From a virus, in IMG/VR virus record IMGVR_UViG_3300020420_000038, positions 1-35,912 of that record: DNA of 35,912 bases. One strand, given 5' to 3'. Below are positions 1 through 35,912 of this stretch, piece by piece (position 1 is the first letter of the stretch; each line of letters opens with the position of its first letter). The notes beneath the pieces are model-generated. The model saw only the letters and a list, made by a program, of their open reading frames with translations, made no database searches and had not been told where the DNA came from. The translations under genes were made by a program, and so were the position numbers.

Positions 1-2
1 AC

Positions 3-50
3 AGAGGAGTTAAAAATGAGCAAATAGCTCAAGTTAATGATATATTTTAA
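3..50 (+). CDS. C-terminal end of a gene cut by the window start, probably the capsid scaffolding protein
   Basis: Only the last 15 codons and a TAA stop are present, ending in the residues QIAQVNDIF. In T7-like genomes the scaffold lies directly before the major capsid gene, and the portal, which normally precedes it, is the gene cut at the other end of this window. That makes a scaffold C-terminus the best guess. Another frame (stop at 25-27, ending ELKMSK) is also open from the window edge, so the frame choice is uncertain. It rests on codon composition typical of the neighbouring genes. Confidence 0.4.
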   Translation, partial: RGVKNEQIAQVNDIF

Positions 51-74
51 TTAAGCTACTATTTGCTGTAGTTC

Positions 75-341
75 ATGTCTCCTCGCAGAAAATCTTTATC
101 TCTTAGAAAATCTGACAAGAACCCAACAGGGGGATTATCGGAAAGTGGGAGAAGAAGAATAAATGCTGCTACAGGTTCTAAGTTGCAACGACCTGTCACT
201 CAAAAGAGTGGACTTTCTCCTAGACAAAAAGCTAGAAAAAAATCTTTTTGTGCAAGAATGAAAGGTAATAAAGGAGCTATGAAAGACAGTAAGGGTAGGC
301 CAACTAGGAAGGCTCTTGCTCTACGCAAGTGGAATTGCTAG
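75..341 (+). CDS. small basic cysteine-containing virion-region protein, function unknown
   Basis: An 88-residue, very basic protein (many Arg and Lys). It has a recognisable C-terminal half: the segment KSFCARMKGNKGAMK, then GRPTRKALALRKWNC at the end. This KSFCARM...GxPTRKALALxxWNC pattern recurs in small proteins of many marine phages and some large viruses, annotated as a domain of unknown function. The two cysteines, one in SFCARM and one terminal, are part of the conserved pattern. It sits between the scaffold remnant and the capsid gene and is expected to be co-transcribed with them. A nucleic-acid-binding or head-associated role is possible but not shown. No clear Shine-Dalgarno precedes the ATG. 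The same frame stays open for 30 codons after the TAG stop. Confidence 0.75.
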   Translation: MSPRRKSLSLRKSDKNPTGGLSESGRRRINAATGSKLQRPVTQKSGLSPRQKARKKSFCARMKGNKGAMKDSKGRPTRKALALRKWNC

Positions 342-462
342 GACTCTCATAATACAAGTCTGAATAACAAAGTGCCTGAGAATCATGTTCCAGATAACGC
401 TTTGAGAAAGGGTCAAGTAGGACAGAGGAAGTAACAATCTATTCACAACAACAGACAAACAG

Positions 463-1449
463 ATGGCTAACGCAACTGTATCTCGTCTGGGCTTAGTGAA
501 CGCAACTGGTACGTCTTTTGACGCTTTATTTCTCAAGGTATTTTCTGGCGAGGTGCTTACAGCATTTAGTCAAAACAATATTTTTAATGAAGCGTTACAC
601 ACAGTTCGCACTATAGCTTCAGGCAAATCGGCAAGTTTTCCAGTTTTAGGAACTGCAACGGCTGCTTATCACGTTATTGGAGAGCCTTTAGTAGGGGCGA
701 ACCAAATCAAGGCTAATGAGAAGATCATTAACATAGATGATATGTTGATCTCTCAAGCAGTAGTCGCCAAATTAGATGAATTGAAGAATCACTATGATGT
801 GAGGTCAATTTACACTGCTGAACTTGGTAAGGCACTAGCAAAGGCATACGATCAAAACGTAGCCAAGGTAATTGCAAATGCTTCAAGAGCTTCTACTACA
901 TTGACAGGTGGTAATGGTGGACTTGTTCTAACACTGCCTACTGGTAATACAGCTTCAGCCAACGTCACAGGAGATGAACTTGTTGCAGCTATATATGATA
1001 TAGCTCAAGAGTTTGATTCTCGTGATATTCCTCCTACAGATAGATTCTGTGTGTTACCTCCTGCTGAATACTATAAAATTCCTGAGTCAGCGACTAGGAT
1101 TATAGATACTGACTTTAACCCACAGGGTAATGGTTCAGTAGCAGCAGGTCGTGTATCAATGGTTGCAGGTATCCCTGTAATGATGAGCAACAACATACCA
1201 CAATCTAACGTAGCTTCTTCTCCAAGTGGCACAAACAACAGCTATGCAGGAGATGACAGCAAGACGCTAGGGTTGGTATTCCATAAGTCAGCAGTCGGAA
1301 CTGTAAAACTACAGGACATGACAACTGAAATCTCAGGCTCAGATTATGGGATTATGTATCAATCAACATTGATGTTAGCGAAGTACGCACTAGGGCATGG
1401 AATCCTTAGACCAGAGTGTGCAGCAACAATTAAATTGTCTGCTACATAA
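463..1449 (+). CDS. major capsid protein (T7 gp10-like)
   Basis: 328 residues, close to T7 gp10A (345). It is alanine-rich and aligns in character with T7-like and cyanopodovirus capsid proteins: an N-terminal FDALFLKVFSGEVLTAF segment, then TIASGKSASFPVLG, then the spine-helix region around LDELKNHYDVRSIYTAELG. It would form the HK97-fold shell. The ATG is preceded by an A/C-rich leader rather than a good Shine-Dalgarno; a GAGG lies far upstream. A strong hairpin terminator follows 20 bases after the stop, as after gene 10 in T7, consistent with this being the most highly expressed gene. Confidence 0.95.
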   Translation: MANATVSRLGLVNATGTSFDALFLKVFSGEVLTAFSQNNIFNEALHTVRTIASGKSASFPVLGTATAAYHVIGEPLVGANQIKANEKIINIDDMLISQAVVAKLDELKNHYDVRSIYTAELGKALAKAYDQNVAKVIANASRASTTLTGGNGGLVLTLPTGNTASANVTGDELVAAIYDIAQEFDSRDIPPTDRFCVLPPAEYYKIPESATRIIDTDFNPQGNGSVAAGRVSMVAGIPVMMSNNIPQSNVASSPSGTNNSYAGDDSKTLGLVFHKSAVGTVKLQDMTTEISGSDYGIMYQSTLMLAKYALGHGILRPECAATIKLSAT

Positions 1450-1470
1450 TCTACCTAAATTCTTAAAATG

Positions 1471-1502
1471 GGGTATTCTATTATTAGATACCCTTTTTTT
1501 TT
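1471..1502 (+). terminator. intrinsic terminator after the capsid gene
   Basis: GGGTAT pairs with ATACCC. A CTA/TAG inner stem, one bulged T and a TTAT loop complete the hairpin, which is followed directly by nine T residues. The position matches the T-phi terminator after T7 gene 10, which lowers transcription of tail genes relative to capsid. The tiny gene starting at 1503 begins immediately after the T-run. Confidence 0.85.
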
Positions 1503-1622
1503 ATGCCTGCAGGTAGGGGAACGTATGGTTCTAAGGTTGGAAGACCTAAAAAAAAGAAAGACGATAAAAAGAAATCGTCTAAAAAAAACAAACTAATGGC
1601 TCTAAAGCTATCAAAAAAGTAA
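1503..1622 (+). CDS. tiny lysine-rich basic protein (39 aa)
   Basis: An ATG directly after the terminator T-run opens a 39-codon frame beginning MPAGRGTYGSKVGRPKKKK and continuing as a Lys/Ser-rich tail to TAA. The MPAGRGTYGSKVGRP start looks like small basic proteins I associate with marine cyanophage structural regions, which supports a real gene despite its length. It ends six bases before the tail tube gene. Function is unknown; the composition suggests binding to DNA or to an acidic virion surface. Because it starts at the edge of the terminator, it would be read only by read-through transcripts. Confidence 0.6.
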   Translation: MPAGRGTYGSKVGRPKKKKDDKKKSSKKNKLMALKLSKK

Positions 1623-1628
1623 AAAACA

Positions 1629-2240
1629 ATGGCTGTAGCTGCAAGCACTGAACTGGAATGTGTAAACATTATGCTCGCTGCAATAGGCGAAGCACCAATA
1701 AATAAATTAACAGGGCTGCTTCCTGTAGATGCAAGAACTGCACAATCAACTTTGCTTGAAGTTAACAAGTCAGTTCAATCTGAAGGTTGGTCATTCAACA
1801 TGGAATTTAATGTTGTATTAACTAAAGACTCTGTTACTAATGAAATAACTATTTCTAATAATATTTTAAAGATAGATACTAATGTATATGACCACCCGAC
1901 TACTGACGTTATACAAAGAGGATTAAAATTATACGATAGAAAAAATAATACTTTTAAGTTTGATGGAGATATAACTTGTCATGTTACTTACTTTAGAGAT
2001 TTTACAGAACTACCTGAACCTGCTAGATATTACATGACAGTAAAAGCAGCAAGGCTTTTTGTTGACAGGCTAATAGGAGATGACGGACTAAGAACATATA
2101 CAGCACAAGATGAAGCTAGAGCTAGAGCAATACTTATGGAAACAGACTTGTCTAATGCAGATCATAATGTTTTATCAGGCGACCCTAATCTAAATAATCC
2201 AATCAATACATTTACTCCTGCTGATGTTCTTAATAGGTAA
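1629..2240 (+). CDS. tail tubular protein A (T7 gp11-like)
   Basis: 203 residues, matching T7 gp11 (196). The N-terminus (LECVNIMLAAIGEAPINKLTG) is the family signature, followed by VQSEGWSFNMEFN and, near the C-terminus, the helix PEPARYYMTVKAARLFVDRL. The protein forms the upper ring of the tail tube, between portal and nozzle. It is followed two bases later by the tail tubular B gene. The fold, length and gene order agree, so the call is firm. Confidence 0.93.
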   Translation: MAVAASTELECVNIMLAAIGEAPINKLTGLLPVDARTAQSTLLEVNKSVQSEGWSFNMEFNVVLTKDSVTNEITISNNILKIDTNVYDHPTTDVIQRGLKLYDRKNNTFKFDGDITCHVTYFRDFTELPEPARYYMTVKAARLFVDRLIGDDGLRTYTAQDEARARAILMETDLSNADHNVLSGDPNLNNPINTFTPADVLNR

Positions 2241-2242
2241 TT

Positions 2243-4690
2243 ATGGGAATTGTATCAAGAGCTATTCCAACTTTATTGAGAGGAATTTCTCAGGCTTCAG
2301 ACTCATCTAAACAGGCTGACCACGCAGATATACAAGACAACGCAGATAGTAACCCTGTTGTTGGTCTTATAAAAAGATCAGGCATACAACACGTCACTAA
2401 TTTAAGTACTACAACTTTAGGTAATGTTCATATCCAAACTATTAACAGAGATGTTAATGAACAATATATAGCTATCTTTAGTAATGGAAACGTAAAGGTT
2501 TATGACTTACAAGGAAATGAAAAAACTGTTGTAACTCCTGATGGTACAACTTATCTGAACACAACAAACCCAAGAAGCGAAATTAAGACTGTAACTATTG
2601 CTGACTTTACTTTTGTTGTTAATACCAGTGTGGCTACCGCTATGGATACTACTTTGTCAGGTGGTACAGGAACTAAAGCAATTATATTTATTGAGCAGGT
2701 TTCAAATAACACTGTCTATACTGTCACAGTAGATGGGGTAACTGTCACAGACGATACTTCTAGTGACTCGACTCTTAGTACTTCAGGAGTAGCTAACGAT
2801 ATAGCTAACGGACTTGCAAGTGGATTGACAGGATTTGATGTAACAAGAAATGGAAGTGTTATATATGTCAGAAAAACAGATGGTAGTAATTTTTCTATAG
2901 ATGGAAGTGACACTCAAGGTAATACACAACTATCTATTGTAAAAGACTCAGTACAAAGATTTACAGACTTGCCTACTGTTTCTCCTAATGGTTATGTTGT
3001 TGAGATAAAAGGAGATGACCAGACTAACTTTGATAATTACTTTGTAAAATTTGTCACTAACAATGGTGGAACTTTTGAAGAAGGACAATGGGAAGAAACA
3101 GTACAGGCAGGAATACCTTTTAAGTTTGATTACTCCACTATGCCCCACGTTTTAATTAGACAGGCTGATGGTAATTTTAGATTTGCAAGAGTAGATGGAG
3201 ATACTTATACTTTAAGTGGAACGGACTACACTTTACCTGTTTGGGGAGAACGTACTTCAGGAGATCAAATATCTGCCCCAGACCCCTCGTTTATTGGTCG
3301 TAAAATAAATAACGTATTTTTCTTTAGAAACAGATTAGGCTTTCTAGCAGATGACAACGTGATCTTGTCTAATGTGTCAGACTTTTTTAACTTCTTTCCT
3401 GATACTGTTTTAACTATTGTTGACTCACACCCTATAGACGTTGCAGCGTCACACACAAAAGTTGCTATTTTAAAACACGCTGTAACTATGGGAGAACAGT
3501 TGATTCTATTCTCAGAACAAACGCAGTTTATACTATCTAGTTCAGCAGACAACTTAACACCATTAACAGCTAACGTACTTGTAGCAACTGAGTTCGAGTC
3601 TTCAGATGATGCACCGCCTGTAGGTTCTGGTTCATCTATTTACTTCTTAACTAAGAAAGGAGCTTTTGCAGGTATCAGGGAATATATAACTCAAACTGAT
3701 GTAACGCTAAAAGATGCTAGTAACATCACTATTCATGTACCAAGGCTTATACCAAGCGGAATATTTAAACTTGCTGTATCGAATAACCAAGATATTTTAG
3801 TTTGTTTAGGAACTGATAACCCTAACAAGTTATATATCAACAGATGGCTATATGGTACACAAGGACAAAAGGTATTAAACAGTTGGTTTACTTTTACTAT
3901 TAACGAAAACAGGTCTATAAAAAATGTTGATTTTATAGGTACTGATTTGTTTTTGGTAATAGAAGAAGCTAGTAATGTGACTTTAGAAAAGTTACCTTTT
4001 GAATCTGACTATAAAGAAGAATACGCTAGTTTTGAATATCACTTAGATCATAAAGTTACTGAGTCAGATATAACAGTTGCATATAACACAGCAACTAAAA
4101 AAACTACTTTTACTTTGCCTTACAGGTTAAGAGGAAATATGAATGTGGTTGGTAGATATACAGCACCTAATCAAACCAGTACGTTTGTTGATCTAAATGG
4201 TACGACTCAAACATTGAAAGCAGGCACAATAGTCAAAACTACAAATGCAACTGATGGCACGACATCAACAATAGAAGCTAATGGAGACTATACAAATGCG
4301 AAAGTAATTATTGGAGAACCTTTTGATATGCACTACAGGTTTAGTAAACAAAGAATTACTGAATCTGCCCAACAAAGTAGTGCTGAAATTATTAGTTCAA
4401 GATTACAACTGCATCACTTCTATATTAAGTATGAAATGACAGGGTTTTTTAAAGTAGAAGTAACTCCTGAATACAGAGACACTAGCACCCATAAGTTTAG
4501 TGGTCGTTTATTGGGTGCTGCTTCTTCAGCTATTGGAGAAATAAATTTAGCTACAGGTACATTTAGAGTTCCAATAATGACTAGAGCAGACAGAGTTGAT
4601 ATAGATGTCAAAAATATTACCTTCTTACCTACGCTATTAGCTAGTGCAGAATTTGAAGCTATGTTTAATATGAGAAGTAGGAGAATGTAA
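2243..4690 (+). CDS. tail tubular protein B / tail nozzle (T7 gp12-like)
   Basis: 815 residues (T7 gp12 is 794). The N-terminus LLRGISQASDSSKQADHADIQDNADSNPVVGLIKR is the conserved start of this family, and the middle contains FRNRLGFLADDNVILSNVSDFFNFFPDTV, also a strong family signature. The protein is beta-rich and forms the hexameric nozzle that binds tail tubular A and the fibres. Gene order (A, B, then internal virion proteins) is exactly that of T7. Confidence 0.95.
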   Translation: MGIVSRAIPTLLRGISQASDSSKQADHADIQDNADSNPVVGLIKRSGIQHVTNLSTTTLGNVHIQTINRDVNEQYIAIFSNGNVKVYDLQGNEKTVVTPDGTTYLNTTNPRSEIKTVTIADFTFVVNTSVATAMDTTLSGGTGTKAIIFIEQVSNNTVYTVTVDGVTVTDDTSSDSTLSTSGVANDIANGLASGLTGFDVTRNGSVIYVRKTDGSNFSIDGSDTQGNTQLSIVKDSVQRFTDLPTVSPNGYVVEIKGDDQTNFDNYFVKFVTNNGGTFEEGQWEETVQAGIPFKFDYSTMPHVLIRQADGNFRFARVDGDTYTLSGTDYTLPVWGERTSGDQISAPDPSFIGRKINNVFFFRNRLGFLADDNVILSNVSDFFNFFPDTVLTIVDSHPIDVAASHTKVAILKHAVTMGEQLILFSEQTQFILSSSADNLTPLTANVLVATEFESSDDAPPVGSGSSIYFLTKKGAFAGIREYITQTDVTLKDASNITIHVPRLIPSGIFKLAVSNNQDILVCLGTDNPNKLYINRWLYGTQGQKVLNSWFTFTINENRSIKNVDFIGTDLFLVIEEASNVTLEKLPFESDYKEEYASFEYHLDHKVTESDITVAYNTATKKTTFTLPYRLRGNMNVVGRYTAPNQTSTFVDLNGTTQTLKAGTIVKTTNATDGTTSTIEANGDYTNAKVIIGEPFDMHYRFSKQRITESAQQSSAEIISSRLQLHHFYIKYEMTGFFKVEVTPEYRDTSTHKFSGRLLGAASSAIGEINLATGTFRVPIMTRADRVDIDVKNITFLPTLLASAEFEAMFNMRSRRM

Positions 4691-4691
4691 C

Positions 4692-5144
4692 ATGGGGCAT
4701 TTAAGAAAATGCACCCTTAAAGATGTTCTTCATGTAAGTGACAACATGAGGGCTATGGATAGACTTGAAGCTGTTTATCAAACAAACCAAGACCCTGACT
4801 CTGCTCTAAAGATTTCGTATTTATCTAGTAAAACAGTTATGGCAATCTGTGGAGATGATGACAACCCAATCGGTGTATGTGGAGTAACAAATAATGGTGT
4901 TATATATATGGTTGCTACAGATGAATTATTTTCTAGGAAAAAATATAAAATACAATTAATAAGAGAAGGCAGAAAATGGGTTGATGATTTGTTGAAATCA
5001 TATAAAATTTTATACAATGTGGTATATGCAGAAAACATAGCAGCTATGAAATGGTTAAATACTTTAGGATTTCGATTTATCAAGTATCATAAAGAATATG
5101 GCGAACACAAAAAACCTTTTGTTCAATTTATGAGGACAGTCTAA
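4692..5144 (+). CDS. internal virion protein A-like with GNAT-type fold (T7 gp13-like)
   Basis: 150 residues. It occupies the gene 13 slot between the nozzle and the gp14-like gene and has about the same length as T7 gp13 (138). The sequence has the outline of a GNAT acetyltransferase: beta strands around TVMAICGDDDNPIGVCGV, a central helix, and NIAAMKWLNTLGFRFIKYH near the C-terminus, as in the N-x-x-x-x-x-x-L-x-x-x-G-F motif of that fold. T7 gp13 relatives are known to share this fold (DUF2833). Catalytic acetylation is not implied. The gene overlaps the next by one base at TAATG. Confidence 0.75.
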   Translation: MGHLRKCTLKDVLHVSDNMRAMDRLEAVYQTNQDPDSALKISYLSSKTVMAICGDDDNPIGVCGVTNNGVIYMVATDELFSRKKYKIQLIREGRKWVDDLLKSYKILYNVVYAENIAAMKWLNTLGFRFIKYHKEYGEHKKPFVQFMRTV

Positions 5145-5773
5145 TGTGTTTCGTAGCAATAGGAACAGCATTAAGTGGAGGAGCTTTAACAGCAGGTACA
5201 GGGGCAGGACTGTTTGGTGCTTCTTTGGCTCTTAGTGCAGGTACACAAATTTTAGGTGCTGCTTCTAAAAATAGAGTAGCTAGACAACAAGCATCATACG
5301 CATATCAAGCAGCAGAAAGAACTGCTTTATCTGCTGATGCTGCTATGACTGCACAGCAAGAAGCACTAAATGCACAGTTACAAGAACGAAGGGCTGATGC
5401 TGCACAAAAGAAATTAGCAAAGACTGTTGAAGGATTAAAAGCTAAAGGGGCAGTAGCAGCAACAGAAGGTCGGTCAGGTAGATTAATGCAACTTATACAA
5501 ATAGACGTAGATAGACAAGTAGCAGGAATGAGAGAAAGTCTTAGCCAGTCTTTAGAATCAGCAGAAGTCCAATATAGTAGAGATGTTGCAGGAATAATTG
5601 GACAAAGAGATAGTCGTAGAAATCAAGCTATGGATATAGGTAATAGAGGATATATGGAAGCACAGAAAAATTATCAAGGTTTATTACCTACAATAGCTAA
5701 TATAGCTTCTTCGGGTTTACAGACTTATATAGATGTTGACCCAAATCAAAGAACCTTTACTCAAAAAGATTAA
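5144..5773 (+). CDS. internal virion protein B (T7 gp14-like)
   Basis: 209 residues (T7 gp14 is 196). It begins MCFVAIGTALSGG with an N-terminal hydrophobic, Gly/Ala-rich stretch over about residues 3-40, as T7 gp14 begins MCW followed by a small-residue segment. Residues 45-160 are a long Ala/Gln/Arg-rich helical region (VARQQASYAYQAAERTALSADAAM). In T7 this protein is ejected first and forms the outer-membrane part of the DNA-ejection channel. It is followed immediately by the gp15-like gene. Confidence 0.85.
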   Translation: MCFVAIGTALSGGALTAGTGAGLFGASLALSAGTQILGAASKNRVARQQASYAYQAAERTALSADAAMTAQQEALNAQLQERRADAAQKKLAKTVEGLKAKGAVAATEGRSGRLMQLIQIDVDRQVAGMRESLSQSLESAEVQYSRDVAGIIGQRDSRRNQAMDIGNRGYMEAQKNYQGLLPTIANIASSGLQTYIDVDPNQRTFTQKD

Positions 5774-8700
5774 ATGGCAGTTCCAGAAGGTTTCCAATCA
5801 TACACACAACCTAGAGATACTTTTGTTCAACAAAGTACTCAGGCTGCTATTAACGTAACTGACCCATTAACTCAGGTTGCTACTGCGTTGGCGACTATAG
5901 AACCTACTTTACAAAAATATATACTACAAAAAATTGAAGATAAAAAAGAAGAAGAAGTAGCAGCAGGACAATCTAAAGGTCAAGCAGCAGGTCGTGTATA
6001 TAGTAAAACAGAAAAATTATTATATCCACGAAACGTAGAGATAGACGAGACTTCAGAAGATTACGCAAAATCTTTAATTACTTTAAGAAAAAATCAAAAA
6101 GCAATAGACGTGGAAGTTACTAGAGGAAGAAGTGCATGGTTTAAAAACGCATATCAAGAATCTAAAGCTATAACTTTAGGTAAAAACTTTGCAGTAGAAC
6201 TTGAAGCTAACTACGACACTTATAGAGTGCCAGACAAAGTTACAGGAGAAATGAAACCACTTTCTGCATATCCTTATGAAAGTCCAGAAGTGCAAGACTA
6301 TATCAGTTCATTTAGAAATAAAAATGTTGAAGCAGCTAATATAGAAGACTTTTATTTCAACAGATCATTTTTACCGCAGATAGAAAAAGGAGTAAAAAAG
6401 TTCGCAACACAACATGAAACAGACCACTCATACTACAAGTTAGAAGAATACAGTAAATCGCTAAAAGAAAACTTAGGGTTAACTTGGACTGCTTATCAAC
6501 TTAAAAAAGCAAAGTTTGGAGATAAAGCAGATATGACAGCAGAAGCTAATGATCTTAAACTCATGGTTGAAAACGTAGCAAAGTTATATCAAGCAGAAGA
6601 TTTATCAAAAATTTATGACGAAGTAATTATTCCTTGGATTATGGAAAGAGGATTATTAATGGCATCTAATGACCAAATAGGTGCAGAAAGATTTGATATA
6701 GCTAGAGAATTTTTAAAAGAGTTTACTATGCTGTTTCCTCGAAAGATGAAGACAGAAACAGTAATAAATAAGGCTACAGGAGAAGTAGAAGTTAAACCAG
6801 TATTAAGGCAAGTTTTTGAAGAAGATGGTGTAACTCCTACTATTGATGAAAAAGGTAAAACAGTATTTGAGCCAGAATATTTTGACCAGAATGTTTTACA
6901 AACAAAAAAGAATTATGAAAAAAAATTAAATACTGCACTAAAAGCAATTAATACTTTAGAAGTGCAATATCAAAAAACAGGTAAAGAAAAAGACCAAAGA
7001 AAAGACATAGAAGAAATGAAAACAATTTTAGAAAAAGGAAAAAATATGACTAAAGAAGATAGACAAAGAATAAGAGAGTTAGCTTCTAACAGTACAGCAT
7101 CTACAACATGGTTAAAAAATAATAGAGATACATATAATCCAAATACTAAGATGGTTTATAACGAGCTATATACAGACTTAAGAGCAGGTCATATACGTGA
7201 TGATAAATACGCTTATACACGAATTGATGCGTGGTATGAAAGTACTTTAAAGCTACCTAAAGATGACTCTAATTATAAAATACTAAGGGATATGGTAGAT
7301 GTAGAAGCTAATGAAGAAAGAGATTATGCAGCAGCAGGAGCAAAAGCTGTGGTTCAATCTAAGACACTTATTTTTAATACTTTGCCTGAAAAAACAAAAA
7401 ATGACCCTTTATTAATGGATAAGTTAAGTGATGAGATACAAAGAATAGTGCCACACATGATGGAGTTTGCAGAAAAAAAACAAATTTTTGGAGAAGAAAC
7501 AAAAGAAAGATACCCCACAAAACAAGAGATAGATAACGAATTAGAAAGACAAAAACAAGTTATGGATATTAATTTGTTAGCTATACAAAAGTACGCATCT
7601 GAAGATACAGCACAGAATTTAAGTCTTGACCCAAATAGTGATGAGAATATACAAAAAAATAAATCTATTAATATAGAAAAAATTAAATTTGTTATGAGAG
7701 AACTAAACGGAAAACAAAGTTATGTAGATGGTAAAAAAACAAAACCTACACTTGAAGATTTGGAAGATGCTTATGATTATTTAGGTACAGATATAAGTGT
7801 TGATTTTTTATTAGATCAATATGCTGATGGACTTACAAGACAAGACCAATTAGATGGCAAAATGGAATTAGCTAAATTATTAAATAACTTAGAATTATCT
7901 GACGAAGATATAAAGCAGTATGACTTAGTAGAAAAGTTTGATGACATAGGTAAAAAAATAACTAATCAATATCCAGACTTAACTAAACGAATAAATGATT
8001 ATGTATCCGCTACTGCTGAAAGGGAAAAACTTGAAGAATTTAATCAACAAGTTGAAACAGGGGATACTGTACCAGAAGGTAGTTTTGGTATTAACTCTAA
8101 GTTTGATGATAACTTAAACGAAGGAAACGAAGGAAATACAAAGGCAGTAACACCCTCGAAGGTTGACGAAAATGTAGAGAAATTAAATGTTTCAGATGAG
8201 ACTAAGGTTGAGACAGTAGATGAGGACAAGGGCGAGTCAAAGGTAAAAACTAGAGAAAGTTTAAATTTAAGTGAAATACAGTCTGATGTAACTCCAAACT
8301 TAGGTTTAAGAGATGGCAGTCTTATAGCTATGGCTTTACCATTCAAAGGAGAAGAAACCAAAAAGCAAGAAGATACCCAAGTAACGATTAGCAAAGAACC
8401 AAATGCAGTAAAACGTATGGAAACTAATTTTCAAACAATTTACGCTTTAGCTAAAGAAGTTGGAATTAAATTCCCAGAAGTACTTGCAGCACAATTTGGT
8501 GCTGAGTCAGATCATGGATTATTAGTTACTGGTAAAAATAATTACTTTGGTATAAAAGCAACACAAGCTGAAATAGATGCAGGGCAGTCAACACTAGCAC
8601 CTACGTTTGAAGAAATAGATGGCAAGAAAGTAAGAGTAATGGCACACTTTAAAAACTTTGACAGTATCAGGGAATCAATAGAACATTATAAAAAATTCTG

Positions 8701-8860
8701 GAATGACGATTTCCAAGATAGAAAAGGTCTTGTTAATGTCAATACTGCTGAAGAAGCAATAATAAGATTAAAAGAAAATGGTTATGCAACAGACTCAGAC
8801 TACGATAAGCTAATAACAGATGTTCTTAATGATGCACGTAGAGAACCTCCCTTATTCTAA
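5774..8860 (+). CDS. internal virion protein (T7 gp15-like) with C-terminal glucosaminidase domain
   Basis: 1028 residues, longer than T7 gp15 (747). Residues 1 to about 800 are helical and charged, as expected for a core/ejection protein. A Ser/Thr/Glu-rich linker follows (about 780-880), then a C-terminal domain from about 882 to the end that resembles glycoside hydrolase family 73 (FlgJ/glucosaminidase). It has LAAQFGAESDHG with putative catalytic Glu911, followed by NNYFGIKA, the second GH73 signature. The domain would open peptidoglycan during DNA entry. In T7 the wall-cleaving (transglycosylase) domain is on gp16 instead, so the lytic function has moved. The gene abuts its neighbours with no spacer. 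Confidence 0.85.
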   Translation: MAVPEGFQSYTQPRDTFVQQSTQAAINVTDPLTQVATALATIEPTLQKYILQKIEDKKEEEVAAGQSKGQAAGRVYSKTEKLLYPRNVEIDETSEDYAKSLITLRKNQKAIDVEVTRGRSAWFKNAYQESKAITLGKNFAVELEANYDTYRVPDKVTGEMKPLSAYPYESPEVQDYISSFRNKNVEAANIEDFYFNRSFLPQIEKGVKKFATQHETDHSYYKLEEYSKSLKENLGLTWTAYQLKKAKFGDKADMTAEANDLKLMVENVAKLYQAEDLSKIYDEVIIPWIMERGLLMASNDQIGAERFDIAREFLKEFTMLFPRKMKTETVINKATGEVEVKPVLRQVFEEDGVTPTIDEKGKTVFEPEYFDQNVLQTKKNYEKKLNTALKAINTLEVQYQKTGKEKDQRKDIEEMKTILEKGKNMTKEDRQRIRELASNSTASTTWLKNNRDTYNPNTKMVYNELYTDLRAGHIRDDKYAYTRIDAWYESTLKLPKDDSNYKILRDMVDVEANEERDYAAAGAKAVVQSKTLIFNTLPEKTKNDPLLMDKLSDEIQRIVPHMMEFAEKKQIFGEETKERYPTKQEIDNELERQKQVMDINLLAIQKYASEDTAQNLSLDPNSDENIQKNKSINIEKIKFVMRELNGKQSYVDGKKTKPTLEDLEDAYDYLGTDISVDFLLDQYADGLTRQDQLDGKMELAKLLNNLELSDEDIKQYDLVEKFDDIGKKITNQYPDLTKRINDYVSATAEREKLEEFNQQVETGDTVPEGSFGINSKFDDNLNEGNEGNTKAVTPSKVDENVEKLNVSDETKVETVDEDKGESKVKTRESLNLSEIQSDVTPNLGLRDGSLIAMALPFKGEETKKQEDTQVTISKEPNAVKRMETNFQTIYALAKEVGIKFPEVLAAQFGAESDHGLLVTGKNNYFGIKATQAEIDAGQSTLAPTFEEIDGKKVRVMAHFKNFDSIRESIEHYKKFWNDDFQDRKGLVNVNTAEEAIIRLKENGYATDSDYDKLITDVLNDARREPPLF

Positions 8861-11800
8861 ATGTCTCAAGAAATTACTTCTCTTACTCAAAACTCAGGAG
8901 TAGATACCCCTAAAGCTAAGATAATTAATGCAGTAGAAAAAATTAAAGAAGACGAATTACAAGGTAAAGATGTAGTAGCAGATGAAAATAAGATTGAAGA
9001 AATTAAAGAAGAAAGAAAAGAAAAATCATTAAAGATACAAACAAATGAAGAAATACAAAATGCAAAAGTTAATCCTTTAGACAAACCAGAAACAGAAGAT
9101 ACATCATGGATAGGTGGTGTTTATAACTGGTATAAAGAAAAACAAGCAGAAAACGAAAAAAGATTTGCAGGTTTTAATCAAAGATTAGAAGAAAATAAAA
9201 AAAAGCTACAACAAGATTTAGTAGGTAAAATTATTGGAGGATTAATACATGGTCGTATTGAAAGTATTAATGAACTATATAACTTTGGAGATGACGTTTT
9301 AGATTTATTAATGGGGGATTTGTATAATTCTCAAAGATCAGATGACTTTGATTTAATAGGTTTTAAAGAAGGACAAACAGACTATGGTTTTAAAATTGGA
9401 GTTAGAGAGCAATACAAAGAAGAAGCAGATGACGGATTACTTTCTGCCTATGGTCTAAGTAAAACAATAAGTCAATGGATTATACCAACAGGATTATTAG
9501 CTAAAAGTTTAAAAAAAATAGGAGTTAAAAGATTTAGATATGCTATTGCAGGTTCAGTAGCAGACGCAGCTTTAACAGACCCTTATGACACAAACCTGTT
9601 AAGCATGATAGAAGATAGAATTGATCTTGCACAACCTATAGTAGATTTTTTAACTGCTAATGAAGATAATCCTGAACTTGAAGAAAGAGTAAAAGGTAGA
9701 TTACAGACTATGGTTCAAGGTTTAGTTGTAGGAGAAGGTTTAGTTGGTAAAGGTATTCCCTTTGTAGCTCGTATGGGTAGAAGTGCTGTAAAACAAACTC
9801 TTAAAAAAGGAAAAGTTTTAAGTGAGTTTTTTGGCATAAAAAGTATTACTGATTTGACAGGTCAAAAAGGACAAGAAATAGTTGATTATGTTATGGAGCA
9901 ATTTTATAACATTAAAAAAAATGGAAAAAGAAGGTCAGTTATTCTTGCAAAAATAAATGACACTATAAAAAAGAACGGAGCAGATATAACTCAAACTGAA
10001 GTAGATGAAATAGATGCAAACTTAATTGTTAGTCAGGTTAGATACAAAAAGGCTTTGCAAAAAGATAGTGCTATGCAGAAATATTATAAAGAAATTGTAG
10101 GAGGAGATGGCAAATCATTATATGGAGTTCCTTTAAAAAATTCTAAGATTACCAGAACATTTAATCCGCATCACTTATATAAATCTGTATTTAAAAAAGA
10201 TGGACAGATAGTTAACAAAGGTGCGATATGGGAATATATTGCTGCTAGATCAAAAGTAGTTGCAGAACTAAACAAAAAAAATGTAAGAAGTAATAAAGAC
10301 TTATATTTAAAAGCAAAGACTCAATTACCTTTAGATGTATTTGACGCAGCAGTAGATTTTGTTGATAGGTATGGAGTTAATGGAGAGGTTGATTTACCTG
10401 CTGTGATTATTACATTGAACGACATGATTTTAGAATCAGGTATTGTTCTACGTGATTTGTCATCACAAATGCACGATATGGCAAAGCTCACAGGAGGAGG
10501 AGTACAGAAGGGAGATGCTTATAAAATATTAAAAAATGACTTGGCATTTACACTGCAATTTTATAGTGATTTATTAAATGTCAAAAAAGGTACAGGAGGA
10601 ATTTTAGGTTCTGCTTTGCAGAATATGAATAAGACTTCAGCAGACTTACTTGAAGGAGCAGATACAAGTGTCAAGGGATTAAAAACTTATTTTGAACAAA
10701 GTAACCAAAATAAAATGCTTGATGATTTAGCAAACTTTGAAAAGTCAGATGATGTTTTAATTGACAGTATGGAAGACCCTTTAGGGGAGTTTACTATAGC
10801 TCAAATCTTAAAGGCTGCTGATGATGGTAATACAAAAGCACTATTAAAACTTACTCGTCAACTACATCTTGCAGCTACAAACCCAAGAGCTATGAAGATG
10901 ATTTTAAAAGCACAGAAAGGTAATAATGTTATAAAAATTACTAACGAATTGTTTATAAATTCAATTTTATCTAGTCCAATAACACATCAAGTCAATATGA
11001 TTTCGACTGCTTTTAATACAGCTATGCGACCAGTTATGAAATTAGCAGGTGGTGGATATGAAGTTGCAGAAGGATTTATTAAACAAGATCAAGCACTTAT
11101 GGCTGATGGTAGTTTGACAGTTAAAAAGGCCATGATGGATTTGTATTATTTATCAGTTGCGTCTGTTGAATCTACGATTATGGGAGGTAAAGCATTTATG
11201 CACAATGCAAATATTTTAGATGCTTCAAACAGTACTGTAGATTTATCAAAATTAAACGCTGTAGATGTTGAAGGTAAGTCATGGCTTATAAGAGGATTTC
11301 ATGGACTATACACTACACCACAAAGATTTTTAATGGCAGAAGATGAGGTTTTTAAACAAATTAATTTTAGATCATACGTTAGAACAAAAATATGGGAAAG
11401 AAGTTTAAAGAAAAAATTTGCGACTAGAAAGGATTATGAAAAATATGTTAATGGAGAATTTAAGAAAATTATTGATGTTGTTAATAAAGAATCAATGACT
11501 GGTAAATTATCTAAACAAAATGCACAGTTGTATAAAGAAGCAAGACAATTTGCAAACGAAGCAACATTTACAGAAGACTTATTAAATGGAACTTCAGGTA
11601 AATTTGCACAAAGATTAGTTAACCAGAATCCAATACTACGTCAGGTCATACCTTTTGTTAGGACACCTATGAACATAATGAAGCAGTTTATGAAGACAAC
11701 ACCTGTAGCACATCTATTAAAAGATCAGGCTTGGGCTAAAAATCATCTTGCTTTTGTAAGAGAACATTCTGAAGAAATAATGTCTAAAGACCCAAGTATT

Positions 11801-13279
11801 AGAGGTATGGCAAAAGGAAGAATGATAGTTGGTAATTCATTTCTTACAGCAGGATTTTTATTATCTACTGCTGCAAATGACCCTTTAGCTAGAGTTGCAA
11901 TTACAGGTGGTTTACCTGCAAATAAACAACAGAGAGAAAAATTATTAGCTACTGGATATTTACCTTATTCTTTTAGACTTAGAGCTACAGAAGAAGACAT
12001 AGCAAAATATGGGGCAGAAGGTAAAGCGTATGAAGTAATCCAACACCCTGAACACCCAGACGTAAAATTAGTAAGGGGAGAAGATGGAAAATTAGCTTAT
12101 AGATATATTAGTTATAAAAGAATTGAACCTTACGCTATGTTTTTGAGTTCAATGGCAGACTTTACAAGAGTTGTTGGACTAATGGGAGAAGAAGCACAAA
12201 TTGAAAAAGATGGTTTATATCAAGTCTTTATGGCTGCTGTGTATAACAATATTGGAGATAAATCATATCTTAGAGGAATTACAGAACTGTTCAGAGTGAT
12301 AAATAATGAATCTACATTAAATGGATTTTTAATGAACAGACTTGCAACTTTAGCTGTACCTGTAAGTGGCTTACAAAAAAATGTTAAGACTGCAATTAAC
12401 TCAGGATTATTTGATGAAGGCAAGTCAGGCAATATACGTATGGATAAGAAAGTTGCCAAAGGAGAATATTTAGATGATATGGGGCAACCAAGTAATCTAA
12501 ATGCTCCCTTGATAGTTTTTCAAAGATTACTTAATGAAATTGCAAATAAAACAAGTTTTGGTAATGCTAAGACAAGACCTATGCAACATCACATCTCAGG
12601 AGAATATATGCTAACTCCTGTTGGTTTTGGTAAAGGCGAGATGAATATATTTACAAGTGGTTATATGCAAAAAACAATGACTAATAATGATTTAGTCTTA
12701 TCCGCTTTAAATGCAGTTGGGTTTGAATTTGCACCACCAACAGATGTTTTAGTTGGTAAGAACAAATATAGTCAAGGAATCTATTTAGACAACAACGAAC
12801 TACAAGATTTAATAAGTGCAACAGCATTTACAGAGTTGTATTACAACGGAAAAAGACAAAGAATGTATGACGCTATGGAGCAAGTTTTAAAGAGTCCTTT
12901 TGGACAGTTAGCGTTAAATCAACTAAGTGAATATAGAGGAATGAAGGGAGAAATAAGTATGAAAGATAGAAGAGAAATGGCTAGAGTTACAGGTAATGAC
13001 TGGTATATTACAGCAGATTTTAACGATAAAATGAGAGTAGATTTGATAGATGGTGTAAGAAAAGACTTAGGAAAAATATTAAGTGAAATTCATACTTTTT
13101 ATCTTAAAGGAGCTAGAAAAGCATATATTACAGGTGTTGGTTTACCAGAGGGTGTAGCTTCTTTGCCTGAAGAAAAGAGAAAATTATATGAGGAAAATAA
13201 GAAAAATCTATTATTATTAGAACAAGGCTTTAATAAAACCAACACATCTGAAAACTTAAAAGGCTTTATTAATTATTAA
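8861..13279 (+). CDS. large internal virion protein (T7 gp16-like)
   Basis: 1472 residues (T7 gp16 is 1318). It is placed between the gp15-like gene and the fibre gene, as in T7. The N-terminal about 90 residues are very Lys/Glu-rich, and I see no transglycosylase motif there, unlike T7. The C-terminal half contains stretches typical of gp16 relatives: ITHQVNMISTAFNTAMRPVMKLAGG, FGNAKTRPMQHHISGEYMLTP and NPILRQVIPFVRTPMNIMKQF. The last is a hydrophobic/amphipathic segment that may contact the inner membrane. The protein forms the inner part of the ejection channel and motor in T7. The assignment rests on size, order and these segments. Confidence 0.85.
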   Translation: MSQEITSLTQNSGVDTPKAKIINAVEKIKEDELQGKDVVADENKIEEIKEERKEKSLKIQTNEEIQNAKVNPLDKPETEDTSWIGGVYNWYKEKQAENEKRFAGFNQRLEENKKKLQQDLVGKIIGGLIHGRIESINELYNFGDDVLDLLMGDLYNSQRSDDFDLIGFKEGQTDYGFKIGVREQYKEEADDGLLSAYGLSKTISQWIIPTGLLAKSLKKIGVKRFRYAIAGSVADAALTDPYDTNLLSMIEDRIDLAQPIVDFLTANEDNPELEERVKGRLQTMVQGLVVGEGLVGKGIPFVARMGRSAVKQTLKKGKVLSEFFGIKSITDLTGQKGQEIVDYVMEQFYNIKKNGKRRSVILAKINDTIKKNGADITQTEVDEIDANLIVSQVRYKKALQKDSAMQKYYKEIVGGDGKSLYGVPLKNSKITRTFNPHHLYKSVFKKDGQIVNKGAIWEYIAARSKVVAELNKKNVRSNKDLYLKAKTQLPLDVFDAAVDFVDRYGVNGEVDLPAVIITLNDMILESGIVLRDLSSQMHDMAKLTGGGVQKGDAYKILKNDLAFTLQFYSDLLNVKKGTGGILGSALQNMNKTSADLLEGADTSVKGLKTYFEQSNQNKMLDDLANFEKSDDVLIDSMEDPLGEFTIAQILKAADDGNTKALLKLTRQLHLAATNPRAMKMILKAQKGNNVIKITNELFINSILSSPITHQVNMISTAFNTAMRPVMKLAGGGYEVAEGFIKQDQALMADGSLTVKKAMMDLYYLSVASVESTIMGGKAFMHNANILDASNSTVDLSKLNAVDVEGKSWLIRGFHGLYTTPQRFLMAEDEVFKQINFRSYVRTKIWERSLKKKFATRKDYEKYVNGEFKKIIDVVNKESMTGKLSKQNAQLYKEARQFANEATFTEDLLNGTSGKFAQRLVNQNPILRQVIPFVRTPMNIMKQFMKTTPVAHLLKDQAWAKNHLAFVREHSEEIMSKDPSIRGMAKGRMIVGNSFLTAGFLLSTAANDPLARVAITGGLPANKQQREKLLATGYLPYSFRLRATEEDIAKYGAEGKAYEVIQHPEHPDVKLVRGEDGKLAYRYISYKRIEPYAMFLSSMADFTRVVGLMGEEAQIEKDGLYQVFMAAVYNNIGDKSYLRGITELFRVINNESTLNGFLMNRLATLAVPVSGLQKNVKTAINSGLFDEGKSGNIRMDKKVAKGEYLDDMGQPSNLNAPLIVFQRLLNEIANKTSFGNAKTRPMQHHISGEYMLTPVGFGKGEMNIFTSGYMQKTMTNNDLVLSALNAVGFEFAPPTDVLVGKNKYSQGIYLDNNELQDLISATAFTELYYNGKRQRMYDAMEQVLKSPFGQLALNQLSEYRGMKGEISMKDRREMARVTGNDWYITADFNDKMRVDLIDGVRKDLGKILSEIHTFYLKGARKAYITGVGLPEGVASLPEEKRKLYEENKKNLLLLEQGFNKTNTSENLKGFINY

Positions 13280-13281
13280 CT

Positions 13282-14259
13282 ATGGCTACCAACACCACCA
13301 ATACGTTTACTAATCACACAGGAAACGGAACTGAAGTTAATTTTTCTATTAGCTTTTCATACATATCTATTTTAGGAATAGATGTAACTGTAAATGATGT
13401 TTTACAAACTATTAACACTCACTACTCAGTTAATGGACAGACAATAACTTTTATTGTTGCTCCTGCAAATGGTGCTGCTATTAAGTTTCAAAGAGATACA
13501 GATATTAGTTTGCCAGTTGTTGACTTCCAAGATGGTTCAGTTCTTACAGAGCTTGACCTTGATACAGGATTAAGACAAGTATTATTTGCACAACAAGAAA
13601 ACGCAGACGAAACAGCGTCAGGTATTGTTACAGACGGAAATGATTTAACAGCTAATAACAAAAGAATAAAACTTATCAATGACCCTGTAGATGTAAAAGA
13701 TGCTGCAAATAAACAATATGTAGATGGTTTTGTAAAGAGAGATGGGTCTTTAGCATTAACAGGAGATTTAAACGCAGGTGGAAATCAGATTGGAAGTTTA
13801 GGAGATGGTGTTGCTGCAAGTGACGCAGTTAACAAAGGACAGTTAGATGCAGGTATAGCAAATGCAAACGTAGCGATTGGACAGGCAGGTGCTAGTGCTG
13901 CTGCTGCTTTGACAAGTGCAAACAACGCTGCAACGTCAGCTACACAAGCTGCTGCTTCCGCAACCCAAGCAGCTAACTCAGCAAGCACAGCAACGAATTT
14001 AGCAAGAACTTCAGTATTTGTAGGTTTTCAAAGATTGAGTAGCGGTATGTTACGTATGGTATATAATTTAGCTAATGACCCCAACACAACTGTTTACAAA
14101 GCAGATGATTTTATACAAAATGGGGCTAGTCACGCTTATTTTTTAGGCGAAGACGTACTTAGTAGCGTTGCCCCTAATGCTCCTAAATTCACACTTGCAA
14201 TAAATTCGTCTGCAAACATAGCAGCAGGATTACAAGGACATCTCGTACTCGACATTTAA
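13282..14259 (+). CDS. tail fibre adaptor with T7 gp17 N-terminal domain
   Basis: 325 residues (T7 gp17 is 553). Residues 1 to about 150 match the T7 tail-fibre N-terminal family: beta-rich, with the run FSYISILGIDVTVNDVLQ, then VSLPVVDFQDGSVL-like and LDTGLRQVLFAQQENADE. This part docks the fibre onto the tail. Residues about 180-245 are Ala/Ser/Thr/Gln heptad-like (ATSATQAAASATQAANS), a probable trimeric coiled coil. The C-terminal about 80 residues are a small terminal domain with no receptor-binding motif I recognise. It is short, so receptor binding is probably done by the large protein that follows. Confidence 0.85.
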   Translation: MATNTTNTFTNHTGNGTEVNFSISFSYISILGIDVTVNDVLQTINTHYSVNGQTITFIVAPANGAAIKFQRDTDISLPVVDFQDGSVLTELDLDTGLRQVLFAQQENADETASGIVTDGNDLTANNKRIKLINDPVDVKDAANKQYVDGFVKRDGSLALTGDLNAGGNQIGSLGDGVAASDAVNKGQLDAGIANANVAIGQAGASAAAALTSANNAATSATQAAASATQAANSASTATNLARTSVFVGFQRLSSGMLRMVYNLANDPNTTVYKADDFIQNGASHAYFLGEDVLSSVAPNAPKFTLAINSSANIAAGLQGHLVLDI

Positions 14260-14261
14260 CT

Positions 14262-17200
14262 ATGGCACAAATTGATTTAGGTAAACTCAAGTTTAATTGG
14301 AGAGGAACTTGGGCTACAAATACTGCTTACGACATAGATGACGTTGTAGAGTTTAATGGTTCTTCATTTGTTGCTGTATCAACTGTAGCAAGTAGTAATA
14401 CAACAAACCCAAAAGATAGTAGTCTGTTTGAATTTATGACGGTAGGCCTCAACATGAGAGGTACTTTTAGTTCAACAGAAACTTATCAAAAAGGAGATTT
14501 AGTTAATTATAATAATGCGGTATATCTATTAACATTCATAGGAGGATATAGACAAGCAACTGTTGCAGGTACACCTGCTCCTGATGCTAGTTCTTACTGG
14601 GCGATATTTACACCTGCTCCTAGTGGGGCTGTATTAAATGCGTCAGGAGGAATGATATTTAAAGATAATGATGACACAACAAATGTACAGTTGCCTATTG
14701 GCGAAGTAGGTTCTCAGCTAAGTGTTATAGAAAAACCTTTAGAAGATATACCAAATGAAGGTAACTATGAATATAATCCAATACTTTTTAGTGGAACTAG
14801 ACACGCATGGTTAACAGGAGATGAAAGAGAAACTTATGAATCTGTCAATTATACAGTTACAGTAGCAGCAGTAAACGGTCAAAATCAATTTCATCTTAGT
14901 GGCGGTAGTCTTTCTGGAACTGTTGAAAGACCTACACTAACTATCAAGATTGGCTCACAGTATGTTTTTGATGTTAGTGACGCTAGTAATACAGGCCACG
15001 TTTTTGCTTTTAAATATCAATCGGGTACAGGTTCAGCTAGTTCTACTTATAGCTTTGTTAATTCCACTGGATATAGTGAAGCTGATTTTGGAATTGTAAG
15101 AAGCGGTACAGCAGGTCAAGCAGGAGCAACAATTACATACACTCCAAAAGCACCTGCTTTGTATGTTAATCAATATGGTTGCTCTGTTCATTCTGGTATG
15201 GGAGTGGGTATCTTAACTACTTCATCAACAACACCAACGCTTTATCGAAAAAATGGTTTGTCAACTGCTGTTAATATAACAAAAGGAAAATCATATACAT
15301 TTACTTTCCCTGCTAATGGTTTAACTTACTCAATTAAAGACCCTGCTGCTAGTGGATATAGCGGAGTAGGAAGCGGTGGAAGAATAACAGATGGAAGTGT
15401 CGTACCTCAATTTGTAACTAACGGAGGAAGTATTGTTTATACACCTCCTGTTGGTAGTACGTTAGCTACAGTTGTTATTCGTGATGAAGCAAACCAAGCT
15501 GACACTATAACTCTATCGTTAAAAGATTTAAAAACTGTTCCTTCTTGGTCTGGTAATACTGTTTATAAGAAAGATTTAATTCAGCAGCCTTATGATGTAC
15601 CAAAAGATTTAGTAAAAGGATTTTGTCATTTCCCTAACGCAACAATAAATAACTATACAGAAAACTTATGGCCTTTACCTGCATACCTAAAGAAAAGTGG
15701 TAGAGGATTTTTATATGGTTGTTGCACAGCAGGTTATAGAAGAGCAGGTGCTTTAGGTTTAAGAAAGTATGTTGAATTTGGTAATCACTATCATACGAGT
15801 GGTTATGATTACACTTATGGTAGTGGCTATGGTGTTTATGGTGTAAGTGCTTATAACGGAACTCATAGTTACCCTGCTGAAGGGGTCAATAGAACTCCTA
15901 AATTCTGGGAAGAAGCACTTGCAGGACACCCTGACTATGCACATTTGTTAACCGATCTAAATGGTAATGCTCTTGATTTGTATGACCAAAATGGAAGATT
16001 AAAATACTTATGGCCTAGATTAATGCAAATGCACAAATCAGGTAGGCATGGCTACCAGTTGTTTGAAAATGGCATGGTCATGGCAGCAGGTTACGCAGGT
16101 TATGGAATATGGGGTAACGGTAGTACATGGGATTTAAACGCAGCAGCTATGGGTGTTGTATTTTATGATGACTCAGGAGCAAGATTAACAGGAGCAAACC
16201 ACCCTAAAATTAAATTTATAGAATTTTCTAATGCTCAAAACTTTAGTGGGGATAACGATAGTTATTATTCCGTTAGAATGTTAGATACAAACGGAAAGCT
16301 ATATACATGGGGTTATAACGGATATGGACAGCTAGGAAATAACAACACAAATAATGATTACTACGCAAAGCAAATGCCTATGAGTAGAGTAGGTAATGAA
16401 AAAATTATATACATAGCTTCAAGTGGTTATTATTATACTTCTGTTTATGCAATAACAGAGTCAGGTAAGCTATATAGTTGGGGTAGAAATGGTAATGGTC
16501 AGCTTGGTTTAGGTAACACTAATAGCTACTACTCAACACCACAAGAGATGACAGCAGTATCGGGTTCTCCTATTGAAAATAAAAAAGTTGTTCATGTTGT
16601 AGCTAACCAAGATGGAGATGACGAGAATAAAGTTTGGATATTAACTGATGAAGGTAAAGTTTATTTTGCAGGTTATAAAGGTCACGCACATGGAGCAAGT
16701 GGAGGGGTTTATCAAAGTAGTCCAAGTAATAGTACACTTCCAGAACTACTTACTAACTCAGGTACTATGTGGAATAGCAATAATCAAAAAGTAATATATA
16801 TGGCTTGTAATAATTGTAGATATTCAACTTTATACTTTATTACTGACGGAGGAACTACTGGCTATAACCAGAAAATATATGCTACTGGTTACAACGATTA
16901 TGGACAACAGGGAACTGGTAGAACTACAAGTGCTAACAACAACAGTACAGATTGGTTTGGTGCGGAAATACAGTTTAGAGATTTTGGCGACCCAAGTTTA
17001 AATACAAATGGTTCTAATGACTCTAGGCCAAATGAAGTAACTGGAACTTTACATTCATTTAGAGATGATACGTCACACGCAAACTATAAAAAATTAAGAA
17101 TAGGAACTATTGTAAAAATCCACCCCAGAGGTGGAGATGGAGATAATGCAAACAGAGTTGTATTAGAAGATGATGAAGGAAGGCTATTTGTTGCAGGTTA

Positions 17201-17495
17201 TTGGAACTATGTAACTACTCCATATCTTGAAGCTGACGGTAACAACGCTTATTATCACAATAACTACTCATGGACAAATTACTTTGTGCCTTGGTGGGGT
17301 ACACCCGAAATGATTATCGAAGGTGGATTTTCACATCATCACTCAGGTAATAGTGAAACTGCTAGTTCTATTATTACTAAGTCAGGAGAGTGGTTCAGAC
17401 AAGGAGATAACAGTTGGTATATGATCGGAGATTACCATAGCTCTAGCTACGGTTGTTGGATAAGATCAAATTGGAATCAATACACAGGAGATTAA
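14262..17495 (+). CDS. large tail fibre/spike with carbohydrate-binding-like, cupredoxin-like and RCC1-like repeats
   Basis: 1077 residues. Residues about 12-95 hold two tandem modules of the WRGTW...Y..DDVVEFNGSSFVAV type, resembling small carbohydrate-binding modules common in phage tail proteins. Residues about 200-325 look like a cupredoxin sandwich with possible copper ligands His246, Cys307, His310 and Met313 (the run CSVHSGMG). From about residue 675 to the C-terminus there are RCC1-like repeats: LYTWGYNGYGQLG, LYSWGRNGNGQLG, VYFAGYKGHAHG, IYATGYNDYGQQG and a weaker LFVAGYW. These suggest a beta-propeller. It starts two bases after the gp17-like gene and is probably the host-recognition protein. 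The protein is very rich in Tyr, Asn, Gly and Ser. Confidence 0.8.
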   Translation: MAQIDLGKLKFNWRGTWATNTAYDIDDVVEFNGSSFVAVSTVASSNTTNPKDSSLFEFMTVGLNMRGTFSSTETYQKGDLVNYNNAVYLLTFIGGYRQATVAGTPAPDASSYWAIFTPAPSGAVLNASGGMIFKDNDDTTNVQLPIGEVGSQLSVIEKPLEDIPNEGNYEYNPILFSGTRHAWLTGDERETYESVNYTVTVAAVNGQNQFHLSGGSLSGTVERPTLTIKIGSQYVFDVSDASNTGHVFAFKYQSGTGSASSTYSFVNSTGYSEADFGIVRSGTAGQAGATITYTPKAPALYVNQYGCSVHSGMGVGILTTSSTTPTLYRKNGLSTAVNITKGKSYTFTFPANGLTYSIKDPAASGYSGVGSGGRITDGSVVPQFVTNGGSIVYTPPVGSTLATVVIRDEANQADTITLSLKDLKTVPSWSGNTVYKKDLIQQPYDVPKDLVKGFCHFPNATINNYTENLWPLPAYLKKSGRGFLYGCCTAGYRRAGALGLRKYVEFGNHYHTSGYDYTYGSGYGVYGVSAYNGTHSYPAEGVNRTPKFWEEALAGHPDYAHLLTDLNGNALDLYDQNGRLKYLWPRLMQMHKSGRHGYQLFENGMVMAAGYAGYGIWGNGSTWDLNAAAMGVVFYDDSGARLTGANHPKIKFIEFSNAQNFSGDNDSYYSVRMLDTNGKLYTWGYNGYGQLGNNNTNNDYYAKQMPMSRVGNEKIIYIASSGYYYTSVYAITESGKLYSWGRNGNGQLGLGNTNSYYSTPQEMTAVSGSPIENKKVVHVVANQDGDDENKVWILTDEGKVYFAGYKGHAHGASGGVYQSSPSNSTLPELLTNSGTMWNSNNQKVIYMACNNCRYSTLYFITDGGTTGYNQKIYATGYNDYGQQGTGRTTSANNNSTDWFGAEIQFRDFGDPSLNTNGSNDSRPNEVTGTLHSFRDDTSHANYKKLRIGTIVKIHPRGGDGDNANRVVLEDDEGRLFVAGYWNYVTTPYLEADGNNAYYHNNYSWTNYFVPWWGTPEMIIEGGFSHHHSGNSETASSIITKSGEWFRQGDNSWYMIGDYHSSSYGCWIRSNWNQYTGD

Positions 17496-17499
17496 ACTA

Positions 17500-17757
17500 A
17501 TGGCAGAATTTAAAGCATCTGATTATTCAGAATTTTATCGTTTAGCTTATACAGGCAAAGAAGAATCATGGGGTTCTGGTATGAGTGAAACCACAAATGA
17601 TTCTAGTAAATTAAAGAAATGGTTAAAGATAGGTACTGTTGTTGTAGCAGAAACAGGTTTTGACCCAACACTATTAGTTAACGATACTGTTACTTTGACT
17701 AAAATAACTGATGCTGACTTGTTAACAGCAGCAAAGAAAGAGATTAACTGGGAGTAA
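17500..17757 (+). CDS. small protein after the fibre genes, unknown function
   Basis: 85 residues with no recognised domain. The sequence has a compact N-terminal part (FKASDYSEFYRLAYTGKEESWGSG) and a C-terminal part rich in Thr/Val/Leu strands (VVVAETGFDPTLLVNDTVTLTKITDADL). It lies four bases after the fibre gene and touches the next gene, whose start directly follows its TAA. Co-location with the fibre genes suggests a virion or fibre-assembly role, but this is inference only. Confidence 0.65.
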   Translation: MAEFKASDYSEFYRLAYTGKEESWGSGMSETTNDSSKLKKWLKIGTVVVAETGFDPTLLVNDTVTLTKITDADLLTAAKKEINWE

Positions 17758-18225
17758 TTGGATTATCCACAGATTGATATACCAGAAAATTTAGTACCGC
17801 CTAAAACAATTTTTTATCCACCTGTGGCAGACGTTCCATATTTAGACCCTCTACTTCTTCCAAGTCTGGAACAGGTAGAGTCGGGTTTGGGAGGTCAGGA
17901 ATCTTCTGCTGAAGAAGAAAAATCATCTTCAAAGGAGGAAGGGTTAGAATTAACACCAGAGACAATACCGACAAACCTGCCAAACACCAAAGAAATTTTA
18001 TCAACTGAAGAACCTGTAGCTACATTTAATATACCTTTTTTTGGGGAAATGCCTATACCTGCCCCAGAGGTTATAGCATCAAGTGTAATAGCTAGTGGGG
18101 TGTCAGCCACAGCAGCAGTAACAGGTTCAATAGTTTTGCAAAGCGTTATTAATCAGCTAAAGAAAGTAATGACAAAGATATTTAAGAAAGTACTTAAGAA
18201 AGAAATTGCAGATAACAAGAAATAA
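17758..18225 (+). CDS. proline/glutamate-rich membrane-anchored small protein, cyanophage type
   Basis: 155 residues from a TTG that follows the previous stop with no spacer. The N-terminus DYPQIDIPENLVPPKTIFYPP is a recognisable start of a small protein I associate with marine cyanophages. The middle is disordered (Glu/Ser/Pro). Residues about 110-135 form a hydrophobic segment (APEVIASSVIASGVSATAAV), followed by a Lys-rich amphipathic tail (VMTKIFKKVLKKEIADNKK). This gives one probable membrane span with a basic cytoplasmic-type tail. Function is unknown; candidates are a virion-associated membrane protein or a lysis helper. The TTG start is chosen because the reading begins exactly at DYPQID and no ATG is nearby. 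Confidence 0.7.
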   Translation: MDYPQIDIPENLVPPKTIFYPPVADVPYLDPLLLPSLEQVESGLGGQESSAEEEKSSSKEEGLELTPETIPTNLPNTKEILSTEEPVATFNIPFFGEMPIPAPEVIASSVIASGVSATAAVTGSIVLQSVINQLKKVMTKIFKKVLKKEIADNKK

Positions 18226-18241
18226 GGTATAGTATATTTAC
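18225..18241 (+). promoter_or_regulatory. candidate phage promoter at the end of the structural operon
   Basis: The run AGGTATAGTATATTTAC begins at the stop codon of the upstream gene. It closely resembles AGGTACAATAAATATAC upstream of the SSB gene, and both are followed within ten bases by a hairpin that begins with GTCTT. This suggests a phage RNA-polymerase promoter with a 5' stem-loop on the transcript. An AT-rich host -10 element would look similar, so confidence is low. Confidence 0.35.
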
Positions 18242-18243
18242 AA

Positions 18244-18377
18244 GTCTTTCCGCAGACAACACACATTTAGGTTAAATAACCTCTGACCTAAACAAAGTGT
18301 GATACAACGAAAGACAAGAGGTTTAGGCGAGTGTACCTGCTTGATCTCTCTTCTATTGACGAATAGTAGATGACCTC
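18244..18377 (+). ncRNA. candidate structured RNA in the spacer between converging operons
   Basis: Three nested helices are visible: GTCTTTC (18244-18250) with GAAAGAC (18309-18315), CACAC (18260-18264) with GTGTG (18297-18301), and TTTAGGTTA (18266-18274) with TGACCTAAA (18284-18292). A second domain pairs GAGGT (18318-18322) with ACCTC (18373-18377) and contains CTATT/AATAG (18353-18366). Alternative pairings exist: AGGTT/AACCT inside the first loop, and GTTTAGG at 18321-18327 with CCTAAAC at 18287-18293. There is no T-run, so it is not a standard terminator. The helices would also form in the minus-strand transcript, so the strand is uncertain. Confidence 0.4.
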
Positions 18378-18420
18378 AAGATTCCGTCAATGCCCTTGCA
18401 GTGGTCAACGGATTTATGAA

Positions 18421-18451
18421 ACGAACACAAGTGGTAACTTGTTAAATTCGT
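18421..18451. other. hairpin between the structured spacer and the minus-strand operon
   Basis: ACGAA (18421-18425) pairs with TTCGT (18447-18451), enclosing CAAGT/ACTTG with a GGTA loop. It lies 18 bases beyond the end of the minus-strand operon and could protect or terminate either convergent transcript. No T-run accompanies it. Confidence 0.4.
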
Positions 18452-18468
18452 ACCTCCTCTACAGAGCG

Positions 18469-18999
18469 TTACTCGCCTTTAAATTTTTCGGAATTAGCTT
18501 TAACATAACTTCGTATATTAATGACATCACTACAGATGTATGCGTATTTAGAAGCAGGGTTTATCATATAGCCACTTGCGTGAAGCTGACTGCATTTCAA
18601 AATACGAACTAGCTGTTTATCATGGACTTGCTTGTCTAGTTCTTCTTTGGCTAGGTCTAGCTTTACTTTGGATAATTCGTTACAAGTTTGATTATCTCCC
18701 AGAGGTATCATAAAACTCATCTGTACTCCCCAACCTTCGTTTATAGAATAAGTTTCTTCGCCCTGTGCATCATTTCCTGTATAGAAAGGAGTTACAGCCA
18801 AAGTAGGTTGACTACAAACTAAGTTTCCAAACTGTTGTTTACCTGTCATTCCATTATTAATATTCATATTCTGGTTGATAATACTTGAATTACCAACAGC
18901 ATTTGGTTGAGCCTGTACGTTTGTATCGCCTTCGGCTCTTACTTTACTGACTAAAGACAGACAAAGAAGTGATAACGCTAGTAGTCGTAATCGCATCAT
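18469..18999 (-). CDS. exported cyanophage-type protein with signal peptide, unknown function
   Basis: 176 residues. The N-terminus (MMRLRLLALSLLCLSLVSKVRAEG) is a clear signal peptide: Arg residues, a long Leu/Ser core and an A-R-A cleavage site. The mature part has an Asn-rich stretch (NMNINNG), a beta-like middle (YSINEGWGVQMSFMIPLGD) and a helical C-terminal half with four Cys (TCNELSKVKLDLAKEELDKQ, LKCSQLHASGYMI, YAYICSDVI). I recall similar proteins in marine cyanophages, without known function. It is last in the three-gene minus-strand operon, overlapping the preceding gene by 56 bases. A periplasmic or outer-membrane job during lysis or adsorption is plausible but unproven. Confidence 0.75.
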   Translation of the reverse strand: MMRLRLLALSLLCLSLVSKVRAEGDTNVQAQPNAVGNSSIINQNMNINNGMTGKQQFGNLVCSQPTLAVTPFYTGNDAQGEETYSINEGWGVQMSFMIPLGDNQTCNELSKVKLDLAKEELDKQVHDKQLVRILKCSQLHASGYMINPASKYAYICSDVINIRSYVKANSEKFKGE

Positions 19000-19309
19000 T
19001 CTGTGTGATTTGTTCTATTTTAGTTCCTGATGCTCTAGTAGTTATAGCTAACGACCAATCAGAGGTAACAGTTTTAGGAGTAAAAACTGCATCTGCGTGT
19101 GCTATACCACCACTAGAAGCACTTGTAACTTCTATATTTGATGCTTCCCAACTAGACAAAGCAGACCCATATTTCTCAGTAACTATAGACCTTGTAATAG
19201 TCTGGGTTGTGTTTTCAGTTCTATTAGATGAACCTGTAGTCCACGTTGGCACTCCGTTTGCATAACAAGGAGCAACTAAAAATAAACCTAGTAAGAGTAG
19301 CTTTTTCAT
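18944..19309 (-). CDS. exported small protein with signal peptide, unknown function
   Basis: 121 residues. MKKLLLLGLFLVAPCYANG is a signal peptide with a likely cleavage after CYA. A lipoprotein signal is less likely because VAPC is a poor lipobox. The mature part is Thr/Ser-rich and beta-strand-like (WTTGSSNRTENTTQTITRS, FTPKTVTSDWSLAITTRAS). Its start overlaps the stop of the membrane-protein gene upstream by four bases (ATGA), which indicates translational coupling. Cyanophage relatives of this type are familiar to me, but their role is not known. It could be a virion decoration or a cell-envelope factor. Confidence 0.75.
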   Translation of the reverse strand: MKKLLLLGLFLVAPCYANGVPTWTTGSSNRTENTTQTITRSIVTEKYGSALSSWEASNIEVTSASSGGIAHADAVFTPKTVTSDWSLAITTRASGTKIEQITQNDAITTTSVITSLSVFSQ

Positions 19310-19545
19310 TTGATGCCTACTTTAGAGTTCTTATTATCTACTATAGTATCTTTTTTCTTCTTTATCTGAAACCCTAGTGAAGCAGTACTAGCTGAAAAAA
19401 TACTTGCAATAAATGTCGGGTCAAAATCTACAATCTTTTTACCAGATGGCGGTTCATAGTATGAGAGAGATAATAGCGTTGCCGACCAAAGAAGTACACA
19501 AACTTTGACAATGGTTTCGACTCTACTAGGTTCTTGATCTTCCAT
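19306..19545 (-). CDS. small two-span membrane protein, holin candidate
   Basis: 79 residues with two hydrophobic segments, about residues 12-30 (VKVCVLLWSATLLSLSYY) and 42-58 (FDPTFIASIFSASTASLGF), followed by a KKKK cluster and a charged tail. Size, two spans and a basic C-terminus fit a class II-like holin. In T7, the holin 17.5 lies between the fibre gene and the terminase genes, the same slot as here but on the opposite strand. First gene of the minus-strand operon. No endolysin gene is visible nearby, so the holin assignment is inference. Confidence 0.6.
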   Translation of the reverse strand: MEDQEPSRVETIVKVCVLLWSATLLSLSYYEPPSGKKIVDFDPTFIASIFSASTASLGFQIKKKKDTIVDNKNSKVGIK

Positions 19546-19612
19546 GAAAAGTTAAGACTCTTGTTTAATACTACCAAGTTAGCTATGTTTGGAAAGTAAC
19601 ACAATAGTTATT

Positions 19613-19777
19613 ATGCTAAAAATCTTAAAACCAATACTACTAAAATTCTTTACCACTACTGCTGTAAAGAGATTAGTAGTTGATTTGCTTAGAGCAATCT
19701 GCAAACAAACTAGCAACACGCTAGATGATCGTGCTGTGGATATGTTGGAGCAACAACTATTCCCAAAACTGAACTGA
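19613..19777 (+). CDS. small amphipathic protein (54 aa), unknown function
   Basis: 54 residues from ATG 19613: basic/hydrophobic N-terminal helix (MLKILKPILLKFFTTTAVKR) and an acidic helical C-terminal part (LDDRAVDMLEQQLFPKLN). A TTG at 19589 would add eight residues but has no better signal. Divergent from the minus-strand operon and separated from the next gene by one base. Short proteins with this KPxLLKFxxxxxVKRLVVDLL pattern are familiar from cyanophages. The helix could associate with membranes. Confidence 0.6.
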   Translation: MLKILKPILLKFFTTTAVKRLVVDLLRAICKQTSNTLDDRAVDMLEQQLFPKLN

Positions 19778-19778
19778 T

Positions 19779-20087
19779 ATGAACCATAAAGAATTTTTTA
19801 ATGTTCTTATTGGTAATCCCCCACCCGAAATAGAACTGGAAATAGAACTTAAATGCAGGGAGGTTCAACAATTACCAGACTTTGTTATCAAAGATTATTG
19901 TTGTGACCTTGTAAAACAAATAAGATTACAAGATATGTTGCTAATGGCATCACTTGTAAAGATTTCCGAAACAGAAACTAAGAATTATCATCTTGAAAAA
20001 GAGTTAAAACAATATAGAAAGATACAAAAACAAGGATTACTAGGTAAAGTTAGGTATGTATTGTTTGGCAATAGAGCTAAAAAGTGA
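19779..20087 (+). CDS. hypothetical protein upstream of the terminase genes
   Basis: 102 residues, no recognised domain. An acidic N-terminal stretch (PPPEIELEIELKCREVQQLPDF) leads into helices with coiled-coil character (VKISETETKNYHLEKELKQYRK). The end is basic (GLLGKVRYVLFGNRAKK). It lies between the 54-residue gene and the small terminase, about where T7 keeps its spanin and lysis genes, but it has no signal peptide or membrane span. Confidence 0.65.
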   Translation: MNHKEFFNVLIGNPPPEIELEIELKCREVQQLPDFVIKDYCCDLVKQIRLQDMLLMASLVKISETETKNYHLEKELKQYRKIQKQGLLGKVRYVLFGNRAKK

Positions 20088-20114
20088 TTATATTAAACAA
20101 AAAAGCTAGTAATT

Positions 20115-20333
20115 ATGGATAGAAACTTAAAATTACTAAAGACCATACACTATGAGTTGGCTAAACATATACTTGATTTAATAAAAAGTGGCGAAGCAAA
20201 GGCAGGAGACTTAAACGTAGCTAGACAATTCTTAAAAGATAATGGTATCGAGTGTATTCCTGTAGAAAACAGCCCAATGACAGAGCTAATGAATAACTTA
20301 CCAGACCTAGAAACTATCCCTCTTACAGATTAA
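20115..20333 (+). CDS. terminase small subunit (T7 gp18-like DNA maturase A)
   Basis: 72 residues (T7 gp18 is 89). It has the compact helical form of T7-type small terminases: LLKTIHYELAKHILDLIKSGEAKAGDLNVARQFLKDNGIECIP, with a shared LxVARQFLKxNGI core. An acidic C-terminal tail follows (NNLPDLETIPLTD). It lies directly before the large subunit, with TAATAA then the TTG start of that gene. It binds concatemeric DNA and directs packaging. Short sequence, but core and position agree. Confidence 0.85.
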   Translation: MDRNLKLLKTIHYELAKHILDLIKSGEAKAGDLNVARQFLKDNGIECIPVENSPMTELMNNLPDLETIPLTD

Positions 20334-20336
20334 TAA

Positions 20337-22055
20337 TTGCAACCCTTACCAGAAAAGCTACTTGACTTTAGATATTTCTTAATCGTTACTTGGAGACATC
20401 TAAACCTACCAGACCCTACACCTGTTCAGCTAGATATAGCAGAATATCTACAACATGGTGCTAGAAGAAAGATCATACAGGGGTTTCGTGGGGTAGGTAA
20501 GAGTTGGATTACCAGTACTTACGTTGTTTGGCGATTAAGGATAGACCCACAACTAAAGTTTCTTGTAGTATCTGCTAGTAAAGACAGGGCTGATAACTTT
20601 ACGACCTTTACTATGCGTCTTATAAACGAGATGCCTATACTAGCTCCACTAATCCCCAGAGATGACCAGAGAAACAGTAAGGTTAGCTTTGATGTAAGAC
20701 CTGCCAGTGCCGATCACGCACCCTCCTGTTCTTCTAAAGGGGTCTTATCGCAGCTTGCAGGGAGTCGTGCTGATGAAGTCATAGCAGATGACTGTGAAGT
20801 GCCTAACAATTCCTTTACACAGCCTATGAGAGACAAACTAGGCGAAGCTGTAAAAGAGTTTGAAGCGATACTAAAACCAAATGGCAAGATTACATTCTTA
20901 GGTACACCACAAGTAGAGAACAGTTTGTACCTAACACTAGAAGAACGTGGCTATGAAACACGAATATGGACAGCTAGATACCCAAATCATAAAAACAACT
21001 ACGGAGATCGCCTTGCTCCACGTATTGCTAAGAACCTCCTAGAAGGCTCTGTACAGCCTAAAGACCCTGTTGACCCTGTTAGGTTCTCAGCCATTGATCT
21101 AATGGAGCGTGAAGCGTCTTATGGCCGATCTGGGTTCAATCTACAGTTTATGCTTGATACAACCCTCTCAGATCAAGATAGATACCCCTTAAAAATTAAC
21201 GACCTAGTAATTATGTCGGTCAATAAAGAGTACGCACCTGAAAAAGTTATATGGTCTAACTCTCCTGAGTATGTAATTACTGATTTACCCTGCGTTGGGT
21301 TCAATGGCGACAGGTATCATAGACCTGCACAAGAGTTCGGAGACTACATTGAATACACTGGGTCAGTGCTTTTCGTTGACCCCTCTGGTACTGGAAAAGA
21401 CCAGACAGCTATATCCTGTGTAAAGATGCTAAATGGTAACTTATTCGTTACAGAGTGCTTTGGTTTGTCGGGAGGTTACTCCGATAGAGTCCTAGAACGC
21501 ATAGCTAGAACCGCAAAAGTCAATAAGGTTAACAAGATTATCGTAGAACAAAACTTTGGTGGAGGTATGTTCTCACAGTTACTTAAACCATTTCTTATGA
21601 GATACCACCCTTGCGAAGTAGAAGACGTGCGAAACACCAAATCTAAAGAAATGAGAATCATTGATACCCTTGAACCTGTAATGAACTCGCACAGACTCAT
21701 TATTGACCGCAGAGTTATGGAAAATGACTTTAAATCAAACCCTGATGACACCCCTGAAAGAAGACTTAAACTGCAACTTGCCTACCAAATATCAAGACTT
21801 TCTAAAAATAAAGGCTCTTTAGTACATGATGACCTTGTTGACTCCCTAGCAGGTGCAGTTGCCTACTGGACAGAGTATATGGCTCAAACTGAAGACATGA
21901 ATATCGCTAAAAGACATGATGAATTAATTAATACACACCTAGAAAACTGGGGTCACGTTCTTAATAACACTGTTTCACAAGCTGCTATGGGTATGTCTCC
22001 TCAACAAATTAGAAATTCCTCTGTCTCTGACAGTGGTTTCCTCAATAATCTTTAA
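20337..22055 (+). CDS. terminase large subunit (T7 gp19-like)
   Basis: 572 residues (T7 gp19 is 586). The N-terminal ATPase has Walker A GFRGVGKS (residues 49-56), then LKFLVVSASKDRADNFT, then SRADEVIADDCEVP as Walker B. The C-terminal nuclease has VLFVDPSGTGKDQTAI with the catalytic Asp, then KEMRIIDTLEPVMNSHRLI and KGSLVHDDLVDSLA. All of these are conserved with T7. It translocates DNA into the procapsid and cuts concatemers. The start is taken as the TTG at 20337 because stops lie directly upstream and family N-termini align there. Confidence 0.95.
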   Translation: MQPLPEKLLDFRYFLIVTWRHLNLPDPTPVQLDIAEYLQHGARRKIIQGFRGVGKSWITSTYVVWRLRIDPQLKFLVVSASKDRADNFTTFTMRLINEMPILAPLIPRDDQRNSKVSFDVRPASADHAPSCSSKGVLSQLAGSRADEVIADDCEVPNNSFTQPMRDKLGEAVKEFEAILKPNGKITFLGTPQVENSLYLTLEERGYETRIWTARYPNHKNNYGDRLAPRIAKNLLEGSVQPKDPVDPVRFSAIDLMEREASYGRSGFNLQFMLDTTLSDQDRYPLKINDLVIMSVNKEYAPEKVIWSNSPEYVITDLPCVGFNGDRYHRPAQEFGDYIEYTGSVLFVDPSGTGKDQTAISCVKMLNGNLFVTECFGLSGGYSDRVLERIARTAKVNKVNKIIVEQNFGGGMFSQLLKPFLMRYHPCEVEDVRNTKSKEMRIIDTLEPVMNSHRLIIDRRVMENDFKSNPDDTPERRLKLQLAYQISRLSKNKGSLVHDDLVDSLAGAVAYWTEYMAQTEDMNIAKRHDELINTHLENWGHVLNNTVSQAAMGMSPQQIRNSSVSDSGFLNNL

Positions 22056-22100
22056 TTAAAGCCTAGTATAGGAGATACCTCTAATGCTCCGTTTGGGTTA

Positions 22101-22126
22101 GGGTAGTTGTCTCATAGCAGCTACCC
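22101..22126 (+). terminator. hairpin after the terminase gene, likely late terminator
   Basis: GGGTAGTTG (22101-22109) pairs with CAGCTACCC (22118-22126), nine base pairs with one wobble, loop of eight. Only a weak T-rich tail (TTAT) follows, so termination may be partial or the hairpin may protect the 3' end. It lies 46 bases after the terminase stop. Confidence 0.5.
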
Positions 22127-22179
22127 TTATAACACTAAGATTACACTAAGAAAAAATTTGGCGGAAAAATCTGAAAGGG

Positions 22180-22195
22180 TAATAGAATATACGTA
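22180..22195 (+). promoter_or_regulatory. candidate phage promoter near the genome end
   Basis: AATAGAATATACGT here matches AATAAATATACGT upstream of the SSB gene with one inserted base. T7 has a phage promoter at the corresponding right-end position (phi OR). Only similarity between intergenic sites supports this. Confidence 0.3.
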
Positions 22196-22261
22196 GAACT
22201 ACTTTCCCCCATATAAATTTTAATTTTTTTTCTAATTTTTAAAAAAATAATCATTAATAAT

Positions 22262-22334
22262 AAAAAAACCTAGTGACAGTAAGGGTTCTAAGAATATTAT
22301 TACTATTCTTAAAAGGATTTACTAGGATTTTTTT
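22262..22334. terminator. bidirectional terminator-like stem with A-run and T-run flanks
   Basis: Seven A then CCTAGT (22269-22274) pair with ACTAGG (22321-22326) followed by A and seven T. Inside it, AAGAATA (22290-22296) pairs with TATTCTT (22304-22310). A-run plus stem plus T-run is the layout of a terminator working on both strands. It would insulate the late transcripts from the early promoter, or mark one end of the genome. Confidence 0.5.
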
Positions 22335-22364
22335 AATTGTTGGCTTTTATTTGTTTCCTTAATC

Positions 22365-22475
22365 GGTAGGGGGTAGGGGTAGATCAATAGACTAGATCAA
22401 TGAACTATATAAGGGGGTCAATATAAGGGGTCAATAGGATATAAAAAGAGAATAAAAAAAGGATATAAAAAAAGG
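22365..22475. repeat. short imperfect tandem repeats near the early promoter
   Basis: TAGATCAAT occurs at 22380-22388 and 22393-22401. ATATAAGGGG(G)TCAAT occurs at 22407-22422 and, overlapping by two bases, at 22421-22435. GGATATAAAAA occurs at 22437-22447 and again at 22461-22471. A G-rich GTAGGGGGTAGGGGTAG precedes them. T7 has short repeat arrays next to its terminal repeat, which makes this a candidate end-proximal repeat region. Confidence 0.6.
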
Positions 22476-22570
22476 CTAGTAAACACTAAGATAATCTAAT
22501 TGTTACAGAATGTAAACAATGAATTTAATCAGTGATAGCAAGGGAAGTCAGACTAATTTAAAAAAGGTTG

Positions 22571-22600
22571 TTGACACTTTGCGGTAACACTCGATATAGT
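22571..22600 (+). promoter_or_regulatory. sigma70-type early promoter
   Basis: A perfect -35 TTGACA (22571-22576), an 18-base spacer and the -10 TATAGT (22595-22600) precede the first early gene by 58 bases. This is the best bacterial-type promoter seen in the window and sits where T7 has its host-read early promoters. It should let the host RNA polymerase transcribe the early block before the phage polymerase is made. Confidence 0.85.
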
Positions 22601-22658
22601 AGGTTCAACAGGTCAACAAGACTTGTTTAACTTTATCAAAAACAACTAACCACACACT

Positions 22659-22958
22659 ATGAAAAAACTGTTTTCTACAGTTACAATTCCTGAGACTCTC
22701 AGGGGTCTTGTAATTAAGACTAAATACCTTGGGGCTACTGACTACAAGGGGGCTAGAATCAAAGCTACTCACTTGAGAGATAGCGGGGTTACCTACTCTA
22801 AAATTACTAGCAAAGATTATGACTTAGAACCTGCTGATATGGCTCTCGTAGCTGCTCAAAACCTAGTAGATTCTTGGCCACTCAAAGAATACAACCCTAA
22901 TATGAAAATTGTTTCAATGGGTTGGGATCATGCCAACTACTACTTCGTAGTCATTTAG
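22659..22958 (+). CDS. first early gene, unknown function
   Basis: 99 residues, no recognised domain. The N-terminus is basic and strand-rich (MKKLFSTVTIPETLRGLVIKTKYLGATDYKGARIKA), and the end is hydrophobic/aromatic (MKIVSMGWDHANYYFVVI). It is the first gene after the strong early promoter, the place of host-takeover proteins such as T7 gp0.3, so an inhibitor of a host function is possible but unproven. The ATG follows an A/C-rich leader (ACCACACACT) without a Shine-Dalgarno. Followed by a two-hairpin module that recurs later. Confidence 0.7.
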   Translation: MKKLFSTVTIPETLRGLVIKTKYLGATDYKGARIKATHLRDSGVTYSKITSKDYDLEPADMALVAAQNLVDSWPLKEYNPNMKIVSMGWDHANYYFVVI

Positions 22959-22960
22959 AT

Positions 22961-23003
22961 TCCTTAGAGCCTAGTTATAGGTTCTAAAGAGTTTAAAGAC
23001 TCT
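22961..23003 (+). promoter_or_regulatory. intercistronic twin hairpin, copy 1
   Basis: TTAGAGCCTA (22964-22973) pairs with TAGGTTCTAA (22978-22987) around a GTTA loop. A second hairpin, AGAGT/ACTCT (22988-23003), follows at once. A nearly identical module lies at 23612-23658. No T-run follows. Possible roles are RNA processing (T7 early mRNA is cut by RNase III between genes), attenuation or 3'-end protection. Confidence 0.65.
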
Positions 23004-23030
23004 AACCAAACTTTACCAACAAAAACCACT

Positions 23031-23219
23031 ATGGAAATTTTAGTCAGCACTAGGACTGCATACGGAAGAGAATACGTAGATGTAGTCAATAAAGAGCAAA
23101 GAGTACCTATTCAAATCCTAACGGGTCAGGATACTCTCACTCAAGAAAAAATCAATGCCCTTAAAAAATTAGGGTTTACTTTCAAGCTACAAACAACTGC
23201 ACCTACTATCCAATTCTGA
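23031..23219 (+). CDS. small early protein, unknown function
   Basis: 62 residues (MEILVSTRTAYGREYVDVVN... ending TTAPTIQF), probably a small alpha/beta fold. No motif recognised. It follows the A/C-rich leader ACCAACAAAAACCACT instead of a Shine-Dalgarno, and the next gene starts two bases after its stop. Part of the early host-takeover block. Confidence 0.6.
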   Translation: MEILVSTRTAYGREYVDVVNKEQRVPIQILTGQDTLTQEKINALKKLGFTFKLQTTAPTIQF

Positions 23220-23221
23220 TT

Positions 23222-23446
23222 ATGTACTCTCACGAAGAAACTAAGGCATTTTATGAAACTAAATTCAATGTCGAACTAACAGGCTCAATGCTTATTAGCT
23301 TGCAGTGGTACTGTAACCACTTCAAAGATTATCATAGAAAATTTTGGGATACTAACCACCCTGAATATGAACAAGATTATGTAGATGATTTTGAAACTAT
23401 GATGACTCGATTAAATGAGCCACACAAAAACTTTACCATTGACTAA
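23222..23446 (+). CDS. small acidic early protein, unknown function
   Basis: 74 residues, acidic and aromatic-rich (YCNHFKDYHRKFWDTNHPEYEQDYVDDFETMM). No known domain. Small acidic early phage proteins often mimic DNA or bind host enzymes, but nothing here singles out a target. It starts two bases after the previous gene and ends two bases before the next. Confidence 0.65.
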   Translation: MYSHEETKAFYETKFNVELTGSMLISLQWYCNHFKDYHRKFWDTNHPEYEQDYVDDFETMMTRLNEPHKNFTID

Positions 23447-23448
23447 CT

Positions 23449-23607
23449 ATGGACTATCAAAAAACCAAAGTAACAACCTCTGAATACTGGGATTTTTTCT
23501 GGGAACAATTCGATATGGAAGAAGCTAATTCTGGGGGCTACGCTGAATACGATAATGTATGGAAGCGTACTAAAGAATACGTTGATAATCAAATCGAAAT
23601 TGCTTAA
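23449..23607 (+). CDS. very small acidic early protein (52 aa)
   Basis: An ATG in the context CTAACTATG opens a 52-codon frame (MDYQKTKVTTSEYWDFFWEQ..., ending YVDNQIEIA). It is acidic and aromatic-rich like the preceding protein, and the FFWEQFDMEE core suggests one amphipathic helix. It begins two bases after the previous stop in the same operon, uses the same start context and is followed by the repeated hairpin module, which together support a real gene. Confidence 0.65.
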   Translation: MDYQKTKVTTSEYWDFFWEQFDMEEANSGGYAEYDNVWKRTKEYVDNQIEIA

Positions 23608-23611
23608 CGAT

Positions 23612-23658
23612 TCCTTAGAGCCTACTTAGTAGGTTCTAAAGAGTCCTTAACAAGACTC
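23612..23658 (+). promoter_or_regulatory. intercistronic twin hairpin, copy 2
   Basis: TTAGAGCCTAC (23615-23625) pairs with GTAGGTTCTAA (23629-23639) around a TTA loop, then GAGTC (23641-23645) pairs with GACTC (23654-23658). It shares ATTCCTTAGAGCCTA and AGGTTCTAAAGAGT with the copy at 22961-23003. The stem is kept although the loop differs, with a compensating C-G pair added in this copy. Confidence 0.65.
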
Positions 23659-23755
23659 AATGGGTTAACTAGGTAACTATTGTTATTAAATGTCAGTAAA
23701 GCAACACGCCACCACCTGACAGCCCACTTTACCAAAAACTATCTAACCAAAAACA

Positions 23756-24751
23756 ATGACCCAAACAACTGTCAAAAAACAATCAAACAAAGAACCTTAC
23801 AATCCTGATAAGGCGGTTCAAGAATTAACTGATAAGTTAATTTCAATAATGGAAAAAGGTTGCAATCCTTTTCGCAAAGAGTGGACTCCTGAAGCTGATC
23901 ACATGAACATAACTACAGGGGAGTACTACCAAAATGGTAACTTAATCTGTCTTGAGATAGATAAACTAGCACAGGGTTTTCAATATCCATATTGGTGCGG
24001 TTTTAAACAGGCTCAAAAGTGGGGTCTAAAAATTAAAAAGGGTAGCAAGTCAGCTATCATTCTTAGACCTATCACTATCAATGGTAAGCGACCCTTAGAT
24101 GAGTCAAAACCTGATGGCCTGCAAGTAGAAACAGGTGCTAGATTTACTATCTTTCGCCCAGTGCGAGTGTTTAACATAGCCTGTTTTGTAGGCTCAACAC
24201 CTGAGAATCAGAAAAAGCTAGACGATAGGATAGCTGAGCTACAAAAACAACATGAAGCTACTAACTTTGAGCCACTAGATGACCGACTAAAGAATGTGCA
24301 TGACATAGTAGTTACCAACTACATTGATAAGCACCTTAGAAACTTCAGTCACAAAGGGGATAGAGCATACTATGACGTACTCTTTGACGAGATCGTAGTT
24401 CCTGACCGCACTAGGTTCTCTAATAACGAAAATTATTATGCCGTTGTAATGCACGAAGCCTGTCATAGCAGTGGTTCTCAAGAGAGACTAGCGAGACAGG
24501 GCATAGTAAAAGCCTGTGGATTTGGCTCTGAACTCTATGCTGAAGAAGAGATTATTACAGAATGCTCAGCTTTTCTCTTAGCTAGAGAGTTAAAAGTCAG
24601 CACCACTGATGACCAACACGCTAGTTACCTTAAGAGTTGGTGTTCTAAGCTACGCAAAGAACCCAAGTTTATTAAGACTATCTTAGGACAATCAGTAAAA
24701 GCTAAGAACTTTATCCTGAACCCGATAGTTGACAAATCCGATAACACATGA
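23756..24751 (+). CDS. ArdC-type antirestriction protein with zincin metallopeptidase domain
   Basis: 331 residues. Residues about 12-150 match the ArdC N-terminal ssDNA-binding domain: KLISIMEKGCNPFRKEW, NGNLICLEI, WCGFKQAQKWGLKIKKGSKS and FTIFRPVRVFN. Residues about 190-310 form an M78-like zincin domain with HEACH at 233-237 and a downstream GSELYAEEEIITECSAFLLARE helix supplying the third zinc ligand. Plasmid ArdC proteins protect incoming ssDNA from restriction. In a phage early region this would block host restriction or cleave a host protein. The stop codon lies in the loop of a perfect eight-base-pair hairpin. Confidence 0.85.
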   Translation: MTQTTVKKQSNKEPYNPDKAVQELTDKLISIMEKGCNPFRKEWTPEADHMNITTGEYYQNGNLICLEIDKLAQGFQYPYWCGFKQAQKWGLKIKKGSKSAIILRPITINGKRPLDESKPDGLQVETGARFTIFRPVRVFNIACFVGSTPENQKKLDDRIAELQKQHEATNFEPLDDRLKNVHDIVVTNYIDKHLRNFSHKGDRAYYDVLFDEIVVPDRTRFSNNENYYAVVMHEACHSSGSQERLARQGIVKACGFGSELYAEEEIITECSAFLLARELKVSTTDDQHASYLKSWCSKLRKEPKFIKTILGQSVKAKNFILNPIVDKSDNT

Positions 24752-24825
24752 TAGAGTGTTATCAGAACCACTCTTATTAGCCCTTGATTCAGGGGCTAGT
24801 ATGAGTGGCTCACAAAGAGTCACTC
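24740..24825 (+). promoter_or_regulatory. cluster of three hairpins after the ardC-like gene
   Basis: GATAACAC (24740-24747) pairs with GTGTTATC (24756-24763), enclosing the stop codon. An 18-base arm at 24768-24785 pairs with 24791-24808 with one mismatch and a GATTC loop, the longest stem seen in the window. GAGTGGCTC (24803-24811) pairs with GAGTCACTC (24817-24825), competing with the end of the long stem. Likely RNA-processing or stability elements. Confidence 0.65.
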
Positions 24826-24853
24826 AGTTGTACAACTTCGCTTTACTCTAACT

Positions 24854-25357
24854 ATGGAATTAACTTTTCCACAATCCTCTCATCAGTCAGGTTTAAGACT
24901 GATGCTACGCAACCCACACCCTAAGAAAGAAAGGCATGGCGACTGCGGTACACGTGCAATCTGTTTAGCTTATGATCTTGACTATCAACAAGTCTGGAAC
25001 AGAGCTACCAGAAACAAACGTGCAGGTAGTTACTATTACGATCAATGGGGTCAACGTAAGCAGTCTTACAAGAGTGCTGACTGGGGTTTAAGTAAGACCG
25101 ATTTAATCGCAACACTTCAAGACTTCGGACTTGATGTTGTTTATAAATCTCTTACCAGTTACAAGAACAAAGACAAGTCAACATGGTTGTACTTTCATAA
25201 AGACAACATACCTGAGACTTGCATAGTTCATGTACCGCAACACTGGGTTGCTGTTAGAGATGGTGCTATCTGGGATACCTACGATAGCAGAGGTAAGCGA
25301 CCTCGCAAACTTAGAGGTTACGTATGTCTTAGACAAGACTTACTACCTAACCACTAA
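24854..25357 (+). CDS. papain-like cysteine peptidase candidate
   Basis: 167 residues. The pattern HGDCGTRAICLAYDL puts Cys31 at the start of a helix. Much later HVPQHWVAVRDGAIWDTYDS supplies His130 in a beta strand and Asp141. Cys-helix, then His-strand, then Asp is the order of papain-fold peptidases such as the C39 group, and short phage proteins with DCGxRAI...HVVAV..G...D are fairly common. The substrate is unknown; a host-targeting protease or a deconjugating enzyme are options. Located among early genes, so it probably acts on the host. Fold assignment is from motif spacing only. Confidence 0.55.
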   Translation: MELTFPQSSHQSGLRLMLRNPHPKKERHGDCGTRAICLAYDLDYQQVWNRATRNKRAGSYYYDQWGQRKQSYKSADWGLSKTDLIATLQDFGLDVVYKSLTSYKNKDKSTWLYFHKDNIPETCIVHVPQHWVAVRDGAIWDTYDSRGKRPRKLRGYVCLRQDLLPNH

Positions 25358-25372
25358 GAGTCACAACAACTG

Positions 25373-25396
25373 GGGCATAGTGTAAAAGCTATGCCC
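25373..25396 (+). promoter_or_regulatory. intercistronic hairpin, GGGCATA family, copy 1
   Basis: GGGCATAG (25373-25380) pairs with CTATGCCC (25389-25396), eight base pairs with an eight-base loop. A similar stem with GGGCATA/TATGCCC lies at 25862-25887. It overlaps a possible upstream ATG at 25391, which argues against that ATG as the start of the next gene. Confidence 0.6.
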
Positions 25397-25420
25397 TTAC
25401 TAACCAAACACATGAGTCAC

Positions 25421-25696
25421 ATGACTAAGAAAAAAACTATTACATCAACTAAACACCAAAAAATCTTTTGGCTCAATGACAACTTAGACTTTTGTTGTTC
25501 GCCACTAGATGCACCACAACAAGTTGATTATGTTAGCGAGTGGTTATCATCTTATAGATTCCGCACTCTCGAATCAAAACAAGTTGATGATGTACTAGAG
25601 ATACATCAACACTTAGTGATAGTTCAAATGGGTGGGTTCAGCACAATGCTTGACTCATACCGCAACAAACAAAAACAACCTTTACCAAAACAATGA
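25421..25696 (+). CDS. early protein, unknown function
   Basis: 91 residues from ATG 25421. Two upstream in-frame ATGs exist (25391, inside a hairpin arm, and 25412). I prefer 25421 because it follows GAGTCAC, the same sequence that precedes the start at 25917. The protein begins MTKKKTITSTKHQKIFW and contains a mixed middle (YVSEWLSSYRFRTLESKQVDDVLEIHQHLVIVQMGG). No known domain. Its TGA overlaps the next start as ATGA. Confidence 0.6.
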   Translation: MTKKKTITSTKHQKIFWLNDNLDFCCSPLDAPQQVDYVSEWLSSYRFRTLESKQVDDVLEIHQHLVIVQMGGFSTMLDSYRNKQKQPLPKQ

Positions 25697-25845
25697 AACT
25701 AAACGATCTTATTAAGCAAGTCAATGATGAGTACTGGCCACCAGAACCAGACTTCGAAAACACAGTTGATAAAGATGCTATTAAAAAGCTAAAGAAAGAT
25801 CAACTAAAACAAGTGTCAGATATTCTAAAAAAAATAGATTATTGA
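25693..25845 (+). CDS. very small helical protein (50 aa)
   Basis: A 50-codon frame starts at an ATGA overlap with the preceding stop, a classic translational-coupling arrangement, and follows the A/C-rich TTTACCAAAACA. The product has an acidic, Pro-rich N-terminal half (NDEYWPPEPDFENTVDKD) and a Lys-rich amphipathic helix (IKKLKKDQLKQVSDILKKID). Function unknown. The coupling makes a real gene likely despite its size. Confidence 0.6.
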   Translation: MKLNDLIKQVNDEYWPPEPDFENTVDKDAIKKLKKDQLKQVSDILKKIDY

Positions 25846-25861
25846 CAACTTAAAAACATTC

Positions 25862-25887
25862 GGGCATACTTAACTAAGGGTATGCCC
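25862..25887 (+). promoter_or_regulatory. intercistronic hairpin, GGGCATA family, copy 2
   Basis: GGGCATAC (25862-25869) pairs with GTATGCCC (25880-25887), loop of ten. Stem sequence is nearly that of the hairpin at 25373-25396, with the terminal G-C switched to C-G on both arms, so pairing is preserved while sequence changes. Confidence 0.6.
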
Positions 25888-25916
25888 TACCCTATCAACC
25901 AAACAAAAGGAGTCAC

Positions 25917-26363
25917 ATGAAAACTTCACTAACAACAATCGTACTTGACGCTATCGAGTTTGAGCTAGACGATCAACAGTACTGCAACGGACTAGACAAT
26001 ACTAACTGGCAAGACTGGAATGACAAAGAAAAATTCCAGTGGTGTTATAACGTATGGTTCTCAAGTGCTAGACCTAACACTGCATCTCTAAACAAAACTT
26101 TAGATGAGTGGTTAGCAGGGCTACCGATAGCTATACCCTATATGAATGACAACATAAGGGATATGGGTCACGACCCTTGCACATTCTTTCTTGACTGTGC
26201 CTGTGAGATTATTAATCAAGCAGGGTGGGAACATATAGAGTTCAAGAACATTCAGTATCCTGAACTAGCAAGACCACCACTCAAGAACTATGTAAGAAAA
26301 TCCATAGAGCAAGACCGACCTGAAACTTTAGAGGGCGAGTTCATACCTAACTTTCACGATTAG
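25917..26363 (+). CDS. acidic early protein, unknown function
   Basis: 148 residues, acidic and Trp/Asn-rich (CNGLDNTNWQDWNDKEKFQWCYNVWFSS), with several Cys including CTFFLDCACEI. No domain recognised. It has one of the few good Shine-Dalgarno sequences here: AAAGGAG seven bases ahead of a GAGTCAC-ATG context. The next gene starts two bases after its stop. Acidity and early position are compatible with a host-enzyme inhibitor, but that is speculation. Confidence 0.65.
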   Translation: MKTSLTTIVLDAIEFELDDQQYCNGLDNTNWQDWNDKEKFQWCYNVWFSSARPNTASLNKTLDEWLAGLPIAIPYMNDNIRDMGHDPCTFFLDCACEIINQAGWEHIEFKNIQYPELARPPLKNYVRKSIEQDRPETLEGEFIPNFHD

Positions 26364-26365
26364 GT

Positions 26366-26548
26366 ATGAAGCACCGCAAACCCTCGCAAACCCTTTGGGA
26401 ACTAGAGTCTATCTATGATCGCCTTAGTAGGATTACAGGCACACAACCAAAGGATTACTGGCGAACCCTACCTACTAGGGAAGCTATCACAATTCTCAAA
26501 AGAGAAATTATCAAAACAACTTTATCCATTAAGGAGTCACAACAATGA
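26366..26548 (+). CDS. small basic early protein, unknown function
   Basis: 60 residues, basic and helical (TLWELESIYDRLSRITGTQPKDYWRTLPTREAITILKREIIKTT). No known family. It starts two bases after the previous stop, and its own TGA overlaps the following ATG (ATGA). The Shine-Dalgarno of the next gene is inside its last codons. Confidence 0.6.
   Translation: MKHRKPSQTLWELESIYDRLSRITGTQPKDYWRTLPTREAITILKREIIKTTLSIKESQQ
26531..26547 (+). promoter_or_regulatory. ribosome binding site and start inside the upstream gene
   Basis: AAGGAG (26531-26536) is followed by TCACAACA and the ATG at 26545. The same GGAGTCAC core precedes the starts at 25917 and 27067. It is a clear exception to the mostly Shine-Dalgarno-free starts of this genome. 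Confidence 0.65.
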
Positions 26549-26751
26549 AACAAGAAAAAAAATTTATTGACATTCCAAAAGATGAGTACTTTAAAAAGAT
26601 AACTAAGTACCAATATGAATGTCCTTTTGAAAGATCACTTTCATGTCAGAGTGTAATTAGAAAAGACCCAAGTGACGGACACTCTTACTTTATTGCATCA
26701 ATAAAAATGAGAGTACCTATTAATAAAAGAGATTGGAGTGCGGAAGATTAA
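26545..26751 (+). CDS. small early protein, unknown function
   Basis: 68 residues. The sequence MKQEKKFIDIPKDEYFKKITKYQYECPFERSLSC continues into a probable beta hairpin (SYFIASIKMRVPIN). Two Cys in the middle (ECPF, LSC) are not arranged as a zinc ribbon. No family recognised. Translationally coupled to the gene before, and its TAA directly abuts the ATG of the zinc-ribbon gene. Confidence 0.6.
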   Translation: MKQEKKFIDIPKDEYFKKITKYQYECPFERSLSCQSVIRKDPSDGHSYFIASIKMRVPINKRDWSAED

Positions 26752-26985
26752 ATGAGTATATGCCCTAACTGTAGGAGTCTCAATACTAAAAATCTTGAGA
26801 CTCGATTCAGGAGTGGTAAGCCTAACCCTATCAATAAGAACAAGGCTAACATTCCATACACTTCAAGGCGAAGAGAATGTATTGACTGTGGTAAAAGATA
26901 TACCACAAGAGAATACAATATCGAAGACCTTATTGCCTTTGCAAAACTGCCAGAGCTACAAAGGATTGATGACCTTATGCCATGA
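26752..26985 (+). CDS. NrdR-like zinc-ribbon protein
   Basis: 77 residues with CPNC at residues 4-7 and CIDC later, in the context SRRRECIDCGKRYTTREYN. This strongly resembles the N-terminal zinc ribbon of the bacterial regulator NrdR (RRRREC..CGKRFTTYE). NrdR represses ribonucleotide reductase genes through that ribbon plus an ATP-cone; the ATP-cone is missing here. The phage protein could therefore bind DNA or act as a competitor of host NrdR. No nrd gene is visible in the window. Similarity to a general zinc ribbon (for example in transcription factors) is the alternative. Starts directly after the previous stop. Confidence 0.7.
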   Translation: MSICPNCRSLNTKNLETRFRSGKPNPINKNKANIPYTSRRRECIDCGKRYTTREYNIEDLIAFAKLPELQRIDDLMP

Positions 26986-27146
26986 TGAATACCCTAGATA
27001 AAATTAACGCTGCCACTCAGCGTATCAAAGAACTAACAATCCTTATTAACCATTGGAGTCACGACCTTGAAAAAGAAAGTACCAACATTAAAACAAGCTG
27101 CGAACAAAACTTATCGCAGGAGAAAGAACGGAGATGTATCAGCTAA
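26982..27146 (+). CDS. possible small protein overlapping the integrase start (54 aa)
   Basis: A 54-codon frame opens at an ATGA overlap with the zinc-ribbon gene stop (MMNTLDKINAATQRIKELTILINHWSHDLEKESTNIK..., ending RCIS). The N-terminal half looks like a coiled-coil helix. It overlaps the integrase reading frame by 80 bases, which is long for this genome. It may be a true coupled gene or a leader that carries the integrase ribosome binding site. Evidence is limited to coupling and helix-like composition. Confidence 0.4.
   Translation: MMNTLDKINAATQRIKELTILINHWSHDLEKESTNIKTSCEQNLSQEKERRCIS
27053..27069 (+). promoter_or_regulatory. ribosome binding site and TTG start of the integrase
   Basis: TTGGAGTCAC ends eight bases from the Shine-Dalgarno GGAG (about 27055-27058) to a TTG at 27067. 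The GGAGTCAC core is shared with other early genes, which decides the TTG over a later in-frame ATG near 27163. A weak start codon would keep integrase low. Confidence 0.6.
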
Positions 27147-27906
27147 AGATTTTCTTATTAGCATGAAACATAATGTTCAAGCACTTGGAGACATACCAGT
27201 AAACAAGATTACTACCAGTCTCATAAGTAAAATGAATGACTACAACAAGTCAAGACCTAACTGTAATGAAGTAGTCAACAAGAAAATGGGTCATCTCAAG
27301 CTAGTGTTAAAAGACTGTAGAGATGATGGGTATATAACTATGCCTGAGTTTCCTGACCCTAGACGTGTCAAGAAGAATAAGAAGGTACACTACCTGACTG
27401 CTGACATGGAAAGAGAACTCATGTCTTATCTGACTTGCTTCAACTACCACGAACACCGAGATGTATTTAAGTGTTTAATTGATACAGGTTGCAGGGTCAT
27501 GGAACTACTGACACTTGAGAAAAGATTTGTTGACTTTAAAAAGAATCAAATCACATTCCAATACAGGAAGAACGGAAGACCTAACACAGTACCTATGACT
27601 ACTGCTGTCAGGTCTATCATCAAGCCTTACTATGACAAGTGTAATACCTTAGACCTACTGTTCGATCACGACTACTACTGGGCTAGTAGTATCTTTGCTA
27701 AAGCTAAGAAGGAACTAGGGTATAGCAAACACAAGTGGTATAAGATACATTTGTTTAGAGATACCTGTGGTTCAAGACTTGCTCAAGCAGGGGTACACAT
27801 ACTGATTATGCGAGACTGGTTAGGGCATGAAGACGTACAAATGACAGAGAAGTATTCACACCTAGCACCTGACTCTATGCACCAAGTAGTAGGGGTGTTG
27901 AACTGA
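27067..27906 (+). CDS. int: tyrosine recombinase / integrase
   Basis: 279 residues. The N-terminal part (about 1-95) is a core-binding domain (FLISMKHNVQALGDIPVNKITTSLISKMNDY). The C-terminal catalytic domain has TGCRVMELLTLE with Arg143, HLFR with His228 and Arg231, LGHEDVQMTEKYSHL with His254 and the nucleophile Tyr263. All tyrosine-recombinase active-site residues are present, so the enzyme should be active. Cyanopodoviruses such as P-SSP7 also carry an integrase upstream of the RNA polymerase. I see no tRNA fragment that could be an attachment site and no repressor gene. The ATG of the next gene overlaps the stop (TGATG). Confidence 0.93.
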   Translation: MKKKVPTLKQAANKTYRRRKNGDVSAKDFLISMKHNVQALGDIPVNKITTSLISKMNDYNKSRPNCNEVVNKKMGHLKLVLKDCRDDGYITMPEFPDPRRVKKNKKVHYLTADMERELMSYLTCFNYHEHRDVFKCLIDTGCRVMELLTLEKRFVDFKKNQITFQYRKNGRPNTVPMTTAVRSIIKPYYDKCNTLDLLFDHDYYWASSIFAKAKKELGYSKHKWYKIHLFRDTCGSRLAQAGVHILIMRDWLGHEDVQMTEKYSHLAPDSMHQVVGVLN

Positions 27907-28142
27907 TGACAGTTAAATATGATGAGTACATAATTAAATGTAACTACAAAGAATTTAGGCTGATAAGATCAGCCTTGAGAACTCTTGAATATGATTACAA
28001 AATTCATAGGTTTAGTGATACGGAAAATCAAACTGAAGTAACAAAGATATTAAAAAAATTACATGATATTCAAATAAAACACGCTGAAGAATATAACAAA
28101 CAAACACTTAAACCTAAGAAAAAAAATGACAGAACCAAGTAA
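27906..28142 (+). CDS. small basic protein between integrase and RNA polymerase, unknown function
   Basis: 78 residues, basic, helical (EFRLIRSALRTLEYDYKIHRFSDTENQTEVTKILKKLHDIQIK), with a Lys-rich tail. No recognised domain. It overlaps the integrase stop by one base and the RNA polymerase start by 17 bases, implying coupled translation of the three. A regulator of integrase or polymerase would fit the position but cannot be shown. Confidence 0.6.
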   Translation: MTVKYDEYIIKCNYKEFRLIRSALRTLEYDYKIHRFSDTENQTEVTKILKKLHDIQIKHAEEYNKQTLKPKKKNDRTK

Positions 28143-30522
28143 GAAACAATTAGAGCTAGAGCAAAGTATCTTTAGCATCTCAGGGTACAACAAGCTATCT
28201 AGGAATAACAAGCTGAGAGAGAAAGGCAGGGAGTCTGAAACACCATACGCTAGAAACATGATTGAAGCAGGACTTGATGCACTAACAAAAGCATTGAAGT
28301 TATACGTTGAACAATCAATGACAGGACAGGCAGGAGTCAGGGCTGTGGCAAGTAGATACATAGCTCAGTTCCCTGACCTTGACGTAGTTTCTTTTATTGC
28401 TTTTAAAGTAATCATAGATAATACATCACTTGAAAAACCTACAACAACAGTTGCTATAAACATAGGTCAAATGTTAGAAGACGAGATGCGTTATACAATC
28501 TTTGAACAGCTAGACCCAAAACATTTTAAGAACATCAAGAGACATACCAGAGATACAAACCATACTGGTTACAAAAAGAATATGGTTAGAACTCACATGA
28601 GTAAGAAAGGTATAGAGTTCGAGACATGGAAGAAGGAAGACAAGTTAAAGATAGGTCTAGTACTTATTGATTTAGTAATGATAAACGTAGGTATGGTCAA
28701 GATGATTAACAAGAGAGTAGGTAAGAGTTTGTTATCTTGCTTAGTCTTTACTGAAGTAACAATGAAGTGGATACAGAAGGGGCGAGCTAATCGCATAGCT
28801 GCATACCCACAATACTTACCTTGCTATGACAAACCTAAACCATATACAACATTATCTGATGGTGGTTTTTACACCGAGAGACTTAGAACAAAAGCTATTA
28901 AGACTACTAATCCTGAGACATTAAAAAAGTTACAAGAAGAAAACTTAACAGTATGTCTAAAGGCTCTAAACCTTGCGTCAAGTACAGCGTGGGGGGTAAA
29001 TAAATTTGTGTTTGATACTCTTGTATATTGTTGGGAAGAAGGTATAGAAGTAGGGGGTTTGATAAATAAAGAACCACTAGAGTTACCACCTAAACCTGAT
29101 GACTGGAATGATAAGGAGAAGACAAAGACATGGAGATACCACGCAGGTCTTACACATGATACTAACCACAAGAACAAAGTCAAAAGGTATCAGATACTAT
29201 CAATCATTGATACCGCAAAAAAATTTCTAGGAGAAAAATTTTATCACGTTTACCAAATGGATTTTACTTCTAGGTTTTATCCTGTAACTGCACACTTCCA
29301 CCCACAAGGAACAGATATAGCCAGAGCCTTGCATCAATTTTATGAAGGTGGAGAGATCAAGACTAAGAGACAACTAGACTGGTTAGCTATAGCAGGAGCT
29401 AATGCTTTTGGTATGAGTAAGTGTAGCTATGAAGAGAGACTAGAGTGGGCATACATAGAAGGACAAGACTATGCAGAACAAGTAGCACTTGACCCTATAG
29501 AGAACTTAGATATATGGGGTAATGCTTCCGACCCATTCCAGTTTCTTGCATGGTGTAAAGAGTGGCACGACTTTATGCAGGTGGGAATGAACAATGGTTT
29601 TATCTCACGTTATTGTTGTTGCCTTGATGGTACGAACAATGGCTATCAACACATAGCAGGACTGGTATCTTGTAAGGAACTAGCAGGTAAGGTTAACTTA
29701 CAACACAGCAAACAACCACAGGATTTATACAGAGAAGTATTAGCCAAAGTATTATTTTTACTCAAGAACGATACAACAATACAAGGTCAACTTTGGTATG
29801 GCCATAGAAATAAATTAACTAGGAAGTTTATAAAGAAACCAGTGTTGATGATACCTTACAACTCAACAACCTTTGGCATAGCTAATCATGTAGAAAGATA
29901 TTTTGTTAATGAGAATTTTTATCTAGCAAAAAATTTTAAGAACAACTTTTATCTCGCAACAATTATTGAGACTGCTGTAAGTATGATTAGTCCTGAAAGT
30001 ATAAAGCTATTAAAGTATCTATCAAAGATAGCTGTATGTTTTAACAAAGAAAATAAAACTATATCTTGGCATACTCCCTCTGGTTTCCTAGTGCAACAAA
30101 AGTATTTCGTTAACAGTAGCAAGATAATTAGAACTAAGTTAAGTAATCAAAGTATGAGATTGAACCTAGCACAACCCACCTTGCAAGTTGACAAAAGAAA
30201 ACAGGCACAAGGTTTTCCTAGTAACTATATACATAGCTTTGATGCTGCACACCTACAGTTAACTTTAGTTGAAGCAAGTAAGATGGGTCTTGAACAGTTC
30301 TGTATTATTCACGACTGCTTTGGAAGTCCTGCTTCCGATCTCGATAGACTGATTGAATGTGTGAAGCAGACATTTTTCTACATATATAGTGACAATAATT
30401 TAGACAACTTACATCATCAAGTAGCAGAACAACTTAGTGATACAAAGGGATTACCACCTGCACTACGCATGGGAGACTTTGATATTACAGATGTGTTGAC
30501 TGCACCATATATATTTACATGA
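28126..30522 (+). CDS. single-subunit DNA-directed RNA polymerase (T7 gp1-like)
   Basis: 798 residues (T7 RNAP 883). The key elements are present: MDFTSRFYPVTAHFHPQGTD (T7 MDWRGRVYAVSMFNPQGND equivalent), CLDGTNNGYQH with catalytic Asp501 (T7 Asp537), RKFIKKPVLMIPYNSTTFG with Arg566, Lys570 and Tyr578 (T7 Arg627, Lys631, Tyr639), HTPSGFLVQQKY, and CIIHDCFG with catalytic Asp730 (T7 Asp812). The C-terminus lacks the T7 FAFA end and finishes APYIFT. Asn follows the key Tyr where T7 has Gly. It would transcribe middle and late genes from phage promoters. It is shorter than T7 mainly in the N-terminal half. Confidence 0.96.
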   Translation: MTEPSKKQLELEQSIFSISGYNKLSRNNKLREKGRESETPYARNMIEAGLDALTKALKLYVEQSMTGQAGVRAVASRYIAQFPDLDVVSFIAFKVIIDNTSLEKPTTTVAINIGQMLEDEMRYTIFEQLDPKHFKNIKRHTRDTNHTGYKKNMVRTHMSKKGIEFETWKKEDKLKIGLVLIDLVMINVGMVKMINKRVGKSLLSCLVFTEVTMKWIQKGRANRIAAYPQYLPCYDKPKPYTTLSDGGFYTERLRTKAIKTTNPETLKKLQEENLTVCLKALNLASSTAWGVNKFVFDTLVYCWEEGIEVGGLINKEPLELPPKPDDWNDKEKTKTWRYHAGLTHDTNHKNKVKRYQILSIIDTAKKFLGEKFYHVYQMDFTSRFYPVTAHFHPQGTDIARALHQFYEGGEIKTKRQLDWLAIAGANAFGMSKCSYEERLEWAYIEGQDYAEQVALDPIENLDIWGNASDPFQFLAWCKEWHDFMQVGMNNGFISRYCCCLDGTNNGYQHIAGLVSCKELAGKVNLQHSKQPQDLYREVLAKVLFLLKNDTTIQGQLWYGHRNKLTRKFIKKPVLMIPYNSTTFGIANHVERYFVNENFYLAKNFKNNFYLATIIETAVSMISPESIKLLKYLSKIAVCFNKENKTISWHTPSGFLVQQKYFVNSSKIIRTKLSNQSMRLNLAQPTLQVDKRKQAQGFPSNYIHSFDAAHLQLTLVEASKMGLEQFCIIHDCFGSPASDLDRLIECVKQTFFYIYSDNNLDNLHHQVAEQLSDTKGLPPALRMGDFDITDVLTAPYIFT

Positions 30523-30532
30523 CAGGTAATCG

Positions 30533-30564
30533 AGGTACAATAAATATACGTCTTTAGTAAGACG
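30533..30564 (+). promoter_or_regulatory. candidate phage promoter plus 5' hairpin upstream of the SSB gene
   Basis: AGGTACAATAAATATAC (30533-30549) resembles the site at 18225-18241. It is followed by a perfect hairpin, CGTCTT (30549-30554) with AAGACG (30559-30564) and loop TAGT. T7 has promoter phi 2.5 at the same place. The ssDNA-binding-protein gene starts 26 bases further on. Confidence 0.45.
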
Positions 30565-30590
30565 AATCACACGCATACACTCCAAGCAAA

Positions 30591-31247
30591 ATGGAACAAA
30601 TTAATTCGGAGACTATTAAGATAGTCACTCCTGTTGGTACACGTTTTAGGTACTCATGGTTAGTCACACCTGATGAATATAAAGGTGTTGAGAAATGGAA
30701 GACTGAAGCTATCATTCCAGTCGGCACTAAAGTAAATGATGCTGATGGTAAAGAACATGAAGCTACAGAACACATAGCCAATAAGTTAGAAGACTTGATC
30801 GAAGGGTGGAAGGCACAGCTAAAAGCTGCCTTTCCAAAAAGAGAGTTTACTTTAACTAAGAGTCAGAAGACTGGTAAGCCTAGCTTCCCTTGGTCATTCG
30901 AGGAAGAGGGTTTAATCATACGACTGAAGAAAAATGTTATTGGTAAGAAGGGGAAACTCAGTCCTATTACTATGTTCAAACATGACCCTATGACTGGACA
31001 AAACTTATTGATGACTGAAGAGCAAAGGGCTGAGATGGATAAGATAAGTCCTGATACTACAGGTCAAATATCTTTCTTAGCTTCAGGCTATGACGCAGGT
31101 GCTAATGGTGTAGGCATAAAGTGTATGCCATTATCAATATGCTTCAGAGACATAGTTCCTTTTAATGGTGGAGCTAATGACTTTGAAACAACTGAACCTG
31201 CAAGCTATGAAGAAAAAGAAACAGTCAGTACAGGAGCAGACTTCTAA
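30591..31247 (+). CDS. ssDNA-binding protein (T7 gp2.5-like)
   Basis: 218 residues (T7 gp2.5 is 232). It opens with strand-rich OB-fold sequence (IKIVTPVGTRFRYSWLVTPDEYKG) and ends in an acidic tail with a terminal aromatic (FETTEPASYEEKETVSTGADF). Such tails in gp2.5 proteins contact partner enzymes, in T7 the DNA polymerase and gp4. Placed right after the RNA polymerase, as in cyanopodoviruses. The tail is kept here although no phage DNA polymerase exists, so it may bind a host replication protein. Confidence 0.85.
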   Translation: MEQINSETIKIVTPVGTRFRYSWLVTPDEYKGVEKWKTEAIIPVGTKVNDADGKEHEATEHIANKLEDLIEGWKAQLKAAFPKREFTLTKSQKTGKPSFPWSFEEEGLIIRLKKNVIGKKGKLSPITMFKHDPMTGQNLLMTEEQRAEMDKISPDTTGQISFLASGYDAGANGVGIKCMPLSICFRDIVPFNGGANDFETTEPASYEEKETVSTGADF

Positions 31248-31593
31248 GTACAAAAGTAAATTTGAAAGTCAATTTGCTGACAACCTAAACAAAAAGAAAA
31301 TTATCTTTACCTATGAAACACTCAGCATTGACTATGAAATTACTTGCACCTATAAGCCTGACTTTATACTCAACAGTTTTATTGTTGAAACGAAGGGTTA
31401 CTTCTCAAAGGAAGATAGACGAAAGCATCTTGCGATTAAGAAGAAACGACCCGACCTAGATATAAGGTTCTGTTTTCAAAATAGCAGAACCAAACTATCT
31501 AAAGCTAAGAACTCTATCTCGTATGCCAAATGGTGTACGAGACATGGGTTTCAATACTGCGACAAATTTATTCCTGACACTTGGTATGCCTAG
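31207..31593 (+). CDS. endonuclease I, Holliday-junction resolvase (T7 gp3-like)
   Basis: 128 residues from ATG 31207 (T7 gp3 is 149). The active site is intact: Glu20 in KFESQF, YKPDFILNSFIVETKG with Asp52, Glu61 and Lys63, matching T7 Glu20, Asp55, Glu65 and Lys67. SSRTKL-like NSRTKLSKAK and KHLAIKKKRPDLDIRFCF are also conserved. A longer frame begins at 31165, but starting at 31207 puts the first catalytic Glu at residue 20 exactly as in T7. It overlaps the SSB gene by 41 bases. It degrades host DNA and resolves branched phage DNA. Confidence 0.92.
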   Translation: MKKKKQSVQEQTSKYKSKFESQFADNLNKKKIIFTYETLSIDYEITCTYKPDFILNSFIVETKGYFSKEDRRKHLAIKKKRPDLDIRFCFQNSRTKLSKAKNSISYAKWCTRHGFQYCDKFIPDTWYA

Positions 31594-31744
31594 CTATCCT
31601 TTACCACCAAACCCTAAACTTGGTTGCACAATTTATGACGATTACAAACGTGTATGGGTTGTATGGAACGGAAGTGAGTGGGTAGATATAGTCCTTAACG
31701 AACACAGATGCAAGTTAGATAATGAAGAGTCAGTACAAGATTAA
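31586..31744 (+). CDS. small protein between endonuclease and primase, unknown function
   Basis: 52 residues from ATG 31586 (MPSYPLPPNPKLGCTIYDDYKRVWVVWNGSEWVD...). An upstream in-frame ATG at 31523 would overlap the endonuclease by 71 bases, so the start overlapping by only eight bases is preferred. The YKRVWVVWNGSEWV stretch looks like a short beta hairpin typical of small phage tail or binding modules. It overlaps the primase gene by 23 bases. Confidence 0.6.
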   Translation: MPSYPLPPNPKLGCTIYDDYKRVWVVWNGSEWVDIVLNEHRCKLDNEESVQD

Positions 31745-33353
31745 AGAAGTTTGCCCTGAGTGTGGCAAGAAAAACTGTGCGGTCTTTAGTGATGGACATA
31801 AACATTGTTTCACTATGGACTGTGGCTATACCTACTACCCCAACAAGAAAAATTTATCTGTTGCCTACACAAAAAAAATGATAGACAAAGTGACACCACT
31901 ATTTAAAACAAGTCCTAAGTTATTGAAGGTAACACCCATAGCATTATCTAAACGTGGAATCACTAAAGAGACTTGCGAACTATTTGGATATGGACAGGCT
32001 GAGTATAAAGGTATGCCTGTTCAAGTAGCTACATACAAAGATCAAAAGGGTAATGATGTAGCACAGCATATTAGATTTCCTGATAAGAAGTTTGCTTGGA
32101 TAGGAGACATATCAAACGTACAGCTATGGGGTCAGCATCTATGGAGACAGCATGGTAGTAATGGTTCAGTGTTTGTCAGTTGCTTCGAGGGAGAGATTGA
32201 CTGCATGAGTGGGTCACAGATACAAGGCAACAAGTTTCCCTGTGTATCTATTCCGTCAGGTGTACAGTCAGCAGCTAAGTATCTAGCAGCAAACTACAAA
32301 TGGTTAGATACTTATTGTCGTATAGTTCTATGCTTTGATAATGATGAAGCAGGTAATAAAGCAGCAGAGAAATGTATGGAAGTCTTACCTAAAGGTAAGG
32401 TTGCCATAGCAAGACTAGATCGTAATGACGTGAACGATCATCTTGTATTAGGCGAAGGAGATATAGTACAGGAAAGATTATGGAAGGCTAGACCAGTTAG
32501 ACCTGACTCTCTTATCAATGCAGCAGACGCATGGGATTTGTTTACCAAAGCAACAAGCAAACCTATATCAGACTTTCCGTTTCCCAAGTTAAATGAATAC
32601 ACAAGAGGTTTGTTTCCTAGTCAGCTATTCACAGTAGCTTCCGCAAGTGGGGCAGGTAAATCAACTATTTGTAGAGAACTGGCATATCATTTCTTATCTA
32701 ATAATTTAAAGCTAGGTTATATAGGATTAGAAGAATCAGTACAAAGAACTTTGCAAGGACTTGTTGGTATTGATCTCAATGTACCTTTACATCTTGAAGA
32801 AGAAAAAATAGATAAGGAAGACTTGAAGCAGTCGTTTGATAAGTTGACATCTACTCGCAACTTATATTTATACAATCACTTTGGCAGCCTTGAACCTGAT
32901 GTATTACTAGAGCAGATAAGATACTTAGCTACAGTTGATGGAGTGCAAGTAGTCATACTAGATCACATAAGTATAGTCATGTCAGGTCTTGAGTTAGATA
33001 ATGAAAGACGTGCCATAGACGTGACAATGACCAAGCTAAGAAGTTTGTGTGAAGCAACTGGCATAGCACTAATACTTGTTAGTCATTTAAGAAGACCGCA
33101 AGGACAATCACATGAGTCGGGCAGAGACATAGATACAGCAGACTTAAGAGGTTCACATTCTTTATTACAGTTATCTGATGTAGTCTTATCAGCATCAAGG
33201 AATCAGACAGGAGATGAAAGCGAAAGGTCAAGACTAAAATTAAAGATACTCAAGTCAAGACATACTGGTATGACAGGAGAAGTAGATAAGTTATTGTACG
33301 ACCAGAAGACAGGTCGGCTAGTAGTTTATGAAAACACATTCGGAGACTTATGA
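31722..33353 (+). CDS. primase/helicase (T7 gp4-like)
   Basis: 543 residues (T7 gp4 is 566). The N-terminal zinc-binding domain has CPEC at 11-14 and Cys29 and Cys34 after FSDGHKH; the second pair is spaced four residues, wider than in T7. The toprim primase domain has SCFEGEIDCMSG and IVLCFDNDEAGNKA. The helicase domain has Walker A SASGAGKST (Lys313), Walker B VVILDHISI (Asp414), LILVSHLRRP and LRGSHSLLQLSDVVLSASRNQ. It unwinds DNA and makes primers. The C-terminus ends soon after the helicase core (YENTFGDL) without the acidic tail that T7 gp4 uses to hold its DNA polymerase. Overlaps the exonuclease by four bases. Confidence 0.94.
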   Translation: MKSQYKIKEVCPECGKKNCAVFSDGHKHCFTMDCGYTYYPNKKNLSVAYTKKMIDKVTPLFKTSPKLLKVTPIALSKRGITKETCELFGYGQAEYKGMPVQVATYKDQKGNDVAQHIRFPDKKFAWIGDISNVQLWGQHLWRQHGSNGSVFVSCFEGEIDCMSGSQIQGNKFPCVSIPSGVQSAAKYLAANYKWLDTYCRIVLCFDNDEAGNKAAEKCMEVLPKGKVAIARLDRNDVNDHLVLGEGDIVQERLWKARPVRPDSLINAADAWDLFTKATSKPISDFPFPKLNEYTRGLFPSQLFTVASASGAGKSTICRELAYHFLSNNLKLGYIGLEESVQRTLQGLVGIDLNVPLHLEEEKIDKEDLKQSFDKLTSTRNLYLYNHFGSLEPDVLLEQIRYLATVDGVQVVILDHISIVMSGLELDNERRAIDVTMTKLRSLCEATGIALILVSHLRRPQGQSHESGRDIDTADLRGSHSLLQLSDVVLSASRNQTGDESERSRLKLKILKSRHTGMTGEVDKLLYDQKTGRLVVYENTFGDL

Positions 33354-34084
33354 CTTTACTAATTGATGCAGACTGGTTGATCTACAATTCATGTTGTGCC
33401 TGTGAAGAAGACACAAGATGGACTGAACACGAACATACTCTTCATTCAGATGAAAGAGATATAATGAATATGATTGACAATAGAATAGATGTATATAAAA
33501 CCATAGCAGGAGAGAAGCATGACATAGTTATGTGCTTTACTTCTTACCCAACATTCAGGCATGAGATATTTCCAGAGTACAAGATACATAGGATAGGTAA
33601 AAGAAAACCACTAGCTTTGAGATCAGTAATTAATAACTGTAAAAAAATATATGACTGTGTATCTTATCCAAACCTTGAAGGAGATGACGTGCTTGGATTA
33701 CTAGCTACAAACGGACAGTATAAGAATCCAATAATAGTATCAGTCGATAAGGACATGAGAACCATACCTTGTAAGCTAATAGCTGCTGATGAAGTAGAAC
33801 ATATTACAGAAAAGAAAGCTAATAGACACTGGTTTGAAATGTCTATAGCAGGAGACAGTACAGACGGAATAATAGGAGTTAAAGGTACAGGCATGGTAAC
33901 TGCCAATAAATTACTAGCAGATACACCTGACACCATAGATGCACTGTGGTCTAAGGTTGCTGAAACATACACAAAGAAAGGCTATACCTTGGCTGATGCC
34001 ATACTCAATGCAAGACTTACAAGGATACTTAGAGAAGGAGACTATGACTACAACACAGGGGAAGTAAAACTTTGGCAGCCATAA
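33350..34084 (+). CDS. 5'-3' exonuclease, FEN-like (T7 gp6-like)
   Basis: 244 residues (T7 gp6 is 300). Family features: MTLLIDADWLIYNSC at the N-terminus (first metal Asp), NLEGDDVLGLLAT and IIVSVDKDMRTIP (acidic metal ligands), then SIAGDSTDGIIGVKGTGMVTANKLL, the helix-hairpin DNA-binding loop. It removes RNA primers and degrades host DNA to nucleotides. In T7 and related cyanopodoviruses the DNA polymerase gene lies between primase/helicase and this gene; here the two overlap as ATGA, leaving no room. It is not a polymerase itself: no family A fingers or palm motifs are present. Confidence 0.9.
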   Translation: MTLLIDADWLIYNSCCACEEDTRWTEHEHTLHSDERDIMNMIDNRIDVYKTIAGEKHDIVMCFTSYPTFRHEIFPEYKIHRIGKRKPLALRSVINNCKKIYDCVSYPNLEGDDVLGLLATNGQYKNPIIVSVDKDMRTIPCKLIAADEVEHITEKKANRHWFEMSIAGDSTDGIIGVKGTGMVTANKLLADTPDTIDALWSKVAETYTKKGYTLADAILNARLTRILREGDYDYNTGEVKLWQP

Positions 34085-34087
34085 GAA

Positions 34088-34157
34088 AACCCCCAAGACG
34101 AGTCACTTGTCTCAGGGGTTCTCTACGCTTTACCAATGGGTAACCACTCCCATTGAT
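34088..34157. terminator. double hairpin between replication and structural genes
   Basis: CCCC with GGGG and AGACGAG with CTTGTCT (loop TCA) form a strong stem at about 34091-34119. On the minus strand the stem is followed by TTTTC; on the plus strand only by TTCTCT. A second hairpin AATGGG/CCCATT (loop TAACCACT) follows at about 34136-34155. It is likely a terminator or processing element separating the replication operon from the portal operon. Confidence 0.6.
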
Positions 34158-34182
34158 TAAATTGTAGCATGAAATCTATACA

Positions 34183-34201
34183 AAAGTATTTATATTTTCA
34201 G
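34183..34201 (+). promoter_or_regulatory. candidate promoter of the portal operon
   Basis: The AT-rich AGTATTTATATTTTCAG resembles the 18225 and 30533 sites in its GTAT...TATATTT core and lies just upstream of the first gene after the double hairpin, where a new transcript must start if the hairpins terminate. Similarity is modest. Confidence 0.3.
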
Positions 34202-34214
34202 ATTAAGAGTTACT

Positions 34215-34436
34215 ATGTTAATAGTTTCAATCTTTTTCTTGACTGTTAAGTTACCACCCATCACTGATGACTTGATACAAGGACTAGATGAGGTCTTTCC
34301 TAACCGCCACCCTGATCTGTCATTTTCTGACAAGGAAGTTTGGTATCGGGCAGGGCAAAGGTTTGTTGTCGATTGGTTAATTGAACAACAAAAGAGACAA
34401 CGTGAAACTATGTTAACTGAAAAAGTATTAGATTAG
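34215..34436 (+). CDS. small conserved cyanophage-type protein, unknown function
   Basis: 73 residues: a hydrophobic N-terminus (MLIVSIFFLTVKLPP) then a well-formed core (LIQGLDEVFPNRHPDLSFSDKEVWYRAGQRFVVDWLIEQQKRQRETM). The core is familiar from cyanopodoviruses, where it also sits between replication genes and portal. The hydrophobic start may belong to a longer-than-usual N-terminus because no later Met is available before the core. Function unknown; the helical C-terminal half may bind a capsid or packaging component. Confidence 0.65.
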   Translation: MLIVSIFFLTVKLPPITDDLIQGLDEVFPNRHPDLSFSDKEVWYRAGQRFVVDWLIEQQKRQRETMLTEKVLD

Positions 34437-34440
34437 TACT

Positions 34441-34737
34441 ATGTGTTTCGGCTCTAAACCTAAAGCACCTGAGAAACCCAAGAAAGCTGAGTTTACAGAT
34501 GCACCTCCTGTAGTTACAGGCGAACAGGAAGATGTTGAAAATCCATTTGATACTAAGAAGATAACAGATCAGTTAAAGCTTAGAAGGAAGAAGAAAGAGA
34601 AGGGTATTAAGATTAAAAAAGGCGACCCTGATTTATCAAACGTCAGGATAGCAGGTCTTAATCCTACTCCCGATACTAGAAAGAAATCTGGTATGGGTGG
34701 TTCAACTTCTCCTTATAACACGAAATCTATTTACTAA
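34441..34737 (+). CDS. small basic virion-type protein with MC start
   Basis: 98 residues, beginning MCFGSKPKAPEKPKKAE, with a Lys-rich disordered middle (LKLRRKKKEKGIKIKKG) and a C-terminus GMGGSTSPYNTKSIY. It resembles the gene after it in layout: MC start, Pro-rich, basic, and a C-terminal G-x-N/T-type end. Position and composition recall T7 gp7.3 (tail assembly, located just before the portal gene). No motif proves this. The Cys at position 2 is also seen in the gp14-like protein. Confidence 0.6.
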   Translation: MCFGSKPKAPEKPKKAEFTDAPPVVTGEQEDVENPFDTKKITDQLKLRRKKKEKGIKIKKGDPDLSNVRIAGLNPTPDTRKKSGMGGSTSPYNTKSIY

Positions 34738-34742
34738 AAACT

Positions 34743-34991
34743 ATGTGCGTTTTCTCAGCCCCACCACCTCCCCCACCATTACCAGACCCAGAACCTACAG
34801 CACCTAAAGGGGAAAAGACAGCAGAGCAGGTTGTTACTGGACAACAAAGAACTACTGTTAGGAAGAAAGGTCAAAAGATGGGTAGAACTGCTGCAAGAGA
34901 AGCAGGTAGAAAAGGCACAGCATCTTTAAGAATCCCTCTATTAGGCAAAAAGGAGACTACCAGAAGCGGTAATCTAAATACACCTATTTAA
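34743..34991 (+). CDS. small proline-rich basic virion-type protein with MC start (gp7.3-like)
   Basis: 82 residues: MCVFSAPPPPPPLPDPEPTAP, a Thr/Gln/Lys middle (GQQRTTVRKKGQKMGR) and the end KGTASLRIPLLGKKETTRSGNLNTPI. T7 gp7.3 ends in a comparable RxxGKKSLxxARxxGGGIN pattern and precedes the portal, so a tail-assembly or virion role is likely. It starts five bases after the preceding paralogue-like gene and six bases before the portal. Confidence 0.6.
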   Translation: MCVFSAPPPPPPLPDPEPTAPKGEKTAEQVVTGQQRTTVRKKGQKMGRTAAREAGRKGTASLRIPLLGKKETTRSGNLNTPI

Positions 34992-34997
34992 AATCAC

Positions 34998-35912
34998 ATG
35001 GAATATTCTACTCCTGAAGGCAGGGCAGCAGCATTGTATGAACAATATGCTACCGAAAGGTCTTCTTATTTAAGAGAAGCACAGGAGTCTAGTAAGTACA
35101 CTTTGCCATATCTGATACCTGAAACTTCCGCAGGTTCAGGTGGTAAAAGAACTAGAATCAAAACACCATATCAAGGGATTGGAGCAGCAGGTACAAATGC
35201 TTTAGCTTCAAAAATTTTGATCGGGTTGTTTCCTACGAATATTCCATTTTTTAAATTAGTTTTAGATCAGATAAAAATTGCACAGGAAGAAGGCGGTAGT
35301 GAAGCAATTACCGAAATAGATAAGGCATTACGGAAAGTTGAAAATGCTTTGATGAGAGATATAGAAGTATCTAGTGATAGGGTTGCTATGTTTGAAGCAC
35401 TAAAACATTTGATAGTTGGAGGGAATGTTTTACTGTATCTAACAGAACAAGGACTACAAGTATATCCTTTAGAAAAATACGTTTGTAAACGTGATGCTAA
35501 TGGTAATACTTTAGAAATTATTATCAAAGAAACTATAAGTGCTAAAGCTTTACCCTCTGATTTTTTAGCAAATATAAAACAGAAAGCAGAGTACTCAGAA
35601 AAAACACTTGAAGAAGAGTTAGATATTTACACACACGTCAAAAGAGAAAATGATTATTTTAATTGGCATCAAGAATGTAAAAACGAAATAATCCCTAACA
35701 CAATAGGTAGAGCTAAGAAAGATGTAACTCCTTTTTTAAATCTTAGATGGACAAGAATTAGCGGAGAAAGTTACGGAAGGGGATACGTTGAAGAGTACCG
35801 AGGGGATTTGATTTCTCTTGAAGGATTGATGAAAGCAATCATAGAAAATGCTGCTGCGTCTGCCCGAACAGTTTTTCTTGTAAATCCTAATGGTACAACG
35901 AGAGCTTCCACA
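34998..35912 (+). CDS. portal / head-tail connector (T7 gp8-like), C-terminus cut by window end
   Basis: 305 codons are present; the T7 portal is 536 residues, so about 230 residues are missing. It begins MEYSTPEGRAAALYEQYATE and carries the conserved connector segments LASKILIGLFPTNIPFFKL, EALKHLIVGGNVLLYL, FLNLRWTRISGESYGRGYVEEYRGDLISLEGL and VFLVNPNGTTR, which agree closely with T7 gp8. The dodecameric ring is the DNA entry channel and packaging-motor platform. The gene is incomplete only because the window ends. Confidence 0.93.
   Translation, partial: MEYSTPEGRAAALYEQYATERSSYLREAQESSKYTLPYLIPETSAGSGGKRTRIKTPYQGIGAAGTNALASKILIGLFPTNIPFFKLVLDQIKIAQEEGGSEAITEIDKALRKVENALMRDIEVSSDRVAMFEALKHLIVGGNVLLYLTEQGLQVYPLEKYVCKRDANGNTLEIIIKETISAKALPSDFLANIKQKAEYSEKTLEEELDIYTHVKRENDYFNWHQECKNEIIPNTIGRAKKDVTPFLNLRWTRISGESYGRGYVEEYRGDLISLEGLMKAIIENAAASARTVFLVNPNGTTRAST

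Follow-up and report, generated by a model that had tools for sequence, protein, structure and literature searches.

A candidate modular structured RNA in the spacer between convergent genes of an MPP-C podovirus

In Prochlorococcus much of the regulation is exerted by small RNAs, among them Yfr1. It carries the undecamer ACUCCUCACAC, which contains CUCCUC (PMC2190773). The UCCU of Yfr1 is required for target binding in strain MED4, in which its targets and its pairing with Yfr2 have been reported (PMC6778093). Of the podoviruses infecting these cyanobacteria, P-SCSP2 is an isolate of the MPP-C clade, a cosmopolitan and abundant lineage of podoviruses devoid of a DNA polymerase gene; intergenic and non-coding elements go unmentioned in the main text describing it (PMC9860041).

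The sequence analysed in this work, hereafter “the window”, was the whole 35,912-nucleotide stretch of IMG/VR record IMGVR_UViG_3300020420_000038. Its large terminase had 85% identity to that of P-SCSP2, and the window corresponds to a podovirus near P-SCSP2, of clade MPP-C, infecting Prochlorococcus. An integrase-like gene (27067-27906) matched in position the annotated integrase of P-SCSP2, to which the erratic lysis timing of that phage has been tied (PMC9860041). The initial annotation, made from the sequence, had pointed to a 243-nt spacer between convergent genes; this spacer was present as claimed and contained no T-run, also as claimed (features in Table 1). It is a real, evolutionarily maintained folded element, unannotated and absent from Rfam and from any RNA catalogue. 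We consider that it may be a separate, modular structured non-coding RNA, with a probability of roughly 0.5, and it is also a good candidate for a new family of modular phage RNAs.

Table 1. Position of the genes and predicted structural features around the spacer (window coordinates).
Feature	Position	Strand	Remarks
Gene upstream of the spacer	17758-18225	+	PHROG 9426, unknown function
-10-like hexamer TATAGT, proposed RNA promoter	18228-18233	+	10 nt 5' of the first stem
Cassette A, optional module	18244-18315	+	Helices 18244-18250/18309-18315, 18260-18264/18297-18301, 18266-18272/18286-18292; z -4.55
Cassette G, four-helix	18325-18478	+	Closing helix overlaps the leftward gene at its end
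P1, 5' strand AGGCGAGT of cassette G	18325-18332	+	Pairs with 18471-18478; five pairs changed on both sides
Invariant CCTG	18336-18339	+	CTG 18337-18339 pairs with CAG 18462-18464 (P1b; RNAalifold pair)
P2	18340-18344/18376-18380	+	CTTGA/TCAAG to ACTGA/TCAGT in relatives
P2a, hypervariable hairpin capping P2	18349-18351/18368-18370, 18353-18357/18362-18366	+	Within 18340-18380
P3	18381-18387/18408-18414	+	Within 18381-18414
Joint TTATGAAA	18414-18421	+	First T paired in P3; invariant in all distinct full cores (spacers gathered by flanking gene)
P4 hairpin	18422-18425/18447-18450, 18427-18432/18437-18442	+	Paired changes T-A/C-G and G-C/A-T
Segment CTCCTCTACAGA, joint P4-P1	18454-18465	+	All 12 columns invariant among the 23 distinct cores; CAG pairs in P1b
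P1, 3' strand ACTCGCCT	18471-18478	+	Falls within the final codons and stop codon of the leftward gene
Broken U-rich tract UUUAAAUUUUU / TTTAAATTTTT after P1	18478-18488	+	Just outside the spacer; possible RNA 3' end
Convergent gene	18469-18999	-	Unknown function (PHROG 1755/848); closes the set of three leftward ORFs
Other two leftward ORFs	18944-19309, 19306-19545	-	Unknown function; leftward set spans 18469-19545

The region 18226-18490 was more stable than shuffled sequences, with z of -2.9 and -2.5 for the two strands. The three nested helices previously noticed in the first part of the spacer were recovered as cassette A (none of 200 shuffles was equally stable), and the hairpin placed at about 18421-18451 corresponded to P4. 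The relatives did not conserve the second stem domain drawn at 18318-18377 (GAGG/CCTC closure), supporting P1, P2 and P3 instead; the closing helix P1 had been overlooked because its 3' strand sits in the end of the leftward gene. Switching between two competing folds had also been proposed, since TTTAGG occurs at 18266 and 18322 and CCTAAA only once (18287-18292). All these motifs were there, but the competing pairing was not conserved because the second TTTAGG was replaced by TTCAGG, ACATAGG or TTGTAGG in most relatives; the first cassette was missing in most of them. A pseudoknot seen by eye in the window, between TTGACG in the P2a loop and CGTCAA (18385-18390), was lost in relatives and was discarded. 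The closing helix overlapping the gene, together with the modular mosaic and the second locus described below, goes beyond the initial annotation.

Relatives of this locus (locus 1) were gathered by flanking gene, not by motif. In 23 distinct cores, 98.7% of the cells were paired in the named structure, pairing dropping to 28-48% in slid controls. Fifteen of the 32 pairs were changed on both sides (9.4 in shuffles; 0 of 500 shuffles reached the observed value). P1 was found as AGGCGAGT/ACTCGCCT, AGGCGAC/GTCGCCT or TAGGAAC/GTTCCTA, and as AAGCGAGTG/CACTCGCTT in the reduced form of the core, so that the 3' alleles GTCGCCT, GTTCCT(A) and CACTCGCTT fitted the altered 5' strands. P2, P3 and P4 varied in the same paired manner: P3, AATCCGT/ACGGATT in the window, was swapped for AAGTCTAA/TTAGGCTT, AAGCCTAA/TTAGGTTT or ACATCTAA/TTAGATGT, and the P4 tetraloop, GGTA in the window, was GGAA or GGGA in relatives. 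RNAalifold recovered P1, P2, P3 and P4 independently. Helices kept through compensatory changes, the general mark of a structured RNA, were thus observed. The joints CCTG, TCTC, TTATGAAA and CTCCTCTACAGA were invariant in the 23 distinct cores, and variable columns amounted to 2 of 37 in joints versus 26 of 44 in helices. The invariant joints were also present in 23 of 25 long spacers chosen by flanking gene only, the exceptions being a reduced (L108) and a compact (L234) form. Paired changes and nearly invariant joints support the initial view of a functional RNA rather than a terminator. Covariation in homologous spacers had been suggested as the check: paired changes were found, but a G-test built in-house on a tree-based null gave significance to no single helix pair (the best had E 0.42), because the changes come as few block alleles.

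Other classes of element were searched for and discarded. Rfam 15 gave no match in the window at the gathering threshold (the best relaxed match scored 15.9 bits, the threshold being 35) and only sub-threshold, unconvincing matches in the loci of 17 relatives; those to RT-17 and snoZ17 were regarded as chance. ARAGORN detected no tRNA or tmRNA genes. A short protein-coding gene was rejected, core lengths being spread over all three residue classes modulo 3, as was a minus-strand short ORF after GGAGGTATG in L036-type cores, whose frame was broken in other cores.

Locus 1 was found in several forms: genes overlapping or abutting; a 34-54 nt hairpin; the core, in spacers of about 146-172 nt; and the core plus an upstream cassette (194-254 nt), the form present in the window. 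Most relatives, including P-SCSP1a, had the short hairpin only, while P-SCSP2 had the core form, in a spacer bearing no annotation at all. In pattern scans, the full core was detected in 28 IMG/VR contigs and P-SCSP2, and the reduced core in two contigs, always at locus 1; ten matches from genome collections, considered as host or prophage copies, and six extra viral matches were in unrelated contexts and in about the number expected by chance. Cassette A, absent in most relatives, was present with altered sequence in five contigs (L040, L080, L065, L092 and L108), and the upstream slot of three others (L053, L097 and L109) was occupied by unrelated hairpins. The P2a loop sequence varied among relatives (the hairpin was lacking in L053 and L092), and P2a hairpins and P3/P4 types were freely combined across backgrounds, which points to module exchange by recombination; with modules combined in this way, the cores have no one common tree. 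At the same locus, four contigs (L019, L020, L022 and L148; 363-nt spacer) had about 330 extra bases beside the short hairpin, and in L132, L133, L142 and some 50 more loci the convergent genes overlapped or abutted, with no hairpin spacer.

A search for cassette A in viral contigs revealed five (L290-L294) carrying it elsewhere, 3' of the exonuclease gene (33350-34084 in the window) and oriented oppositely with respect to the genes. When the exonuclease was used as the query, many relatives, the window included, proved to have only simple hairpins at this second locus, and others had arrays of cassettes. At least six kinds of cassette, named by eye and without formal alignment, were present in the arrays of L292, L323, L335, L341, L346, L349, L353, L371 and L373. 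A compact core motif (AAGYAAC-CAGACC...RGARCGTCA-GTTGCTT) was found in these arrays and also at locus 1 of L234 and L069. In one kind of cassette an H-type pseudoknot between the loop and the strand downstream is possible, and by eye the changes on the two sides matched (CCTCCC/GGGAGG, CCCCC/GGGGG, CCCTC/GAGGG). The arrays were preceded, in the orientation of the element, by an extended -10 sequence (GCTATATTG) and followed by a hairpin whose end was TTTCTTTT or TTTTTTT, with the same orientation and antisense to the exonuclease gene. In the window, the two simple hairpins of locus 2 lay in 34085-34214; the second had a conserved loop (TAACCACT) on stems differing among relatives (CAATGGG/CCCATTG, CAAGG/CCTTG).

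The promoter-like site initially placed ahead of the structure held in modified form, as a -10-like box, TATA[GCT]T. All distinct cassette-bearing spacers of locus 1 had it and no short-hairpin spacer did; it followed the upstream gene's stop codon, 6-10 nt before the first stem, and the extended -10 of the locus 2 arrays occupied the equivalent position. A generic sigma-70 scan, however, gave no site on the plus strand at the spacer. The box at 18228 had no clear -35 and could be inherited along with the cassette. A phage RNA polymerase promoter repeat (AAATAAGRTATASTA) was not enriched in the window or in P-SCSP2. At the other end, no intrinsic terminator (GC-rich stem with direct U-run) was detected in 17500-19700, P1 being followed only by the interrupted UUUAAAUUUUU; conservation of this tract is not independent evidence because it also codes for the leftward gene. 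Elsewhere in the window, an intrinsic terminator of textbook form (GGGTAT..ATACCC and a long run of T) was located 3' of the major capsid gene (1468-1502), and P-SCSP2 had a similar one.

The spacer might alternatively be a 3'-end element, an elaborated terminator plus mRNA 3' stabiliser or insulator at the convergence of the operons, in which case the RNA would simply be a 3' UTR, that of the late transcript running rightward. The element is always at gene ends in locus 1, a U-rich tract follows P1, the upstream-slot hairpins of L053 and L109 are followed by TTTTT or TTTT, and the common form in relatives is a plain hairpin across both gene ends, followed by TTAAATTTTT. Nevertheless, the spacer of the window has no canonical terminator in a genome that possesses a textbook one, termination requires neither near-invariant joints nor a -10 box, and the cassettes of locus 2 are antisense to the neighbouring rightward gene; we regard this explanation as somewhat unlikely. 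That the cassettes act purely as DNA, as palindromes kept by phage recombination or as protein-binding or mobile palindromes with no RNA function, would fit modules that move intact between backgrounds and are present at two loci, with either orientation to the direction of transcription. The asymmetric conserved internal loops, the G-U bias, the flanking promoter-like box and the terminator suit an RNA better, and the cassettes were confined to two loci in the sequences searched rather than scattered at random sites, making a DNA-level role improbable.

The strand was considered in the same way, since the RNA could be read from the minus strand, where it would be structure in a 3' UTR, belonging to the leftward operon at locus 1 and to the exonuclease transcript at locus 2. 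On that strand a gene precedes the element at both loci, the element includes a GAGGAGG sequence, and folding energy slightly favoured it (mean z -3.3, versus -2.7 for the plus strand). Against this, non-Watson-Crick pairs across distinct helix alleles comprised 10 G-U and 1 A-C when read on the plus strand (p 0.012; hand-picked cassettes, hand-read helices, short hairpin left out), an excess that favours the same strand, that of the element, at both loci. The GGAA and GGGA tetraloops are of the GNRA type on the plus strand only, and the locus 2 terminator of L373 was more stable in the orientation of the element (-22.6 versus -14.7 kcal/mol), that of L292 being about equal in both (-21.2 versus -21.0 kcal/mol). 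A minus-strand origin thus appears very unlikely.

The separate plus-strand RNA, the reading we prefer, would be produced by host RNA polymerase starting at the -10-like box (18228-18233) and transcribing through cassette A and then cassette G, with a 3' end near 18490, at or beyond P1 and its U-rich tail. Helices closing the molecule on itself would let it persist, and it would probably act in trans through its exposed invariant segments. Invariant exposed segments combined with freely exchanged peripheral hairpins suggest the binding of a partner. The CU-rich segment was ACCTCCTCTACAGA in the window and AACTCCTCTACAGA in relatives; the CTCCTCTACAGA segment resembles the Yfr1 motif, though the exact motif was absent, as an unpaired stretch, from the window and from the cores of the relatives. 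ACCTC recurred as a loop motif in 7 of the 10 kinds of cassette, as seen in 2 of 400 shuffles (representatives chosen by the author). The CU-rich CUCCUCUACAGA would most likely base-pair with a purine-rich RNA (Shine-Dalgarno-like or Yfr2-like); pairing through this invariant segment, as in the host sRNA Yfr1, is a lead only, and a doubtful one.

A wider proposal, speculative and in our opinion rather unlikely, would be that MPP-C phages possess modular non-coding RNA genes of a new class. Each would be an array of exchangeable cassettes under a host promoter and a terminator of its own; six or more kinds of cassette would exist, a possible H-type pseudoknot occurring in one of them, and the cassettes, shuffled at two sites, would share a short CU-rich motif that binds host RNA or protein. 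Should the preferred reading of the spacer hold, a whole layer of phage genes would be absent from the annotation of MPP-C genomes, there would be a concrete candidate for phage control at the RNA level of Prochlorococcus, a host with much sRNA regulation, and the hairpin-by-hairpin exchange among phage genomes would represent an unusual evolution of RNA genes.

Compared with known systems, the element is like Yfr1/Yfr10 of Prochlorococcus MED4, the host of P-SCSP2, in being small and structured and in exposing a CU-rich segment in which CUCCUC occurs; they are unlike in size, fold and flanks, the common part is limited to CUCCUC and a similar start, there was no Rfam match, and CUCCUC was not always kept across the broader family of phage cassettes. 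Rho-independent terminators between convergent phage genes are similar in position, in their hairpins, in the U-rich tract after P1 and in the short form present in relatives, but differ from this spacer, in which no GC stem with U-run was detected and which has a large branched fold, conserved joints and, at locus 2, an antisense placement. The structured non-coding RNAs of phages of the type collected in Rfam are likewise compact, conserved, multi-helix RNAs in intergenic DNA; the element described here differs from them in matching no Rfam family and in exchanging its modules hairpin by hairpin, which to our knowledge is not typical of phage structured non-coding RNAs.
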